64,000 bases of DNA from Propionibacteriaceae bacterium (GTDB taxonomy: Bacteria; Actinomycetota; Actinomycetes; Propionibacteriales; Propionibacteriaceae). Numbering within the stretch: position 1 is the stretch's first letter; every line of letters begins with the position of its first letter. The position numbers and the translations under genes were made by a program. This document shows positions 1-64,000 of this stretch, one piece after another. The notes beneath the pieces are model-generated. The model did no database searches. It worked only from the letters and a program-made list of their open reading frames with translations, and was not told the DNA's origin. The stretch lies in the NCBI GenBank assembly GCA_017306015.1, contig JAFKJK010000013.1:62001-126000 (forward strand), in the 5' to 3' direction.

Positions 1-264
1 CTCCTGCGCGCGGGTGATCGCCGCGTCCCGCTGGGCGAGCGCGCCGGCCACCTCGGCGCGGGCGTCGGCCAGCGCTGCTGCCGCCTGGGCCGCTTCAAGG
101 CGAGCCTCGGCCGCTCCCGCGACTGCCTGCGCCACCTCGGTGCGGGCCCGCTCGACGTCGACGGCCTCCTCAGAGGCGGTGCGTGCCTTCTGCGCTCGCA
201 CCACCAGCCACGCGGCCACCGCGCCGAGGGCGATGCCGACCACCAACCACGCCAGGAACTCCAT
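1..264 (-). CDS. rmuC: RmuC-family protein, N-terminal part (cut by window edge)
   Basis: Only the first 88 codons are inside the window. The protein opens with MEFLAWLVVGIALGAVAAWL, one membrane-spanning helix, and continues as an Ala/Glu/Arg-rich segment with the heptad character of a coiled coil. That layout (N-terminal anchor, long coiled coil, then a nuclease-like domain) is typical of RmuC, which limits DNA inversions and rearrangements. The nuclease domain lies outside the window, so the name rests on the N-terminus and on the nearby ychF, a common neighbour of rmuC in actinobacteria. Another anchored coiled-coil protein is possible. Confidence 0.6.
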   Translation of the reverse strand, partial: MEFLAWLVVGIALGAVAAWLVVRAQKARTASEEAVDVERARTEVAQAVAGAAEARLEAAQAAAALADARAEVAGALAQRDAAITRAQE

Positions 265-368
265 GCCGACGATGATCCCAGCCCCCACCGACAGTTCTGG
301 TCAGGCTGGCCGGGCGGACCCCGTCCACCTCCGATTCGGCGTGCCGCACCGGTCGGTGCCAAGCTGGA

Positions 369-902
369 GTGGTGCCCGACAGCGACGACCTGCCCACCGG
401 CCTCGAGCGGCTGGCCGATCACGGGCCGGACGCCATCGGCACCCGATTCACCGACGGTGCCCTCACCTTCTACCGGATCCTGTCCATCGTCCTCGCCGTG
501 ATCGCGATCGCGGTGCTCGTCGTGTTCACGCCAGCCTTCTCGGTGACCATCTGGGCCGCCGTGATCGCCCTCCTGGTAGTCGGCCTGCTCGGCGTCAGCG
601 CGCTGAACTACCACCGGCTGGCCGGCTTCGGACGGAGTCGTCCGGCTCTGGTCATCACCGACGCGATGCTGGAGGTGTTCGTCCCGTTCAACCGCATGAG
701 CATCGACCTGACGGCGATCCGGGACGTGACCGTCCTGTCCCGCGACCTGATCGTGCTGGCGCCGGACGGCATCCGCAACGGCGAGCGGCCGGGCCGGGCG
801 CGGCGGGCAGTGATCAACAACGTCCGTTCCTTCGAGGTGGAACGCGCGGACCTCGCGAACGCGATCCTCGAACGCGCCCGGGCGGCCCGCGGACAGGGCT
901 GA
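369..902 (+). CDS. Small two-helix membrane protein, function unknown
   Basis: A 177-residue protein. Residues about 35-80 form two adjacent hydrophobic helices (YRILSIVLAVIAIAVLVVF and the next segment through SALNY). The roughly 95-residue C-terminal part is soluble and beta-rich (for example LVITDAMLEVFVPFNR), reminiscent of the PH-like domains of small actinobacterial membrane proteins. GTG codons at 369 and 372 are both possible starts and neither has a convincing ribosome binding site. It is divergent from rmuC and precedes the aminopeptidase on the same strand by 25 bases. No catalytic motif is visible, and I do not assign a function. Confidence 0.7.
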   Translation: MVPDSDDLPTGLERLADHGPDAIGTRFTDGALTFYRILSIVLAVIAIAVLVVFTPAFSVTIWAAVIALLVVGLLGVSALNYHRLAGFGRSRPALVITDAMLEVFVPFNRMSIDLTAIRDVTVLSRDLIVLAPDGIRNGERPGRARRAVINNVRSFEVERADLANAILERARAARGQG

Positions 903-927
903 CGCGGCCAGGGTGGAGGATGGCCCC

Positions 928-2196
928 ATGACCGCAGCCAGCCACATCGACGACCTCGCCGGGTTCGTCACCGCGTCCCCGTCCAGCTACCACGCGGCGG
1001 CCGAGGTTGCCCGCAGGCTGGCGGACGCCGGCTTCACCGAGCAGGTCGAGACCGAGCCCTGGCAGCCCGAAGGTGCGCGCTACGTCGTCCGGGACGGTGC
1101 TGTGATCGCCTGGCGAACCCCGGCCAAAGTCGATGGCCCGGTCGGCTTTGCCGTCGTCGGCGCCCACACGGACTCGCCCGGATTCAAGCTGAAGCCGCAG
1201 GCCTCCGCCTTCGCGTACGGCTGGTCGCAGGCGGCGATGGAGGTCTACGGCGGCCCGCTGCTGAACTCGTGGCTCGACCGCGAGTTCGGCCTGGCCGGAC
1301 GGGTGGTGACCCGCAGCGGCGAGGTCAGGCTCGTCCGCACCGGCCCGTGGCTACGGATTCCGCAGGTCGCGCCGCATCTCGACCGCAGTGTCAACGACAA
1401 CCTGCACCTTGATCGGCAGGTGCACCTCAAGCCCGTCTACGGCACGGGCTCGGTCGACCTGCTGGCCGCGGTCGCCGGCCTGCTGGACATGCACGTCGAC
1501 GAGATCGACGGCCACGACCTCTTCGCGGCGGTGACCGAGGGGCCCGCAGTGATCGGTCTCGGCAACGAGTTCCTCGCCTCCGCCCGGCTGGACAACCTGT
1601 CCAGCGTCCACGCCGGGTTGGTCGGCCTGCTGGCCGCGGAACCGTCCGATCAGATTCAGGTGCTGGCGTGCTTCGACCACGAGGAGATCGGCTCCGACAC
1701 CCGCAGCGGTGCCGCCGGGCCGTTCCTGGAGACCGTCCTGGCGCGGACGGCCGACGCCCTCGGCTGGGGCACGGACGGCCTGGCGCGCGCCATCGCGTCC
1801 TCGTTCCTGGTGTCGGCGGACGCCGGCCACGCCCTGCACCCGAACTACCCGCAACTGCACGACCCGGACCACCGGCCGATCGCCAACGCGGGCCCGCTGC
1901 TGAAGGTGAACGCCAACCAGCGCTACACGACCGAAGGCCCGTCGGCCGCCCGCTGGCTGCGGGTCTGCCGAGCGGCCGGCGTCCCCATCCAGCCGTTCGT
2001 GTCGAACAACGCCGTGCCGTGCGGTTCGACAATCGGCCCGATCACCGCGACCCGGCTGGGCATCGCCAGCGTTGACGTCGGCGTCCCACTGCTCAGCATG
2101 CACTCGGCCCGCGAACTGGTCGGCGTCCAGGACACCCGGTGGCTCGCACAGGCGCTGGAGGCGTTCTACGCCGGCAGCGATCTCGGCACCCGCTGA
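928..2196 (+). CDS. M18 family aminopeptidase
   Basis: A cytoplasmic zinc metallopeptidase of 422 residues, the usual length for the aspartyl-aminopeptidase family, which removes N-terminal (often acidic) residues from peptides. Family motifs appear in order: VGAHTDSPGFKLKP (first metal His/Asp), NLHLDRQVHLKP, FDHEEIGSDTRSGA (catalytic Glu and metal ligand), SADAGHALHPNYP (metal Asp) and the C-terminal DVGVPLLSMHSARE with the last metal His. ATG 928 is chosen over an in-frame GTG at 913 because GGAGGA (916-921) sits 6-7 bases before it. It converges on the HAD hydrolase gene across a shared hairpin. Confidence 0.93.
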   Translation: MTAASHIDDLAGFVTASPSSYHAAAEVARRLADAGFTEQVETEPWQPEGARYVVRDGAVIAWRTPAKVDGPVGFAVVGAHTDSPGFKLKPQASAFAYGWSQAAMEVYGGPLLNSWLDREFGLAGRVVTRSGEVRLVRTGPWLRIPQVAPHLDRSVNDNLHLDRQVHLKPVYGTGSVDLLAAVAGLLDMHVDEIDGHDLFAAVTEGPAVIGLGNEFLASARLDNLSSVHAGLVGLLAAEPSDQIQVLACFDHEEIGSDTRSGAAGPFLETVLARTADALGWGTDGLARAIASSFLVSADAGHALHPNYPQLHDPDHRPIANAGPLLKVNANQRYTTEGPSAARWLRVCRAAGVPIQPFVSNNAVPCGSTIGPITATRLGIASVDVGVPLLSMHSARELVGVQDTRWLAQALEAFYAGSDLGTR

Positions 2197-2212
2197 GCCG
2201 ACGAAATCAGAG

Positions 2213-2250
2213 AGTGAATCTTCCTCCTGAACTCAGGAGGCGGATTCACT
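2213..2250. terminator. Bidirectional terminator-like hairpin
   Basis: The outer arms AGTGAATC (2213-2220) and GATTCACT (2243-2250) are perfect complements. The inner arms CCTCCTGA (2223-2230) and TCAGGAGG (2233-2240) are also perfect. It lies between the convergent M18 and HAD genes, and its right half contains the HAD stop codon. There is no strong U-tract, so it would act as a bidirectional stem-type terminator or an mRNA end stabiliser. Confidence 0.75.
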
Positions 2251-2877
2251 GCCAACGGCGTCCAGGGAGGTGGGGACGGGCAGACCCAGCGCGGCCAGGT
2301 CGACCCGCAGTCGCTCGGCACCGGTGAACAGCAGTGCGGTCAGGCCGAAAGCCTGGGCAGCGGCCACATTGACGACCGAGTCGTCGATGAAGACGGTGTC
2401 GGCCGGCTCGACGCCGAGCCGCTCGCACGCGAGCGCGAAGCTGGCCGGGTCGGGCTTGAGCACGGCGTCGATGCCGGAGATGACCAGCGCGTCGAACCAG
2501 CCGAGCACGGCAAAGCGGTGCCGTACACCGGCGAAGGTCTCGCCCGACCAGTTCGACAGGGCGCCGATCCGGACGCCGTGCTGGCGCAGGGTGTCGATCA
2601 GGGCCGGCGTGCCGGGCACATAGCCGGGGACGGTGAGGTCGAAGTTGCGCCGATAGGCCAGGATCGCCTCCCGGTCGCCAGGGAACCGGGCGACCAGTTC
2701 CTGTTCGGCTTCGGCGAAGCTGCCGCCGGCATCGAGTTTCGCGTTCCACGCGAAGAAGCCGACCCGCTCGAAGAACGCCGGCACCTGCGAGGCGGGCAGT
2801 GCCTGCTCGATCGCCCGCTCGGGGAACCACTCCAGGAGGACCCGTCCCAGATCGAAGATGACCGCTGTCTCGCTCAT
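2233..2877 (-). CDS. HAD-superfamily hydrolase
   Basis: A 214-residue cytoplasmic HAD phosphatase-like enzyme. Motif I is VIFDLGRVLLEW, where the usual DxD is D-L-G, as in some epoxide-hydrolase-like and haloacid dehalogenase-like members. Motif II is ALSNWS, the motif III lysine lies in VLKPDP, and motif IV is FIDDSVVNV. The insert between motifs I and II is alpha-helical (C1 cap). The FDLG motif lacks the second Asp of classical phosphatases and matches the YihX/HAD-IA-v3-like group. The substrate is unknown; sugar phosphates are likely for relatives. The stop codon lies in the shared terminator hairpin. Confidence 0.85.
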   Translation of the reverse strand: MSETAVIFDLGRVLLEWFPERAIEQALPASQVPAFFERVGFFAWNAKLDAGGSFAEAEQELVARFPGDREAILAYRRNFDLTVPGYVPGTPALIDTLRQHGVRIGALSNWSGETFAGVRHRFAVLGWFDALVISGIDAVLKPDPASFALACERLGVEPADTVFIDDSVVNVAAAQAFGLTALLFTGAERLRVDLAALGLPVPTSLDAVGSESAS

Positions 2878-3210
2878 GGCTTCAGTACATCGGGCGGCGA
2901 TGGCTATCTCAAGCTGGCCCGCGCTCCAGGGGAAGGCGCCGCGCTCCGCCGTTCCTGCAGTTGCCAGGAGTGTTTCCGTCCGCCGGGACGCCGTTCCGCC
3001 GGTGCTGTAGTTATGGAGCCCCGGCCGGGCGCCATAACTGCAGGTGTTGCGGACTGCTCGGGGTCGGGCTCGTCAGGATGCGCCAGAACCGCAGGATCGG
3101 CGGAGCCCCACCCGAGACTCGGCGCGCGAGGGCGCAGAACCACTCCCCGGCCTCGCCGGTGTCAGCGGACGGACGTAGCCTGCTCGATACTCGAAGAGAT
3201 CGGAGTGATC
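2878..3210. other. Intergenic region with one hairpin
   Basis: This 333-base gap between the divergent HAD and VOC genes has no supportable gene. It holds an inverted repeat at 3005-3043 and a related half copy (CTGCAGTTGCCAG) near 2955. The VOC ribosome binding site CGGAG is at 3201-3205. Confidence 0.6.
3005..3043. repeat. 12-bp-arm inverted repeat
   Basis: CTGTAGTTATGG (3005-3016) pairs with CCATAACTGCAG (3032-3043) in 11 of 12 positions, with a G-U pair as the exception. The 15-base GC-rich loop is AGCCCCGGCCGGGCG. It sits in a divergent promoter region, so an operator is as likely as an RNA hairpin. Confidence 0.6.
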
Positions 3211-4098
3211 GTGCAGAAGATCGTCCCCAACCTGTGGTTCGACCACACCGCGGCCGAGGCGGCCGCCTTTTACGCGCAGGTTCTGCCCAATACCCGCGTC
3301 ACCGGCACCGAGCACTACCCGACCGAGGGGCTGCTCGACTTCCAGGCCGAGTTCGCCGGCTCCGAGTTGGTCGTCAACTTCGAGGTGGACGGGTTCGCCT
3401 TCGCCGGGATCAACGCCGGTTCGGAGTTCAAGCCGAATCCGGCCATCTCCTTCTTCCTGAACTTCGACCCCTCCCGGGATCCGGACGCCCGCGCGCATCT
3501 CGACGAGGTCTGGTCCGCTCTCGTGGATGGCGGGATGGAGTTGATGCCCCTGGGCGAGTACCCCTTCAGCCCGCACTACGCCTGGGTTCAGGACCGTTAC
3601 GGCGTGAACTGGCAGCTGATGCTGACCAACCCGGCCGGCGACCCGCGTCCGTTCGTTGTCCCCAGCCTGATGTTCACCGGTCCGGTGCGGAACCGGGCCG
3701 AGGAGGCGATCGGCTTCTACACCGACCTGTTCGGCGGGACGGGCAGTGTGCCGTCTCGGTACGAGCAGCAGACCCAGCTTGCGGCCCCGGGCTCGGTGAC
3801 GTACGGGGAGATGAACCTGTTCGGGCAGTGGTTCGCGGTGATGGACTCTCCCGTCGAGCATCCGTTCAACTTCGACCCGGGCGTGTCACTGCAGCTCAAC
3901 TGTGCCGGTCAGGCCGAACTCGACCGGTACTGGGACGCGCTCAGCACCGTTCCCGAGGCCGAGCAGTGCGGCTGGTGCGCCGACCGGTTCGGGGTGTCGT
4001 GGCAGGTCGTGCCGGACAACCTGGGTGAGCTGATGGCCAAGCCTGGCGCGTACGCCAAGCTGATGGAGATGAAGAAGATCGAGCCCAGCGCGTTCTGA
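3211..4098 (+). CDS. Two-domain VOC (PhnB/3-dmu-9_3-mt-like) protein
   Basis: A protein of 295 residues built from two consecutive VOC half-barrels. The first starts KIVPNLWFDHTAAEAAAFYA and closes with YAWVQDRYGVNWQL; the second starts VPSLMFTGPVRNRAEEAIGF and closes with CGWCADRFGVSWQV. The repeated DRYGVNWQ/DRFGVSWQ ending is typical of the PhnB-like group, annotated as 3-demethylubiquinone-9 3-methyltransferase-like although most members have no known substrate. GTG 3211 is preferred because CGGAG (3201-3205) precedes it, and homologous proteins begin near QKIVPNLWF. The next gene starts two bases downstream, so they are probably cotranscribed. Confidence 0.85.
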   Translation: MQKIVPNLWFDHTAAEAAAFYAQVLPNTRVTGTEHYPTEGLLDFQAEFAGSELVVNFEVDGFAFAGINAGSEFKPNPAISFFLNFDPSRDPDARAHLDEVWSALVDGGMELMPLGEYPFSPHYAWVQDRYGVNWQLMLTNPAGDPRPFVVPSLMFTGPVRNRAEEAIGFYTDLFGGTGSVPSRYEQQTQLAAPGSVTYGEMNLFGQWFAVMDSPVEHPFNFDPGVSLQLNCAGQAELDRYWDALSTVPEAEQCGWCADRFGVSWQVVPDNLGELMAKPGAYAKLMEMKKIEPSAF

Positions 4099-4100
4099 GC

Positions 4101-5213
4101 GTGGAGGGGGACAGCCGGCTGCTCGCCGCCCTGCGGCTGAGCGCGCAGGGCCTGGGTGCACAACGCGTGGGTGCGCAGGGCGTGGGTGCGCAGGGCGTGG
4201 GCGGCGTGTCGCTGTCGGATGCTGCCGGCGTTGTCGAACGCCTGCTGGCCTTGCAGGCGCAGGACTACTCGGCGGGGCTGCAGGCAACGGCACTCCGGGG
4301 TGCCGGCCTGACGGCGTCCGCTGTGGCGGGGGCGCTGGACGCCGGCGACCTGGTCCGCACCTGGCCGATGCGAGGGACGCTGCACCTGATCCGTCCGGCT
4401 GATCTGGCGTGGCTGCTCCCACTGGGTCGCGATCGCGTGCACCGGTCCGCCTCGGGACGGCATCGCGAGCTCGGCCTGGTCGAGGCCGATTTCGAGCTGG
4501 CTGCGAGAGCCGCGCGTGACGGTCTGGCCGATGGCCGGACCACCCGAGCCGAGCTCCTCGCTGCGATCGCAGCAGCCGGCGTCAGCACCGAGGGACAACG
4601 GGGTGCGCACCTGCTGGGAGTCCTCGCACGCAATGGCGTGGTGGTGCAGACGACGAAGGACGTGTATGCCCGCTTCGACGAGATCGTGCCGACAGAGGCC
4701 GTGAGCCGGGAGGAGGCGCTCGCCCGGCTGGCGCTGCGCTACGTCGCCGGGCACGGGCCGGTCACCGAACGCGACCTGGCGTGGTGGGCCGGGCTCACGC
4801 TCACCGAGGCGCGGGCCGCGCTCGCGTCCGTCCAGGGTCGAGTGGAGGTGCTGGAGGTGGACGGCACGACGTACTTCCTGTCACCGGGGCTGGAACCAAC
4901 GCTGGCGGGTATCTGGCTGCTGCCGATGTTCGACGAGTACCTGCTCGGCTACGCCGATCGCAGCGCGCAGCTGGGCGGCGAGCCGCTGGAACGGGTGGTG
5001 CCGGGCCGCAACGGCATGTTCCTGCCGACCGTGGTCGTGGACGGGGTGGTGGCCGGTACCTGGCATCGGCGGTCGGCGAAGTCGCGGGTGGAGATCGGCC
5101 TCCAGCTGTTCACCGAACTGCCGCGCCGTCGGCTGTCCGAACTCGAGGTGGCCGTCGCCCGCTGGGGCGAGGTGGCCGGAGTCGAGGCCGTACTCGCCGG
5201 CCACCCGGCGTGA
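4101..5213 (+). CDS. AlkZ-like winged-helix DNA-binding protein (HTH_42 family)
   Basis: A 370-residue protein of the HTH_42/AlkZ family, whose characterised members (AlkZ, YcaQ) are DNA glycosylases for bulky or cross-linked bases. It carries LLALQAQDYSAGLQA, containing the QxQ motif used catalytically by AlkZ/YcaQ, and the family hallmark VRTWPMRGTLHLIRP. It is cytoplasmic, and a role in DNA repair is inferred from the family only. Translation from GTG 4101 is probably coupled to the VOC gene (stop at 4098). Residues about 15-34 are four copies of a five-residue unit (AQGLG/AQRVG/AQGVG) from a 15-bp tandem repeat, inserted before the conserved core. Confidence 0.82.
   Translation: MEGDSRLLAALRLSAQGLGAQRVGAQGVGAQGVGGVSLSDAAGVVERLLALQAQDYSAGLQATALRGAGLTASAVAGALDAGDLVRTWPMRGTLHLIRPADLAWLLPLGRDRVHRSASGRHRELGLVEADFELAARAARDGLADGRTTRAELLAAIAAAGVSTEGQRGAHLLGVLARNGVVVQTTKDVYARFDEIVPTEAVSREEALARLALRYVAGHGPVTERDLAWWAGLTLTEARAALASVQGRVEVLEVDGTTYFLSPGLEPTLAGIWLLPMFDEYLLGYADRSAQLGGEPLERVVPGRNGMFLPTVVVDGVVAGTWHRRSAKSRVEIGLQLFTELPRRRLSELEVAVARWGEVAGVEAVLAGHPA
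4143..4202 (+). repeat. 15-bp in-frame tandem repeat in the AlkZ-like gene
   Basis: Four consecutive 15-base units of the form GCGCAGGGCGTGGGT encode AQGLG, AQRVG, AQGVG and AQGVG near the N-terminus. Units three and four are identical over 14 bases. Because 15 is a multiple of three, copy number can change without a frameshift. Confidence 0.85.
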
Positions 5214-5253
5214 TCACCCGCGGGTCGGGAGGGCCCGGACGATGGACAGACGA

Positions 5254-5742
5254 TCAGGGTTCGGGCGGCCCGATCGAGTCCGGCCGGGGGAGTGCTGCAT
5301 GGCCTGCGTTGGCCGTGCGACGCCGTAGCCGCCGTTGCTGTCTCCGCCATGCCTTGGGTGCCCGCCTCGGCAGCGTCGCGAGAACCTCGCCAGAGTGGAC
5401 AAACAGCACGTCGGGGTTGTCGTTGTGCGGCCCGTAGCCGACAGAACCCGTCAGGAGCAGATAGCGCCCGGGTCGTTCCTGGCTCCCTTCGAACCACGCG
5501 TCCTGTCTCCGGCCCGCCCGCAGCCAGACGATGATGGCCTTGGATCCGCGCCTCGCGTGCTGGTACACCCGTTCGACGAAGGCGATCTCGACTCCGTCGG
5601 CGCGAGCCACCAGGGCGTGTTCCCAGCGGGCCGCGAGGGCAGGGTCGGAGCGTCGATGCCAGAGCGCTCGGAGGGCACGGACACCAGCGAGCACGAGCAC
5701 GATCTCGATCAGTCCGATGGCCACCAGAAGGTCTCGAGTCAT
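5254..5742 (-). CDS. Small membrane-anchored protein, function unknown
   Basis: A 162-residue protein. It begins MTRDLLVAIGLIEIVLVLAG, a single N-terminal membrane helix, followed by a basic soluble domain with conserved-looking segments such as GYGPHNDNPDVLFVHSGE and an Arg-rich C-terminus. ATG 5742 is supported by an upstream GGAGGCGAAG. A longer upstream extension is open but has no anchor-like start and would run into the ychF promoter. It is convergent with the AlkZ-like gene and divergent from ychF. I recognise no family. Confidence 0.65.
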   Translation of the reverse strand: MTRDLLVAIGLIEIVLVLAGVRALRALWHRRSDPALAARWEHALVARADGVEIAFVERVYQHARRGSKAIIVWLRAGRRQDAWFEGSQERPGRYLLLTGSVGYGPHNDNPDVLFVHSGEVLATLPRRAPKAWRRQQRRLRRRTANAGHAALPRPDSIGPPEP

Positions 5743-5905
5743 CGCTCTCTTCGCCTCCGATCCTGACGACGGGCTCCACCCCAGCAGTGTCTGCGCGATA
5801 GCCGCGCAGGAGTCGGCCGGCGCCGATTTCGGTGGACAACTCATTTCTCGCTGTCCACAGCTGCCCGACGCGGTGTTGACCCCAGGCCCACTAGGCTGTC
5901 TCCTC

Positions 5906-6979
5906 GTGGCTCTCACCATCGGCATCGTCGGACTGCCCAACGCGGGCAAGTCCACCCTGTTCAACGCGCTCACCCGCAACAACGTGCTGGCGGCGAACTA
6001 CCCGTTCGCGACCATCGAGCCCAATGTGGGCGTGGTCGGGGTGCCGGACGCGCGGCTGCCGGTGCTGGCCAAGCTGTTCGACTCCGAGCGGATCGTGCCG
6101 GCGACCGTGAGCTTCGTCGACATCGCCGGCATCGTGAAGGGTGCGTCCCAGGGCGAGGGAATGGGCAACGCGTTCCTGGCAAACATCCGGGAGGCGGACG
6201 CGATCTGCCAGGTCACCCGGGTGTTCCGCGACCCGGACGTGACCCACGTGGATGGGGAGGTGAACCCGTCCAGTGACATCGAGACGATCCGGACCGAGTT
6301 GATCCTGGCCGACCTGCAGACCATCGAGAAGGCGTTGCCGAGGCTGGAGAAGGAGGCCCGGATCCGCAAGGAGAAGCAGCCCGCGGTAGCGGCCGTCCAG
6401 CGGGCGGCCGAGGTGCTCAACTCCGGCGTCGGCGTCCACGCGGCGGGGCTCGACCTGGAGCCGTTGCGCGAGCTGTTCCTGCTGACGGCCAAGCCGTACC
6501 TGTACGTGTTCAACTGCGACTCCGACGAGCTCGCCGACGAGGAGCTGACCGGACGGATGCGCGCGTTGGTCGCCCCGGCTGAGGCGATCTTCCTGGACGC
6601 GAAGATCGAGTCCGAGCTGGTCGAGATGGAGCCGGACGAGGCCCGCGAGTTCCTGGTGGAGATGGGCATCCCCGAGCCCGGCCTCGACACGCTCGCCCGC
6701 GTCGGCTACGAGACCCTCGGCCTGCAGAGCTACCTGACCGCCGGCCCGAAGGAATCGCGCGCCTGGACGATCCGCAAGGGCGCGACTGCCCCCGAGGCGG
6801 CGGGCGTGATCCACACCGACTTCCAGAAGGGCTTCATCAAGGCCGAGATCGTCAGCTACGACGACCTGGTCGAGCTCGGCTCGGTGGCTGCCGCCCGCGC
6901 CGCCGGCAAGGCGCGCATGGAGGGCAAGGACTACGTGATGGCCGACGGCGACGTGGTCGAGTTCCGGTTTAACGTCTAG
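5906..6979 (+). CDS. ychF: Redox-regulated ATPase YchF
   Basis: An OLA1/YchF-type P-loop NTPase of 357 residues, the standard length, which binds ATP rather than GTP and associates with ribosomes. It shows GIVGLPNAGKSTLFNALT (Walker A), DIAGIVKGASQGEGMGN (switch II), FNCDSDE in place of the canonical NKxD, and the C-terminal TGS-like domain ending DYVMADGDVVEFRFNV. GTG 5906 gives LTIGIVGLPN at the N-terminus as in the family. A TAGGCT -10 box (5892-5897) lies 8 bases upstream, so the transcript is probably leaderless. An upstream open extension is discarded for that reason. Confidence 0.95.
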   Translation: MALTIGIVGLPNAGKSTLFNALTRNNVLAANYPFATIEPNVGVVGVPDARLPVLAKLFDSERIVPATVSFVDIAGIVKGASQGEGMGNAFLANIREADAICQVTRVFRDPDVTHVDGEVNPSSDIETIRTELILADLQTIEKALPRLEKEARIRKEKQPAVAAVQRAAEVLNSGVGVHAAGLDLEPLRELFLLTAKPYLYVFNCDSDELADEELTGRMRALVAPAEAIFLDAKIESELVEMEPDEAREFLVEMGIPEPGLDTLARVGYETLGLQSYLTAGPKESRAWTIRKGATAPEAAGVIHTDFQKGFIKAEIVSYDDLVELGSVAAARAAGKARMEGKDYVMADGDVVEFRFNV

Positions 6980-6998
6980 CGTTATTGACGCCGCGCGC

Positions 6999-7222
6999 TT
7001 ATACGTGCCCGGGCGATCAGGTCGTTCGGCGCTCCGCTGACTTCGTCAGTTGGCGTCCGCAGAGACGCTCGATGACCTGCGTTTGCCGCCGGGAATCGGC
7101 TCGAGGTGCTGGGGGGGGATCGGATCGGACAGCACAGCATCAGGATCAACGACCAATGGCCGATCTGCTTCGTTCGGACCGACGCCGGTCCCGAGGAGGC
7201 TGAGATCGTTGACTACCGCTGA
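6999..7222 (+). pseudogene. higB: HigB-like toxin, truncated and frameshifted
   Basis: Read with corrections, this stretch gives a HigB/RelE-type toxin. SALR (7026-7037) is followed by an in-frame TGA (7038-7040), then LRQLASAETLDDLRLPPG (7041-7094). After one missing base at about 7092-7094 it continues NRLEVLGGDRIGQHSIRIND and ends FVRTDAGPEEAEIVDYR, with stop at 7220-7222. The last part is a textbook HigB C-terminus (SIRINDQW, EIVDY). The N-terminal 15-20 residues are missing because ychF ends only 20 bases upstream. Its 3' end overlaps the start of higA by 14 bases, as in functional higBA operons. No intact toxin can be made. Confidence 0.8.
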
Positions 7223-7511
7223 CAGAATCGCGCCGATTCACCCGGGTGAGGTGCTCCTGGAGGATTTCATCGAGGGCTTCGGAATCACGCAGAACAGGCT
7301 TGCGGTGTCGATTGGCGTACCGCCGCGCCGGATCAACGAGATTGTGCACGGCAAGCGGTCGATCACTGCCGATACCGCCCTGCGGCTCGGCAAGTACTTC
7401 GGCACATCGGCGCAGTTCTGGCTGAACCTGCAGACGCACTACGACCTGGACGTCGCCGAAGACCGTGTCGCTGAGCAGATTGCGGCGACCATCCCACTGA
7501 AGGTCGCGTGA
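7209..7511 (+). CDS. higA: HigA-family antitoxin (XRE HTH)
   Basis: A 100-residue helix-turn-helix antitoxin. The signature HPGEVLLEDFI, the HTH segment LAVSIGVPPRRINEIVHGKR and the C-terminal TALRLGKYFGTSAQFWLNLQ are all intact. HigA binds the HigB mRNase and represses the operon. The start is TTG 7209, with GAGGAGG at 7194-7200 eight bases upstream, inside the degenerate higB. Because the partner toxin is broken, this gene is either an orphan repressor or a remnant that protects against related toxins elsewhere. Confidence 0.9.
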   Translation: MTTADRIAPIHPGEVLLEDFIEGFGITQNRLAVSIGVPPRRINEIVHGKRSITADTALRLGKYFGTSAQFWLNLQTHYDLDVAEDRVAEQIAATIPLKVA

Positions 7512-7609
7512 CCGAGTTTCCGGTCGCGAACAGGGCTGCCTGCGCGAGGCGGTGCCGCGCCTCAGCTTCTGACACGAGACTGTCGGACGCGACAACTACC
7601 GTGTCGGGG

Positions 7610-8092
7610 ATGAACGAATCGACCTCTGCGCAACTGACGGCGTGGAACGATCAGGAGGATCGTCGCGTCGCCCAGATCATCCGCACTCACGGGTGCTTCA
7701 TCCAAGCGGTGTCGGGCGAGAAGCACAGGCCGCCCTTCGCCTATACGGTCGGCCTGTTCGGATTGAGCCATCCAGAACTGATCGTCTTCGGCCTCGACCT
7801 CGAGTCAGCCGGCGGTACCCTCAACTGGTTTTGCGGTCGTGTTCGCGGGGGCACCGATCTCACGCCTGGGGAGGTCGTTGAGCCCCCACGTTCGGGCACC
7901 CGCTTCCTTGTCGAGGAGTTTCCCGACCCGGGGTCTGCGCTGTACGCCGCGAACCGGCACTATCAGCGTCCGCGCGAGGCATCGGTTCCGGCATACCAAC
8001 TCACCTGGGACGTCGATCACGCCTTTCCGTGGGAGGCAGGCTACCCGTATCCCGACTGGCTCCAACCGCGTCCGGGCTGTTACGTGGAATGA
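7610..8092 (+). CDS. DUF4262 domain protein
   Basis: A cytoplasmic protein of 160 residues. Segments such as THGCFIQAVSG, PPFAYTVGLFGLSHPELIVF and FPWEAGYPYPDWLQPRPG match the DUF4262 pattern (GLxxxxHPELxxxG and the C-terminal QPRPG). Its biochemical role is unknown. ATG 7610 lies exactly 7 bases after a TACCGT box (7597-7602), indicating a leaderless transcript. Its stop codon overlaps the next ATG (8089), so the deaminase-like pseudogene was once its operon partner. Confidence 0.85.
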   Translation: MNESTSAQLTAWNDQEDRRVAQIIRTHGCFIQAVSGEKHRPPFAYTVGLFGLSHPELIVFGLDLESAGGTLNWFCGRVRGGTDLTPGEVVEPPRSGTRFLVEEFPDPGSALYAANRHYQRPREASVPAYQLTWDVDHAFPWEAGYPYPDWLQPRPGCYVE

Positions 8093-8520
8093 CGAGGACG
8101 CTGATCGACGACCTGATCAAAGGAGGCCGCCGCGCTACTCAACCGGTCCTCGGCGACGGACGGTGGTTCGGCGACGTGACCAGAGTGCTGGTGGCCGCGT
8201 CCGGCGCTCATCACGGCGGGGTGTGCATCGACACCGCTTGGGGACGGGATTCTGCGCTGAGGCGTCCGCGATCGCGTCCATGGTGACCGCGGGGGAGCGG
8301 CGGACCGAACGGATCGTCGCGGTCTGGCGCGACCCGGCGACCGGCGACACTCACCGCCCTGCCACCGTGCGGGCGGCGTCGGCTGTTCCTCTCCCAGCTG
8401 CACCCGGACAATCGCCGGACGGTGGTCGTGCTGGGTGTGGGCGACGCGCTGACCATCGAGCAACTGGTGCCCAGGCTCGACTGGCCCGCGCCGCTGCCCG
8501 CGGTTCGCCTTTCCGCCGAA
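8089..8520 (+). pseudogene. Cytidine-deaminase-like gene with two compensating frameshifts
   Basis: The start ATG 8089 overlaps the DUF4262 stop. Reading frame one gives MTRTLIDDLIKGGRR...GGVCIDT. After a one-base loss near 8238 the next frame gives GTGFCAEASAIASMVTAGE and ERIVAVWRDP. After a one-base gain near 8343-8365 the first frame resumes with TALPPCGRRRLFLSQL, VVVLGVGDALTIEQLVPRLD. CAE followed by PCG is the zinc-site order of cytidine/blasticidin deaminases, but the family's PCGxC is PCGRR here, so the last zinc Cys is lost. The original stop is not identifiable; the frame runs on to 8628 into the next gene. Confidence 0.6.
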
Positions 8521-8587
8521 GCCATAGTCCTTCGTCGATTCGTGACGAAGCCCGCGTCCCGGAGTCGTGCGCCGCTAGCGTTGGCCC

Positions 8588-9502
8588 ATGCCGATCTCGC
8601 TGGAGCAGTTCGCTGCGTTCGTGGCTGACCATCCGCTGGGCGTGGTCTCGACCCATGATCCGGCCCGCGGACCGGAGGCCGCGCTGGTGTCGTTCGCCGT
8701 CACCGACGACGGGGCGGTCCTGTTCGACACCTTCGTGGACTCCCGGAAGGTCGCCAACCTGGCCGCTGACGGACGCGTCGCGATCGTGCTGGGCTGCTCC
8801 GGCCCGGTCTCGATCCAGGTGGAGGGCACCGCCAGCCTGCCGTCCGTCGAGGAGCGCGCCACGTGGGCAGCCGAGTACGAACGGCGCCTGCCGGGGTCGC
8901 GCGCGAGGAGGCCGGAGCTGACCGTGGTGCGGGTCGAACCACACTGGCTCCGCGTCTACGAGGTGGCCGCCTCAGGCCCGGTGGTTCGCGAGGGCACGCC
9001 GCCTTGGTCGCGTCCCGGGGTCGATTCCGCGTCCGGACCGCAGGGCCCGTGGCGCTGTTGTCGCGACGAGCCCGTGCCGGACGACGTGGCCCGGCTGCTC
9101 GCCACCGTCCCGGAATGGTTCGGCCTGCCGGAGGCCAACGCCGAGTACATCGACGCCGCTCGGGCCAAGGAGACGTGGACGGTGCGAGATGTGACCGGTG
9201 CGGTGATTGGCGTCACCCTCGTCGACCGGCATTTCCCGCATGTTGCCGAGATTCACCTCACGGTCGTGGAACGGGCATACCACGGGCAGGGCGTCGGCAC
9301 GGCGATGCTGTCGGCGATTGAGGCCGACTCGCGTGAGCGGGGAGTGAAGCTGCTCGAGGTCAAGACGCTCGGCGAGTCACACCCCGACGCCGGCTACGCG
9401 CGGACCCGCCACTTCTACGAGAAGGTCGGGTTCCTGCCGTTGGAGGAGACCGACCTGTGGGGTGAGCTCAATCCCTGCCTCTTCCTGGTGAAGCCGCTCT
9501 GA
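8588..9502 (+). CDS. Fusion of pyridoxamine-phosphate-oxidase-like and GNAT domains
   Basis: A protein of 304 residues. Residues 1-130 are a split-barrel flavin-binding PNPOx-like domain (MPISLEQFAAFVADHPLGVV, VLFDTFVDSRKVANLAADGR, HWLRVYEVA). Residues about 155-304 are a GNAT acetyltransferase (AEIHLTVVERAYHGQGVGTA with the Q/RxxGxG/A acetyl-CoA loop, TRHFYEKVGFLPLEE, NPCLFLVKPL). The linker at 131-155 is low-complexity. The two halves are normally separate proteins, so this may be a gene fusion through loss of a stop codon. A TAGCGT box (8576-8581) six bases before ATG 8588 indicates a leaderless transcript. Substrates are unknown. Confidence 0.85.
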   Translation: MPISLEQFAAFVADHPLGVVSTHDPARGPEAALVSFAVTDDGAVLFDTFVDSRKVANLAADGRVAIVLGCSGPVSIQVEGTASLPSVEERATWAAEYERRLPGSRARRPELTVVRVEPHWLRVYEVAASGPVVREGTPPWSRPGVDSASGPQGPWRCCRDEPVPDDVARLLATVPEWFGLPEANAEYIDAARAKETWTVRDVTGAVIGVTLVDRHFPHVAEIHLTVVERAYHGQGVGTAMLSAIEADSRERGVKLLEVKTLGESHPDAGYARTRHFYEKVGFLPLEETDLWGELNPCLFLVKPL

Positions 9503-9581
9503 GAGGCTGCCGGACGGATGATCGGCGGGTGGACCGTGAACCCGCTTGCGCCACCGGCCGACGCGTCCTGACGGACACCGC

Positions 9582-9974
9582 TCAGCGGAAGCCGGCGTAG
9601 AACACGGCCAGCGCGAAGCCCGCCAGCGCGAGCACGAGCTGCACCCACTTCCGGGGATGCAGGAACGCCTCGACGACCGTCCACCCGGCCAGGACGGCCA
9701 GCGCCAGACCGAGCATCAGCCCGATCGCGGACATGTCCGGCAACTGGCCGCCGAGGTCGTCCACGAAGGCGACCGCGACCAGGGCCAGTGCGCCGAGTCC
9801 ACCCAGAACCTCGAGCACGCCGCGCAACCGGCGCAGCGCGCTCGCGAGACCGGACGTCGGCACGGCCCGGCGGCCGCCGCTCGGCGTGGCCCGCATCTTA
9901 CCCAAGCCGAAGACGATGAACCAGAACCCGGTGACGACGCCCACGCCGACATCAGGGCCGATCGCACTGAGCAC
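9582..9974 (-). CDS. Small integral membrane protein, function unknown
   Basis: A 130-residue protein with about four hydrophobic helices: GVGVVTGFWFIVFGLG, LGGLGALALVAVAFV, AIGLMLGLALAVLAGW and VQLVLALAGFALAVFYAGF. A basic loop follows helix 1. It starts at GTG 9974, with GAGAGGAG about 8 bases upstream and a TAGGAT -10 box about 30 bases upstream, divergent from the ABC exporter promoter. No family motif is recognised. Confidence 0.7.
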   Translation of the reverse strand: MLSAIGPDVGVGVVTGFWFIVFGLGKMRATPSGGRRAVPTSGLASALRRLRGVLEVLGGLGALALVAVAFVDDLGGQLPDMSAIGLMLGLALAVLAGWTVVEAFLHPRKWVQLVLALAGFALAVFYAGFR

Positions 9975-10058
9975 ACCCGACTCCTCTCGGTTGTCGCATC
10001 CTAGTAGCCCGGCTCGCGAACAGCGGCGCTGGGTAGGGTGCAGGTCGAGGAGGAGCCC

Positions 10059-11861
10059 ATGAGCCAACTTGGGTTCGAGACCGTTCAGCGCGGCCCCGTC
10101 CGCATCAATCCGGCCGATCGCGCGCAGTTGGCCGAGTCGCCGGTGAGCATGCGCCGGGTGATCGGCCTGTTCGCTGGGCACGGCTGGATCCTCGCCGCGG
10201 TCGTCGCGATCATCGTCGTCTCGTCGGTCGTGGGCCTGGCCCAGCCGTTCCTGCTGCGGGAGATCATCGACGTCGCACTGCCCGGTCAGGACACCGTCCT
10301 GCTGGTCTGGCTGGTTGTCGGCATGGTGGCCGTGGCGGCGGTCACCGGCGTCCTCGGCGTCTGGCAGACGTGGCTCGCCACCACCATGGGACAACGGGTG
10401 ATGCACACCCTGCGGACGAAGGTCTTCGGCCACCTGCAGGACCAGTCGATCGCGTTCTTCAAGCGCACCCGTGGCGGCGAGATCCAGTCCCGGCTGATCC
10501 AGGACACCGCCGGCCTCCAGTCGGTGGTGACCTCGACCGCGACCTCGATCGCGTCCAACCTGACCACGGCGGTGGCGACCGCCATCGCCATGGTGGTGCT
10601 CGACTGGCGGCTGTCGTTGTTGTCGCTGCTCGTGCTGCCACCGGCAATCTGGATGACCCGGCGGGTGGCGCTCGTCCGCCGCGACATCACGATGTCGATG
10701 CAGCGAGCCCTGGCCGACCTGCACACCCACGTCGAGGAGGCGCTGAGCATCAACGGTGCCCAGCTCGCCAAGACCCTCGGCAGCACCGGTGCCGACTACG
10801 ACCGATTCTCCGAGACCTCGTCGTCACTGATCGACCTCGAGGTGCGCTCCCAGCTCGCCGGACGCTGGCGGATGGCCACGATGGGGATCGTCTTCGCCGC
10901 GATCCCGGCGCTGCTCTATCTGGCCGCCGGCTTCCCGGCGCTGATCGGGCCCATCTCCATCGGCACCCTGATCGCCTTCGCCAGTCTGCAGACGTCCATC
11001 TTCCGGCCGATCATGGGGCTGCTGAACGTCGGCGCCCAGTGGATCAGTTCGATGGCCCTGCTCAGCCGCATCTTCGGCTACCTCGACCTGCCGGTGGAGG
11101 TTCCGGAGCCGAGCCCCGGCGTGCACCTCGACGTCGCCGGGGTCCGCGGCGAAGTGCGCTTCGAGAAGGTCTCCTACCGCTTCCCGGACGGTGACGCGGA
11201 CGCGGTTTCCGGAATCGACCTGGTGATCCCGCCCGGTCATTCGCTGGCGGTGGTGGGGGAGACCGGGTCCGGCAAGTCGACGCTGGCTTCGCTGCTGGTC
11301 CGGCTGGCCGACCCGACCTCTGGCCGGATCACGATCGACGATGTCGACCTGCGCGACCTCGTCGCGTCCGACCGCGCCCGGATCATCGGCATGGTGACCC
11401 AGGAGACGTACCTCACCCACGCCACGATCGCCGAGAATCTGCGCCGCGCCGCCCCGTCCGCCACCGACGCCGAGTTGTGGGCGGCGCTGGAGGCCGCCCA
11501 GGTGGACGAGGTGATCAGCGCGCTGCCGGAAGGCCTCGACACCATCGTGGGCGCGCGCGGCCATCGGTTCAGCGGCGGTGAACGGCAGCGGCTGGCGATC
11601 GCCCGCACGCTGTTGAAGAACCCGCCTGTGCTGGTGCTCGACGAGGCCACCTCAGCGCTCGACACCGACACCGAGCGGGAACTCCAGGCTGCGCTCGACC
11701 GGTTGATGGCCGGACGGACGACCCTGACCATCGCCCACCGGCTGTCCACCGTCCGGGGTGCCGACGAGATCGTCGTGCTGGACGCCGGCCGGATCGTCGA
11801 GCGCGGCACCCACGCGTCCCTGCTGGCCGAGGGCGGGCGGTACGCGAGCCTGAACGGCTGA
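10059..11861 (+). CDS. ABC exporter (fused permease-ATPase half transporter)
   Basis: A 600-residue type IV (B-family) ABC half transporter. Residues 40-340 hold six membrane helices of the ABC_membrane domain (for example [20 protein letters not shown]). Residues 365-600 form the ATPase, with Walker [11 protein letters not shown]-loop TQETYL, signature FSGGERQRL, Walker [13 protein letters not shown] and the H-loop in IAHRLST. It would act as a dimer in the plasma membrane; with no fused or adjacent partner it is probably a homodimer. The cargo is unknown; multidrug or lipid export is usual for the group. ATG 10059 is preceded by GAGGAGG (10048-10054) and a TAGGGT box at 10034. Confidence 0.93.
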
Positions 11862-11870
11862 GTCCGAGAC

Positions 11871-11946
11871 GGGACAGAACTGCCGCACGAACCAGTCGGT
11901 GAGGCTGAAGTCGCCGGTTGGCGGCGTCTCGTGGCGATTCTGTCCC
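11871..11946. repeat. 76-bp GGGAC/GTCCC element (single copy)
   Basis: It starts GGGACAGAACTGCCG and ends CGTGGCGATTCTGTCCC. It lies between the ABC exporter and phoA, both on the plus strand, and belongs to the 24-copy family described under findings. Confidence 0.85.
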
Positions 11947-12072
11947 GGTCGCAGTTTGCGGGGCGTCCGCGGGCTGTTCGCCGCGTGGTCACGGCGCTTT
12001 CGCCGCCGGTTGGCCGGGCTCTGTTGGGCTGGGGCTACCCAATCCGGGAGTATCCAACCCGAAGGAGCACCA

Positions 12073-13494
12073 ATGCAGCTCAATGCCAGGCGACGCCTCG
12101 CCCGGATCTCGGTTGCCACCGTTGCCACGACCGTCGCCGCCGCCTCGATGGCGTTCGCGTCTGGCACCCTCGACCTCAGCCTGCCGGGAGCGGCGAACCG
12201 CAACGTCGGTGATCGCACCCGCGCCGTCCACGCCGCGCTGGACGGGGGACGCGCGCGCAACGTCATCCTCCTGATCGGGGACGGCATGGGCGACTCCGAG
12301 ATCACGATCGCCCGCAACTACGCCAAGGGCGCCGCCGGCCGGTTCGTCGGGATCGACGCCCTTCCGCTGACCGGCCAGTACACGACCTACTCGCTGACCA
12401 AGGACGGCAAGCCCGACTACGACCCCGACTCGGCAGCCACCGGCACCGCCTGGGCCACCGGCACCAAGACCTATGACGGCGCGATCGGCGTCGACATCCG
12501 TGGTAAGGCGCAGGCCAACCTCGTTGAACTCGCCAAGGCCGCCGGACTACGCACCGGCAACGTCACCACGGCCGAGATCCAGGACGCGACGCCCGCCGTC
12601 CTCGCGTCCCATGTCACCAATCGGTCCTGCTACGGGCCGGCGAAGACCCTGGCCACCTGCCCGTCCAATGCCCTCGAGAACGGTGGCGCCGGCTCGATCA
12701 CCGAGCAACTGATCGCCACCCGTGCCGACGTCACCCTCGGTGGCGGGGCCGCCACGTTCAGCGAGATGGCCACGGCGGGGAAGTACGCGGGGAAGACGCT
12801 GAAGCAGCAGGCGGCGGAGCGCGGTTACCAACTCGTCACCGACAAGGCGTCCCTTCAGGCGGTCACGCGGGCCGACCAGACCCGGCCGCTGCTCGGACTG
12901 TTCGCGCCCGGCAACATGGAGGTGCGCTGGACCGGCCCCGAAGCCACCTCGGACGGCGGGGCGAAGCCGGCAACGAAGTGCACCGCCAACCCCAACCGGC
13001 TGAGCTCGCAGCCCACCCTGGCCGACCTGACCGGCAAGGCAATCGACCTGCTGAGGAGCAAGAGGGGACCGGGCTTCTTCCTGCAGGTGGAGGGTGCGAG
13101 CATCGACAAGCAGGACCACGCGGCCAATGCCTGCGGCCAAATCGGTGAGACCGTGGACCTCGACGAGGCCGTGCAGGTAGCGCTGGCCTTCGCCAAGAGG
13201 GACGGCAACACGTCGGTCTTCGTCACCGCGGACCATGCCCACACCAGCCAGATCGTTGAGGCCGGCTCGACCACTCCCGGGCTGACGGTGAATCTGTTGA
13301 CCGCGGACGACGCCCCGATGACGATCAACTACGCGACTGCGGCGAAGGGCTCCTCGATGCAGCACACCGGTTCCCAGCTGCGGATCGCCGGGTACGGACC
13401 GGGGGCGGCGAACATCGTCGGGCTCACCGACCAGACCGACCTGAACACGACCATCCGCCGGGTGCTGGGCCTGAGGCCCGGCTCGCATCACTGA
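12073..13494 (+). CDS. phoA: Secreted alkaline phosphatase
   Basis: A 473-residue PhoA-type phosphomonoesterase that releases phosphate from organic esters outside the membrane. The N-terminus [20 protein letters not shown] is a Sec-type signal peptide, with probable cleavage after SMAFA near residue 30. Catalytic and metal motifs are [11 protein letters not shown] (metal Asp), [14 protein letters not shown] (phosphoserine nucleophile in DSA), [18 protein letters not shown] and the late MQHTG histidine. ATG 12073 has GAAGGAG (12061-12067) upstream. No Pho box was recognised, though phosphate control would be expected. Confidence 0.94.
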
Positions 13495-13562
13495 GGTCGA
13501 GTCGGTATCGCGCTGAGCTCGAGCCGGAGTTCGCGGGGGACTCGCCCCCTCCGCCCCGAGAT

Positions 13563-14666
13563 GGGACAGATCTGCCGTCATCGGCCTCGGAGCGCTACGG
13601 CGCTGCGCTCTGGAGGCGCTTGGCGGCGGATCTGTCCCATGGGTGGTTTCGGGTGCGCCGTCGGGCCTGGGCTGGCGGGGTCTCGGCTGGTGGGCCCTGG
13701 GGAGTACCCGGCACCGAATCGGCGCTGCGGGGCGAGTCGCCCTATCCGCCCAGAGACGGGACAGATCTGCCGGCAGGAGCGTCGGGGGCCGCCACGTGGC
13801 CTCCTTGGAAGTGTCCGGCGGCAGGTTTGTCCCGCAGCGGTTGGGGTGTGGTGTAGGTCTGGGCTGGTGCGTGGAGCGGCGGGCCTGGGGGGTGTGCCTG
13901 GAGCCGATCAACCGGTTGGCGCGGCCGGGTTCCTTCTTCTCCGCGGGGCGGGACAGGGACAGATCTGCCGCTAGGTCTCTCGGGGGCCGCCACGGGGCCC
14001 CTTTGGAGGTGTCCGGCGACAGGTTTGTCCCGCGCGGTTCGGGTGTGCCCAGGGTCTGAGTTTGTGGGTTTGGGGCTTGTGGTCTGGACCTGTTGGTCTG
14101 GCCTGGTTGGTGGAGCGGTATGCCTCGGGTCGAGTAGCTGGAACTGGTTGATCGGCTCGGCGCGGCGAGGTTCTTTCTCCTCCGCGTGGCGGGACAGATC
14201 TGCCGGCAGGAGCGTCGGGAGCCGCCACGTGGCCCTTTGGACGTGTCCGGCGGCAGGCTTGTCCCGCGACGGTTCCGGGTGTGCGGCGGGGCCCGTGACG
14301 GCGCCGCCGTGGACGGGGCGTAGCTGGAGGAGAGCCGTCGGCCGACGACGGCTGCCCATTGGTGCCTCGCGATGGGACAGATCTGCCGCGACTGGCTTCA
14401 GGGACCCACTGCTCAGCCGCATGGAGGGCTCCGGCGGCAGGTTTGTCTCGGCGGCTCCGGTTGCACCGACGGCCTGGGCTGTCGGGTCTGAGCGGTCGGA
14501 CCTGGGCGGCGGACCCCCTGGGCGGACTGGCTGCGACGTGGCTGGAATAGCGTTGGCGTTGCGGGCGACCCACCTCGCCCGCCCGCGGTTGGGACAGATC
14601 TGCCGCTACCGGCCCTGGAAGGCGACCGTGGGGGCCTCCGGCAGCGTCCTGAGGAAGCTTTGTCCC
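13563..14666. repeat. Array of six 76-bp GGGAC/GTCCC elements
   Basis: Elements at 13563-13638, 13758-13833, 13956-14031, 14191-14265 (75 bp), 14374-14449 and 14591-14666. All start GGGACAGATCTGCCG; most end near CGGCRGGTTTGTCCC, and the fifth-listed ends GTCTC. Element starts are 183-235 bases apart. The spacers after 13833, 14031 and 14265 resemble each other (for example GGTTCCTTCTTCTCCGCG before the third and GGTTCTTTCTCCTCCGCG before the fourth), so part of the array grew by duplicating a unit of about 200 bp. No gene is supportable in 13495-14730. Confidence 0.9.
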
Positions 14667-14730
14667 ACTCCGCTGCCGTCCATGGAAGCGGCGCGGGCGA
14701 GATCTGCCGCCGGGTGGCAGAATCGGCCAG

Positions 14731-17415
14731 GTGTTCCGGCCGGTCAACCAGGTGGAGGGGGTGGACCAGGCCCTCGGGCACTGGCTGTGTCGCGACCTGA
14801 TCGCCTGGCCAGCCGGCACCGTGCCGCCCGGGACCGATCCGGCCGGCCTCGAATGGCGGCTGCACTGGTCAGCCGACCACGCCATCGACCCGGCTGCCCC
14901 GGAACCACTGCCCTGGTCCACGTCGCTGCTGCGGTTCGACGGTGCCGGTCTCGGCGAGGACATCCTCCAGCAGTTCCCCCACCTGCGTGGCTACCTCGCG
15001 CTACGCGTCCAGCCCGGGACGGCCGACATGGTGCCGGAGATCCTGCGCTGTCAGATCGCCGTCAGCGTCCACGCCCCGTCCGGAAGGCCCCTCCTGGCCA
15101 GCGCGCTGCAGCTTCCCGGGGTCCTGGACGACGTGTACGCCGCTGCTCAGGACGCCGCACTCGGCCCGATCTGGGACGCCGAGGGGACGCCGACCCTGCG
15201 GGTCTGGGCCCCGACCGCCCGGGAGGTCACGCTGCTGCGTTGGCCGACGGGCGCGGACCTTCACAGCGACCCCCAGCCCGTCGCGATGACCCCGGCGGAC
15301 GACGGCACTTGGTCGGTCACTGGCGCTCGGGACTGGCTCGGCAGCCGCTATCGCTACCGGGTCCTGGTCTACACCGGGCACCACCACCGGACGGTGGCGA
15401 ATGAGGTCACCGACCCCTACTCCACAGCCCTGACGGTGAACTCCACGCATTCGGTGCTGGTCGACCTGAACGCCCCTGAACTCAGCCCCGACCAGTGGCG
15501 CGACACCCCCTCCCCGAAGCTGGCGAGCCGGGTCGACCAGACGATCTACGAGCTCCACCTGCGCGACTTCTCCGTTCACGACTCCACGGTGCCGAGCAAC
15601 CTGCGCGGAACCTTCCTCGCCGCCGCCTGTGACAGCGCCGGCATGCGGCACCTGCGCGGCCTCGCCCAGGCCGGCCTGAACACCGTCCAGCTGTTGCCGT
15701 TGTTCGACAACGCCACCGTGGAGGAACACCCGGCGCGCCAGCTTCACCCGCCCAAGGACCTGCTCCGCCAGCTGCCACCGGACAGCCCCGAGCAGCAACG
15801 GCTCGTGGAGCAGACCAGCGCATCGGCCGGCTTCAACTGGGGCTACGACCCGTGGCACTACTTCGTGCCGGAGGGCTCCTTCGCCTCTACTCTCGACGCG
15901 GCGGACGGGGGTGGCCGGGTCAGCGAGTGTCGGACGATGATCGGCGCGTTCCATGCGGCCGGCCTGCGGGTGGTGCTCGACCAGGTGTTCAACCACACGG
16001 CGAGCTCCGGGCAGGACTCGAAGTCCGTGCTGGACAGGATCGTCCCCGGCTACTACCACCGCCTGGACGCCAGCGGCGAGGTCGAGAACTCCACCTGCTG
16101 CGCGAACGTCGCCACCGAGCACCTGATGGCCGGCAAGCTGATGACGGACGCCTGCGTGCTGTGGGCGAAGCAGTACCGGGTGGACGGCTTCCGCTTCGAC
16201 CTGATGGGCCACCACAGCCGGGCCAACCTGCTCGCCGTCCGAGCAGCGCTCGACGCGCTCATCCCGGAGCGGGACGGGGTCGACGGCCGCGCGGTCACCC
16301 TGTACGGGGAGGGTTGGAGCTTCGGCGAGGTGGCCGACAACGCGCGCTTCGTCCAGGCCAGCCAGGGCCAGCTCGGCGGCACCGGCGTCGGCACCTTCAA
16401 CGACCGCCTCCGCGATGCCGTCCGCGGCGGGTCGGTGTGGGACGCCGATCCCAGGGCTCAGGGACTCGGCACCGGCCTGGAACTCGCCGACAACGGCACC
16501 GGTGCCAGCGGAGACCCCCGGGCGCAGGCCGACCGGTTGGCCTGGTACACCGATCTCGTCACGATCGGCCTGGCTGGCGGGCTGCGCGACTTCCGCTTCT
16601 TCTCTCTCTCCCGCAACCAGTGGACGATCGGTGCCGAGGTTGCTTTCGGGAGTCGCCCCGCCGGTTACGCCGATCAGCCGGACGAGGTGGTCAACTACGT
16701 CGATGCCCACGACAACGAGACCCTGTTCGACGCGCTCACCCTGAAACTGCATCCGGCCACCTCGATGGCCGACCGCGTCCGGCAGAACACCGTCTGTCTC
16801 GCGTTCGCGACCCTCGGCCAGGGCCCGGTCCTGTGGCACGCCGGGGTGGACATGCTGCGCAGCAAGAGCCTGGACGCCAACTCGTTCGCCTCCGGCGACT
16901 GGTTCAACTTCCTCGACTTCTCGATGCGGGACAACGGCTTCGGAGCCGGCCTGCCACCCGAGCACGACAATGCGGGACGCTGGCAGATCCTGGCTCCGCT
17001 GCTCGCCAACCCGCGGCTCAAGCCGAAGCCGGCCGAGATCCGCGCCGCTCACGCCGCGGCGCTGGACCTGTTGAGGGTACGGGCGTCATCCCGGCTGTTC
17101 CGGCTCGGGGACGCCGACGCCATTCGCGCGAAGGTCTCCTTCCCGGTCGCCGGCAGCTGGCAACACCAGCCCGGCGTGGTCGTGATGCGGATCGACGACC
17201 GCGCCGACCCAGTCGATCCGATCTGGTCGGGGGTGCTCGTGGTGTTCAACACGACGGCCTTCACCGTCCGGCAGTCGCTACCCGGCGACGCGTCCGGGTT
17301 CCGGTTGCACCCGGTCCAGGCGGACGCCTCGGACGCGGTGGCGCAGTCCGGCATCGGCCCCGACTGGGCTACCGTCCCCGCGCGGACGGTAGCCGTGTTC
17401 GTCCGGCCGAGGTGA
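14731..17415 (+). CDS. pulA: Pullulanase-type alpha-1,6-glucosidase (GH13)
   Basis: An 894-residue debranching enzyme hydrolysing alpha-1,6 branches of glycogen, limit dextrin or pullulan. It has no signal peptide, so it is intracellular. Residues 1-150 are the pullulanase N-terminal region. A CBM48-like segment follows (LRVWAPTAREVTLLRWPTG), then the GH13 barrel: NWGYDPWHYFVPEGS, VVLDQVFNHT, VDGFRFDLMGHH (nucleophile Asp), TLYGEGWSFGE (acid/base Glu) and VNYVDAHDNETLFD (transition-state Asp). The C-terminal 180 residues are the pullulanase-specific beta domain. Length and motifs fit the pullulanase-type/limit-dextrinase group. GTG 14731 has no clear Shine-Dalgarno site. It probably works with glgC/glgA about 20 kb away in alpha-glucan turnover. 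Confidence 0.92.
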   Translation: MFRPVNQVEGVDQALGHWLCRDLIAWPAGTVPPGTDPAGLEWRLHWSADHAIDPAAPEPLPWSTSLLRFDGAGLGEDILQQFPHLRGYLALRVQPGTADMVPEILRCQIAVSVHAPSGRPLLASALQLPGVLDDVYAAAQDAALGPIWDAEGTPTLRVWAPTAREVTLLRWPTGADLHSDPQPVAMTPADDGTWSVTGARDWLGSRYRYRVLVYTGHHHRTVANEVTDPYSTALTVNSTHSVLVDLNAPELSPDQWRDTPSPKLASRVDQTIYELHLRDFSVHDSTVPSNLRGTFLAAACDSAGMRHLRGLAQAGLNTVQLLPLFDNATVEEHPARQLHPPKDLLRQLPPDSPEQQRLVEQTSASAGFNWGYDPWHYFVPEGSFASTLDAADGGGRVSECRTMIGAFHAAGLRVVLDQVFNHTASSGQDSKSVLDRIVPGYYHRLDASGEVENSTCCANVATEHLMAGKLMTDACVLWAKQYRVDGFRFDLMGHHSRANLLAVRAALDALIPERDGVDGRAVTLYGEGWSFGEVADNARFVQASQGQLGGTGVGTFNDRLRDAVRGGSVWDADPRAQGLGTGLELADNGTGASGDPRAQADRLAWYTDLVTIGLAGGLRDFRFFSLSRNQWTIGAEVAFGSRPAGYADQPDEVVNYVDAHDNETLFDALTLKLHPATSMADRVRQNTVCLAFATLGQGPVLWHAGVDMLRSKSLDANSFASGDWFNFLDFSMRDNGFGAGLPPEHDNAGRWQILAPLLANPRLKPKPAEIRAAHAAALDLLRVRASSRLFRLGDADAIRAKVSFPVAGSWQHQPGVVVMRIDDRADPVDPIWSGVLVVFNTTAFTVRQSLPGDASGFRLHPVQADASDAVAQSGIGPDWATVPARTVAVFVRPR

Positions 17416-17910
17416 CCGCCGGGGCCGCGTTTCGGCTTGTCAGCTCGGCCTTGTCCGGCTGAAGCAGGTCTGCGGCCCTCGCTGAGTTCCGTGGAGCCGG
17501 TTGCGCTGATCACGGCCTCGACCCCTCGGCGAGCCCGGCCTCGCCGAACTGCATCTGTCGAAGCTCGTCCGTCGCGTCCACCGGTGGACACCGGTGGCGG
17601 TGGCGCCGGGGCATTGTGAGCATCGGGCCGATCCGTGGCCGGCAACGATGTCGAAGGCCGAGGGAAGGACGTGTGGCCTCGGTGCCCTCACCCAGGACGG
17701 CGAGTCGTCGCTCCTGGCACTCCGGCCGGAAGGATTGCGTAGGCGGTACTCGAAGGGGTATGGACGCGAGGGAGGTTGGGAAAGGTCGCTGAGAGGGAAA
17801 GCCCAGCCGAGACAAGTGGCCACGAGTCCGCCCGTCCAGTGGAGTGTGAAAGGCTTGGTGGGCGCGGCCCAGCCGCTGTTGTTACGTTTCAAAGTTGAGG
17901 AAGGTGCGGG
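17416..17910. other. Intergenic region upstream of transketolase
   Basis: There is no supportable gene and no member of the repeat families in these 495 bases. A TACGTT box (17883-17888) and GAGGAAGG (17897-17904) before the tkt start are the only likely signals. A duplicated CACCGGTGGA lies near 17578-17597. Confidence 0.5.
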
Positions 17911-19992
17911 ATGAGCGGGTTCACCTGGACGGAGTTGGATCAACGGGCGGTGGACACCGCGAGGATCCTGGCAGCGGATGCGGTGGAGAAGGTTGGCAAT
18001 GGCCACCCCGGCACCGCGATCTCCCTGGCGCCGCTGGCGTACCTGCTCTACCAGAAGGTGATGACGGGCGACCCCGCCGACCCGAAGTGGCTGGGACGCG
18101 ACCGCTTCGTGCTGTCGGCCGGCCACACCTCCCTGACCCAGTACTGCCAGCTGTTCCTCGCCGGCTACGGCCTGGAGAAGTCCGATCTGGAGGCGCTGCG
18201 CACCGCGGGTTCGCTGACCCCCGGCCATCCCGAGTTCGGCCACACCCCGGGCGTCGAGGCGACCACGGGCCCGCTGGGTGCCGGCGTGGCGGACGCGGTC
18301 GGCTTCGCGATGGCGGCCCGCCGCGAGCGGGCGCTGCTCGACCCGAACACTCCCCTCGGTGAGCCGAGCGTGTTCGACCGGTACGTCTATGCCATCGCCG
18401 GCGACGGCTGCATGCAGGAGGGGGTGTCGTCGGAGGCGTCGTCGCTGGCCGGCGCGCAGGAGCTCGGGAACCTGATCCTGTTCTACGACGACAACCGCAT
18501 CTCCATCGAGGGCGACACCAAGATCGCCTTCACCGAGGACGTCAGTGCCCGCTACGCCGCCTACGGCTGGCACGTGCAGCACGTCGACTGGACCAATGGC
18601 GGCACCGGCTACACCGAGAACCTGCAGGGACTGTGGGACGCCATCGAGGCGGCCAAAGCGGTCACGGACCGGCCGAGCTTCATCCGGCTGACCACCGTGA
18701 TCGGCTGGCCGCTGCCGACCAAGGCCGGCAGCCACACCGTCCACGGCGCCAAGCTCGGCGCCGACGAGGTCGCCGGGCTGAAGTCCGGACTGGGCTTCGA
18801 CCCGGACGTGAACTTCCCGGTCGAGGAGGCCGTGCTGGCCCACACCCGGAAGAACGCAGCCGACCGCGCCGCCGCGGCCAAGGCCGAGTGGGAGCCGCGC
18901 TACGAGGAATGGCGAGCCGCCAACCCCGATCAGGCGGAGCTCTATGACCGGCTCGTCGTCCGCGAGCTCCCCGACCTGTCCGACGTGCTCCCCGAGTTCG
19001 CCGCCGGCACCAAGAAGGCGACCCGGGCGGCATCCGGCGAGGTGCTGAGCGCACTGGCCGACGTGCTGCCCGAGCTGTGGGGCGGCTCGGCCGACCTGGC
19101 CGGGAGCAACAACACCACGATGAAGGGCGAGAAGTCGTTCCTCCCGCCGGAGCAGTCCAGCGCCGAGTTCGCCGGCGACTTCACCGGTCGGACGCTGCAC
19201 TTCGGCATCCGCGAGCACGCGATGGCCAACATCGTGAACGCGATCACCATCTCGGGCCTGACCAGGGCCTACGGCGGCACGTTCCTGGTATTCAGCGACT
19301 ACATGCGCGGCGGCGTCCGGCTCGCCGCGCTGCAGAAGGTGCCGAGCATCTTCGTCTGGACGCACGACTCGATCGGTGTCGGCGAGGACGGTCCGACGCA
19401 CCAGCCGATCGAACACCTCGCCAGCCTGCGCGCGATGCCGGGCCTGGATGTGATCCGTCCGGCCGACGCCAACGAGACCGCGCAGGCATGGGCGCTTGCC
19501 CTGGCGCACACCGACCGTCCCAGCGGCCTGATCCTGTCCCGGCAGGATCTGCCGGTCATCGATCGCAGCGCTCCCGGCTTCGCGCCGGCGTCCGAGATGG
19601 TGCATGGCGGCTACACCCTGGTCGACGCCGAGGGCGAGCTGAAGGTGGTGCTGATCGCCACCGGCTCCGAGGTCAGCGTCGCCCTGGCCGCCCGTGACCT
19701 CCTTCAGGCGGACGGCGTCGGCACCCGGGTGGTGTCCATGGCCTGCACCGAGTGGTTCGACGCCGAACCGGCCGCCTACCGCACCTCCGTCCTGCCCGGC
19801 GGCGTCGCCAAGGTGTCCATCGAGGCCGGCTCCCCGATGGGCTGGCGGACGTACGTCGGTGACGACGGCGAGATCATCGGCATCGACCATTTCGGTGAGT
19901 CCGCGGCGGGCAGCCTGCTGTTCGCCGAGTACGGCTTCACCGCTGAGAACGTGGCGGCGCGGGCGCTGCTCGCCGTGTCCAGGCTGGGCTGA
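17911..19992 (+). CDS. tkt: Transketolase
   Basis: A cytoplasmic ThDP enzyme of 693 residues that transfers two-carbon ketol units in the pentose phosphate pathway. The N-terminal ThDP domain has [28 protein letters not shown], the GDG-N motif [20 protein letters not shown] and later IEGDTKIAF. The pyrimidine-binding domain has [16 protein letters not shown] with the catalytic Glu, and [20 protein letters not shown]. The C-terminal domain starts near [23 protein letters not shown] 17911 has a GAGGAAGG ribosome binding site. An EamA transporter gene starts two bases after the stop. Confidence 0.96.
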
Positions 19993-19994
19993 GT

Positions 19995-20945
19995 TTGGCC
20001 GCGGTCGGCGGACCCGGGATCAACCCGGTCAGGACGCGCGCCAACGCGCTGCTGCTGTTCGCGTCCGCGATCTGGGGCTTCGCCTTCGTCGCCCAGCGGG
20101 TCGGTGCCGGGTTTGTCGGACCGTTCACGTTCAACGCCGCCCGGTTCGCCCTCGGTGCCGTGGTCGTCGTGGCCATCGCCTGGTGGCTCGCGGTCCGGCG
20201 GAAGGTGTCGTGGGATCGCCGCCGCGCCGCCTGGCGTTCGGCGCTGCTGCCGGGCGTCCTCGTCGGCGGGCTGCTGGCGATCGCCAGCAACCTGCAGCAG
20301 GGGGCGATGGCGAGCGTCCCCGCGGGCAATGCGGCGTTCATCACCGGCCTGTACATGGTCTTCGTGCCGGTGATCGCGGCCTTCCGGGGACACCGCAGCG
20401 CCTGGACGACGGTGGCCGGCGTGGTCGCGTCCGTTGTCGGGCTGTACCTGATCGCCGTCACCGACGCGCTGACGATCGGCAGCGGTGAGATCCTGCTGAT
20501 CGTCTCGACGGTGGTGTGGGCGGTCGAGATCCTGGCGATCGATCACTATGCGCCCCGACTGTCCTCGCTGCGGTTCGCCGCGGTGCAGTTCGTCACGTGC
20601 GCCGTGCTCAGTGCGGCCGGCGCGCTGGTGTTCGAGCCGAGGCCCTTCGTCGGGCTGGACCAGGCCGTGGCGCCGGTGCTCTACGGCGGCATCCTGAGCG
20701 TCGGCATCGCCTTCACCCTCCAGGTGGTTGGCCAGCGGGACGCCCTGGCCACGCACGCCGCGCTGATCATGGCCATGGAGTCCGTGTTCGGGGCGCTCGG
20801 CGGCGCGCTGCTGCTCGGCGAGGACATGGGCGTCCGCGGATATGTCGGGGCCGCCCTGATGGTGACCGGCATCGTGGTCTCGCAACTCGGCGCGGTCAGG
20901 TCGAAGTCCGAGACCGCTGCCGAAGCCGCCGCAGAACTCGGCTGA
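19995..20945 (+). CDS. EamA/DMT-family transporter
   Basis: A 316-residue membrane protein with ten predicted helices in two EamA repeats (first ALLLFASAIWGFAFVAQR; second EILLIVSTVVWAVEILAIDH). DMT permeases move metabolites such as amino acids, purines or sugars; the substrate cannot be read here. The start is taken as TTG 19995, two bases after tkt, implying translational coupling. The Ala/Glu-rich tail (ETAAEAAAEL) ends just before a repeat array. A second EamA gene lies beyond that array. Confidence 0.85.
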   Translation: MAAVGGPGINPVRTRANALLLFASAIWGFAFVAQRVGAGFVGPFTFNAARFALGAVVVVAIAWWLAVRRKVSWDRRRAAWRSALLPGVLVGGLLAIASNLQQGAMASVPAGNAAFITGLYMVFVPVIAAFRGHRSAWTTVAGVVASVVGLYLIAVTDALTIGSGEILLIVSTVVWAVEILAIDHYAPRLSSLRFAAVQFVTCAVLSAAGALVFEPRPFVGLDQAVAPVLYGGILSVGIAFTLQVVGQRDALATHAALIMAMESVFGALGGALLLGEDMGVRGYVGAALMVTGIVVSQLGAVRSKSETAAEAAAELG

Positions 20946-20957
20946 CAACCGCGTCCC

Positions 20958-21292
20958 TGAACCGTCGGGGACAGGTACCAATGGTTCAGATGAACCGTCG
21001 GGGAGAGGTACCGACGGTTCAGGGCGTGGTCGGTGAGGTGTCGGGGACGGTGAACTGTTGGGGACAGGTACCGATGGTTCAGATGAACCGTCGGGGACAG
21101 GTACCAACGGTTCAGGGCGTGGTGGGTGAGGTGTCGGGGACGGTGAACTGTTGGGGACAGGTACCGATGGTTCAGTGAACCGTCGGGGACAGGTACCGAT
21201 GGTTCAGCACCAGTCGTTCAGGGACGCCTTGTCGGCGGGAGTCGCGACGACCCGTGGTGGGTGAACTGTCGGGGACAGGTACCGATGGTTCA
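20958..21292. repeat. Array of seven 31-bp palindromic-ended repeats
   Basis: Copies at 20958-20988, 20991-21021, 21051-21081, 21084-21114, 21144-21174, 21176-21206 and 21262-21292. Each starts TGAACC or TGAACT, ends GGTTCA and carries GGGGACAGGTACC (GGGGAGAGGTACC in copy 2). Copies 2-3 and 4-5 share a second spacer, GGCGTGGTSGGTGAGGTGTC, showing duplication of a 93-bp unit. After copies 6 and 7 comes a near-identical tail starting GCACCAGTCGTTCAGGGA. It fills most of 20946-21391 between the two EamA genes. Confidence 0.9.
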
Positions 21293-21391
21293 GCACCAGT
21301 CGTTCAGGGATGCCTTTGTCGACGGGATTCGCGACGACCCGGGCTTAGGCTGGTGCGCCGACGTCCTGATGGACTCGACAGTGAGGTGAGC

Positions 21392-22342
21392 GTGAAGACG
21401 AACGTGCGAGCGATGCTCTACCTGGGCGGTGCCGTGATGTTCTGGGGGACGAGCTTCGCCGTCACCAAGAGCGCCTACTCCGCGCTACCGCCGATGACGG
21501 TGGTGTGGCTGCGGATGCTGCTCGCGCTGGTGGCCTTCCTGCCGTTGCTGCCGAGAGTGAAGCGGCCGGACTACCAGCCCGGCGACTGGAAGCTGCTCGG
21601 AATGGCGGCACTCTTCCTGCCGTGCCTGTACTTCCTGGGCGAGGGCTTCGCGATCCGCTACACCACCTCCAGCCAGGCCGGTGTGATCGCGGCGGTGATG
21701 CCGCTGATCGTCGCCGTCAGCGGCTGGGTGGTGCTGCGCGAGCGTCCGGCGTCCCGGACGGTGGTGGCGGTGGTGCTGTCGATCATCGGCGTCGCCGGTC
21801 TGTCGATCGGTGGCGCGGCTCAGGCCGACGCCCCCAACCCGATGCTCGGGAATCTGCTCGAGCTCGGCGCCATGTTCGCCGCGGCCGGAGCGACCCTGAC
21901 GATCAGCCGGCTGAGTTCCCGCTACGACCCGCTGCTGATCACCGGCCTGCAGATGGCCGCCGGCAGCGTCTTCTTCGCCCCGCTCGCGCTGGCGTCCGGC
22001 CCCATCGAGTGGGCTGCGGTACCGGCGTCCGCCTGGGCCGCGATCGCCTATCTGGGCATCGCCTGCGGCCTCGCGGCGTTCGGCCTCTACAACTCGGCGT
22101 TGCGACTGGTGCCGGCCACTCGTGCGGCGCTCACCATCAACCTGGTGCCCGTGGTGGCGCTGGTCGCCGGATGGCTCGCCCTGGGGGAGACGCTCTCCTG
22201 GCTCCAGTTGGTCGCCTGCGCAGTGATCATCGGAGCCGTCGTCTACGCCGAGGCCCGTCCCGCACCGGCTGTTGACATGGGGAAAAGTGATCCCGTGCCG
22301 GTAGCCGAGAGTTGGCCCGCCGAGCATGGTGTCGAGTCGTAA
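21392..22342 (+). CDS. EamA/DMT-family transporter (second)
   Basis: A 316-residue permease with ten hydrophobic helices in two EamA repeats (AMLYLGGAVMFWGTSFAVTK; LGNLLELGAMFAAAGATLTI). GTG 21392 is preceded by GAGGTGAG, and a TAGGCT -10 box lies at 21346-21351. An upstream open extension would translate repeat sequence and is rejected. It resembles the first EamA protein in layout but only modestly in sequence, so it is not a recent duplicate. The substrate is unknown. Confidence 0.87.
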   Translation: MKTNVRAMLYLGGAVMFWGTSFAVTKSAYSALPPMTVVWLRMLLALVAFLPLLPRVKRPDYQPGDWKLLGMAALFLPCLYFLGEGFAIRYTTSSQAGVIAAVMPLIVAVSGWVVLRERPASRTVVAVVLSIIGVAGLSIGGAAQADAPNPMLGNLLELGAMFAAAGATLTISRLSSRYDPLLITGLQMAAGSVFFAPLALASGPIEWAAVPASAWAAIAYLGIACGLAAFGLYNSALRLVPATRAALTINLVPVVALVAGWLALGETLSWLQLVACAVIIGAVVYAEARPAPAVDMGKSDPVPVAESWPAEHGVES

Positions 22343-22382
22343 GGTGTTGGCATAGCTGCCGGCTGGTGAAGGAGATTCGCAG

Positions 22383-22700
22383 ATGACCTACGTGATCACG
22401 TCCGCGTGTATCGACGTCAAGGACCGGGCGTGCGTGGAGGAGTGTCCCGTCGACTGCATCTACGAAGGCAACCGCACTCTCTACATCCAGCCGGACGAAT
22501 GCGTCGACTGCGGAGCCTGTGAGCCGGTCTGCCCGGTGGAGGCCATCTACTACGAGGACGACGTGCCGTCCGACCAGGAGCGGTTCATCGCCGTCAACAC
22601 CGAGTTCTTCTCCGAGATCGGCTCGCCGGGCGGAGCGGCGGCGTACGGCCCGATCGACGATGACCACCCGGTGGTGGCCGCCTTCCCGCCGAAGGAGTGA
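22383..22700 (+). CDS. fdxA: Ferredoxin FdxA/FdxC type (7Fe-8S)
   Basis: A 105-residue cytoplasmic ferredoxin. The N-terminal cluster region reads TSACIDVKDRACVEECPVDC and the second has CVDCGACEPVCPVEAIYY. The irregular first Cys spacing and the long C-terminal extension (AVNTEFFSEIGSPGGAAAYG) are typical of actinobacterial 7Fe ferredoxins carrying a [3Fe-4S] and a [4Fe-4S] cluster. ATG 22383 has a GAAGGAG site. Its stop overlaps the dapC start (GTGA), an order also seen in mycobacteria (fdxC then dapC). Confidence 0.95.
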   Translation: MTYVITSACIDVKDRACVEECPVDCIYEGNRTLYIQPDECVDCGACEPVCPVEAIYYEDDVPSDQERFIAVNTEFFSEIGSPGGAAAYGPIDDDHPVVAAFPPKE

Positions 22701-23797
22701 GCGGCCCGGCCAGCCGGCTCCCCGACTTTCCCTGGGACACGCTGAGGGCTGCGCGGGCGCTCGCTGAGGCACATCCTGACGGCATCGTCGACCTCTCCGT
22801 CGGCACGCCGGTGGACCCGACGCCCGGCTTCGTCCAGCAGTCCCTTGCGACCGCGGCGGACGCCCACGGCTACCCACTGACCTGGGGGACGCCGGAGCTC
22901 CGGGCAGCGATCATCGACTATCTCAGTCGACGTTGGGCTGCGTCCGGGCTGACGGATGCCAACGTGCTTCCCGTCATCGGGTCGAAGGAGTTGGTCGCCC
23001 TCCTGCCGTCCCAGCTCGGATTGGGTGCCGGCGATGTGGTCGTCATCCCGGCAACCGCGTACCCCACCTACGACGTCGGCGGACGCCTGGCGGGCGCCAC
23101 CGTCGCGGCCTGCGACGACCCGGCCGCGATCGCCGCGCTGGCACCCAAGCTGGTCTGGATCAACTCACCGGCCAACCCTCACGGCGCCACGCTGTCCGCC
23201 GACCAGACCCGCGCCTGGATCGAGGCCGCCCGAGGCGCAGGGGCCGTGCTCGCCGCTGACGAGTGTTACGGCGAGTTCGGCTGGGACGCCGAGCCTGTCT
23301 CAGTGCTGGACCCGCGCGTCAACGGCGGCTCACTGGACGGGTTGCTGGCCGTCCACTCGCTGTCGAAGCGGTCGAACATGGCTGGTTACCGCGCGGGCTT
23401 CGTGGCCGGGGACGCCGCCGTCGTGGCCTCGCTCCTGGAGGTGCGCAAGCACACCGGGCTGATGCTGCCGGCACCCGTCCAGGCAGCCATGGCGGCGGCA
23501 CTCGCCGACTCGGCCCACGTCGAGGCCCAGCGCGCCCGCTATCTGGCCCGGCGGGCACTCCTCGCGCCGGCGCTGGAGGCTTTCGGGTTCCGGATCGAGC
23601 ACTCCGAGGGCTCGCTCTACCTGTGGTGTACCCGCGACGAGGACTGCCGGTCGAGCGTCGATCGCCTCGCCGAGCTGGGGATCCTGGTCGCGCCCGGCGA
23701 CTTCTACGGCGAGGCCGGGCGGCGGCACGTCCGCGTCGCGCTGACCGCCACCGACGAGCGCATCGCAGCGGCGGCGTCCCGGCTAGCTCGGGACTGA
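22697..23797 (+). CDS. dapC: Succinyldiaminopimelate transaminase
   Basis: A 366-residue class I/II PLP aminotransferase. Motifs are DLSVGTPVDPTP (substrate-site region), PLTWGTPELRAAI, KLVWINSPANPHGA (PLP-ring Asn), ADECYGEFGW (Asp/Tyr) and SLSKRSNMAGYRAGF with the Schiff-base Lys and phosphate-binding Arg. With dapD and dapE nearby, the assignment to N-succinyl-2-amino-6-oxopimelate transamination is well supported. GTG 22697 overlaps the fdxA stop by four bases. Confidence 0.92.
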   Translation: MSGPASRLPDFPWDTLRAARALAEAHPDGIVDLSVGTPVDPTPGFVQQSLATAADAHGYPLTWGTPELRAAIIDYLSRRWAASGLTDANVLPVIGSKELVALLPSQLGLGAGDVVVIPATAYPTYDVGGRLAGATVAACDDPAAIAALAPKLVWINSPANPHGATLSADQTRAWIEAARGAGAVLAADECYGEFGWDAEPVSVLDPRVNGGSLDGLLAVHSLSKRSNMAGYRAGFVAGDAAVVASLLEVRKHTGLMLPAPVQAAMAAALADSAHVEAQRARYLARRALLAPALEAFGFRIEHSEGSLYLWCTRDEDCRSSVDRLAELGILVAPGDFYGEAGRRHVRVALTATDERIAAAASRLARD

Positions 23798-23987
23798 CTG
23801 GTTCATCCGGCCGTGGCGCGTCGAGTGCACGCGGTCAGGTGGTGTTCGGGTCGGCGGTGTCCCGGCTGGCCGGAGAGTGCCGTCTCCTGCCGGGTGGCGT
23901 TCCGGGGCTCGGCCTCTCGCTGGCAGGGAGCGACGGCGGTTCGACGCCAGAAGCACTGGAGCATCGGTGGACACCTCGCGAGCACGT

Positions 23988-24063
23988 GGGACAAACCTGC
24001 CGCGCGAGGCTCGGAAGTCGGTGGAGACCGCCCGCGATGCGGGTCGAGGGGTACGAATGTCCC
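23988..24063. repeat. 76-bp GGGAC/GTCCC element (single copy)
   Basis: It starts GGGACAAACCTGCCGCG and ends GGGGTACGAATGTCCC. It lies in the 439-base convergent gap between dapC and the membrane-anchored lysozyme-like gene; no gene is seen in 23798-24236. Confidence 0.85.
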
Positions 24064-24236
24064 GCCGGCGCCGAGGCTGCCGAATCGGAGAACCGATGCC
24101 GTCGCGGCTGCACCATCCGCGACCGCGAGATCTCGGGCTCCGGAGGCGTTGCCAGCCTGCCTGGCGTCAACCTTGGGTGGGAGGTTCCACGATCAGGGGC
24201 GGGGCTCTCCACGGCAGCCGAGCTCCGGCCCCGGGC

Positions 24237-25100
24237 TCAGCGCGGGCTGGCGGTAGGGCTCGGGAAGATCAGTTGCACCTCGGTCGTCTCGGTCGGTGCG
24301 TTGCCCTGCCAGGTGGCCAGGCCGGTGGCGCTGTGCGTCCAGGTGGACGGGCCCAGCTGCACCGAAGCCAGCCCATAGCCGCCGACGTTCGCGATCGCCA
24401 GATGCGCCACCGCCCACGCCTGGCGTGAGGTCTTCGTCTCCACCTGCAGGCCGGTCTCGGTCACGGACACATCCACCACGTCACCGAGGGTCTTGGTGAG
24501 GAAGGCGCTCATGCCGGCCGGATCGGCCGCGGCGGGAGACTTGACGACACAGCTGAACGACGCGGGCGTCTGCCCGGTGAGGGCACTGGCCAGGGTCCGG
24601 GCGTTGTCGATGTGCTTGTCGTAGGCGTCCGGGTAGGCGCTGCGCTGGACGGCCTGGGCGACGTCGCCGATGTCCTTGGCCTCCCACTTCTTCACCTTGA
24701 CCATCGCCTTGTAGAACGCTGTCGAGGAGTACCACGGATCCATCACCTGTTCCTTGGTGCCCCATCCCTTGCTGGGACGCTGCTGAAACAGCCCGAGCGA
24801 ATCGGCGTGCCCGTAGTCGAGGTTGCGGATCCCCGACTCCTGGTACGCGGTGGTCAGCGCGATGCTCGCCGCGCGTGGAGCGAGGTCCCGCTTGACCGAG
24901 ACGCCGGCGATGATCGCCGCGTTCCGGGCCTGCTCGGGGTCGATGGTGGTGGTGCGGCCCTTGACGGTGGCCTCGCAACGGTCGGCGATGGGGAGCGGGG
25001 TCTTCGTCAGACCCGACCAGATCACCACGACTCCGACGACGAGCGCCACCACGACCGCCAGCCCGACGGCCGACCAGATCACTGCCTTCGCGGTGCGCAC
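24237..25100 (-). CDS. Membrane-anchored lysozyme-like protein
   Basis: A 287-residue protein. Residues 5-30 form an N-terminal membrane anchor (AVIWSAVGLAVVVALVVGVV). The extracytoplasmic domain contains TTAYQESGIRNLDYGHADS, LGLFQQRPSKGWG and AQAVQRSAYPDAYDKHI, resembling the lysozyme/transglycosylase-like domains of actinobacterial wall proteins, with the Glu of QESG as the likely catalytic acid. The last 80 residues are a separate small domain. GTG 25100 starts one base after the dapD stop, so the gene is cotranscribed with dapD. A role in peptidoglycan turnover is inferred. Confidence 0.75.
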   Translation of the reverse strand: MRTAKAVIWSAVGLAVVVALVVGVVVIWSGLTKTPLPIADRCEATVKGRTTTIDPEQARNAAIIAGVSVKRDLAPRAASIALTTAYQESGIRNLDYGHADSLGLFQQRPSKGWGTKEQVMDPWYSSTAFYKAMVKVKKWEAKDIGDVAQAVQRSAYPDAYDKHIDNARTLASALTGQTPASFSCVVKSPAAADPAGMSAFLTKTLGDVVDVSVTETGLQVETKTSRQAWAVAHLAIANVGGYGLASVQLGPSTWTHSATGLATWQGNAPTETTEVQLIFPSPTASPR

Positions 25101-25101
25101 C

Positions 25102-26028
25102 TCAGTTGGCGTGCAGGTCGGCGTTCAGTTCGACCGCCGCCGCGCCGCGACGCGGCCGCGCGATGACGGCCCCCGAGACCGAGTCGCGGAGGAACAGCAG
25201 GCCGCTGCGTCCGCTGAGTTCGGCCGCCTTCACGATCGAACCGTCCGCCATGGTCACCTTGGTTCCGGCCGTCACGTACAGGCCGGCTTCGACGACGGAA
25301 TCGTCGCCGAGCGAGATGCCGACGCCGGACTCGGCGCCGAGCAGGCAGCGCTCACCGATGGTGATCTGTTCCTGGCCGCCGCCGGAGAGCGTTCCCATGA
25401 TCGAGGCGCCACCGCCGATGTCGGTGCCGTCGCCGACGACCACACCGGCGGAGATGCGTCCCTCGACCATGGAGGTGCCGAGCGTCCCGGCGTTGAAGTT
25501 GACGAAGCCCTCGTGCATGACGGTGGTGCCCTCGGCCAGGTACGCGCCGAGCCGGACGCGGTCCGCGTCGGCGATCCGAACGCCGGACGGGAGGACGTAG
25601 TCGACCATCCTGGGGAACTTGTCGACGCCGTACACGGTGACCTGGCCGCGGGCCGAGCGCAGGGCGAGCCGTACGTCCTCGAAGCCTGTCGGCGAGCAGG
25701 GGCCGAAGCTGGTCCAGACGACGTTGGGCAGGACGCCGAAGATGCCGTCGAGGTTCACCGTCCGCGGACGGCAAAGGCGGGCGCTGAGGAGGTGCAGGCG
25801 CAGGTAGGCGTCCGGAACCGTGACCGGGGCGGCGTCGAGATCGATCTCGACCAGCACCGGTTCGATCCGGACCCGGCGATCATCGTCGCGGTCGGGAGCT
25901 GCGGTCAGCTCCTTCGGCGGCCGGTCTCCGGTCGGTGCGCCGAGCGTGGGGTGGGGGAACCAGGCATCGAGCACCTGGCCGGAGTCGTGGACGGTGGCCA
26001 GGCCCCAGCCGTGCGCGCCTCGTGTCAT
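25102..26028 (-). CDS. dapD: Tetrahydrodipicolinate N-succinyltransferase
   Basis: A 308-residue trimeric left-handed beta-helix acyltransferase that succinylates tetrahydrodipicolinate in the DAP/lysine pathway. The N-terminal domain carries [20 protein letters not shown]. The hexapeptide region includes [40 protein letters not shown] and [14 protein letters not shown], matching the actinobacterial-type DapD. ATG 26028 follows a TAAGCT box (26036-26041 on the minus strand) by exactly 7 bases, so it is leaderless. It is divergent from dapE, with 100 bases between the starts. Confidence 0.94.
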
Positions 26029-26128
26029 GCCAGCCAGCTTACTGAGGTGCCCGTGGCGTCCCGTCAGCCGGCCGCCGCCGACCCGGCCCGCTGCCGCCAG
26101 CACCGGGGCGCACACTAGGCTGCCGCGC

Positions 26129-27184
26129 ATGGCGCTTGACCTGACCGGTGATCTGGTGACGCTGTTCCGGGCGATCGTGGACGTCGAGTCGGTCAGCGGC
26201 GACGAGGCGCGGCTGGCCGACCTGGTCGAGGCGTCATTGCGGGGTCTCGCCCACCTCGATGTCGTCCGCGACGGGGACACCGTGGTTGCCCGGACGTCGT
26301 TGGGACGCACCGAGCGGGTCGTGCTTGCCGGGCACCTCGACACGGTCCCGGTCGCGGACAACCTGCCGTCCCGGCTGGACGGTGACCGCGTCTATGGCCG
26401 GGGCACCGTCGACATGAAGGGCGGCGTCGCGGTGGCCCTCGCCTGCGCAGCAGCCCTGGACCAGCCGAGCCGCGATCTCACCTGGATCTTCTACGACCAC
26501 GAGGAGGTGGAGGCCGAGCGGAACTCGCTGACCCGGATCGCCGCTGAGCATCCCGACTGGCTCGCCGGCGACTTCGCCGTCCTGATGGAGCCGACCTCGG
26601 CCAGGGTCGAGGGCGGCTGCCAGGGGACGGCGCGGTTCTCCGTCCGTACCCGGGGGGTCGCAGCGCACTCCGCCCGGTCATGGCTCGGTCACAACGCGAT
26701 TCACGATCTTGCCGAGCCGCTGGCGCGACTTGCCGCCTATCACCCCCGCGTCGTCGAGGTGGACGGTCTGACCTATCGGGAGGGCATGAACGCTGTCGCC
26801 ATCGCTGGCGGGATCGCCGCCAACGTGATCCCCGACTCGGGCCTGCTCACGGTGAACTTCCGGTTCGCCCCCGACCGCGACGAGGCGGACGCGAAGGCCC
26901 ACTGCACCGACCTCTTCAGCGGCTACGAGGTGGCGTTCTCCGATTATGCTGCCGGCGCCCGTCCCGGGCTGGACCGTCCGATCGCACAGGAGTTCGTTGC
27001 TGCCGTCGGCGGGGTGCCCACGGCGAAGTTCGGCTGGACCGACGTCGCCCGGTTCGCCGCATTGGGCGTCCCCGCCGTGAACTACGGGCCCGGAGACCCG
27101 GGCAAGGCGCACGCCGATGACGAGTTCTGCCCCGTCGCCGACCTCTACGCCTGCCGGGACGCCCTGCTTCGCTGGCTCGGCTGA
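26129..27184 (+). CDS. dapE: Succinyl-diaminopimelate desuccinylase
   Basis: A 351-residue M20-family dinuclear zinc enzyme. Metal and catalytic motifs are [12 protein letters not shown] (His and general Asp), [13 protein letters not shown] (bridging Asp), [14 protein letters not shown] (catalytic Glu) and the late [13 protein letters not shown] with the last metal His. The dimerisation domain is [20 protein letters not shown]. It removes succinate to yield LL-diaminopimelate. A TAGGCT box (26116-26121) exactly 7 bases before ATG 26129 marks a leaderless transcript. Confidence 0.95.
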
Positions 27185-27249
27185 TCGACTTGCCCGCGGC
27201 GGCTGCCGTGGGCCGGCCTTCCCGCCCGAACTCCTGCATCCGGGCTCTT

Positions 27250-27885
27250 GGGACATTCCTGCCGCTCGGGGCGTTCTGTCGGCCGCTGATGGGGTTTGTG
27301 TCGCGTCTGGAGTCAGAGTTGTCCCGCGTGCTGGAGGAAGAGCCATCGGTGGGCGGGAGCGACACGGTCGTCGGTATCGGCCGGTGTGCTGCCCGATGAC
27401 CCGGGGCCTAGCTTCTGAAGACAGGCGGGTTGTCCGTGTCGCGGCTCTCTGGTCCCAACGTCTGGAGCCTGATTCCGGGACACTTCTGCCGCTCGGGGCG
27501 TTCTGTCGGCCGCCGATGGGGTTGTGTCGCGTCTGGAGTCAGAGTTGTCCCAGTGATGGAGGAGGAGGCATCGGTGGCAGCACGTCACGTCGGTGTCGGG
27601 CGGGTTGAGGTCCGGTGCTCCGCCGATCCGGGCTGCCGGGGTTGACTGGAGCCGCTGTCGGCTGGACCGGAGTGGGTCGCTGATGCGGTCGGTGTCTCGG
27701 CTGGCTTCCTGACCGGTCGCTGGTCTGGGTTCTGGCGTGACCGACGGTTGGTCGGGGAACCTGTTGCCGGGCTGGCGGCTGGGCCAGCGCACCCAGCGTC
27801 CTCACTTTCGGGACACTCCAGCCGCTCGGGGCGTTCGGTCGGCCGGCAGCAGGGCCTCCGGCGCGTCCGGTGTCAGAGTTGTCCC
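27250..27885. repeat. Three 76-bp GGGAC/GTCCC elements
   Basis: Elements at 27250-27325, 27477-27551 (75 bp) and 27810-27885. This local subgroup shares the left arm GGGACAYTYCWGCCGCTCGG and the right arm GTCAGAGTTGTCCC. They occupy the 822-base gap between dapE and the ABC-F gene; nothing else is supportable in 27185-28006. Confidence 0.88.
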
Positions 27886-28006
27886 GAATGCTCGTGAAGG
27901 GTGCCGTCGGCGGCTGGACAGATGGCCCGCGTCGGAACCGGAACCCCGATCCGCCGCCCATCGTCCAGCGAGCGTGCCGGTGCCGGGTTTCGCTACCGTG
28001 ACCTGC

Positions 28007-29764
28007 GTGGGTCATGTGGATGTCGCCGGAGTGCGCTACGAGCTCCCGGACGGGCGCGTCCTGCTGGAGGATGTCTCGTTCCGGATCGGTGAGGGCGCCA
28101 AGGTGGCCCTGGTCGGCGCCAACGGCGCTGGCAAGACGACGCTGTTGAGGATCATCATCGGCGACCTCGCACCGCACGCCGGCGTGGTCACCCGATCTGG
28201 AGGGCTGGGCGTGATGCGCCAGTTCGTCGGCCAGGGTGTGGTCGAGGGTGGCGGCGATGACCCCACCGTCGGCGATCTGCTCCTCGCCGTGGCGCCCGAA
28301 CGGATCCGGACGGCGGCACGCACGATCGACCAGTGCGAACTGCAGTTGATGGAGTCCGACGATCTGGACTCCCAGCTGCGCTACGCCGAGGCGCTGGCCG
28401 AGTTCGGCGACGCTGGTGGCTACGAACTGGAAGTGGTCTGGGACGTCTGTACCACCTCCGCCCTGGGGGTGCCGTACGACCGGGCGAAGTACCGCTCGCT
28501 CAGCACACTGTCCGGCGGCGAGCAGAAAAGGCTCGTGCTGGAGTACCTGCTGGCCGGACCCGACGAGGTGCTGCTGCTGGACGAGCCCGACAACTACCTC
28601 GACGTTCCCGCCAAGACCTGGCTGGAAGAGCAGATCTCCAGTTCGCCCAAGACGATCCTTTTCGTCTCCCACGACCGCGAACTGCTGGCCAACACGGCCA
28701 CCCGGATCGTCACCGTCGAACTCGGCACTACCGGCAACCGCACGTGGACGCACGCCAGCGGCTTCGCCACGTACCATCAGGCTCGACGTGACCGCTTTGA
28801 GCGATTTGACGAGTTGCGACGTCGCTGGGACGAGGAGCACCGGAAGCTGAAGACGCTGGTGGCGACGCTGAAGGTCAAGGCCACGTACAACGACGGCATG
28901 GCCAGCCGCTACGCCGCAGCCCAGACCCGGCTGCGGAAGTTCGAGGAGGCGGGGCCCCCTGCCGAGCAGCCCCGCGAGCAGCAGGTCCGGATGCGGCTGA
29001 CCGGGGGACGTACCGCCAAACGCGCCGTCGTCTGCGAGCGGCTCGAGTTGCGCATCCCGGCGTCGGCGGCTGACAGCGACGCGGCGGCGTCCTCACTGCT
29101 GATGCAGCCCTTCGATCTCGAGGTCTGGTACGGCGAACGCCTTGCCGTGCTGGGCTCCAACGGCTCCGGCAAGTCGCACTTCCTGCGGCTGCTCGCGCGC
29201 GGCGGCTCGGTGCCCGATCTCGAGCACGAGCCCGTGGGTGAGCACGCCGCGATCGCGCCGGTCGAGCACAGCGGACGCGCACGGCTCGGTGCCCGCGTGC
29301 GTCCCGGTTGGTTCGTCCAGACCCACGAGCACCCGGAACTGGTGGGGCGCACCCTCTTGGAGATCCTGCACCGTGGCGACCAGACCCCGGACGGGCGGGG
29401 CCGGGCGGGTATGGGACGTGAGCAGGCCAGCCGGGTTCTCGACCGCTACGAGCTGGCCGGCGCGGCCGAGCAACGGTTCGATTCGCTTTCGGGTGGACAG
29501 CAGGCCCGTTTCCAGATCCTGTTGCTCGAACTGTCCGGTGCGACGCTGCTCCTGCTCGACGAGCCGACCGACAACCTCGACGTCCAGTCCGCCGAAGCGC
29601 TCGAGGACGGCCTGGCCGCGTTCGAGGGCACAGTGATCGCGGTGACCCATGACCGCTGGTTCGCACGCGGTTTCGACCGGTTCCTCGTGTTCGGTGCCGA
29701 CGGTGCGGTCTACCCGTCCGATCGTCCGGTGTGGGAGGAGGGACGGGTCGAGCGCACTCGCTGA
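28007..29764 (+). CDS. ABC-F family ATPase
   Basis: A 585-residue soluble protein with two ABC ATPase domains and no membrane segment. Domain 1 has ALVGANGAGKTTLLR, LSGGEQKRLVLEY, EVLLLDEPDNYLD and FVSHDRE. The linker (residues about 265-345) is highly charged. Domain 2 has LAVLGSNGSGKSHFLR, LSGGQQARFQ, LLLLDEPTDNLD and VTHDRWF. ABC-F proteins act on the ribosome as translation factors or confer ribosome-targeting antibiotic resistance. GTG 28007 is chosen because a TACCGT box (27994-27999) lies exactly 7 bases upstream; GTG codons at 27998 and 28016 are less likely. Confidence 0.92.
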   Translation: MGHVDVAGVRYELPDGRVLLEDVSFRIGEGAKVALVGANGAGKTTLLRIIIGDLAPHAGVVTRSGGLGVMRQFVGQGVVEGGGDDPTVGDLLLAVAPERIRTAARTIDQCELQLMESDDLDSQLRYAEALAEFGDAGGYELEVVWDVCTTSALGVPYDRAKYRSLSTLSGGEQKRLVLEYLLAGPDEVLLLDEPDNYLDVPAKTWLEEQISSSPKTILFVSHDRELLANTATRIVTVELGTTGNRTWTHASGFATYHQARRDRFERFDELRRRWDEEHRKLKTLVATLKVKATYNDGMASRYAAAQTRLRKFEEAGPPAEQPREQQVRMRLTGGRTAKRAVVCERLELRIPASAADSDAAASSLLMQPFDLEVWYGERLAVLGSNGSGKSHFLRLLARGGSVPDLEHEPVGEHAAIAPVEHSGRARLGARVRPGWFVQTHEHPELVGRTLLEILHRGDQTPDGRGRAGMGREQASRVLDRYELAGAAEQRFDSLSGGQQARFQILLLELSGATLLLLDEPTDNLDVQSAEALEDGLAAFEGTVIAVTHDRWFARGFDRFLVFGADGAVYPSDRPVWEEGRVERTR

Positions 29765-29802
29765 GCGCCGCGGGATGCCCGAAGAACCCGGATCCGCCGG
29801 CC

Positions 29803-30192
29803 TCAGGAGGTCGTCCCGTCGAGGTAGAACCACCGTCCGGCCCGCTCGACGAAGCGAGACCGTTCGCGCTGGAACCCGCGTCCGCCCGGACCGCGGTAGC
29901 GGGCGATGAACTCCACTTCGTCTCCGGTGGCCTCCAGTACCTGCAACGACAGCCACTCCACGGCAGGGTCGAGATGCAGCTCGGCGGGCCGTGTCCGAGG
30001 GTGCCAGGTTCGTAGGAGGTATCCGGCGTCACCCACGACGAAGGCGCTGTACCGCGAGCGCATCAGCTCCTCCGGTGTGCCGGCGACGGCATCGCCGCTG
30101 TGCAGGCGACCGCAGCAGTCGACATAGGGGACGCGGGAACCGCACGGACAGAACTCGGGCACACCGCGACGATAGCCATCGCAAGCACTCAT
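29803..30192 (-). CDS. YchJ/UPF0225-like SEC-C motif protein
   Basis: A 129-residue protein. The zinc-binding N-terminus EFCPCGSRVPYVDCCGRLH is followed by PEELMRSRYSAFVVGDAGYL and TWHPRTRP, the family signature of YchJ-type proteins (NTF2-like domain with SEC-C motif). The ending GRWFYLDGT also matches. Its biological function is unknown. ATG 30192 is used; GTG at the PEFCPCGS position, about ten codons later, is an equally plausible start. Confidence 0.82.
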   Translation of the reverse strand: MSACDGYRRGVPEFCPCGSRVPYVDCCGRLHSGDAVAGTPEELMRSRYSAFVVGDAGYLLRTWHPRTRPAELHLDPAVEWLSLQVLEATGDEVEFIARYRGPGGRGFQRERSRFVERAGRWFYLDGTTS

Positions 30193-30221
30193 GCGGACCG
30201 CTCGCCCCCAGTTCGCCGCGC

Positions 30222-30297
30222 GGGACATTTCTGCCGTCAGACATGCTCCGGCAGCCGAGATCGGGGAGGCCGCTGCGTCGACCGGCAGGTATGTCCC
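30222..30297. repeat. 76-bp GGGAC/GTCCC element (single copy)
   Basis: The left arm GGGACATTTCTGCCG and right arm ACCGGCAGGTATGTCCC are near-complementary over the whole 15-base arm. It lies upstream of the YchJ-like gene. The rest of 30298-30661 shows no supportable gene. Confidence 0.88.
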
Positions 30298-30661
30298 GCG
30301 GCGAGCGGACGGGTCGCTGGACGATGCCCTGTGTAGCGCCGCGATTTCGCCGGGTCGGCAGCCTGAGAGTGACGCGCAGCCGTGACGGAGGGGGGCTCCG
30401 AGCTGAGGCCTATCGGGTCGCGTTGAGCGGTGCCGTGGGGGTGAGCCCGCCGCGGTGCTTGAGGTGCGGTGCTCGAGCCGTCGTGCGACTCGAGGCAAGG
30501 GTGGTATCGCGGACGGACTCGATGCTGGTGAGGTCGCCGAGGCAACGGTACGGCGGGGCCGGGGCGCCAGGGTCGCGGGAGATGATCTGTGGCAACTCGA
30601 CCACGACGGCGGCGAGACGGCAGGCATCCGCTCGCTCACTCAGCTCGCGCCTCACCGGCGC

Positions 30662-31541
30662 TCAGCTGCGACGACCGGACGTGACCCTGGCCAGCGCGCT
30701 CAGGGTGGCCCGAACCGCCGGGACGGCGGCCGAGCCGGCCAGGTGCACGGCCCTCACGGAGCGGTCGCTGGCCGGAAGCACGTCATGGACCGTGGTTCCG
30801 GCGAGCCTGGGCAGCGGCTCGAGCGCGAGTCTGGGTTGCAGAGCGATGCCGACCCCCGCGGCCACCAGGCCCAGCACGGCTACCGAGTTGTCCGTGGCGT
30901 GAGTGATGCGGGGGCTGAAACCCCGCGCTCCACAGGCGGCCAGCAGGTGGCCCCGGCACAGCGGGCAGCCCGAGATCCACTCGGCCGCCGCGAACTCGTC
31001 CAGGTGCACGACCGGCACAGCGCCGAGCGGATGTCCTTTGGGCAGCACCAACTGGACGGGGTCGGTGAACAGCTCGGTCACCTCATGACCCGCCACGGCG
31101 TCGTGAGGATCGGCCGGGTCGCCGGGATAGGTGAAAGTGAGCGCGATGTCGATGCTCCCTCCGGCGAGCATCCCAGGGATGCTCGGCCGGCATCTCGGCC
31201 ATCAGCGCCGGCACGATCGTGGACGAGGCGCTCGGGAAGCCGGCGAGTCGGATCGTCCCGGTGGCCAGCGCTGCGAGGTGTCCGAGTTCGTCCTCGGCTA
31301 CTGCGAGCGCGGCCAGCACTGGACTGGAGTGCCGCGCCACGACGCGTCCCGCCTCGGTCAACCGGACGCTGCGTCCTGCTCGCACCACGAGTGGCGCCCC
31401 GAGTCGGCGCTCCGCACGGCGCAGGTGCTGGCTCAGAGCGGGCTGGCTGTAGCCCAGCGCCTCGGCGGCGGCCGTGATCGAACCGTGCTCGGCGATCGCC
31501 CGGACGATCCGAAGCGTGTGCAGATCCAGGACGGCAGGCAT
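30662..31541 (-). pseudogene. LysR-type regulator inactivated by internal deletion and frameshift
   Basis: The N-terminal part is a complete LysR HTH (LHTLRIVRAIAEHGSITAAA, LGYSQPALSQHLRRAERRLG) running to STIVPALMAEMPAEHP. The frame then breaks at about 31170. The effector-binding domain resumes in another frame with MLAGGSIDIALTFTYPGDP and continues to VRATLSALARVTSGRRS. By comparison with the family, about 16 codons of the first effector-domain strand and helix are missing at the junction. The junction is a near-perfect palindrome (31161-31190). The gene is divergent from a class V aminotransferase, a common LysR target arrangement. Confidence 0.85.
31161..31190. repeat. Palindrome at the LysR deletion junction
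   Basis: GAGCATCCC (31166-31174) and GGGATGCTC (31176-31184) are perfect inverted 9-mers around one base, extended outward by CCGGC and GCCGG. It sits exactly where the LysR frame breaks. Confidence 0.85.
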
Positions 31542-31547
31542 AACGTC

Positions 31548-31582
31548 AGATTATCGAAAGTGCATAAGGTCTGCTCTAGTGT
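31548..31582. promoter_or_regulatory. LysR-box operator with divergent promoters
   Basis: TTATCGAAAGTGCATAA (31551-31567) is a dyad TTAT-N9-ATAA that fits the T-N11-A LysR consensus. It overlaps the minus-strand TAATCT -10 box (31548-31553), six bases before the LysR ATG (leaderless). On the plus strand TAGTGT (31577-31582) is a likely -10 for the aminotransferase gene. The arrangement suggests autoregulation plus control of the neighbour before the regulator was lost. Confidence 0.65.
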
Positions 31583-31611
31583 GATCGGTCACGGTGAGGC
31601 AGGCTCGCGTC

Positions 31612-32673
31612 ATGGGATCAGCGACCGCCGTTCAGACGTTCGGGGTGGCTCGGCTGGCCGCCGAGTTCGAGGCGCCGCCGGGCTACCTCGCCGCCGCGAG
31701 CACCGGCATCCTGCCGCGCCCGGCGTTGGCCGCGATGGTCGCCGACCTGGAGCGCTCGGCTCGCGGACAGGCTGCTCCCGCCGACTATGACGAGGTCGTT
31801 GCGGATACCCGACAGGCATACGCAGCATTGGTGGACGTGCCGGTCGACTGGGTCGCGACTGCGTCCCAGACCTCGACCCTCGTCGCGAACGTCGCGGCCG
31901 GCTTGCCTGACGGTGCCGAGGTGCTGGTCGGGGTGGAGGAATTCGCCTCGGTCGTGCTTCCGTTCACCGCCGGAGACCGACTGCGGATCAGGACGGTACC
32001 GCTGGCCACCCTGGCCGAATCGATCACAACCGACACCGCACTGGTTGCCTTCTCCCTGGTTCAGTCGGCGACGGGTGAGGTGCTTCCGGGAGCCGAGATC
32101 GCTGCGTCCGCCCGGCGGCATGGCGCGCTCACGCTGGTGGACCTCACCCAGGCCGCCGGGGCGCTCCCCGTTCGTGCGGGCGACTATGACTTCACCGTCT
32201 GCCATACCTACAAGTGGCTGTGTACGCCTCGGGGAGTCGCGTTCCTGACCATTTGCCCGGAAGCGTTCGAGACGGTGGTGCCGGTCGCGGCCGGCTGGTA
32301 CTCGGCCGACGAGCCGTGGCGCAACTGCTACTGGCCGGATCGCCCGACCAGCCGCACCGCGCGGGTGTTCGACACCGCTCCGGCCTGGGAGGCGTTCGTC
32401 GGTGCGCGAGCGTCGATTTCGATGTTCGCGACCGCCGACCAGGATGCCATCTGGGCGCACGCCAGCGGTCTGGCGGATCGGCTCTGCCGAGGCCTGGGCC
32501 GGCCGGAACTCCACCGCGCGATCGTGAGCTGGCCCGATCCGGGACACCGACAGCTCGCTCAGTTGACGGCGGCTGGGATGAGAGCCTCCGGCCCGCTCGG
32601 CCTGATCCGGCTGGCCTTCCACGTGTGGAACACCGAGGCCGACGTGGACGCCGCCATCGCCGTACTCCGCTGA
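31612..32673 (+). CDS. Aminotransferase class V family protein
   Basis: A fold-type I PLP enzyme of 353 residues. Motifs are GYLAAASTGILPRPAL, VATASQTSTLVANVAAGLPD (PLP phosphate loop), LTLVDLTQAAGALPV (the Asp that pairs with PLP nitrogen) and FTVCHTYKWLCTPRGVAFLT with the Schiff-base Lys in TYKWL. The family includes cysteine desulfurases and kynureninase-like enzymes, and the exact reaction is unknown. ATG 31612 is used; GTG 31594 is in frame and close to the predicted transcription start. The gene was presumably controlled by the divergent LysR regulator. Confidence 0.85.
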   Translation: MGSATAVQTFGVARLAAEFEAPPGYLAAASTGILPRPALAAMVADLERSARGQAAPADYDEVVADTRQAYAALVDVPVDWVATASQTSTLVANVAAGLPDGAEVLVGVEEFASVVLPFTAGDRLRIRTVPLATLAESITTDTALVAFSLVQSATGEVLPGAEIAASARRHGALTLVDLTQAAGALPVRAGDYDFTVCHTYKWLCTPRGVAFLTICPEAFETVVPVAAGWYSADEPWRNCYWPDRPTSRTARVFDTAPAWEAFVGARASISMFATADQDAIWAHASGLADRLCRGLGRPELHRAIVSWPDPGHRQLAQLTAAGMRASGPLGLIRLAFHVWNTEADVDAAIAVLR

Positions 32674-32688
32674 GGCGTCGGCCAGATT

Positions 32689-32815
32689 CCGCTGAGCTGT
32701 CGCCCTTGACCCGCCGAGTTGTGGCCTTGATCCGCCGGGCTGTGGCTTGATCCGCTGGGCTGTCGGTCTGGAGTCGCCGGGCTGTGGCCTGATCCGCTGT
32801 GCTGCAGGCCGGGAT
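32689..32815. repeat. Degenerate tandem repeat, units of about 19-23 bp
   Basis: About six or seven units of the form CCGCYGGGCTGTGGCYTGAT follow each other directly after the aminotransferase. A related CTCCGCTGAGG spans that gene's stop codon. Confidence 0.75.
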
Positions 32816-32881
32816 CCGCCTGGAGTGCGGACCGGCACTCGAGCCTGACTCCCACGGTGCTGACACGCATCACCATGTGTC

Positions 32882-33247
32882 GGGACAGATCTGCCGCCGG
32901 ACATCATCGCCCTCGCCTCGACCGGTCCACACGGATCTCTGGCGGTAGCTCTGTCCCACCTCGGCTCCGCTGGGCTCATGGCGACCTCGCCCCAGCGGTG
33001 GGCGGCCGACGAGTCCCCCTTGTAACGCTCACCCCTGGCTGGGTTCCTCCACGCGTCGCGGCTGTGACCGCCGGTGAGGCTTCCTCGGAGCCGACGACGG
33101 GGGGGGCGCGGGCCGGGGTCTCGACAGCTCTCGGACGGCAAAGCGGCGAACCAGATCCGACTCCTGAGCATGGGACTCTTCTGCCTGGCGTCGGCCTGGA
33201 TCGGCACTTCGGGGCGGTCCGGGGCGCGCTGGCGGCGCATCTGTCCC
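32882..33247. repeat. Two 76-bp GGGAC/GTCCC elements
   Basis: Elements at 32882-32957 (GGGACAGATCTGCCG ... GCGGTAGCTCTGTCCC) and 33172-33247 (GGGACTCTTCTGCCT ... GGCGCATCTGTCCC). The second is one of the more diverged copies. With the tandem repeat before it, this accounts for most of the gap 32674-33397. Confidence 0.83.
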
Positions 33248-33310
33248 GATTTCGCCACCGCTGGCGGCAGACAGACGGACGCCCGCGGGTTGGGACAGCC
33301 GACGGCCGCC

Positions 33311-33346
33311 TGTGGACAACAGGGGCTGAGGCCGAAGTTGTCCACA
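33311..33346. repeat. 10-bp perfect inverted repeat before the DUF559 gene
   Basis: TGTGGACAAC (33311-33320) and GTTGTCCACA (33337-33346) are exact complements separated by 16 bases. The right arm abuts an ATG at 33347. It could be an operator or a 5' UTR hairpin. Confidence 0.7.
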
Positions 33347-33397
33347 ATGGCGGTTCTGGCTGAGCCATCGGGACGCCGGATCCCGATACTCCCGGAC

Positions 33398-34276
33398 GTG
33401 ATAGACGTGGACGCCCTCCTCGAGAGCTGTGGCGGCATCCTGCTGGCCCGGGAACACCGCCGACGCAAGTCCAGCCTGAGCCGCTGGTACCGCGCCGGCC
33501 GACTCGGCAGGATCCTGCCCGGTGTCTACGTGCATCCGGCCGCGGTAGACGACACCGAGACCCGGATTCGGGCAGTGGTCGCACGCATCCCGGACGCGGT
33601 GTTGGCTGGCCCGGCTGCGGCCCGGTTCACCAGTTGGCCGGACGAGCAGATCCATGAGGTCGACGTGATCGTGCCCGGCCGTCGTGTGCCGAGACCTGGA
33701 TTTCGCTTCCATCGGCGTCGCGTTCCTCCCGAACTCGTCACCCGGCGATCCGGCGTCGCGGTACTGACCCCGGCACTCCTGGCCATCGACTCCGCCGCTG
33801 ATGACAACGGCGAACGCATCGACGACCTGCTCCGAGGGCATTGGCCGCTCACAGTGATCCAGGACGCGTTCCAGGCGACGCCCCGCCGCCGCGGCAACCG
33901 TCGGCGACGGCGCGTGCTGCACCGTTCCCGGACGCAGCCCTGGTCCCAGGCCGAGCGTCGGCTGCACGACCTCCTCGACCGGCACCGGATCACCGGATGG
34001 ACCGCCAATCTCCCGGTGACAGCTCGCGGGCGGCAGTACGTGCTCGACGTGGGCTTCGAAGCGCTGAGGGTCGCGCTCGAGGTCGATGGCTTCGAGTACC
34101 ACAACACGCGACGCGCCTTCGACTACGACCGCGAGCGCGGCAACGACCTCGTCGAGGACGACTGGCGCGTCCTTCATGTGACCACGGTGAGCCTCGAGGA
34201 CGAACCGCGACTCGTCCGTCGGATCCGGGCGGTTCTGGCCTCGCGCTCACGCCGGAGGGCGCCGCCGGGCGGATAA
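33398..34276 (+). CDS. DUF559/AbiEi-like domain protein
   Basis: A 292-residue protein. The N-terminal region (SCGGILLAREHRRRKSSLSR, GRLGRILPGVYVHP) resembles the AbiEi-type winged-helix domain (AbiEi_4). The C-terminal 110 residues look like the DUF559/Vsr-type PD-(D/E)XK fold: WSQAERRLHDLLDRH, YVLDVGFEALRVALEVDGFE, DYDRERGNDLVEDDWRVLHV. In this fold the E, D and ExD/ExK-like residues form the nuclease site. Such proteins are abundant and uncharacterised in actinobacteria. GTG 33398 fits the conserved core, but ATG 33347, right after the hairpin, is also possible. The stop overlaps the next ATG by one base. Confidence 0.78.
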   Translation: MIDVDALLESCGGILLAREHRRRKSSLSRWYRAGRLGRILPGVYVHPAAVDDTETRIRAVVARIPDAVLAGPAAARFTSWPDEQIHEVDVIVPGRRVPRPGFRFHRRRVPPELVTRRSGVAVLTPALLAIDSAADDNGERIDDLLRGHWPLTVIQDAFQATPRRRGNRRRRRVLHRSRTQPWSQAERRLHDLLDRHRITGWTANLPVTARGRQYVLDVGFEALRVALEVDGFEYHNTRRAFDYDRERGNDLVEDDWRVLHVTTVSLEDEPRLVRRIRAVLASRSRRRAPPGG

Positions 34277-35040
34277 TGCCATCCGTGAGCAAGCGTGACC
34301 GAACCCAGGGGCCGGTGATCCGACGTCATGACCAGGTACAGCCGACCACGGCCGACGAGCGTCTGCTCACCGGGGGAGGCGACGGTGCCTGGGTGCACTC
34401 CGACCCGTGGCGGGTGCTTCGGATCCAGTCGGAGTTCGTCGAGGGCTTCGGGACCCTGGCGGAACTCGGTCCGGGCGTTGGTGTCTTCGGTTCGGCTCGT
34501 ACCCCGCGCAAGCACCCCATGTACGCGGCGGCTGAACGGGTCGGACGCGGACTCGCGCAGGCCGGCTTCGCCACCATCACCGGCGGCGGCCCCGGCATCA
34601 TGGAGGCCGCGAACAAGGGCGCGCTCCAGGCCGGGGGAGTGTCCGTTGGGCTGGGCATCGAACTGCCCTTCGAGCAGTCCCTCAACAAGTACGTTTCGCT
34701 GGGCATCAACTTCCGCTACTTCTTCGCCCGCAAGGTGATGTTCCTGAAATACTCCCGCGGTTTCGTCGTGATGCCGGGCGGGTTCGGCACCTTCGACGAG
34801 GTGTTCGAGGCGCTCACCCTGGTGCAGACCCACAAGGTCCGTTCGTTCCCGATCGTGCTCTTCGGCCGTGAGTTCTGGACGCCCCTGCTCGACTGGGCGT
34901 CCGAGCACGTCCTCGCCGACGGCTACCTGGCCCCGGCAGACCTCAGCCTCGTCGAACTCACCGACGACCCCGACGAGGCCGTCGAACTGGCGACGGCGAG
35001 CCATCCGAGCGAGCCACCCACCGGTGGCTCGATGTCCTGA
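34276..35040 (+). CDS. LOG/TIGR00730 family protein
   Basis: A Rossmann-fold protein of 254 residues, related to cytokinin riboside 5'-monophosphate phosphoribohydrolases. Motifs are GVFGSARTPRKHPMYAAAER, TGGGPGIMEAANKGA, MFLKYSRGFVVMPGGFGT and DEVFEALTLVQTHKV; the PGGxGTxxE active-site signature is intact. It probably cleaves nucleoside 5'-monophosphates. Its position near dapD/dapE matches the Mycobacterium order (Rv1205). ATG 34276 overlaps the preceding stop (TAATG). Confidence 0.9.
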   Translation: MPSVSKRDRTQGPVIRRHDQVQPTTADERLLTGGGDGAWVHSDPWRVLRIQSEFVEGFGTLAELGPGVGVFGSARTPRKHPMYAAAERVGRGLAQAGFATITGGGPGIMEAANKGALQAGGVSVGLGIELPFEQSLNKYVSLGINFRYFFARKVMFLKYSRGFVVMPGGFGTFDEVFEALTLVQTHKVRSFPIVLFGREFWTPLLDWASEHVLADGYLAPADLSLVELTDDPDEAVELATASHPSEPPTGGSMS

Positions 35041-35153
35041 CCGGCGACTCTCCGCTGCGGGATCGGTGGCGTCCGGCCTGCCGGGCCTGCGTCCAGGCGG
35101 GCGATGCGCTCGTTTCGGGCACTGATCGGGAGACACGCCCTAGAGTTGTCGCC

Positions 35154-35417
35154 ATGGAGTGGGTCATCTCGATGATTGCCGTGGTGATCCTCGGCCTGGC
35201 CGCGGTCGCCGCCACCGGACGCCTCGGCGAACTGCCCGGGACGGTCACCGACACCCCCCAGCCGCACGTGCCCGAGGGTGCCCTCGCCGGCTCCGACCTG
35301 CGTGCCCTGCGCTTCGCGGTGGTGCCGCGCGGCTATTCGATGCAGCAGGTTGACGAGCTGCTAGACCGGCTCGCCGGGCAGCTGGACGGGGCGGCTGGTC
35401 AGTCCGAAGTGGAATAA
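35154..35417 (+). CDS. Small DivIVA-domain membrane protein
   Basis: An 87-residue protein. The N-terminal helix WVISMIAVVILGLAAVAATG anchors it. The C-terminal half has RFAVVPRGYSMQQVDELLDR, the short DivIVA-like motif seen in small actinobacterial proteins of this locus. A role at the membrane in cell growth or division is inferred from the motif only. A TAGAGT box (35141-35146) lies 7 bases before ATG 35154 (leaderless). Confidence 0.85.
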   Translation: MEWVISMIAVVILGLAAVAATGRLGELPGTVTDTPQPHVPEGALAGSDLRALRFAVVPRGYSMQQVDELLDRLAGQLDGAAGQSEVE

Positions 35418-35462
35418 TGGTGTTTGGGCACGGCCGAAACACAACGACAGAAGAGGTATGCG

Positions 35463-35633
35463 ATGGCAGCGATGAAACCGCGAACCGGAGATGGGCCGAT
35501 CGAGGTGGCCAAGGAAGGCCGCGTGATCGCGATGCGCATTCCGGCCGAGGGCGGTGGCCGCCTCGTGATCGAGATGAACGCTAGCGAGGCCGCCGAACTC
35601 AAGGCCGCACTGGAGGGTGTCGTCGTAGCCTGA
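35463..35633 (+). CDS. DUF3117 protein
   Basis: A 56-residue protein, MAAMKPRTGDGPIEVAKEGR followed by a basic strand and MNASEAAELKAAL. This is the highly conserved actinobacterial DUF3117 (Rv1211 type), function unknown. It lies immediately before a strong hairpin terminator and the convergent glgA, the same order as in mycobacteria. Confidence 0.93.
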   Translation: MAAMKPRTGDGPIEVAKEGRVIAMRIPAEGGGRLVIEMNASEAAELKAALEGVVVA

Positions 35634-35645
35634 GCCACCGACTAC

Positions 35646-35679
35646 CGAAACGGCCCCGGGGCGACCCGGGGCCGTTTCG
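35646..35679. terminator. Strong bidirectional terminator
   Basis: CGAAACGGCCCCGGG (35646-35660) and CCCGGGGCCGTTTCG (35665-35679) are perfect 15-base arms around the loop GCGA. It separates convergent DUF3117 and glgA. Confidence 0.93.
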
Positions 35680-35682
35680 TGC

Positions 35683-36879
35683 TTAGCGCGACTGGTGGAA
35701 CTCGATCGCCCGCCGATAGACCTCGACGGTCTCGGCCGCGATCTTCTCCCAGGAGAACTCGTCGATGCAGCGGCGGCGTCCGGCCTTGCCGTACCGTTCG
35801 GCCAGTCCCGGATCGCGGGTGAGCCGGTTGACCTGCTCGGCGAAGGCGGCCTCGAAGCCGGCCACGAAAGCCGGGTCTCCGGCCTGAGTCGGGTCGTAGG
35901 GCACCAGCGAGCCAGTCTCGCCGTCCACGACGACCTCCGGGATACCGCCGACGGCCGAGGCGACTACGGCGGTCTCGCAGGCCATCGCCTCCAGATTCAC
36001 GATGCCCAGCGGCTCGTACACCGACGGACAGGCGAAGACCGTGGCGTGAGTGAGTACTTGCCGTACGGACGCCCGCGGCAGCATCTCCTGCACCCAGGTG
36101 ACGTTGCCCAACCGCATCCGGCTCAGCTCGGCGAAGGCAGTGTCGAACTCGGCAGCGATCTCCGGGGTGTCCGGGGCGCCGGCCAGCAGCAGCAGCTGGG
36201 TGTCCGGGTCGAACTGCTGCGCAGCCCTGACCAGGTGCACTAGTCCCTTCTGCCGGGTGATCCGGCCGACGAACACGACCAGCGGACGGCCGAGGTCGAC
36301 TCCGAGCGCGTCGACGACATCGGTGCCGTGATCCGGCCTGAACTCGTCGGGATCGATCCCGTTGCGGACGACGAACACGCGGTCGGGGTCGAGTTCGGGG
36401 TACGAGTCCAGGACGTCGGAGCGCATTCCGGAACTCACCGATATCACCGCGTCAGCGTCGACGAAGGCGGTCTTCTCCGCCCACGACGACACCCGGTAGC
36501 CGCCACCCAACTGCTCGGCCTTCCAGGGCCGGTGCGGCTCGAGGGAGTGCGAGGTGACGACGTGCGGCACGTCGAGGAACTTCGATCCGACCAGGCCTGC
36601 GAAGTTGGCATACCAGGTGTGGGAGTGGATCACGTCCACCTCGCCGATCGCAGCGGCCATGGCCACGTCCGTCCCCAGCACGCGCAGTGCCTGGTTGGCT
36701 CCGGCCGGGGAGTCCTCCGGGTGGGCGGTCGCTCCCTCCCTCGGCTCACCCATGCACTGCACCTCGACGGTGTCGCACAGCCTCCGCAACTGCGGCACCA
36801 GCTGGCCGACATGGACGCCGGCGCCGCCGTAGATGTGAGGGGGGTATTCCCGGGTGAGGATCGAGACGCGCATGGTCAT
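35683..36879 (-). CDS. glgA: Actinobacterial glycogen synthase-type glycosyltransferase (GlgA/GlgM)
   Basis: A GT4-family enzyme of 398 residues. Motifs are MRVSILTREYPPHIYGGAGV (acceptor loop), VIHSHTWYANFAG, VVFVGRITRQKGL and VYEPLGIVNLEAMAC (the E-x7-E donor site). This is the short actinobacterial form next to glgC, shown in mycobacteria to use ADP-glucose and, in GlgM, to make maltose-1-phosphate. I cannot distinguish glycogen elongation from maltose-1-phosphate synthesis by sequence alone. ATG 36879 is used; ATG 36873 is an equally good start. It is divergent from glgC, with 88 bases between them. Confidence 0.92.
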   Translation of the reverse strand: MTMRVSILTREYPPHIYGGAGVHVGQLVPQLRRLCDTVEVQCMGEPREGATAHPEDSPAGANQALRVLGTDVAMAAAIGEVDVIHSHTWYANFAGLVGSKFLDVPHVVTSHSLEPHRPWKAEQLGGGYRVSSWAEKTAFVDADAVISVSSGMRSDVLDSYPELDPDRVFVVRNGIDPDEFRPDHGTDVVDALGVDLGRPLVVFVGRITRQKGLVHLVRAAQQFDPDTQLLLLAGAPDTPEIAAEFDTAFAELSRMRLGNVTWVQEMLPRASVRQVLTHATVFACPSVYEPLGIVNLEAMACETAVVASAVGGIPEVVVDGETGSLVPYDPTQAGDPAFVAGFEAAFAEQVNRLTRDPGLAERYGKAGRRRCIDEFSWEKIAAETVEVYRRAIEFHQSR

Positions 36880-36967
36880 GCCGAGATCGTGTCACAACCG
36901 CGTGCGGGTTTCATCCGCGGCGGCATGGCGCTTGTCGGGCGAACGGCGGGTGGCCTAGGTTCAAGCC

Positions 36968-38194
36968 ATGACCAGTGGGCCGAACGTCCTGTCCATAGTC
37001 CTTGCGGGTGGCGAGGGCAAGCGTCTGATGCCGCTGACCGCGGACCGCGCCAAGCCCGCCGTCCCGTTCGGCGGCACCTATCGCCTGATCGACTTCGTCC
37101 TGTCGAACCTGGCGAACTCGGACCTGACCAAGATCTGTGTGCTGACGCAGTACAAGTCGCACTCGCTCGACCGGCACATCACCACCACGTGGCGGATGTC
37201 GCAGCTGCTGGGCAGCTACGTCACGTCCGTCCCGGCGCAACAGCGAACCGGCAAGCTGTGGTTCCAGGGCAGCGCGGACGCGATCTACCAGTCGATGAAC
37301 CTGATCAACGACGAGGACCCGGACTACGTGGTCGTCTTCGGCGCGGACAACATCTACCGGATGAACGTCGAGGACATGGTCAACGCGCACATCTCGTCCG
37401 GCATGGACGCCACCATTGCCGGCATCCGGGTGCCGCGGCGGGACGCGAGCGCATTCGGCATCATCGACGCCGACGCCAGCGGCAAGATCGCACGGTTCCT
37501 GGAGAAGCCCGACGATCCGCCTGGCCTCCCGGACAGCCCGGAGGAGTCGTTCGCGTCCATGGGCAACTACGTGTTCACCCGCAGGGCGTTCGTCGACGCG
37601 CTGAACGCCGACGCCGCTGACGCCGATTCGCGCCACGACATGGGCGGCAACATCATCCCCAACTTCGTGGACGCCGGCCGCGCGCAGGTCTACGACTTCA
37701 CCAGCAACAACGTCCCGGGTGCGACCGAGAAGGACCGCAACTACTGGCGCGACGTCGGCACGATCGAGGCCTACCACTCCGCGCAGATGGATCTGGTCTC
37801 GGTCGATCCCGAGTTCAACCTGTACAACCGCAAGTGGCCGATCTGGACCTCGCAGGCCCAGCTGCCCGGCGCGAAGTTCACCCTCCGGGGGACGGCCGAG
37901 GACTCCATCGTCAGTGCGGGCTGCATCATCTCGGGCGGCGACGTCGACCGCTCGGTGTTCTCCCCGGACGTCAAGGTGGAGAAGTGGGCGCGGATCGAGG
38001 AGTCGGTGCTGTTCTCCGGCTGCCGAATCGGCCGCAACGCCGTGATCAGGCGCGCGATCCTCGACAAGAACGTCGTCGTGCCGGACGGTGTCGAGATCGG
38101 TGTCGACCACGATCACGACCGCGCCCGCGGTTTCCACGTGGAGAGCGGCATCACGGTGGTCGCGAAGAACGTGGTGGTCCCCAGCAACACCTGA
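36968..38194 (+). CDS. glgC: Glucose-1-phosphate adenylyltransferase
   Basis: A 408-residue ADP-glucose pyrophosphorylase supplying the glycogen donor. Motifs are [16 protein letters not shown] (nucleotide loop), [48 protein letters not shown] and [14 protein letters not shown]-terminal left-handed beta-helix follows ([18 protein letters not shown]). A TAGGTT box (36956-36961) six bases before ATG 36968 indicates leaderless expression. Confidence 0.96.
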
Positions 38195-38251
38195 CCTGCT
38201 CGGACTGACCGTCCCGCGATTCCGAGCGGAGGTTGCTGCGGTCTGCGTGCC

Positions 38252-38833
38252 TCAGTCCTCCGGCGGGACCGCGAGGGGGAAGACGTCGAGGTGAATCCGG
38301 AACCGGCGAGCTCCTGAGGGCGCTTCGCGCGACTTCGCCATCGCGTTCCAGCGCTGGATCAGCTCGCCGAGTTCGCCCAGCAACTGCTCGCTCTCGGCGT
38401 TGGTGAGCACCAGCGTGGACGAGGTCAGCTGCCCTGCGAGTTCCTGCCGGCCATGGTCTATCGCGTTGAGCCATGCCGTGAGCGAGGTGGCCCGTTCGGC
38501 GATCGCCTGGCGGATGACGGCGACCACGGCCGCGCCGGTCGCGGGATCGTGCAGGAGCGATTCGTCGGTGAGGCTGAAGCCGGACGGACGCCACCAACGT
38601 TCGCGTCCCCCCGAGTGGCCGGGGTCGTCCTCGACGAATCCGTGCCGTGCGAGTTGGCGCAGGTGGTAGCTGGTCTGCCCGCTGCTCTCGCCGAGGGTCC
38701 TGGCCAGTTGGCTGGCGGTCGCCGCTCCGAGCCTGGTCAGCTCCTCGTACATCGCCATCCGCAGGGGATGGGCGAACGCCTTCAGTGACTCCGCGCCGAT
38801 CGATGGTTCTTCGAAGGACTTGCCGTCAGCCAT
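38252..38833 (-). CDS. ArsR-like winged-helix regulator
   Basis: A 193-residue protein. The N-terminal helix-turn-helix ESLKAFAHPLRMAMYEELTR / TASQLARTLGESSGQTSYHL / RHGFVEDD is of the ArsR/HTH_20 type, followed by a C-terminal dimerisation region of 110 residues with no obvious metal-binding Cys. The start ATG 38833 is bracketed by two TGCAGAG-type dyads that also lie upstream of the divergent MFS gene. This is the usual layout for a local repressor of an efflux pump. Confidence 0.87.
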   Translation of the reverse strand: MADGKSFEEPSIGAESLKAFAHPLRMAMYEELTRLGAATASQLARTLGESSGQTSYHLRQLARHGFVEDDPGHSGGRERWWRPSGFSLTDESLLHDPATGAAVVAVIRQAIAERATSLTAWLNAIDHGRQELAGQLTSSTLVLTNAESEQLLGELGELIQRWNAMAKSREAPSGARRFRIHLDVFPLAVPPED

Positions 38834-38834
38834 A

Positions 38835-38880
38835 TGCAGAGATACCTTTGCATAGAGTTCTTTGCAGAGATCCCTCTGCA
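38835..38880. promoter_or_regulatory. Tandem operator between HTH regulator and MFS gene
   Basis: Two 18-bp dyads, TGCAGAGATACCTTTGCA (38835-38852) and TGCAGAGATCCCTCTGCA (38863-38880), have starts 28 bases apart. The second is a perfect 7-4-7 inverted repeat. They fill the divergent intergenic region and overlap its likely promoter elements. They are probably binding sites for the adjacent regulator. Confidence 0.8.
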
Positions 38881-38901
38881 CAAGGTCCAGCATACGGAAG
38901 G

Positions 38902-40194
38902 ATGGCGACGATGGCGGCTGTTGAGGCGACCGAACAGACCGAGACCCGCGGACTCGGGCGTCCATTCAGGGCGCAGTTGGTTTCTACCGGGCTGGCCAAC
39001 CTGGGGGACGGCGTGCTGGGCACGGTCGCACCTCTGCTGGCGCTGTCGCTGACCACCTCTCCGGTTCAGATCTCGCTGCTGTCAGCTGCGACGTGGCTGC
39101 CGTGGCTGGTGTTCGGCGTCGCGGCTGGAGTGGTGGTGGACCGGGTCGACCGGCGGTCGGTGCAGGTGATCGCCCTCGTGGCTCGGGCCGGACTGCTGGC
39201 GGCCGGGGCCGCGCTCGGGGTGTTCGGCCTGCTGACGATGCCGCTGCTCGTCGCGGTCGCCCTGGCGTACGGGGTGACCGAGGTGTTCGCCGATCTCGGC
39301 GCGACCTCGATCATTCCGGACCTCGTCCCGGCTGAGCGGTTGCCTGCTGCCAACGGCCGCGTCATCGGCGTCCAGCAGGTTGCGAACGCGTTTCTCGGTG
39401 GGCCGCTTGCCGGCGCGGTGATCGTCCTTGGTGCGGGCGTGAGCCTTGGCCTGCCGGCCGCGTTGGCGGCGCTCGCGGCCGTGGCCCTCGCGACCGGCCT
39501 GAGAGGACGCTTCCGGAGCATCGGAGCCGACGACCGCGTCGAGGGTTCGTGGAAGCAGGTGCGGGAGGGCCTTCGCTTCCTCGTCCGACACCCGGTGATG
39601 CGTCCGCTGGTGCTGACGTCCAGCATCCTGAACCTGGCCAGCACGGCCTACTACGCGGTCTTCGTCCTGTGGGCGGTTGGCCCGGCGTCGGCGATGAGGC
39701 TGACCGAGTCGCAGTTCCCGCTGGTGATGCTGGGCTTCGCGCTGGGTGCTGTAGCCGGCTCACTGGTCGCCCAGCGCGTCCAGGACCGGCTCGGGGAGGT
39801 TGTGACGATCGTCTCGATGCTGACCGGCAGCGTGGTCCTGATGCTCGTTCCGGTGTTCTGGCCCAACGGTTGGGCTGTCGCGGTGTCAGTGACGGTGGTC
39901 GGCGTGACCAACACCATCGGCAACGTCGTCTCGCAGTCGATGCGCCAACGCCTGGTGCCGCGAGCCCTGCTGGGGCGGGTCAGCGGTGCGTCCCGGACTC
40001 TGTCCTACGGCCTGATGCCCCTCGGTGCTGTGCTCGGCGGCGTGGTCGGGGAGTGGGCGGGATTGCCGGTGACGTTCGTCGGCGCTGTCGTGGTCTCGCT
40101 GGCGGCGTGTACATATCTCGCCGTCTCGCTGCGGAATGGGACCAACCTGACGCTCGATGGGGCCGGGACTGCGGAACCGGCCGGTTCGGAGTGA
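38902..40194 (+). CDS. MFS transporter
   Basis: A 430-residue permease with twelve predicted helices in the layout of MFS_3/enterobactin-exporter-like pumps (STGLANLGDGVLGTVAPLLA, VVVDRVDRRSVQVIALVARA, RTLSYGLMPLGAVLGG). Export of a drug or metabolite is likely given the divergent ArsR-like regulator. ATG 38902 follows CGGAAGG. The last 19 residues (NGTNLTLDGAGTAEPAGSE) are encoded inside a 76-bp intergenic-type repeat that begins at 40138, so the tail has been replaced or created by the element. Confidence 0.88.
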   Translation: MATMAAVEATEQTETRGLGRPFRAQLVSTGLANLGDGVLGTVAPLLALSLTTSPVQISLLSAATWLPWLVFGVAAGVVVDRVDRRSVQVIALVARAGLLAAGAALGVFGLLTMPLLVAVALAYGVTEVFADLGATSIIPDLVPAERLPAANGRVIGVQQVANAFLGGPLAGAVIVLGAGVSLGLPAALAALAAVALATGLRGRFRSIGADDRVEGSWKQVREGLRFLVRHPVMRPLVLTSSILNLASTAYYAVFVLWAVGPASAMRLTESQFPLVMLGFALGAVAGSLVAQRVQDRLGEVVTIVSMLTGSVVLMLVPVFWPNGWAVAVSVTVVGVTNTIGNVVSQSMRQRLVPRALLGRVSGASRTLSYGLMPLGAVLGGVVGEWAGLPVTFVGAVVVSLAACTYLAVSLRNGTNLTLDGAGTAEPAGSE

Positions 40195-41047
40195 CCAGCG
40201 GCAGGTTTGTCCCCGGTCCCGGCGGACAAGTTTGGTTACCGTCGCAGTGTGGGCCGGCTATGGCTTGCGGGGGGCGGGGCCGCGGGGTTTCGGGTACCGC
40301 AGCGGGGCTCGGGTGGCGCAGCGAGTTTCGGGTAGTGCAGTGTGGAATCTCGGGTGGCGCGGTGGGGCTCGGGTGGCGCAGCGGGGTTCGGCAGTACAAC
40401 GCGACGGGTAGCGCAAGGCGGGTTTGCGCCGTAGCCCCGCGGTCTCGCCGGCGATGTATGCCTGCCAGGCCGTCTCGCTGCGGAATGGGACGAAGCTGAC
40501 GCCCGCGGAGATCTGGACGGCGGAGTCGGCCGGTTCGGAGTGACCGGCGTGAGGATTGTCCCGGACCGTGGCAGGTGGGGGAGACGAGTGCCGGCTCGGC
40601 GGCGAGATGCGTGCGGCCGGCAAGTGACGGGGTAGCCGCGTCCATGGCCGTGCCCGGGTGTGTCGGCGAGCCATGGTGGTCTGCCGCCGGGTGTGCCGAG
40701 CTGGTCGGCCAGGTGGTGAATGGGACGAAGCTGACGCCGGATGGGTCGGCACGGCGGAGTCCGCCCGGCTCGTGGCGACCGGCGTCAGGATTGTCCCGAA
40801 GCTGTGACGGATGGATGACGACGGAGCTGCGGCGGGCCTTGGGCGCCGCAGCTGACCGAGACGGAGGTGTCAGAAGGTCCACACGGGGCGGGTCGGGGAT
40901 GGGGCGAGCCATCGTGTGTCTGCTGGGCCGGTGCCGGTGCCGGTGCCGGTCTGGCTGGTCGGGCGAGGATTGGGACGAACCTGCCGCCAGGTGGGGTCGA
41001 GACGGCGTAGTCCGCTGATTCTCTGTCACCCGCGTCAGGATTGTCCC
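40138..41047. repeat. Four 76-bp GGGAC/GTCCC elements
   Basis: Elements at 40138-40213, 40487-40562, 40722-40797 and 40972-41047. The first contains the MFS stop codon. Left arms are GGGAC(C/G)AASCTGMCG; the right arms of the last three end GGATTGTCCC. In the third copy CTGACGCCGG and CCGGCGTCAG are exact complements. The second copy also carries 23 bases matching the MFS coding sequence (from GCCGTCTCGCTGCGG). No gene is supportable in 40195-41430. Confidence 0.88.
40289..40420. repeat. Degenerate 19-22 bp tandem repeat
   Basis: About six units of the type TCGGGTGGCGCAGCGGGGC lie between the first and second 76-bp elements. Units four and five differ at only a few positions. Confidence 0.75.
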
Positions 41048-41077
41048 GAGGCTGGGACATTCGGGTTGGCAATCTAC

Positions 41078-41196
41078 GGGTCAGCTGGGCAGCGTTCGGG
41101 TCAGCTAGACGGCGTACAGGTCAGCTGGGCGGCGTTCGGGTCAGCTGGGCGGCGTTCGGCGTGCAGGGCGGCGTTCGGCGTGCAGGGCGGAGCGTG
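41078..41196. repeat. 20-bp tandem repeat
   Basis: Four units of CGGGTCAGCTGGGCGGCGTT (41078-41157), two of them differing at a few positions, pass into two related units containing CGTGCAGGGCGG. The following 200 bases show looser GCGGCCAGCCTG repeats. Confidence 0.82.
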
Positions 41197-41430
41197 CGGC
41201 CAGCCTGTCTGGCGTGCAGGACGGCGCGCGGCCAGCTGTCCGGTCGGCCAGCCTGGCGGCGCGAACCAAGAGAGCGCGTGCGGCCAGCCTGCGCGCGTGA
41301 AACACGCGAGACGACCGCGAGACGACAGGGCGACGCGGCCAGCCTGTGCGATGCGCGAGTCAGCAGGACACCGAGGCGGCTGGGATCGTTGCCGCTGGCC
41401 GTGGGTGGTCGAGGGCCGGCGAGAGCCCGC

Positions 41431-42081
41431 TCAGCCGCGGACGGCGATCAACAATCCGTCCCCGAGCGGGAGCAACGCGGGCGTGAACGCCTCGTTTGCG
41501 ACGATCGCGTCGAGCGCTTCCCGGATGATCAGGGGTTCGTCGTCGGAGTTGCGCTCATCCGCGACCAGGCCTCGCCACAGGGCGTGGTGCATTGCGAGGA
41601 TCCCGCCCGGCCGCAGCAGCCGTTCGGCCTGCGCGACGTACTCCGGGTACTCGAGCGGATCGCCATCGATGAAGACCAGGTCGTACGCGCCGTCAGTGAG
41701 CTTCGGCAGGACCACCAGCGCCTGGCCCGCGATCAGCCGCACCCGGCGCTGCGGGACGCCCTGGGCGGTCAGCACCTCGCGGGCGGTGATCTGGTTGTCG
41801 GCCTCGGAATCGATGCTGGTCAGCACGCCATCGGAGGCCATGCCGGCGAGCAGTGCGTTCGCCGAGACCCCGGTCCCGGTGCCCACCTCCACGGCGTTCC
41901 TCGCCCAGACCGCCCGGGCCAGCAGCGTCAGCACCGCGGCGACGCCGGTGCTGATCGACTCCAGCCCCAACTCCGCTGCGCGTCGGCGAGCCTGGAGGCC
42001 GCCCTCGGACTCGGTGACGAACGTCTCGGCGAAGGCGCTCGACACCGCGCTGTGATCGGCCTTCCTGGCTCCAGTGTTCAC
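41431..42081 (-). CDS. O-methyltransferase family 3 protein
   Basis: A 216-residue SAM-dependent methyltransferase. Motifs are AVEVGTGTGVSANALLAGM (SAM loop), LTSIDSEADNQITAREVL, YDLVFIDGDPLEYPEYV and LLRPGGILAMHHALW. It is the Rv1220c-type enzyme; the substrate is unknown. GTG 42081 is placed by a TAAGCT box (42089-42094, minus strand) exactly 7 bases upstream (leaderless). It is divergent from the biotin-carrier gene, the two starts being 36 bases apart. Confidence 0.9.
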   Translation of the reverse strand: MNTGARKADHSAVSSAFAETFVTESEGGLQARRRAAELGLESISTGVAAVLTLLARAVWARNAVEVGTGTGVSANALLAGMASDGVLTSIDSEADNQITAREVLTAQGVPQRRVRLIAGQALVVLPKLTDGAYDLVFIDGDPLEYPEYVAQAERLLRPGGILAMHHALWRGLVADERNSDDEPLIIREALDAIVANEAFTPALLPLGDGLLIAVRG

Positions 42082-42088
42082 GCGCCAC

Positions 42089-42110
42089 AGCTTAACGGTG
42101 CCCCTACTAT
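42089..42110. promoter_or_regulatory. Divergent leaderless promoter pair
   Basis: The minus-strand TAAGCT (42089-42094) serves the methyltransferase. The plus-strand TACTAT (42105-42110) lies exactly 7 bases before ATG 42118 of the biotin-carrier gene. Both transcripts would begin at or next to the start codon. Confidence 0.7.
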
Positions 42111-42117
42111 TTGGCCC

Positions 42118-42339
42118 ATGGGTCATGTAGTTGTCGCCGAACTGGTCGCCAACGTGCTGTCGGTCGAGGTCGAGCCGGGCCAGCGGGTCGGTCCACAGGA
42201 CGCTGTCGCCGTGCTGGAGTCGATGAAGATGGAGATACCGGTGCTCGCCGAAGTCGCCGGGTCCGTCACCGAGGTCGTGGTCACTCCCGGCGATGTGGTT
42301 CACGAAGGCGATCCGCTCGTCGTGATCGACAACGCTTAG
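42118..42339 (+). CDS. Biotin/lipoyl-carrier protein
   Basis: A 73-residue single-domain carrier. VLESMKMEIPVLAE holds the MKM biotinylation lysine, and the rest is the barrel-sandwich hybrid fold (GHVVVAELVANVLSVEVEPG, VVVTPGDVVHEGDPLVVID). It resembles the stand-alone TB7.3-type proteins of actinobacteria, whose partner enzyme is not established. The gene is leaderless; its stop codon TAG forms part of the next gene's -10 box. Confidence 0.93.
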   Translation: MGHVVVAELVANVLSVEVEPGQRVGPQDAVAVLESMKMEIPVLAEVAGSVTEVVVTPGDVVHEGDPLVVIDNA

Positions 42340-42349
42340 GCTTGACACC

Positions 42350-43231
42350 ATGACTGAGCTCCCCTTCGGCCGGCTGGTGACCGCGATGGTCACGCCGTTC
42401 CACGACGACGGTTCGCTCAATGTGGCCGAAGCCCGCCGCCTCGCCGCCCACCTGGTCGATCAGCAGGACAACGACGCCCTCGTGATCAACGGCACCACCG
42501 GCGAGTCGCCGACAACGACGGACGCCGAGAAGCTCGCCCTGATCGAGGCTGTCGTCGCCGAGGTTGGTGACCGGGCGAAGATCATCGCCGGCGTCGGCAC
42601 CTTCGACACCGCACACACCATCGAGCTGGCCAAGCAGGCCGAACAGGCCGGGGCGGCCGGGCTGCTGGTGGTGACGCCGTACTACAGCCGCCCCCCGCAG
42701 GACGCGGTCGCCGACCACTTCCTCACCGTTGCGGACGCGACCAGCCTGCCGATCATCATCTACGACATCCCGCATCGCACCGGGACCCCGGTGGAGACCT
42801 CCACCCTGATCACGGTCGGTGCCCACCCCAACATCGTCGCGGTCAAGGACGCCAAGGGACTCCCGGTCGCATCCGCCCAGGTGATCGCGGCGACCGGCCT
42901 GGCCTACTACGCCGGCGACGACGGCATGGTGCTGCCGCTGCTGGCCGTCGGCGGCGTCGGCGTGGTCGGCACGTCCACCCACTTCACCGGACGGCGGACG
43001 AAGGCGGTGATCGACGCCTTCTTCGCCGGAGACCTGGCCGGCGCGATCGACGCCTACCGCGCTCTCCTCGGCGTCTATACCGGGGTGTTCGCCACCCAGG
43101 GCTGCATGCTCGTCAAGGCCGGCCTGGCCGCCCGCGGCTTCGCTCCTGGCGGCGTCCGCAAGCCCTTGCTGAACGCGACGGCCGAGCAGGCGTCCGCGTT
43201 CGTCGCGACCCTCGAAGCCGCCGGCCTGTGA
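42350..43231 (+). CDS. dapA: 4-hydroxy-tetrahydrodipicolinate synthase
   Basis: A 293-residue TIM-barrel class I aldolase condensing pyruvate and aspartate semialdehyde, the first committed step to DAP/lysine. Motifs are VTAMVTPFHDDGSLN, VINGTTGESPTTTDAEKLAL (substrate Thr pair), LVVTPYYSRPPQ (catalytic Tyr), YDIPHRTG and IVAVKDAKG with the Schiff-base Lys. A TAGGCT box (42337-42342) seven bases before ATG 42350 overlaps the stop codon of the biotin-carrier gene. It complements dapC, dapD and dapE in the same window. Confidence 0.95.
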   Translation: MTELPFGRLVTAMVTPFHDDGSLNVAEARRLAAHLVDQQDNDALVINGTTGESPTTTDAEKLALIEAVVAEVGDRAKIIAGVGTFDTAHTIELAKQAEQAGAAGLLVVTPYYSRPPQDAVADHFLTVADATSLPIIIYDIPHRTGTPVETSTLITVGAHPNIVAVKDAKGLPVASAQVIAATGLAYYAGDDGMVLPLLAVGGVGVVGTSTHFTGRRTKAVIDAFFAGDLAGAIDAYRALLGVYTGVFATQGCMLVKAGLAARGFAPGGVRKPLLNATAEQASAFVATLEAAGL

Positions 43232-43247
43232 TCGGCACCGGCCAGCC

Positions 43248-43652
43248 ATGATCGACATCAACGGCCCGGAGATCCTGGTCCTGCTCGTCCTCGCCGTGAT
43301 CATCTTCGGACCGGAGAAGCTGCCTGACCTCGCCCGCAAGGCGGCCCGGGTGCTCAACTACCTTCGCGGCATCGCCAATGACGCCCAGGGACGGCTCCGC
43401 GAGGAGCTCGGCCCGGAATTCGCCGACCTCAACCTGGCCAACCTCAACCCGAAGGCGCTGGCTGCGTCCGTCCTCGACCCGGTGAAGACCGAGGTCGACG
43501 GGATCGCGGGCAGCGTCACCGAGGTCCGCGACAGCCTCACCCAGACCGCGGCCGAGCTGTCCGCGTCGCCATCGTCCGAAGCCGATCCGGAGCCGGTCGG
43601 CGCGGCCATGGCCCAGCGTCCATCGGTGCCATTCGACATCGAGGCAACCTGA
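43248..43652 (+). CDS. tatB: Sec-independent (Tat) translocase protein TatB
   Basis: A 134-residue protein. Residues 5-22 form a membrane helix (PEILVLLVLAVIIF) followed by the hinge GPEKLP and an amphipathic helix DLARKAARVLNYLRGI, the Hcf106/TatB layout. The length and acidic C-terminal region favour TatB over TatA. It serves the Tat pathway, which in this window should export the RR-signal hydrolase at 51181. Position after dapA and before the MgtE-N gene parallels Rv1224 in mycobacteria. Confidence 0.88.
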   Translation: MIDINGPEILVLLVLAVIIFGPEKLPDLARKAARVLNYLRGIANDAQGRLREELGPEFADLNLANLNPKALAASVLDPVKTEVDGIAGSVTEVRDSLTQTAAELSASPSSEADPEPVGAAMAQRPSVPFDIEAT

Positions 43653-43698
43653 CCGCGGGCTCCCGGTCGCCACTGGCCCGAGGCGGTAGCCTCGTGCC

Positions 43699-44964
43699 GT
43701 GAGCGCCACCTCCTCGATCTTCGTGTCCCGGATCAAGGGGCTGCCTATGCTCGACGCCAACGGCGACCAGGTGGGCAAGGTCCGCGACGTCGTCATCCAG
43801 AATCGCTCGTCGCGCCGCTCGCCCAAGGTGAAAGGCCTTGTCGTTGACCTGTTCGCGCACCGGAGGATCTTCTTTCCGATGGAACGGGTCCGTTCGGTCG
43901 ACGGCAACCAGGTGATCATCTCCGGCCTGGTCAACACCCGACGGTTCGAGGCGCGCGAGCGCGAGGTGCTGGTGACCGCGCAGCTGTTCGACCGCACCGT
44001 CCAGCGAGCCGATTCGCCAGTGCCCGAGACGATCTACGACGTGGCCATCCGGCACACCCGCGGGCGGGAGTGGGAACTGGCCGAAGTCGCCCTGCGGGAG
44101 GCCGGGCGCCGGCCCTTCCAGCGCAGCCACGTGACCATCGTCGACTGGTCGGAGGTGCCCGACTTCATCGACAACCCCGGCCCCCAGGACGCCGAGCAGC
44201 AGGTGATGCGGCTGAGCGAGTTGAAGCCGGCCGACGTCGCCCGCGAGTTGCACGACATGGACGCGACCCTGCGCGCGGCCGTGGTCGAGGCGATGGACGA
44301 CGAGCGCCTGGCCGAGGCCCTCGAGGAGTTGCCGGAGGACGAGCAGGTCGCGGTCATCAACGCCCTCGACACCGACCGAGTCGCCGACATCCTCGAGGAG
44401 ATGGACCCCGATGACGCGGCGGACCTGATCGCCGAGCTGGAGCCCGCACTGGCCGAGAACATCCTGCAGCGAATGGAGCCGGAGGAGGCCAAGGACGTCC
44501 GAACCCTACTGAGCTACGACGCGGCCACCGCCGGCGGCCTGATGAACCCCGAGCCGGTCGTCCTCGGCATCGACGCCACGGTTGCGGACGCCCTCGCCGG
44601 CGTCCGGCGCGAGGAGGTCACCCCGGCGATGGCCGCGCTCGCGTTCATCTGCCGCTCCCCGCTGGACACCCCGACCGGGCGCTACGTCGGCGCCGTCCAC
44701 ATCCAGCGGCTGCTGCGCGAGCCCCCGTCCGTGCTTGTGGCGAGCCTGATCGACCCCGACATCGCCCCGCTGACGCCGCAGAGCAACGTCGCCCAGGTCA
44801 GCCGGTACTTCGCCACCTACGACCTGGTCTGCGCCCCGGTCGTGGATGCGGAGCGCCGGCTGCTGGGCGCGGTCACCGTCGACGACGTCCTCGACCACAT
44901 CCTGCCCAACGACTGGCGCGGCGTTCAGCTCGACCGGCTCGATGCGGAGGTGATCGATGGCTAG
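43699..44964 (+). CDS. PRC-barrel/MgtE-N/CBS domain protein
   Basis: A 421-residue protein with no membrane helices. Residues 1-90 look like a PRC-barrel (GLPMLDANGDQVGKVRDVVI). The middle, about 165-280, is an MgtE intracellular N domain with tandem acidic helices (ALEELPEDEQVAVINALDTD). The C-terminal part, 285-410, holds two CBS motifs. It thus has the magnesium-sensing half of MgtE without the channel. It is the Rv1232c type. GTG 43699 follows a TAGCCT box (43687-43692) by six bases. Its stop overlaps the DUF1003 start. Confidence 0.9.
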   Translation: MSATSSIFVSRIKGLPMLDANGDQVGKVRDVVIQNRSSRRSPKVKGLVVDLFAHRRIFFPMERVRSVDGNQVIISGLVNTRRFEAREREVLVTAQLFDRTVQRADSPVPETIYDVAIRHTRGREWELAEVALREAGRRPFQRSHVTIVDWSEVPDFIDNPGPQDAEQQVMRLSELKPADVARELHDMDATLRAAVVEAMDDERLAEALEELPEDEQVAVINALDTDRVADILEEMDPDDAADLIAELEPALAENILQRMEPEEAKDVRTLLSYDAATAGGLMNPEPVVLGIDATVADALAGVRREEVTPAMAALAFICRSPLDTPTGRYVGAVHIQRLLREPPSVLVASLIDPDIAPLTPQSNVAQVSRYFATYDLVCAPVVDAERRLLGAVTVDDVLDHILPNDWRGVQLDRLDAEVIDG

Positions 44965-45451
44965 CCAGGACCGGCTCGATACGCCGGGCCGTCGGCGGGC
45001 CCTCGTCCCCCGGGTGCGCATCGACGATGATGCATTCGGGGTGTTCGCGGAGTCGGCTGCGCGGTTCATGGGCACCGGGAAGTTCATCGTCTGGATGACG
45101 GTGTTCGTGATCGCCTGGGTGCTGCTGAATACCGTCCTGTTGATCTTCAAGCCTTGGGATCCCTATCCGTTCATCCTGCTCAACCTGTTCTTCTCCACGC
45201 AGGCCTCGTACGCGGCCCCGCTGATCCTGCTCGCGCAGAACCGTCAGGAGGCGCGGGACCGGGTCAGCATCGAGCACGACCGCGAGGTGGCCGCGCAGTC
45301 CCGGGCCGACATGGACTTCCTGGCCCGCGAGATCGCGTCCCTGCGAATGCGGATGAACGACGTAGCCACCCGTGACTTCATCCGCTCGGAGCTGCGCGAG
45401 CTCCTGGAGGAGTTGCAGGCCGACACGCGGGAGGACGAGAAGCCCGCCTGA
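44957..45451 (+). CDS. DUF1003 membrane protein
   Basis: A 164-residue protein with two helices (FIVWMTVFVIAWVLLNTVLL and PFILLNLFFSTQASYAAPLI) joined by FKPWDPYPF, the DUF1003 core, followed by QNRQEARDRVSIEHDRE and a C-terminal coiled coil. Function is unknown. It overlaps the preceding gene by eight bases, so the two are translationally coupled. Confidence 0.92.
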   Translation: MASQDRLDTPGRRRALVPRVRIDDDAFGVFAESAARFMGTGKFIVWMTVFVIAWVLLNTVLLIFKPWDPYPFILLNLFFSTQASYAAPLILLAQNRQEARDRVSIEHDREVAAQSRADMDFLAREIASLRMRMNDVATRDFIRSELRELLEELQADTREDEKPA

Positions 45452-45508
45452 CCTCCCGGGAAGCGGAAGCGGTCGGTGAGGGTGCGGCGGCGGATTAGGG
45501 TTGCTGGC

Positions 45509-46654
45509 ATGTCCGATCTTGTCGCCGCGGTCAACGCCGCCCTCGCCACCGTCATCGATCCCGAGATCCACCGTCCGATCACCGAACTGGACATGGTCGA
45601 ATCGGTGGCGATCGACGACGCCGGCAGGGCCGCGGTCACGGTGCTGCTGACCATCACCGGTTGTCCGATGGCCGACACCATCGAGTCGTCGGTCCGGCAG
45701 GCAGTGACCTCCGTCCCCGGAGTCACAGACCTGGACCTGACGATGTCGGCGATGACTGACGAGCAGCGGTCGGCGCTGAAGCGCAAGCTTCGCGGCGGAC
45801 GCGACGAGCGCGAGATCCCCTTCGCCCAGGCAGACTCCCGCACCCAGGTGCTGCTGGTCGCCTCCGGCAAGGGTGGGGTCGGGAAGAGTTCTGTGACGGC
45901 GAACCTCGCCATGGCTTTGGCCGCGCTCGGACGCACCGTCGGCGTCCTGGATGCCGACATCTACGGGCACTCGATCCCGCAGATGCTCGGCCTGATGGAC
46001 GCGTTCCCGACGTCGGTGGACGGGATGATCATGCCGGTGCCGAGCATGGGCATGAAGGTGATCAGCATCGGGATGATGAAGGAGAGCCGCGAGCAGGTGA
46101 TCGCCTGGCGCGGGCCGATCCTCGACCGGGCGCTGCAGCAGTTCCTCGCCGACGTCTACTGGGGCGACCTCGACTTCCTCGTGGTGGACCTGCCGCCCGG
46201 CACCGGCGACGTCGCCCTCTCGCTCGGCCACAAGCTTCCGAACGCCGAGGTGCTGGTCGTCACCACCCCGCAGCAGGCAGCGGCCGAGGTCGCCGAGCGG
46301 GCCGGCACGATGGCGTCCATGCTGGAGCAGAAGGTGATAGGGGTCGTCGAGAACATGGCGTATCTCGAGGCTGAGTGCCCTCACTGCGGCGAGACCCACC
46401 GCGTGGATGTGTTCGGTGCCGGCGGCGGGGCGGAGGTCGCCCGGACCCTCACGAACCGGCTCGGCTATGAGGTGCCGCTGCTCGCCGAGGTGCCGATCGA
46501 CCCGGAACTGGCCGCTGGCGGCGACCAGGGCGTCCCGCTGGTCGCGACCGCGCCGGAGCGTCCGGCCGCAGCGGCGATCACCGAGCTCGCCCGGCTGCTC
46601 TCGGCGCGCAAGCCGTCCTTGGCCGGAAGGAAGCTGGGCGTCATCCCGGTGTGA
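45509..46654 (+). CDS. mrp: Mrp/ApbC-type iron-sulfur cluster carrier ATPase
   Basis: A 381-residue protein. The N-terminal MIP18-like domain (AALATVIDPEIHRPITELDM, LLTITGCPMAD) precedes a deviant Walker A P-loop, VASGKGGVGKSSVTANLAMA. Switch motifs LDADIYGHSIPQMLG and VVDLPPGTGDVALSL follow, with a CxxC (ECPHCGE) that carries the cluster in family members. It delivers Fe-S clusters to apo-proteins. ATG 45509 lies seven bases after TAGGGT (45496-45501), so it is leaderless. Confidence 0.95.
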   Translation: MSDLVAAVNAALATVIDPEIHRPITELDMVESVAIDDAGRAAVTVLLTITGCPMADTIESSVRQAVTSVPGVTDLDLTMSAMTDEQRSALKRKLRGGRDEREIPFAQADSRTQVLLVASGKGGVGKSSVTANLAMALAALGRTVGVLDADIYGHSIPQMLGLMDAFPTSVDGMIMPVPSMGMKVISIGMMKESREQVIAWRGPILDRALQQFLADVYWGDLDFLVVDLPPGTGDVALSLGHKLPNAEVLVVTTPQQAAAEVAERAGTMASMLEQKVIGVVENMAYLEAECPHCGETHRVDVFGAGGGAEVARTLTNRLGYEVPLLAEVPIDPELAAGGDQGVPLVATAPERPAAAAITELARLLSARKPSLAGRKLGVIPV

Positions 46655-46663
46655 TCCTCGAAC

Positions 46664-46838
46664 CGTCGCTCGGATCACGTGAACCAGGAGCCTCTGTCCG
46701 CGGTCGTGAACTGAAGTACCTGTCCCCGCGGTTCGGCCGGATCGCGTGAACCGAAGTACCTGTCCCCGCGGTTCACCTGCGTGAACCAGGAGCGTCTGCC
46801 CGCGGTTCGTGAACCGAAGTACCTGTCCCCGCGGTTCA
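46664..46838. repeat. Palindromic-ended 29-bp repeats, minus orientation
   Basis: Full copies at 46707-46735, 46747-46775 and 46810-46838, of the form TGAACCGAAGTACCTGTCCC then CGCGGTTC. Two variant copies carry TGAACCAGGAGC (near 46690 and at 46782). Relative to the arrays at 20958 and 52770 they are in reverse orientation. Confidence 0.85.
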
Positions 46839-46895
46839 CCGGTGGTCCGGATGGGGCCACGAGCAGCTCGCCGACGGACCGGTCGCCCAGCGAAC

Positions 46896-46971
46896 GGGGC
46901 ATTTCTGCGCCTGATCGAGGCTCATCTGGCCGATCGGGCTCGTCCGACCGCTCGCGGGGGAGATTTGTCCC
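46896..46971. repeat. 76-bp GGGAC/GTCCC-type element (diverged)
   Basis: It starts GGGGCATTTCTGCGC and ends GGGAGATTTGTCCC, still exactly 76 bp. It lies between the 29-bp repeats and the lacI-family promoter. Confidence 0.72.
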
Positions 46972-47071
46972 GGTAGCCGGGCGGGTCGGACATGCGATCC
47001 GTCGGGCCGTGGGCGTAATCACCCTTGCGTAGCGGGGTGCTCGGCTTCCCGGCAGCGGGTAGTGGGCACGC

Positions 47072-47083
47072 GTAAGCGCTTAC
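47072..47083. promoter_or_regulatory. LacI-type operator upstream of the sugar cluster
   Basis: GTAAGCGCTTAC is a perfect 12-base palindrome with the central CG typical of LacI/GalR sites. It lies 23 bases before the regulator's start, so autorepression of the whole cluster is likely. Confidence 0.8.
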
Positions 47084-47105
47084 ATCCCAATGAGGGGAGC
47101 CCCCC

Positions 47106-48161
47106 GTGAGCGACCGAACGCCCAGGCCGGCGACCATCTACGCGGTGGCCGAGAGAGCTGGCGTGTCGATCGCGACCGTCTCCCGGGTGCTCCAGGGGAC
47201 GAACCATGTCGCCAGCGCCACCCGTGATCGGGTTCTCGACGCTGCGCGCCAACTCGACTACCTACCCCGGGGCTCGGCGCGGGCGCTGGCCGCGAAGAAG
47301 CACGAGGCCGTCGGGCTGATGCTGCCTGGGCTCAGCGGACCCTACTTCGCCGACCTGCTGGTCGGGTTCGAGACCGCAGCAGCCGAGTGCGGCCTGTCCG
47401 TGGCCCTGCTGATGACCGACGAACGCGGGCTGTCCAGCCCGCTGCGCCAGCTGGTCGCGCGGGTGGACGGTCTGGCGGTGATGGCCCGCCCCGGCCAGCT
47501 GGCCCCCGACGACCTGGCCTCTCTCGGCCGATGGCTTCCGTTGGTCCGACTGGCTGCCAGTGACCACCCGGCCACCATCCATGCCGAGAACACCGCGAGC
47601 GCCCGTGAGCTCACCGAACACCTCTTCGGGCACGGCCGACGCCGACTCGAGTTCGTCGGCGATCCCGAGCTGGCCCCGGACGCGGCCGAGCGTTACGCCG
47701 GCTTCGCCGCCGCGCACGCTGGACTGGGGCTGGTGCCCGCACCCGCCGTGCCGGTCGGTTTCGCAGAGGCGGACGGACGCCGGTACGCCCGGCAGGTGCT
47801 GTCCCGGGCCGAACCGCCGGACGGGCTGGTCTGCGTCAACGACGAGGTTGCGGTCGCCCTGCTGGACGAACTCCAGCGTGGCGGTGTCGTGATCGGCCGG
47901 GACGTCGCCGTCACCGGCTGGGACGACATCATGACCGCCCGCTACACCCGTCCCGGCCTGACCTCGGTCTCCCAGCCCGTCCGCGAGCTCGGACGCCTGG
48001 CCGCCACCGCGCTGCACGACGTCATCGCCGGCGGATCCACCCCCGGACCCGCCGTTCTGCCCACCCGGATCGTGATCCGCGGATCCTGCGGCTGCCCCGA
48101 GGCGCTTCCGCCGGATGCCACCGAGCCTCAACCGGGACCCACCAAGGAGGAAACCAAATGA
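47106..48161 (+). CDS. LacI-family transcriptional regulator
   Basis: A 351-residue regulator. The N-terminal HTH TIYAVAERAGVSIATVSRVL and hinge helix YLPRGSARALAAKK precede a periplasmic-binding-like sugar domain (EAVGLMLPGLSGPYFADLLV, DGLVCVNDEVAVALLDEL, VTGWDDIMTARYTRPGLTSV). Its operator is probably the palindrome at 47072. GTG 47106 follows GAGGGGAG. The stop overlaps the next ATG, so regulator and transporter form one operon. The inducer should be the sugar released by the hydrolase at the end of the cluster. Confidence 0.93.
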   Translation: MSDRTPRPATIYAVAERAGVSIATVSRVLQGTNHVASATRDRVLDAARQLDYLPRGSARALAAKKHEAVGLMLPGLSGPYFADLLVGFETAAAECGLSVALLMTDERGLSSPLRQLVARVDGLAVMARPGQLAPDDLASLGRWLPLVRLAASDHPATIHAENTASARELTEHLFGHGRRRLEFVGDPELAPDAAERYAGFAAAHAGLGLVPAPAVPVGFAEADGRRYARQVLSRAEPPDGLVCVNDEVAVALLDELQRGGVVIGRDVAVTGWDDIMTARYTRPGLTSVSQPVRELGRLAATALHDVIAGGSTPGPAVLPTRIVIRGSCGCPEALPPDATEPQPGPTKEETK

Positions 48162-49438
48162 GAACACCCGCGATGAGAACATCCGCGATCGCCGTCCTCA
48201 GTGTGGCGGCGCTCACCCTGGCCGGCTGCGGCCGGCCGACGGAGACCCAACCGGCCGCGCCACAGGCCTCCACCTCGATCGGCGCGGGTCCGGCCACCGG
48301 TGACCTCACCATCTGGGCGATGGGTGCCGAGGGCGAGAAGCTGCCCGACCTGCTGAAGGACTTCGAGACCGCGAACCCCGACGTCAAGATCACCGTCACC
48401 GCCATTCCCTGGAGCGCGGCGCACGACAAGTTCACCACCGCGATCACCGCCCAGAAGACTCCCGACCTGGCCATGATCGGGACGACCTGGATGGGCGAGT
48501 TCGCGGGCCTCGGAGCGCTCGATCCCACCCCGTCCTCGATCGACAAGGCCGCGTTCTTCCCGGGCGCCTGGGGTACCACCGAGGTGAACGGGACGTCGTA
48601 CGGAATCCCCTGGTACGTCGAGACGAGGCTGGTGTACTACCGCACCGACCTGGCCAAGAAGGCCGGCATCACCACGCTGCCGAACGACTGGGACGGACTC
48701 AAGGCGATGGCGAAGGCGATGCAGGAGAAGGCCGGCGCCAAGTGGGGGATCAACCTCCAGCCCGGCGGTACCGGCTCCTGGCAGACGGTGATGCCGTTCG
48801 CCTGGTCCAACGGGGCCCAGCTCAACAACGGTGACCAGTGGACGTTCGACACCCCCGAGATGGCGGAGGCCGTGCAGTACTACCAGAGCTACTTCACCGA
48901 CGGCATCTCCAACAAGTCCCCCGCCCCCAACTCCACCGTCGAGCCGCCGTTCGTGGACGGCAGCCAGCCGATGTTCATCTCCGGGCCGTGGGAGATGAGC
49001 GCGGTGGAGAAGGTCGGCGGCAAGGGATTCGCCGACAAGTACTCGGTGATGCCGATGCCCACGAAGAAGACCTCGTCCTCCTTCGTCGGCGGCTCCAACT
49101 TCGCGGTCTTCAAGGACTCGAAGAACACCGACGCCGCCTGGAAGCTGGTCCAGTGGCTGGCCAAGCCTGAGGTGCAGGTGAAGTGGTACCAGCTGTCCAC
49201 CGACCTGCCGTCGGTGCAGTCGGCGTGGCAGGATCCGGCGCTGGCGTCCGACACCAAGCTGGCCACCTTCGGCAAGCAGCTCCAGACAGCCGTCGCCCCG
49301 CCGTCCTTCCCGACCTGGGAGCAGGTCGCGGCCAAGTTCGACACCGAACTGGAGAAGGTCGCCAAGACCGGTGAGGACGTGAAGACCGCGCTGGCGACCG
49401 TCGAGTCCGAGGCGCAGTCGATCGGCACCGGGAGCTGA
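48158..49438 (+). CDS. Sugar ABC transporter substrate-binding lipoprotein
   Basis: A 426-residue family 1 solute-binding protein. The signal peptide ends in the lipobox LTLAGC, so it is lipid-anchored outside the membrane. Features are DLTIWAMGAEGEKLPDLLKD, TAQKTPDLAMIGTTWMGEFA, YGIPWYVETRLVYYRTDLAK and MFISGPWEMSAVEKVGG, typical of oligosaccharide-binding CUT1 proteins. ATG 48158 overlaps the regulator's stop by four bases. Confidence 0.94.
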   Translation: MRTPAMRTSAIAVLSVAALTLAGCGRPTETQPAAPQASTSIGAGPATGDLTIWAMGAEGEKLPDLLKDFETANPDVKITVTAIPWSAAHDKFTTAITAQKTPDLAMIGTTWMGEFAGLGALDPTPSSIDKAAFFPGAWGTTEVNGTSYGIPWYVETRLVYYRTDLAKKAGITTLPNDWDGLKAMAKAMQEKAGAKWGINLQPGGTGSWQTVMPFAWSNGAQLNNGDQWTFDTPEMAEAVQYYQSYFTDGISNKSPAPNSTVEPPFVDGSQPMFISGPWEMSAVEKVGGKGFADKYSVMPMPTKKTSSSFVGGSNFAVFKDSKNTDAAWKLVQWLAKPEVQVKWYQLSTDLPSVQSAWQDPALASDTKLATFGKQLQTAVAPPSFPTWEQVAAKFDTELEKVAKTGEDVKTALATVESEAQSIGTGS

Positions 49439-49505
49439 CGATGGCCGCCCCCACCGTGGCTCCGGCCGGGCAGCTGCCCTTGGCCACACCGCCGGCCGGG
49501 ATCCC

Positions 49506-50330
49506 GTGCTGTTCGCGGCCTTCACCGTGTGGCCGGTGCTGCAGAGCCTGTTCATGAGCTTCACCGACACCAAGGAGAAGGACCTGCGGACCCCGTTCGC
49601 GGTGAACTTCATCGGGCTGGGCAACTACGCCAGGGCGCTGGGGGACCCGACGTTCGTGAAGGCCGCGGCGAACACCGCCTACTTCGTGGTGGTCGGCGTC
49701 CCGCTCACCCTCGCGGTCGCCCTGCTCGCCGCCGTCGCGCTGGACAAGGGCATCACCCGCCTGCGGGCGGTCTACCGCCTGGGCTTCTACACCCCGGTGA
49801 TCACCTCGATCGTGGCGGTCGCCGTGGTCTGGCGGTTCATCCTCCAGCCCGACTCCGGCCTGGCCAACACGGTGCTCGGCTGGTTCGGCATCCAGGGCCC
49901 GAACTGGCTCGGTGAGGTGCAGTGGGCGATGCCGTCGCTGATCCTGATGGCGACCTGGCGCAACTTCGGCACCGGCATGATCATCTTCCTCGCCGGCCTG
50001 CAGAGCGTGCCGCCGTCCCTCCAGGAAGCAGCAGCGATCGACGGGGCTAACGCGTGGCAGCGGTTCTGGAACATCACCTTCCCGTTGCTGCGCCCGACGC
50101 TGCTGTTCGTGTCGGTGACCACCGCGATCGGCTACCTGCAGTTCTTCGAAGAGCCGTTCGTGATGACCTCGGGCGGCCCGCTGAACAGCACGATCTCGCT
50201 GTCGATGTACACCTACAACCAGTTCGGCTACGGCAACTACGGGCTGGCCGCGGCGATGAGCTACCTGATCTTCGTGGTCATCGCCGTGGTCACGGCCCTG
50301 CAGTTCCGGTTGCTGCGCGAGAACACCTAG
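49506..50330 (+). CDS. Sugar ABC permease (MalF-type), N-terminus apparently frameshifted
   Basis: The readable part is 274 residues with six hydrophobic segments and the cytoplasmic EAA loop LQEAAAIDGANAWQRFWNITFPLL, a normal CUT1 permease. The start is a problem. GTG 49506 leaves almost no cytoplasmic N-terminus before helix 1 (LFAAFTVWPVLQSLFMSF) and has no Shine-Dalgarno site. An ATG at 49441, two bases after the preceding stop, opens MAAPTVAPAGQLPLA in another frame. One lost base near 49470-49490 would join it to GHTAGRDPVLFAAF and give a protein of usual length. Confidence 0.85.
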   Translation: MLFAAFTVWPVLQSLFMSFTDTKEKDLRTPFAVNFIGLGNYARALGDPTFVKAAANTAYFVVVGVPLTLAVALLAAVALDKGITRLRAVYRLGFYTPVITSIVAVAVVWRFILQPDSGLANTVLGWFGIQGPNWLGEVQWAMPSLILMATWRNFGTGMIIFLAGLQSVPPSLQEAAAIDGANAWQRFWNITFPLLRPTLLFVSVTTAIGYLQFFEEPFVMTSGGPLNSTISLSMYTYNQFGYGNYGLAAAMSYLIFVVIAVVTALQFRLLRENT

Positions 50331-50339
50331 GGGGTCGGC

Positions 50340-51170
50340 ATGCTGCGCTCACGGACGAGATATGGCCGGTGGTGGGTCTACCTGGTGCTCACCGTCGCGC
50401 TGGTGCTCGTGATCACGCCGTTCGTCTGGATGGTGCTCGGCAGCTTCAAGACCGAGGGCGAGATCCAGCGCGTCCCGCCCACCTGGTGGCCTGAGACCGC
50501 CACTCTGGACAACTACACCCAGCTGTTCGCCCGGCTCAACTTCGCCACCTACTTCACCAACTCGGTGGTCGTCGCCGTCGCTGTCACCGCGGGCAACCTG
50601 CTGTTCTGCTCGATGCTCGGCTACGCACTGGCGATGCTGGAGTTCCCGGGCAAGCGGGCGTTGCTCCTGGTGGTGCTGGGGACGCTGATGATCCCCGGCG
50701 TGGTCACGTTCGTCCCGCTGTTCGTGATCGTCGCCAACGCCGGGCTGATCGACTCCCTGCCCGGCCTGATCCTGCCGTTCCTGGTCACCCCGTTCGGGGT
50801 GTTCCTGATGCGGCAGTTCATCTCCGGCCTGCCGCCCGACCTCCTCGACGCCGGACGGGTGGACGGAGCCGGCGAGCTGGGCATCTTCGGCCGGATCATC
50901 CTGCCGCTGTGCGGGCCGGCCCTGGCGACGCTCGGCATCCTGACGTTCCTGAGTTCGTGGAACAACTTCCTGTGGCCGCTCGTGGTCGCGCAGACCGAGA
51001 GCCACTACACCCTGCCGGTGGCGCTTGCCCTCTACTCCACCGGCCAGAACAACACCCAGTACGGCCTGCTCCTGGCCGGTGCGTGCGTCGTGGTGTTGCC
51101 GCTGCTGGTCGTCTTCCTGCTGTTCCAGCGGCACTTCGTCGAGGGCATCGCCACCACCGGAATCAAGTGA
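50340..51170 (+). CDS. Sugar ABC permease (MalG-type)
   Basis: A 276-residue permease with six helices. It starts MLRSRTRYGRWWVYLVLTVA, has a typical periplasmic loop (PPTWWPETATLDNYTQLF) and the EAA-like loop PPDLLDAGRVDGAGELGIFGR. It pairs with the upstream permease; an ATPase (MsiK-like) must be supplied from elsewhere because none is in the cluster, as is common for actinobacterial CUT1 importers. ATG 50340 follows TAGGGGGTCGGC. Confidence 0.93.
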   Translation: MLRSRTRYGRWWVYLVLTVALVLVITPFVWMVLGSFKTEGEIQRVPPTWWPETATLDNYTQLFARLNFATYFTNSVVVAVAVTAGNLLFCSMLGYALAMLEFPGKRALLLVVLGTLMIPGVVTFVPLFVIVANAGLIDSLPGLILPFLVTPFGVFLMRQFISGLPPDLLDAGRVDGAGELGIFGRIILPLCGPALATLGILTFLSSWNNFLWPLVVAQTESHYTLPVALALYSTGQNNTQYGLLLAGACVVVLPLLVVFLLFQRHFVEGIATTGIK

Positions 51171-51180
51171 GGAACCAACC

Positions 51181-52761
51181 ATGACCACGTCCACCCCCCT
51201 CTCGCGCCGAACCCTCCTTGCCGGCGCCGCCGCCACCGGGCTGGTGACCGCGCTGCCGAATGGCACCGCGGTCGCCAGCCCGGTGCGCAGGCCCGAGGCC
51301 GCCTTCGACTCCCGCCGGGTGGCCGGCTGGGCCCGCGACACCTGGCGATGCCTGGTCGCCATGACCGACGCGAGGACCGGCCTGCCCGCCGACGGCATCA
51401 CCGCGTCCCTCGCCGCTGCCGATCGCAGCCGCTACACGTCCCCGACCAACATCGGCGGCTACCTGTGGAGCGCCGTCGTCGCCCGCGAACTGGGCATCAT
51501 CGGGGAGGGTGAGCTCGTCCGTCGCTGCCGGCAGACCTTGACGACCCTGCTGAAGCTCGACCACCACCGGCCGTCGGGGATGTTCTACAACTGGTACGAC
51601 CCGGCCACCGGCAAGGTCGTCACCACCTGGCCCGAGGACGGCAGCAGGGTCTACCCCTTCGCCTCCAGCGTGGACAACGGCTGGCTCGGGGCCGCGCTGT
51701 GGGTGGTACGCAATGCCGTCCCGGAAGCGCGGGACCTGGCCGACCGGCTGTTCTCCCGGATGCGCTGGGACATGTTCTACGACGCCGACACCGCCCACCA
51801 GGGCGTCCGTCCCGGCGGTCTGATCCACGGTGGCTTCTACGACGGCGAGACGCCGCCGGGCTTCTCGGGCTACTCCGGCAACCACATCGGCGTCGGCCCC
51901 GACGTCTGGTACACCAACCACCACTACGACACCACGGTCTCGGAGACCCGGATCACCAGCTACCTGGGCATCTTCACCGGGCAGATCCCGGCGAAGCAAT
52001 ACTTCGCGATGTGGCGGACGTTCCCCGCGTCCTGCGACTGGGACTGGCAGGAGTCGCAGCCGGTCGGAACGACCCGGACCTACCTCGGCCTGGACGTCTT
52101 CGAGGGCGCCTACCGCTACCGGGGCATGCGGATCGTCCCCGGCTGGGGCGGCAGCATGTTCGAGGAACTGATGCCCGACGTGTTCGTGCCCGAGGCCAGG
52201 TGGGCGCCGCGCTCGTGGGGCCTGAACCACCCGTTGCACGTCCGTGCCCAGCGGGAGCACGGCCTGGTCGAGGCCCGGTACGGCATCTGGGGTTTCTCGC
52301 CCTCGTCCAACCCGGACGGCGGCTACCGCGAGTACGGCGTGGACGCCCTGGGCCTGAATCCGGACGGCTACTTCTCCGACGTCGAGAAGACCAACTACGA
52401 CCCGGGCTTCGGCAGTTGCCGGGCCGCGACCAACCCGAAGCCTCATTTCGGCGACGGCGTCGCCACCCCGCATGCCTCGTTCCTTGCCATGCTGCACGAG
52501 CCGCGGCAGGCGTACGCCAACCTGGCGAAACTGCAGCGTGACTACGCCGGCTATGGCGACGGCGGGTTCTACGACGCGATCGCGAGCAGCTCCGGGAAGG
52601 TCGCGAAGCGCTACCTCTCCCTCGACCAGGCGATGATCATGGGCGCGGTCGGGAACGTCCTGGGACGCGACGTGATCCGGCGTGCGTTCGCCACCCGTCC
52701 GGTCGAGCGCAAGCTGCGTCCGGTGCTGGCGATGGAGCGCTTCGGCGCCGGATCCGACTGA
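51181..52761 (+). CDS. Tat-exported glucoamylase-like hydrolase (GH144-like)
   Basis: A 526-residue protein. The N-terminus TPLSRRTLLAGAAATGLVTA is a twin-arginine signal. The mature part is an (alpha/alpha)6-barrel-like protein with SPTNIGGYLWSAVVARELGI, GMFYNWYDPATGKV, SSVDNGWLGAALWV and ARYGIWGFSPSSNPDGGYRE, matching the glucoamylase (PF10091) family that includes GH144 beta-1,2-glucanases. The substrate is inferred, not proved: beta-1,2-glucan or a related oligosaccharide whose products enter through the adjacent ABC importer. It is the last gene of the LacI-controlled operon. Confidence 0.83.
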   Translation: MTTSTPLSRRTLLAGAAATGLVTALPNGTAVASPVRRPEAAFDSRRVAGWARDTWRCLVAMTDARTGLPADGITASLAAADRSRYTSPTNIGGYLWSAVVARELGIIGEGELVRRCRQTLTTLLKLDHHRPSGMFYNWYDPATGKVVTTWPEDGSRVYPFASSVDNGWLGAALWVVRNAVPEARDLADRLFSRMRWDMFYDADTAHQGVRPGGLIHGGFYDGETPPGFSGYSGNHIGVGPDVWYTNHHYDTTVSETRITSYLGIFTGQIPAKQYFAMWRTFPASCDWDWQESQPVGTTRTYLGLDVFEGAYRYRGMRIVPGWGGSMFEELMPDVFVPEARWAPRSWGLNHPLHVRAQREHGLVEARYGIWGFSPSSNPDGGYREYGVDALGLNPDGYFSDVEKTNYDPGFGSCRAATNPKPHFGDGVATPHASFLAMLHEPRQAYANLAKLQRDYAGYGDGGFYDAIASSSGKVAKRYLSLDQAMIMGAVGNVLGRDVIRRAFATRPVERKLRPVLAMERFGAGSD

Positions 52762-52769
52762 CCGACCGC

Positions 52770-52932
52770 TGAACCGCCGGGGACAGGTACTTCGGTTCAG
52801 CTGAACCGCCGGGGACAGGTACTTCGGTTCAGCTGAACCGTCGGGGACAGGTACTTCGGTTCAGCTGAACCGTCGGGGACAGGTACTTCGGTTCACGCAG
52901 GCTGAACCGTTGGGGACAGGTACTTGGGTTCA
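52770..52932. repeat. Five 30-bp palindromic-ended repeats
   Basis: Copies at 52770-52799, 52802-52831, 52834-52863, 52866-52895 and 52903-52932, each TGAACCG(C/T)(C/T)GGGGACAGG followed by TACTTCGGTTCA (GGGTTCA in the last). The first four are separated by only two bases. The last contains the stop codon of the GyrI-like gene on the minus strand. Confidence 0.92.
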
Positions 52933-53577
52933 GGCAGCCGCGACCGGGTGCCGCAGGATCGTCCGCAGCTTTTCCGGAGCCGCCCGACGTGGATCGCCGA
53001 GGTAGATCTCGTGGTGCCGCCCGCCGCGCAGACCGACGAGGTCCGCCAGGCCGTGGCCGGCGAGGAACGCCGACAGTCCGGCCAGGGTCGCAGGTTCGGT
53101 GGCGTACGGCCCGAGGTGCAGCACCTGCGCGCAGAGGCCCTCGGCGAACCGCACCAGGCGCAACCGCTCCAGCTCGGGACTGTCGCCGCGCTTCTTCGCC
53201 AGGCCGGCGAGCGCTGCGGCGACGTCCACCGGCTCGATACGGTCGGGCACGGGGATGAGCAGCCGGTACTCCCAGTTGTCGGGGTGCGAGAGGTCGAAGT
53301 CGCCACCATCGAGCCACCACTGCCCCTGCAGCGGCAGCACCGGGAAGTCGATCGGCCTCTCGGCGCGCTTCTTCAGGGTGAACCTGAGCGTGTAGGCCAG
53401 CCCGTACAGAGCCTGGAGCGCTGCCTCGAACCCGGGGGAGTCGGACGGGCCGTGTCCGGTCTCGATCCGTCCGCCGATGCTCAGGTAGGTCAGTTCGGGC
53501 ACGTCCACGAGCTCGAAGCGTCCGGGCTTGGTGGCGTAGAGGTGGCGCAACTCGCGACGCAGGTCGATGGTTTCCAT
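52930..53577 (-). CDS. GyrI-like small-molecule-binding domain protein
   Basis: A 215-residue protein. FELVDVPELTYLSIGGRIE, LYGLAYTLRFTLKKR, LQGQWWLDGGDFD and PDNWEYRLLIPVPDRIE fit the stand-alone GyrI-like family, which binds small hydrophobic ligands (some members hydrolyse cyclopropanoids). It is cytoplasmic. The stop codon lies in the last 30-bp repeat, so the final codons may derive from the repeat boundary. ATG 53577 is the family-like start. Confidence 0.88.
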   Translation of the reverse strand: METIDLRRELRHLYATKPGRFELVDVPELTYLSIGGRIETGHGPSDSPGFEAALQALYGLAYTLRFTLKKRAERPIDFPVLPLQGQWWLDGGDFDLSHPDNWEYRLLIPVPDRIEPVDVAAALAGLAKKRGDSPELERLRLVRFAEGLCAQVLHLGPYATEPATLAGLSAFLAGHGLADLVGLRGGRHHEIYLGDPRRAAPEKLRTILRHPVAAA

Positions 53578-53676
53578 CGCCACAGCCTGCACCCTCCCCC
53601 GATGGCAGGGTCGAGTCACAGGAATCCCACAGCAGGCACCCGGCCGGCGGCGAGGCCGCTGCAATAGGCTGGACGC

Positions 53677-54621
53677 GTGACTGAGTTCAACCGGGCCGTC
53701 CCGCGCCGCACGATCCTCGCCGTGCCAGGCTCGTCCGACCGGTTCATCGAGAAGGCGCGGACGCTGCCCGTCGACGGCCTGTTTCTCGACCTCGAGGACG
53801 CCGTCGCGCCGGCGGTGAAGGTGGAGTCGCGCGCCCGGATCGTCGCCGCCCTGAACGCCGAGGACGGCTTCCGGGCCGGCCTGGTCACCGTCCGGGTGAA
53901 CAGCTGGGACAGCCCCTGGACGTACGCCGACGTGATCGACGTGGTCACCGGTGCCGGCGCGAGGCTGGACGCCCTCGTGCTGCCCAAGACCACTTCGGCC
54001 GCCGAAGTGAAGGCCCTCGACCTGCTGCTCACCCAGGTCGAGCACAATGCCGGGCTTCCGGTGGGACGGATCAGCCTCGAGGTGCAGATCGAAGACGCCC
54101 TCGGCCTGCTGCACGTGGCCGAGATCGCCGCGGCCAGCCCGCGGCTCGCGTCCCTGGTGTTCGGGCCGGGCGACTTTATGGCCAGCCTCGGCATGGGCGG
54201 CCTCAGCGTCGGCACCCAGCCGGAGGGCTATCCGGCCGACGCGTTCCACCACGTCCTGGCCTCGATCCTCGTCGCCGCGCGGGCGTACGGATTGCAGGCG
54301 ATCGACGGGCCGTACGTCGCCATTCGCGATGTCGAGGGGTTCCGCCGCTCGGCCGAACTCAGCGCGGCGCTCGGCTACGACGGGAAATGGGTACTGCACC
54401 CGGCGCAGGTCGAGGCGGGCAACGAGGTGTACTCACCCCGTCCGGCCGACTTCGAGCGCGCACAGCGGATCATGGCCGCCTACGCTGAAGCCACCCAGCG
54501 GGCGCGCGGGGCCGTCGGTGCGATCGTCGTCGACTCCGAGATGGTGGACGAGGCGGGCGTGAAGCTGGCGGCCGCGATTCTGGCGCGGGGCGGGGCCGCG
54601 GGAATGGAGGAGAACCGATGA
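53677..54621 (+). CDS. CitE-like CoA-ester lyase (HpcH/HpaI family)
   Basis: A 314-residue TIM-barrel enzyme with RRTILAVPGSSDRFIEKART, DGLFLDLEDAVAP, VKVESRARIVAAL (active-site Arg region), ISLEVQIEDALGLLHVAE (metal Glu) and FGPGDFMASLGM (metal Asp). Related proteins cleave citryl-, malyl- or citramalyl-CoA. GTG 53677 follows a TAGGCT box (53665-53670) by six bases (leaderless). The stop overlaps the ATG of the next gene. Confidence 0.9.
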   Translation: MTEFNRAVPRRTILAVPGSSDRFIEKARTLPVDGLFLDLEDAVAPAVKVESRARIVAALNAEDGFRAGLVTVRVNSWDSPWTYADVIDVVTGAGARLDALVLPKTTSAAEVKALDLLLTQVEHNAGLPVGRISLEVQIEDALGLLHVAEIAAASPRLASLVFGPGDFMASLGMGGLSVGTQPEGYPADAFHHVLASILVAARAYGLQAIDGPYVAIRDVEGFRRSAELSAALGYDGKWVLHPAQVEAGNEVYSPRPADFERAQRIMAAYAEATQRARGAVGAIVVDSEMVDEAGVKLAAAILARGGAAGMEENR

Positions 54622-55373
54622 CCCAGGCGCATCCGACGATGACCGACCTCTTCAAGCTCGAGTACCCCCAGTCGGTCGGTGTGTACGACACCTACAACGA
54701 GGCCCAGAAGGCGGTGGACTTCCTCGCCGACTCCCATTTCCCGGTGCAGAATCTGTGCATCGTCGGCACCGAGCTCCGCTCGGTCGAACGAGTGCTGGGG
54801 CGGCGCACCTGGGGGACGGTGCTCGGCCAGGGGCTGCAGAACGGCCTGAGCACCGGGATCATGGTCTCGCTGCTGCTGTGGGTGCTGCAGCCGGGAGTGA
54901 ACGTGCTCCAGCTGTTCCTCGTCGGCCTCAGCATGGGCCTGATCATCGGTCTGGTGTTCGCCGTCCTCGGGTATGCCATGGCGAGGGGACGGCGCGACTT
55001 CAACTCGGTCAGCCAGACCGTCGCGACCAAGTACGAACTGCTGGCCGAGCACAAGGTCGCCCAGCAGGCCCGCGAGCTGGTCGCGACCATGCCGGGCGCC
55101 CGGGCCGCGATGTTCGCACCGCAGGCAAGCCAACTGGCGTACCCGCAGCAGCCGTACCCGCAGCAGGGCTACGGGCAGCCGGGTTACGGGCAGCCATATC
55201 CTCAGCAGGGATACGGCCAGCCGGGTTACGGGCAGGAGGCCTACGGCCAGCAGCCCTACCCGTCCCCGTACGGCCAGCAGCCCTACCCGGCCCCGGGACA
55301 GCCGCCGGAGCAGTCGCCCCAGCCGAAGGATCCCGCCTCGCCGTCGGAGGAGGACGGGACGCCTCGCGCCTGA
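54618..55373 (+). CDS. General stress protein 17M-like membrane protein with Pro/Gln/Gly/Tyr tail
   Basis: A 251-residue protein. The N-terminal YflT/GSP17M-like domain (SVGVYDTYNEAQKAVDFLAD) is followed by two helices (GIMVSLLLWVLQPGVNVLQL, GLSMGLIIGLVFAVLGYAMA). The last 90 residues are repeats of YPQQGYGQPGYG and are predicted disordered. Such tails occur in actinobacterial membrane stress proteins; function is unknown. ATG 54618 overlaps the CitE-like stop (ATGA). It is convergent with the trpB-like gene, with one base between stops. Confidence 0.88.
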   Translation: MTQAHPTMTDLFKLEYPQSVGVYDTYNEAQKAVDFLADSHFPVQNLCIVGTELRSVERVLGRRTWGTVLGQGLQNGLSTGIMVSLLLWVLQPGVNVLQLFLVGLSMGLIIGLVFAVLGYAMARGRRDFNSVSQTVATKYELLAEHKVAQQARELVATMPGARAAMFAPQASQLAYPQQPYPQQGYGQPGYGQPYPQQGYGQPGYGQEAYGQQPYPSPYGQQPYPAPGQPPEQSPQPKDPASPSEEDGTPRA

Positions 55374-55374
55374 C

Positions 55375-56691
55375 TCAGCTGTCAGCCATGTTGCCGGACA
55401 GGTACTCGGCGTAGGCCGGCAGGTCCAGCTGGCCGGAACCGGAGACGCCGATCACGATCACCGGCGACTCGCCGGCCTCGGTGGCGGCCCTCGCCTGCCG
55501 GATGGCGCCCGCGATGGCGTGGTTCGACTCCGACGCCGGGACGATGCCCTCGGCGCGCGAGAAGACCACCCCGGCCTCGAAGGCCTCGCGCTGCTTGATC
55601 GCGATCGCCTCCATCAGGCCCTCGTGGTAGCAGTGACTGACCAGCGGAGCCATGCCGTGGTAGCGCAGGCCGCCGGCGTGCACGGCCGCCGGGACGAAGT
55701 CAGGGCCGAGGGAGTACATCTTCAGCAGCGGCGTGAGGTGGGCGGTGTCGCCGAAGTCGTAGCGGAACTCGCCCTGGGTCAGCGACGGCGCGGCGGTCGG
55801 CTCGCAGGCGATGATCCTCGTGTTGGCCCTGCCGTCCAGGTTCTCCCTCAGGAACGGGAACGCGATACCTGACAGGTTCGAGCCGCCACCCGCGCAGGCG
55901 AACAGGAAGTCGGCCTTCTCCTCGCCGAACAGCTCGAGCTGCTTCAGCGCCTCCTGCCCGATCACCGTCTGGTGAAGCGCCACGTGGTTCAGCACCGAGC
56001 CGAGCGAGTAGGACGCGTCCGGATCCTTGGCCGCAGCCTCGACGGCCTCCGAGATGGCCATACCGAGGCTGCCGGTGGTGTCGGGGAATTGCTCGCGCAG
56101 CGCGCGTCCGGCCTCGGTGAGCCCGGACGGGCTGGAGTGCACCTTCGCCCCGAATGTCTCCATCAGCACGTGACGGTACGGCTTGCCCTCGTAGGAACTG
56201 CGAACCTGCCAGATCTCGCAGGACAGCCCGAAGATCTGGGACGCGAAGGCCAGCGCCGAACCCCACTGGCCGGCACCGGTCTCGGTGGTCAGCCGAGTCC
56301 GTCCGGCGATCTTGTTGTAGTAGGCCTGAGCGATGGCGGAGTTCGTCTTGTGACTGCCCACGGGCGAGGCACCCTCGTACTTGTAGTAGATGCGGGCCGT
56401 CGTGCCGAGCGCGGCCTCCAGTCGGCGCGCCCGGTAGAACGGCGACGGCCGCCACAGCCGGTAGATGTCGTGGACCTCGGCCGGGATCTCGATCCAGCGC
56501 TCGGTCGATGCCTCCTGCTCGATCAGGCCCATCGGGAACAGCGGCGCCAGGTCGTCGGGAGTCAGCGGCTGCTGGGTTCCCGGGTGCAGCGGCGGAGCCG
56601 GGGGAGTGGGCAGGTCGGCGACGATGTTGTACCAGTGGGTCGGCATCTCCGCCTCGTCCAGGACAACCTTCGCCTGCTTCACATCGGCCAC
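55375..56691 (-). CDS. trpB: TrpB2-type tryptophan synthase beta chain
   Basis: A 438-residue PLP enzyme of the TrpB2 group, recognisable by the N-terminal extension (MPTHWYNIVADLPTPPAPPL) and the Lys motif EGASPVGSHKTNSAIAQAYY. Others are TETGAGQWGSALAFASQIFG, FACAGGGSNLSGIAFPFLRE (phosphate loop) and EGIVPASESNHAIAGAI. TrpB2 enzymes make tryptophan from indole and serine, often without TrpA. No trpA is nearby. GTG 56691 has GGAG six bases upstream. Confidence 0.94.
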   Translation of the reverse strand: MADVKQAKVVLDEAEMPTHWYNIVADLPTPPAPPLHPGTQQPLTPDDLAPLFPMGLIEQEASTERWIEIPAEVHDIYRLWRPSPFYRARRLEAALGTTARIYYKYEGASPVGSHKTNSAIAQAYYNKIAGRTRLTTETGAGQWGSALAFASQIFGLSCEIWQVRSSYEGKPYRHVLMETFGAKVHSSPSGLTEAGRALREQFPDTTGSLGMAISEAVEAAAKDPDASYSLGSVLNHVALHQTVIGQEALKQLELFGEEKADFLFACAGGGSNLSGIAFPFLRENLDGRANTRIIACEPTAAPSLTQGEFRYDFGDTAHLTPLLKMYSLGPDFVPAAVHAGGLRYHGMAPLVSHCYHEGLMEAIAIKQREAFEAGVVFSRAEGIVPASESNHAIAGAIRQARAATEAGESPVIVIGVSGSGQLDLPAYAEYLSGNMADS

Positions 56692-56762
56692 GACAACTCC
56701 TCGGTTCGGGTTCGTCCGCCGGATCGGCGGGTGGCAGCACCTTATTGGCGGTCGGCAAGAAC

Positions 56763-56838
56763 GGGACATTTCGGCCAAGGGATGGGCTTCCCTCGGGCAT
56801 CCGCCGAAGTCCAGCCCCGGTCGAGGCAGTTTCGTCCC
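56763..56838. repeat. 76-bp GGGAC/GTCCC-type element (diverged)
   Basis: GGGACATTTCGGCC starts it and GAGGCAGTTTCGTCCC ends it, exactly 76 bp. It lies in the divergent gap between trpB and the DUF2975 gene, where a terminator would make no sense. Confidence 0.78.
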
Positions 56839-56880
56839 GTTCCGGTGCCGGACGCGGCAGGCTGCCTCGCCGCCCGGGTC

Positions 56881-56924
56881 TTGACGGGTTATCGACAATC
56901 GTTATACTTATCGACAGTCGATAA
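56881..56924 (+). promoter_or_regulatory. Promoter with double operator before DUF2975/HTH operon
   Basis: TTGACG (-35, 56881-56886) and TATACT (-10, 56903-56908) are 16 bases apart. TTATCGACAATCGTTAT (56889-56905) fills the spacer. TTATCGACAGTCGATAA (56908-56924), a perfect 8-1-8 palindrome, follows with starts 19 bases apart. Two occupied sites would block the promoter completely. Confidence 0.85.
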
Positions 56925-56947
56925 GGTTCTTGCCTCGGGAGGTCCAC

Positions 56948-57688
56948 ATGTCCGTCGCTCCGATGATCCTGCTGGCCTTCATGCTGGGGCCGGCCGTGCT
57001 CGCCGTCCCCGTGCTGGTCATGCTCGCGGCGGGCAGGGGCGGTCCGAACCTGGCGAGGATCGTCACGGTCGTCGCCGGTGTGGCGCTCGTGGCGGCGGCA
57101 CTCTGGGTCGCTGCGGCGCTCATCAACCTGGGCGGGGACACCACCAGGGTCGTCATTCCGGTCGCGCCGACGCCGGTGAAGGTGCCGGCGGGGGTCACTC
57201 TCGACGCAACCGCCACCTTCGAGCAAGGAAGCTTTGATCACCTCAGTGTCTGGGTCACCGGGCTGCCCCTCACCACCCGCCTGGTCATGACGACCGCCGC
57301 GCTCCTCTCGGCGGCGACCACGGTTGCGGTTGCGCTGGTGGTACTTCGGCTGGTCCGGTCGATGCGGGAGGGTGACCCGTTCGCGCTCGGCTCGCGTGCC
57401 CTGCGGACGACCGGCTGGATCGTGCTGATCGGCGGCAGCCTCGCCACCTGGGTTGGCAACGTGGGCGACTGGATGGCCTCCGCGGATCTGTTCCGGCTGC
57501 ACAGCTGGTCTGCGGTGGGGACTGTCTCGGGCATCGCTGACCTCAGTGAACTCGGCTGGCCGGACGCCGCCCCCGTCCAGCTCGACCTGCCGTGGGCTGC
57601 GCTGACGATCGGCATCGTCCTCGCCCTGCTCGCGGCCGTGTTCCGCTACGGAGAGCGGCTGCGCCACGACACCGAAGGCCTGGTCTGA
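56948..57688 (+). CDS. DUF2975-like membrane protein
   Basis: A 246-residue membrane protein with helices at about 5-28, 35-60, 112-136, 158-180 and 216-240. RLVRSMREGDPFALGSRALR between helices 3 and 4 is the characteristic DUF2975 loop (GxPF). Function is unknown. GGGAGG (56937-56942) precedes ATG 56948. The HTH gene begins at its stop codon (TGATG). Confidence 0.85.
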   Translation: MSVAPMILLAFMLGPAVLAVPVLVMLAAGRGGPNLARIVTVVAGVALVAAALWVAAALINLGGDTTRVVIPVAPTPVKVPAGVTLDATATFEQGSFDHLSVWVTGLPLTTRLVMTTAALLSAATTVAVALVVLRLVRSMREGDPFALGSRALRTTGWIVLIGGSLATWVGNVGDWMASADLFRLHSWSAVGTVSGIADLSELGWPDAAPVQLDLPWAALTIGIVLALLAAVFRYGERLRHDTEGLV

Positions 57689-57915
57689 TGCCACCCGAGG
57701 ACGACGGCGGACGGATCCACTGCCGACTCGACGAGCTACTGGCCGACCGCGGCATGACCCTCACCCGGCTGTCCGAACTCGTCGGAGTCAGTCTGGTGAA
57801 CCTCTCGGTGCTGAAGAACGACCGGGCGCGGGCGATCCGGTTCTCCACCCTCACCGCGATCTGCGACGCGCTCGACTGCTCGGTCGGGGACGTCCTCGTG
57901 GTGGCGCCGAGCTGA
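57688..57915 (+). CDS. Cro/C1-type HTH regulator (YozG-like)
   Basis: A 75-residue protein, RLDELLADRGMTLTRLSELV / VSLVNLSVLKNDRARAIRFS / CDALDCSVGDVLV, i.e. an HTH_26 single domain. These regulators are regularly paired with DUF2975 proteins; it is the best candidate to bind the TTATCGAC operators upstream of the operon. It converges on the pepP gene with no spacing. Confidence 0.9.
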   Translation: MPPEDDGGRIHCRLDELLADRGMTLTRLSELVGVSLVNLSVLKNDRARAIRFSTLTAICDALDCSVGDVLVVAPS

Positions 57916-59406
57916 TCAGCGAGCCCAGATGGCCGCCATCCAGGCCTCGACCTCGTCCGGATCGCGGGGGAGGTGGGACGAGAGGATCTCGCAGCCGTCC
58001 TCGGTGATCACGATGTCGTCCTCGATCCGGACGCCGATGCCGCGCAGTTCCTCCGGCACGAGCAGGTCGGTCGCCTTCAGGTAGATCCCCGGCTCGACGG
58101 TGATCACCATGCCGGGCCTCAGTTCCGCGTCCCGGTAGTTCTCGGCGCGGGCCTGTGCGCAGTCGTGGACATCGATGCCGAGGTGGTGGGACGTGCCGTG
58201 CACCATCCAGCGGCGATGCTGCCCGCCGGTGTCGGGGTTCAGCGACTCCTCGGCGCTGACCGGCAGCAGTCCCCACTCGGCCAGGTGCCGGGCCACGACG
58301 GCGATCGCCGCGGCGTGCACGTCGGAGAACTTCGCCCCCGGCTTCGCCGCGGCAAAGCCGGCCGCCTGGGCTTCGAGGACGGCGGTGTACACCTTGCGCT
58401 GGGCATCGGAGAACGTCCCCGAGACCGGCAGGGTGCGGGTGATGTCGGCGGTGTAGAGCGACTCGGCCTCGACGCCGGCGTCCATCAGCAGCAGGTCGCC
58501 GGAATGCAGGTCGCCGTCGTTGCGGATCCAGTGCAGTGTATTGGCGTGGTCACCACTGGCGGCGATGGTGTCGTAGCCGACCGCGTTGGCGGCGTGTCGC
58601 GCGTACAGGCCGAAGACGCCCTCGACCCAGCGTTCGCCGCGGCCTCGCTCGACCGCCGCGGGCAGGTCGGCGACGACCGCCTCGAAGCCGGCGGCGGTGT
58701 CCGCGCAAGCCTGCCTCAGCTCGGCGAGCTCGAAGTCGTCCTTGACCAGCCGGGCCTCCGACAGCCATACCCCGAACGCCTCGTCGGCGGCCTTGGCGGC
58801 TTCGGTGTCCACCCCCGAACCGCGACGGGCAGCGTCCAGCCGTTCGGTGATGGCGGCATCGGCGTCCCGCAGCAGATGCACCGGGACGGTGTCCAGGCCA
58901 CGGACGAGGGCGGCGTCCAGATCGGCGATCGGTGCGCAGGCTAGGCCACCGGTGAGCGCGCTCATCTCCTCCAGCGACTCACGCTGGCCCACCCACATCT
59001 CGCCGTAGCGGGCGTCGGCGTAGAACTCGGGATCGGTGCGTGGGGCGCGCGGCTTGAAGTACAAGGTCGCGGTCGCGTCCGGTTCGATGACCAGGACGGC
59101 GTCAGGTTCGCGGTCAGAACCCAGCCCGGTGAGCCAGGCGAAGGCGGAGTGTGGCCGGAACCGGAAGTCGGTGTCGTTGGTGCGCACCTTCAGTCCGCCC
59201 GCGGGGACGACCAGCCGCGTCCCGGGAAACGCAGCGGCGATCCGCGCCCGGCGTTCCGCGGCCGGCCCCGTCGCCGGGAGCGCGGTGGGCAACTCAGCGG
59301 GGTATGGCGCCCAGCCGGTGGGGATGAACTCAGTGAAGGCCTTCGAGAAGGGTGTCTGCCGGTTCGGGAGCTTCGGCTGCTCCTCGCTGGTGGCTGGGTC
59401 GTTCAT
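57916..59406 (-). CDS. pepP: Xaa-Pro aminopeptidase (aminopeptidase P)
   Basis: A 496-residue M24B metallopeptidase. The N-terminal creatinase-like domain contains FRPHSAFAWLTGLGSDREPD. The catalytic pita-bread domain shows LLMDAGVEAESLYTADITRT (two metal Asp), WMVHGTSHHLGIDVHDC (metal His), ITVEPGIYL (Glu) and GVRIEDDIVIT (Glu). It removes residues preceding proline. ATG 59406 follows a TAGCAT box by seven bases (59414-59419, minus strand; leaderless). Confidence 0.95.
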   Translation of the reverse strand: MNDPATSEEQPKLPNRQTPFSKAFTEFIPTGWAPYPAELPTALPATGPAAERRARIAAAFPGTRLVVPAGGLKVRTNDTDFRFRPHSAFAWLTGLGSDREPDAVLVIEPDATATLYFKPRAPRTDPEFYADARYGEMWVGQRESLEEMSALTGGLACAPIADLDAALVRGLDTVPVHLLRDADAAITERLDAARRGSGVDTEAAKAADEAFGVWLSEARLVKDDFELAELRQACADTAAGFEAVVADLPAAVERGRGERWVEGVFGLYARHAANAVGYDTIAASGDHANTLHWIRNDGDLHSGDLLLMDAGVEAESLYTADITRTLPVSGTFSDAQRKVYTAVLEAQAAGFAAAKPGAKFSDVHAAAIAVVARHLAEWGLLPVSAEESLNPDTGGQHRRWMVHGTSHHLGIDVHDCAQARAENYRDAELRPGMVITVEPGIYLKATDLLVPEELRGIGVRIEDDIVITEDGCEILSSHLPRDPDEVEAWMAAIWAR

Positions 59407-59467
59407 GGAAGCGATGCTATCTCTGTGGGGCCGGCGCCGCCCGGCGGGCTCGGTGCCGGGGGGGATT

Positions 59468-60254
59468 GGGACGGAACGCCCACTGGATCGTCGGCGATGG
59501 TGGAATCCGGCGGTGTCCGGGCGACCCAGGGGAGCTCTGTCCCATTCGTGCGGTTGGGAGGGCGGGCGATTCAATCGCTGGATCGTCGGCAGTGGCGACA
59601 CCCGCTGGCTTCGCCGCGACCTGGACGAGGTCCCGTTCAGGCGGCTGGTGGCGGGAACGGGACGAATCGGTCACTGGGCCGTAGTCACCAACGAGATCCG
59701 TTGGTTTCGCCGCCACCTGAGGGAGGTCTGTCCCACTCCGCAGCAGGGTGACTGAGGGAGCAGCAGGGTGATTGAGGGAATGGAGCGAGACGACAGCTGG
59801 CCCTGCGGCCGGGATGACCGGTGCCCATGCTGGGAAATGGGGTCCGTCCCAGCGTCGGGTGGCCTGGAGGACTGGGACGAATCGGCCGCTGGATCATCGG
59901 CGGTGGCGAGATCCGGCGGCATTTCGGCGACTCGGGGGATGCTTGTCCCATTCTGGCGGCGAGCTGGCCGGCGATGGAGTGCGACGACAGCTGGCTCAGC
60001 GACATGGGGGAGGTTTTCCCGGTCCGGCGCGCGTCCATCGAGCTGGGGCGTCCATCGAACTGGCGGTGTCCCGGACCTGGGGGCATCCATCGAGCTGGGG
60101 GAGGTCCATCGAGCTGGGGCATCCATTGAGCTGGGGGCGTCCATGGACCGGGGCGTCTATTCGGGCCGCTGCGAGAATGGGACAAAACGGCCGCTGAATC
60201 GTCGGCGGTGCCGATATCGGCCGGTGTCCCTGCGACGCGGGGGAGGTCTGTCCC
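59468..60254. repeat. Four 76-bp GGGAC/GTCCC elements
   Basis: Elements at 59468-59543, 59659-59734, 59874-59949 and 60179-60254. This subgroup shares GGGACGAATCGGCCGCTGGA on the left and GGGGGAGGTCTGTCCC on the right, with most interior positions matching loosely (for example GGATCRTCGGCGGTGG). A degenerate copy lies at about 59564-59634. They fill the 921-base divergent gap between pepP and the zinc-ribbon operon. Confidence 0.85.
60031..60165. repeat. Degenerate 16-20 bp tandem repeat
   Basis: About seven units based on GTCCATCGAGCTGGGGGC, some changed to CCATTGAGCTGGG or CCATGGACCGGGG, lie between the third and fourth 76-bp elements. Confidence 0.82.
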
Positions 60255-60327
60255 AATCGTCGGGGCGGGCGCGACTCGGCGCCACGGGTGAGCCGGTAAG
60301 GTCGGGGCACAACATCAGGAGGTTCGG

Positions 60328-61071
60328 ATGAAGGCTGCTCCGGCTGCACAGGCACGGCTCCTCGACCTGCAGGCGACCGATACCGCCATCGCCCAGCTCA
60401 CCCATCGCAGGCAGGCGCTACCCGAGCACGCCGCGATCGCCGACGGCAAGGCCGAACGCGCCCGGCTCGTGTCGGACCTCGTCGCAGCCAGGACGCGGGC
60501 GTCCGATCTGCAGGCCGAGGCCGACAAGGCCGAGGCCGACCTGGTGCCGGTCCGGGAGCGCCGCGCCCGCGACCAGCAGCGCCTCGACGACGGCGTGGTC
60601 AACGAGGCGAAGTCGATCAGCGTGCTGACCGAAGAGATCGCCCACCTCGACCGCAGGATCAGCGACCTCGAGGACGCCGAACTGCAGGCGATGGAGGACC
60701 TGGACGAGGCGACAGCGCGCGAGCAGGAACTCAGTGCCCGGCTCGCCGAGCTGGAAGCGTCCGTCCGGGCGCTGATCGCCTCCCGCGACGAGCAGGTCGT
60801 CCAGCTGGACGCCGAGATCGCGGCGCAGCAGCAGGCCCGCGACGGCATGGTCGGCGAGATTCCGGCCGATCTGCTGGCCCTGTACGACCGGATCAGGGCG
60901 CGGAGCGGGGGGCTCGCCGCGGTCGAACTCGCCGGACGCCGTTGCTCGGGATGCCAGATCGAGGCAACCCCGAGCGCGTTGGCCGGCTACGGCGCTGCAG
61001 CCGAGGACGACGTGCTGCGCTGTGAGGAGTGTGAGCGGATCCTGGTCCGCAGCCACGGTCGGTCGGCCTGA
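60328..61071 (+). CDS. Coiled-coil C4 zinc-ribbon protein
   Basis: A 247-residue protein. Residues 1-170 are a long charged coiled coil (AEDLDEATAREQEL-like heptads). The C-terminus has AGRRCSGCQIEATPSAL ... VLRCEECERILVRS, a zf-RING_7-type zinc ribbon (CT398-like family). A nucleic-acid role is suspected. It is the first gene of a three-gene operon; its stop overlaps the ATG of the RNase H gene (TGATG). Confidence 0.9.
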   Translation: MKAAPAAQARLLDLQATDTAIAQLTHRRQALPEHAAIADGKAERARLVSDLVAARTRASDLQAEADKAEADLVPVRERRARDQQRLDDGVVNEAKSISVLTEEIAHLDRRISDLEDAELQAMEDLDEATAREQELSARLAELEASVRALIASRDEQVVQLDAEIAAQQQARDGMVGEIPADLLALYDRIRARSGGLAAVELAGRRCSGCQIEATPSALAGYGAAAEDDVLRCEECERILVRSHGRSA

Positions 61072-61568
61072 TGCCGCGTCCGCCGCGGCTGCCGCAGGGT
61101 GGCCCGTCGATCTTCGACGACGTCCCGCCACCGGACGCGGCGCAGCCCGTTCGCACCCTCGTCGTCGAGGCGGACGGCGGGTCGCGGGGGAATCCCGGGC
61201 CGGCCGCCTACGGGGCACTGGTCCGCGACGCGGACGGGACCGTCCTCGACTCCGAGGCCCGGACGCTGGGGGTGGCCACCAACAACGTCGCCGAGTACTC
61301 CGGGCTCGTCGCCGGGCTGGAGCTGGCCCGGACGATCGACCAGACGGCAGCTGTCGAGGTCCGGATGGACTCCAGGCTCGTGATCGAGCAGATGGCCGGG
61401 CGCTGGAAGACCAAGCACGCCGACCTCAAGCCGCTGGCCCAGCGGGCCGCCTCACTGTGCGCCGCCGAGATGACCTGGACGTGGGTGCGGCGGGCGGAGA
61501 ACAGCGCCGCTGACGGTCTGGTCAATGCCGCGCTGGACGGCCGTCCGCAGCCCCGCAGGAACAGCTGA
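61071..61568 (+). CDS. Ribonuclease H-like protein
   Basis: A 165-residue RNase HI-fold protein. Acidic residues of the DEDD site are visible in VEADGGSRGNPGPAAYG (Asp), NNVAEYSGLVAGLELA (Glu), VRMDSRLVIEQMAGRWK (Asp) and NSAADGLVNAAL (Asp). In mycobacteria the equivalent domain is fused to a phosphatase (Rv2228c type); here it stands alone. It probably cleaves RNA in RNA-DNA hybrids. It overlaps both neighbours by one base. Confidence 0.9.
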   Translation: MPRPPRLPQGGPSIFDDVPPPDAAQPVRTLVVEADGGSRGNPGPAAYGALVRDADGTVLDSEARTLGVATNNVAEYSGLVAGLELARTIDQTAAVEVRMDSRLVIEQMAGRWKTKHADLKPLAQRAASLCAAEMTWTWVRRAENSAADGLVNAALDGRPQPRRNS

Positions 61569-62992
61569 TGCCCAGCCCGCGGGTGCGCGTCCCCCAGGAG
61601 CCCCGGGCGCTCGCGGCGGGGTTGCGCCGCCTCCGCGACGGCCTCGGGGTGCCGGCGGAGTTCCCGACCGAGGTGCTCGCCGAGGCTGAGGCGGCAGCGG
61701 TCGCGCCGCGGCTACCGGTGCGCGACTGCACCGACGTCGCCTTCGTGACCCTCGACCCGGCGGGTTCGCTGGACCTCGACCAGGCGTTCCACCTGTCCCG
61801 CACGGCCGGCGGCTACCTGTTCCGCTACGCGATCGCCGACGTGGCCGCCTTCGTGGCACCCGGCGGACGGCTGGACGCCGAGGCCCACGCGCGCGGCGAG
61901 ACCCTGTACGCGCCGAACCACCGGATCGGCCTGCACCCACCGGTGCTGAGCGAGGGTGCAGCCAGTCTGCTGCCGGATCAGGTCCGGCCGGCACTGGTGT
62001 GGGAACTGGCGCTCGACGGCTCCGGCCAGACCACGTCCGCTCGGGTCGAGCGAGGCCTCGTCCGGAGCCGGGCCAAGCTCGACTACGTCAGCGCGCAGGC
62101 AGCACTGGACGCCGGAACGGCCCCGGAACAACTGCAGTTGCTGCGTGAGATCGGGACTCTGCGCCTGCAGCTGGAGGCGGCGCGCGGCGGGGTCAGCCTG
62201 TCGGTGCCCGAGCAGGAGGTGGTCGCCACTGGCCGCGACTGGACACTGGCCTACCGCGCCACCCTGCCGATCGAGGACTGGAACGCGCAGCTGTCGCTGG
62301 CGACCGGGATGGCTGCCGCGAAGCTGATGCTGGATGCCGGGACCGGAATCCTGCGCACCCTGCCGCCGGCGAGGGACGGCGCGATCGAGCGGCTGCGCCG
62401 GATCGCGAAGGCGCTGGGACTGGCCTGGCCGCACTCACTGGCCTACCCCGATTTCGTTCGTGGCCTGGACGCGTCGGTGCCCGCGCAGGCCGCGATGCTG
62501 AATTCCTGCACCACCCTGTTCCGGGGAGCGGCCTACGCGGCCTTCACCGGGACACCGCCCGAGCAGCCGATCCATGCGGCCATCGCTGCCCCGTACGCGC
62601 ATGTCACCGCGCCGCTGCGCCGGCTGGTCGATCGGTACGCGGGCGAGGTCTGTGCGGCAATCAGCGCCGGTCAGCCGGTGCCCGACTGGGTGGTGGCCGG
62701 GTTGCCTCAGCTCCCCGACGTGATGGCCGAGTCGGGACGGCGAGCCAACCGGTTCGAGCGTGGCACCGTGAACCTGGTCGAGGCACTCGTCCTGTCGCCC
62801 CACCTGGGGCAGGAGTTCAGCGGCACCCTGATCGAGGTCGAGCCCGACGACGACGAGGGCACGCTGCAGCTGGCCGTCCCCGCTGTCGAGGCGAAGATCA
62901 GGGGCGATCATCTGATCCTGGGCTCCGAGGTGCGTGCGACGCTCGTCGCCGCCGACCTGCTCGACGGTGACGTGGAGTTCCGCGTCCTCTGA
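61568..62992 (+). CDS. RNB-domain ribonuclease (RNase II/R family)
   Basis: A 474-residue exoribonuclease with the RNB core: DVAFVTLDPAGSLDLDQAFH (catalytic Asp cluster), YAIADVAAFVAPGGRLD, ETLYAPNHRIGLHPPVLSEG and APYAHVTAPLRRLVDRY. It is shorter than RNase R and lacks clear cold-shock and S1 domains, a form common in actinobacteria. Its ATG overlaps the RNase H stop, so two RNA-degrading enzymes are coexpressed. Confidence 0.92.
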   Translation: MPSPRVRVPQEPRALAAGLRRLRDGLGVPAEFPTEVLAEAEAAAVAPRLPVRDCTDVAFVTLDPAGSLDLDQAFHLSRTAGGYLFRYAIADVAAFVAPGGRLDAEAHARGETLYAPNHRIGLHPPVLSEGAASLLPDQVRPALVWELALDGSGQTTSARVERGLVRSRAKLDYVSAQAALDAGTAPEQLQLLREIGTLRLQLEAARGGVSLSVPEQEVVATGRDWTLAYRATLPIEDWNAQLSLATGMAAAKLMLDAGTGILRTLPPARDGAIERLRRIAKALGLAWPHSLAYPDFVRGLDASVPAQAAMLNSCTTLFRGAAYAAFTGTPPEQPIHAAIAAPYAHVTAPLRRLVDRYAGEVCAAISAGQPVPDWVVAGLPQLPDVMAESGRRANRFERGTVNLVEALVLSPHLGQEFSGTLIEVEPDDDEGTLQLAVPAVEAKIRGDHLILGSEVRATLVAADLLDGDVEFRVL

Positions 62993-63019
62993 CGGGGAAG
63001 GCTCCGGTACGCTGGAGGT

Positions 63020-63424
63020 GGACGAGTCGGCCGGGTGATCGCTGCTCACGCAGAGGAAAGTCCGGACTCCACAGAGCAGGGTGGTGGGTAACGCCCACCC
63101 GGGGTGACCCGCGGGAAAGTGCCACAGAGAACAGACCGCCACGTCGCGAGACGGGGCAAGGGTGAAACGGTGCGTGTAAGAGACCACCGCGTCCCAGGTG
63201 ACTGGGGCGGCACGGCAAACCCCACCCGGAGCAAGACCAAGAAGGGCCGCCCGTGTCCGGAAGGACGCAGCGGCCCGCGGACGCCGCTATCAGCGCTGCT
63301 CGCGCGAGGCGTCCGGGTAGGTCGCACGCCGGCAACGGCGAAGGCGGTTGGCGACAGCCGTCGCAGATGGATGATCACCGCCCCGACCGGGGCACAGGAT
63401 CCGGCTTACAGGCCGGCTCGTCCC
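63020..63424 (+). ncRNA. rnpB: RNase P RNA (bacterial type A)
   Basis: The 5' segment GGACGAGTCGGCCGG pairs with CCGGCTCGTCC near the 3' end (stem P1). The universal CRI motif GAGGAAAGTCCGGACTCC is near 63054. ACAGAGAACAGACCGCC, GGGTGAAACGGTGCGTGTAAG and CGGCAAACCCCACCCGGAGC follow, and the 3' CACAGGATCCGGCTTACAG completes the core. A TACGCT -10 box (63008-63013) lies six bases before the expected transcription start. It is the catalytic subunit of tRNA 5' processing. Confidence 0.96.
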
Positions 63425-63605
63425 ATCCCCGGCTGATGAATTGGGGCGGCCCAGCCAGACATTCCGGGGGGTTGGGTGCCTGGCGGGGCCTGGTCGCGAC
63501 TCGAAGAGGGGGATCCGAGTAGTCGCGACGTGTTTGAAACGATAACCCAGTTCGCCGGCTCGCGCGTCCACATCGACAACGGTTTCGACGTTGAGACCCG
63601 AAGTC

Positions 63606-64000
63606 TCAAGCTCTGGTGAGGACTTCTGCCCCGTCCGGTGTGACCACCAGAGTCTGCTCGAATTGCGCGACCCTGCTGAGGTCGTTGGTCACCACCGTCC
63701 AGCCGTCCCGCCACACGTGGGAGCGATGGTCCCCGAGGGCCAGCATCGGCTCGATGGTGAAGGTCATCCCGACCTCCATCACCGTGTCGTATGCCGGGGT
63801 GTCGAAGTGGGGGATCACCAGCCCCGAGTGGAACGCGGTGTGCACCCCGTGGCCGGTGTAGTCGCGGACGACGCCGTAGCCGAACCGCTTGGCGTAGGCC
63901 TCGATCACCCGCCCGATCACGTTGAGTTCCCGCCCGGGACGGACGGCGCGAATGCCGCGGTTCATCGCCTCCTCGGTGCGCTCGGACAGCAGCCGGGACT
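63606..64000 (-). CDS. map: Type I methionine aminopeptidase, C-terminal part (cut by window edge)
   Basis: The last 131 codons are present. [19 protein letters not shown] (metal His and substrate His), [14 protein letters not shown] (metal Glu) and [19 protein letters not shown] (final metal Glu) are the C-terminal half of MetAP. The region 63425-63605 between it and rnpB shows no gene. Confidence 0.94.

Follow-up and report, generated by a model that had tools for sequence, protein, structure and literature searches.

A probable decaying deaminase pseudogene behind a DUF4262 gene in a Propionibacteriaceae bacterium

Immediately behind a DUF4262 gene in a 64,000-nucleotide stretch of a Propionibacteriaceae genome (hereafter the window) lies a sequence that resembles cytidine and blasticidin-S deaminases but is spread over two reading frames. 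This raises the question of whether a broken gene, an intact gene disturbed by errors, or one half of a two-gene unit is present. The source genome is 4.24 Mb in 32 contigs and 99.5% complete. The ORF at 5531-6979, which we take to be ychF, is followed by a HigA-family antitoxin gene at 7209-7508 (TIGR02607, E 1.9e-32). In the 7050-7508 region no recognised HigB gene was found upstream of the antitoxin gene; by eye, 7118-7219 resembles the C-terminal end of HigB, and this segment gave zero matches to NCBIfam and Pfam models. The DUF4262 gene (7610-8092, plus strand) has an intact open frame and matches Pfam DUF4262 (PF14081) above its cut-off, with an E-value of 1.8e-25. Its start at 7610 is our reading, the longest ORF starting at 7508. 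Its third-position G+C (7610-8089) is low, 0.74 versus 0.96 for ychF and 0.88 for the PPOX-acetyltransferase fusion gene at 8588-9502, which joins a pyridoxamine-5'-phosphate-oxidase-like domain to a GNAT acetyltransferase. Sequence 3' of the deaminase stretch (8515-8590) folded no better than shuffled sequences (z -0.74). In a published paper, DUF4262 appears as a domain of WpsD, from the wps gene cluster (PMC13390465).

Frames that are joined by eye are open to bias, and homology was therefore tested with a profile of 30 relatives from which the window was excluded, against 1173 stop-to-stop pieces of at least 20 aa from the six frames of the window. Only the three expected pieces passed, the next best having an E-value of 1.1 (n=1173). 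Piece 1 (8089-8238, plus strand), the N-terminal part ending in GVCIDTA, matched profile positions 2-48 (E 1.9e-8, match at about 8107-8247). Piece 2 (8244-8351, plus strand) lies in the other frame, carries the CAE motif and matched positions 47-79 (E 4.7e-12, about 8241-8339). Piece 3 (8344-8511, read from 8359, plus strand), again in the frame of piece 1, matched positions 80-130 (E 6.2e-13, about 8344-8496). The three collinear matches thus tile positions 2-130 of the profile, and they bear out the sequence-only reading, which had proposed a deaminase-like gene broken over two frames with both ends in one frame. The stretch is not one open reading frame: the frame breaks lie at about 8239-8247 and 8340-8358, and the first frame meets a stop at 8284-8286. 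The frame of piece 3 stays open until 8625. Most of the relatives viewed end near WPAPLD, and the frame in the window runs beyond that point; one relative, L065, is likewise longer than the others (159 aa).

Identity between the relatives and the window copy is 39-56% over 116-131 residues. They were found via the read-through of the three pieces and via an alignment (A3) in which the read-through is one of seven rows, so that their choice depends partly on the window copy. The profile leaves out three matches of the order draw, namely G043 (39% identity), G034, whose 5' part is replaced, and the shortened G064, as well as the weaker matches L032-L038 and L040 and the class-draw genome G345.

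Active enzymes of the deaminase superfamily have an H/C-A-E motif and a PCxxC motif with both cysteines. In this family zinc is held on CAE and PCxxC and a cytidine-like base is deaminated. The window copy retains CAE, as FCAEA in piece 2, and PCG. The second cysteine of PCxxC, a zinc ligand kept together with the first in 30/30 relatives, is arginine (PCGRR for PCGRC), as had been read from the sequence alone. The invariant glutamate two residues past the lost cysteine is leucine. In total the window copy differs at 3 of the 29 columns that are invariant among the relatives, the cysteine ligand included; this number is not unusual, since the corresponding loss in four divergent relatives is 3-5 of 32-34. 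The good conservation of the CAE piece suggests that decay set in recently, unless the indels are errors. By homology with the family, an intact enzyme of this subfamily would bind zinc through these two motifs and act on a cytidine-like base by deamination. Judged from its residues and frames, the window copy, one cysteine short and in two frames, should not do so. Among the relatives in the profile, L060 (1501-1896, minus strand), one of the four divergent ones, has CAD where the other 29 have CAE, and therefore its activity is doubtful as well.

Searched singly against curated libraries, the pieces gave a best E-value of 0.0017, to an NCBIfam cytidine deaminase model. The read-through, its junctions filled with X, matched NCBIfam NF005314 with an E-value of 1.2e-8 and 35.1 bits against a cut-off of 131; three intact relatives tested reached 1.1e-14 to 2.4e-13, also under the cut-off. 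The window and these relatives thus resemble cytidine deaminase (NF005314, TIGR01354) with scores under the NCBIfam cut-offs. Pfam reported no deaminase at E 1 for the pieces or the read-through, and a PF00383 search over the genome itself at E 0.1 returned four other places, the window copy not being among them. The three intact relatives scored 28.6, 29.5 and 24.8 bits with PF00383 (cut-off 25). A weak Pfam match of piece 3 to the viral family UL21a, under its cut-off, was set aside as chance. Among solved structures, the best match of the read-through was the cytidine deaminase EfCDA (8x6u, E 8.7e-5). L016, one of these three intact relatives, matched blasticidin-S deaminase over 5-132 (3oj6, E 8.5e-10; 1wn5, E 1.4e-6), versus 2.5e-4 and 0.12 for the read-through. 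By its tiling of the profile the window copy is homologous to the cytidine/blasticidin-S deaminase superfamily along the whole domain, and unlike blasticidin-S deaminase it is broken and has lost one zinc ligand. That the best solved match of L016 is blasticidin-S deaminase may be a clue to the subfamily substrate, as a lead only. Among the matches listed, literature titles on blasticidin deaminase named no such subfamily and no DUF4262-deaminase pair.

Where did the gene come from? Matches to the deaminase at E ≤1e-3 occur in 24 of the 244 other genomes sampled from the order, 17 of them strong (E ≤3.1e-10), and 16/393 other genomes of the class draw matched at E ≤1e-12. No strong match to the subfamily was found in the 29 other genomes of the genus that were searched; weak matches occurred in 16 of these, the best with an E-value of 4.3e-6. 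Since the congeners searched have weak matches only and intact copies exist elsewhere, we infer transfer rather than inheritance. Composition gives no sign of it, because the pieces have a third-position G+C of 0.80, 0.91 and 0.84, which shows no clear difference from the 0.85-0.96 of the neighbours. A DNA search with 7500-9600 against 40 relatives gave short matches only, in 14/40, partly within the deaminase stretch (e.g., G034, 70% over about 135 bases). The deaminases of G034 and G064 (L030 and L031, order draw) are broken too, the 5' part being replaced in one and the other being cut short. A copy of the subfamily on a Streptomyces plasmid bears the annotation "hypothetical protein". One deaminase relative, L103, came from a scan of viral contigs. 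This subfamily deaminase on a putative viral contig (2986-3402) lies in one frame, its best segment is 58% identical to the query, and it carries CAEA as the window does. Flanks were viewed at 12 loci by means of a simple gene caller, and in 7 of these the caller recognised the deaminase itself; the neighbours vary, and in L050 it is a DUF3806 gene, in place of DUF4262, whose stop overlaps the start of the deaminase.

In the window the DUF4262 stop overlaps the deaminase start, as the sequence-only reading had stated; the overlap is an ATGA at 8089-8092, with both genes on the same strand. From it that reading had proposed a former two-gene unit, possibly a detoxification or defence module that is now decaying. 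Comparison with other genomes does not bear this out. DUF4262 was present in 16 of the strongest 17 deaminase genomes of the order draw and in 12/16 of the class draw, and adjacent to the deaminase in none; thus 28 of the 33 other deaminase genomes tested have DUF4262, and 0/33 have it beside the deaminase. The strongest 17 are the 24 matching order-draw genomes less the seven whose deaminase matches are weak (G039, G080, G122, G145, G192, G199 and G242). Adjacency was judged from contig coordinates, the two genes being more than 1 megabase apart where they share a contig and otherwise on different contigs. The deaminase loci spanned about 1.5 kb on each side, save one side of L015 and L028, and L062 was slightly short. 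From the DUF4262 side, 36 loci were scanned: that of the window, 33 of other genomes (3 from the order draw and 30 from the class draw, the latter taken from 30 of 81 DUF4262 genomes) and two overlapping ones on a contig of a congener. A deaminase match was found in that of the window only. In the congener, whose record is labelled Propionicimonas sp., the DUF4262 gene is 79% identical to that of the window and has no deaminase downstream; the DUF4262 ORF there comes after a ychF-like ORF, and at a distance of 64 bases downstream of DUF4262 lies a long ORF on the opposite strand. Between ychF and DUF4262 the congener has no space for a HigA/HigB pair. On plasmids, DUF4262 turned up in 3 records. 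PADLOC defence models gave zero matches to the four proteins scanned. With this distribution against the overlap and the shared strand, a detoxification or defence module appears very improbable. Since DUF4262 and the deaminase are adjacent nowhere else in these samples, the ATGA overlap appears to reflect either a landing by chance or an arrangement specific to this lineage. We give almost no credence to the idea that two frameshifts, or the pieces by themselves, still yield from the broken gene a deaminase-like protein that is structured but catalytically dead and acts with DUF4262 in a lineage-specific unit.

An intact gene whose frame breaks are artefacts of sequencing or assembly is the least improbable of the alternatives, and we still consider it unlikely. 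The two breaks leave both ends in one frame, the first adjoins a run of four G, and most conserved residues are retained. The codon-position signal, the mean difference at first and second positions over that at third positions, is likewise compatible with an intact gene: the ratio between the window and the 30 relatives is 0.61-0.92 (median 0.76), and that of 309 relative pairs with a third-position difference of at least 0.39 is 0.22-0.73 (median 0.49), so that the ranges overlap, the 0.73 maximum coming from pairs with one of the four divergent relatives. The higher level of amino-acid-changing differences in the window copy points towards relaxed selection but is no proof of it, and third positions in this comparison may be saturated. 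However, indel errors would leave the cysteine-to-arginine change, the glutamate-to-leucine change and the frame open to 8625 unexplained. Programmed frameshifting that yields a functional protein would also account for ends in a common frame, but it would need two shifts, a zinc ligand is gone and the 30 profile relatives are read in a single frame over the match. We regard it as scarcely conceivable.

Much the most probable explanation is that the deaminase gene in the window belongs to a blasticidin-S/cytidine-deaminase-like subfamily and is now a pseudogene in decay. The ancestral genome would have had a small zinc-dependent deaminase of the cytidine/blasticidin-S type, a subfamily that is intact in other actinobacteria. 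The gene probably arrived by horizontal transfer and landed behind the DUF4262 gene. Its function would then have been lost: there are two frame breaks, one zinc ligand out of three is gone and the stop is missing from its usual place; the order of these lesions may have been any. The ancestral activity may have been hydrolytic deamination of a cytidine-like nucleoside or of a nucleoside antibiotic. Beyond annotation the significance of the finding is small: the region deserves the label of a deaminase pseudogene, and a role should not be assigned to DUF4262 from its association with the deaminase.
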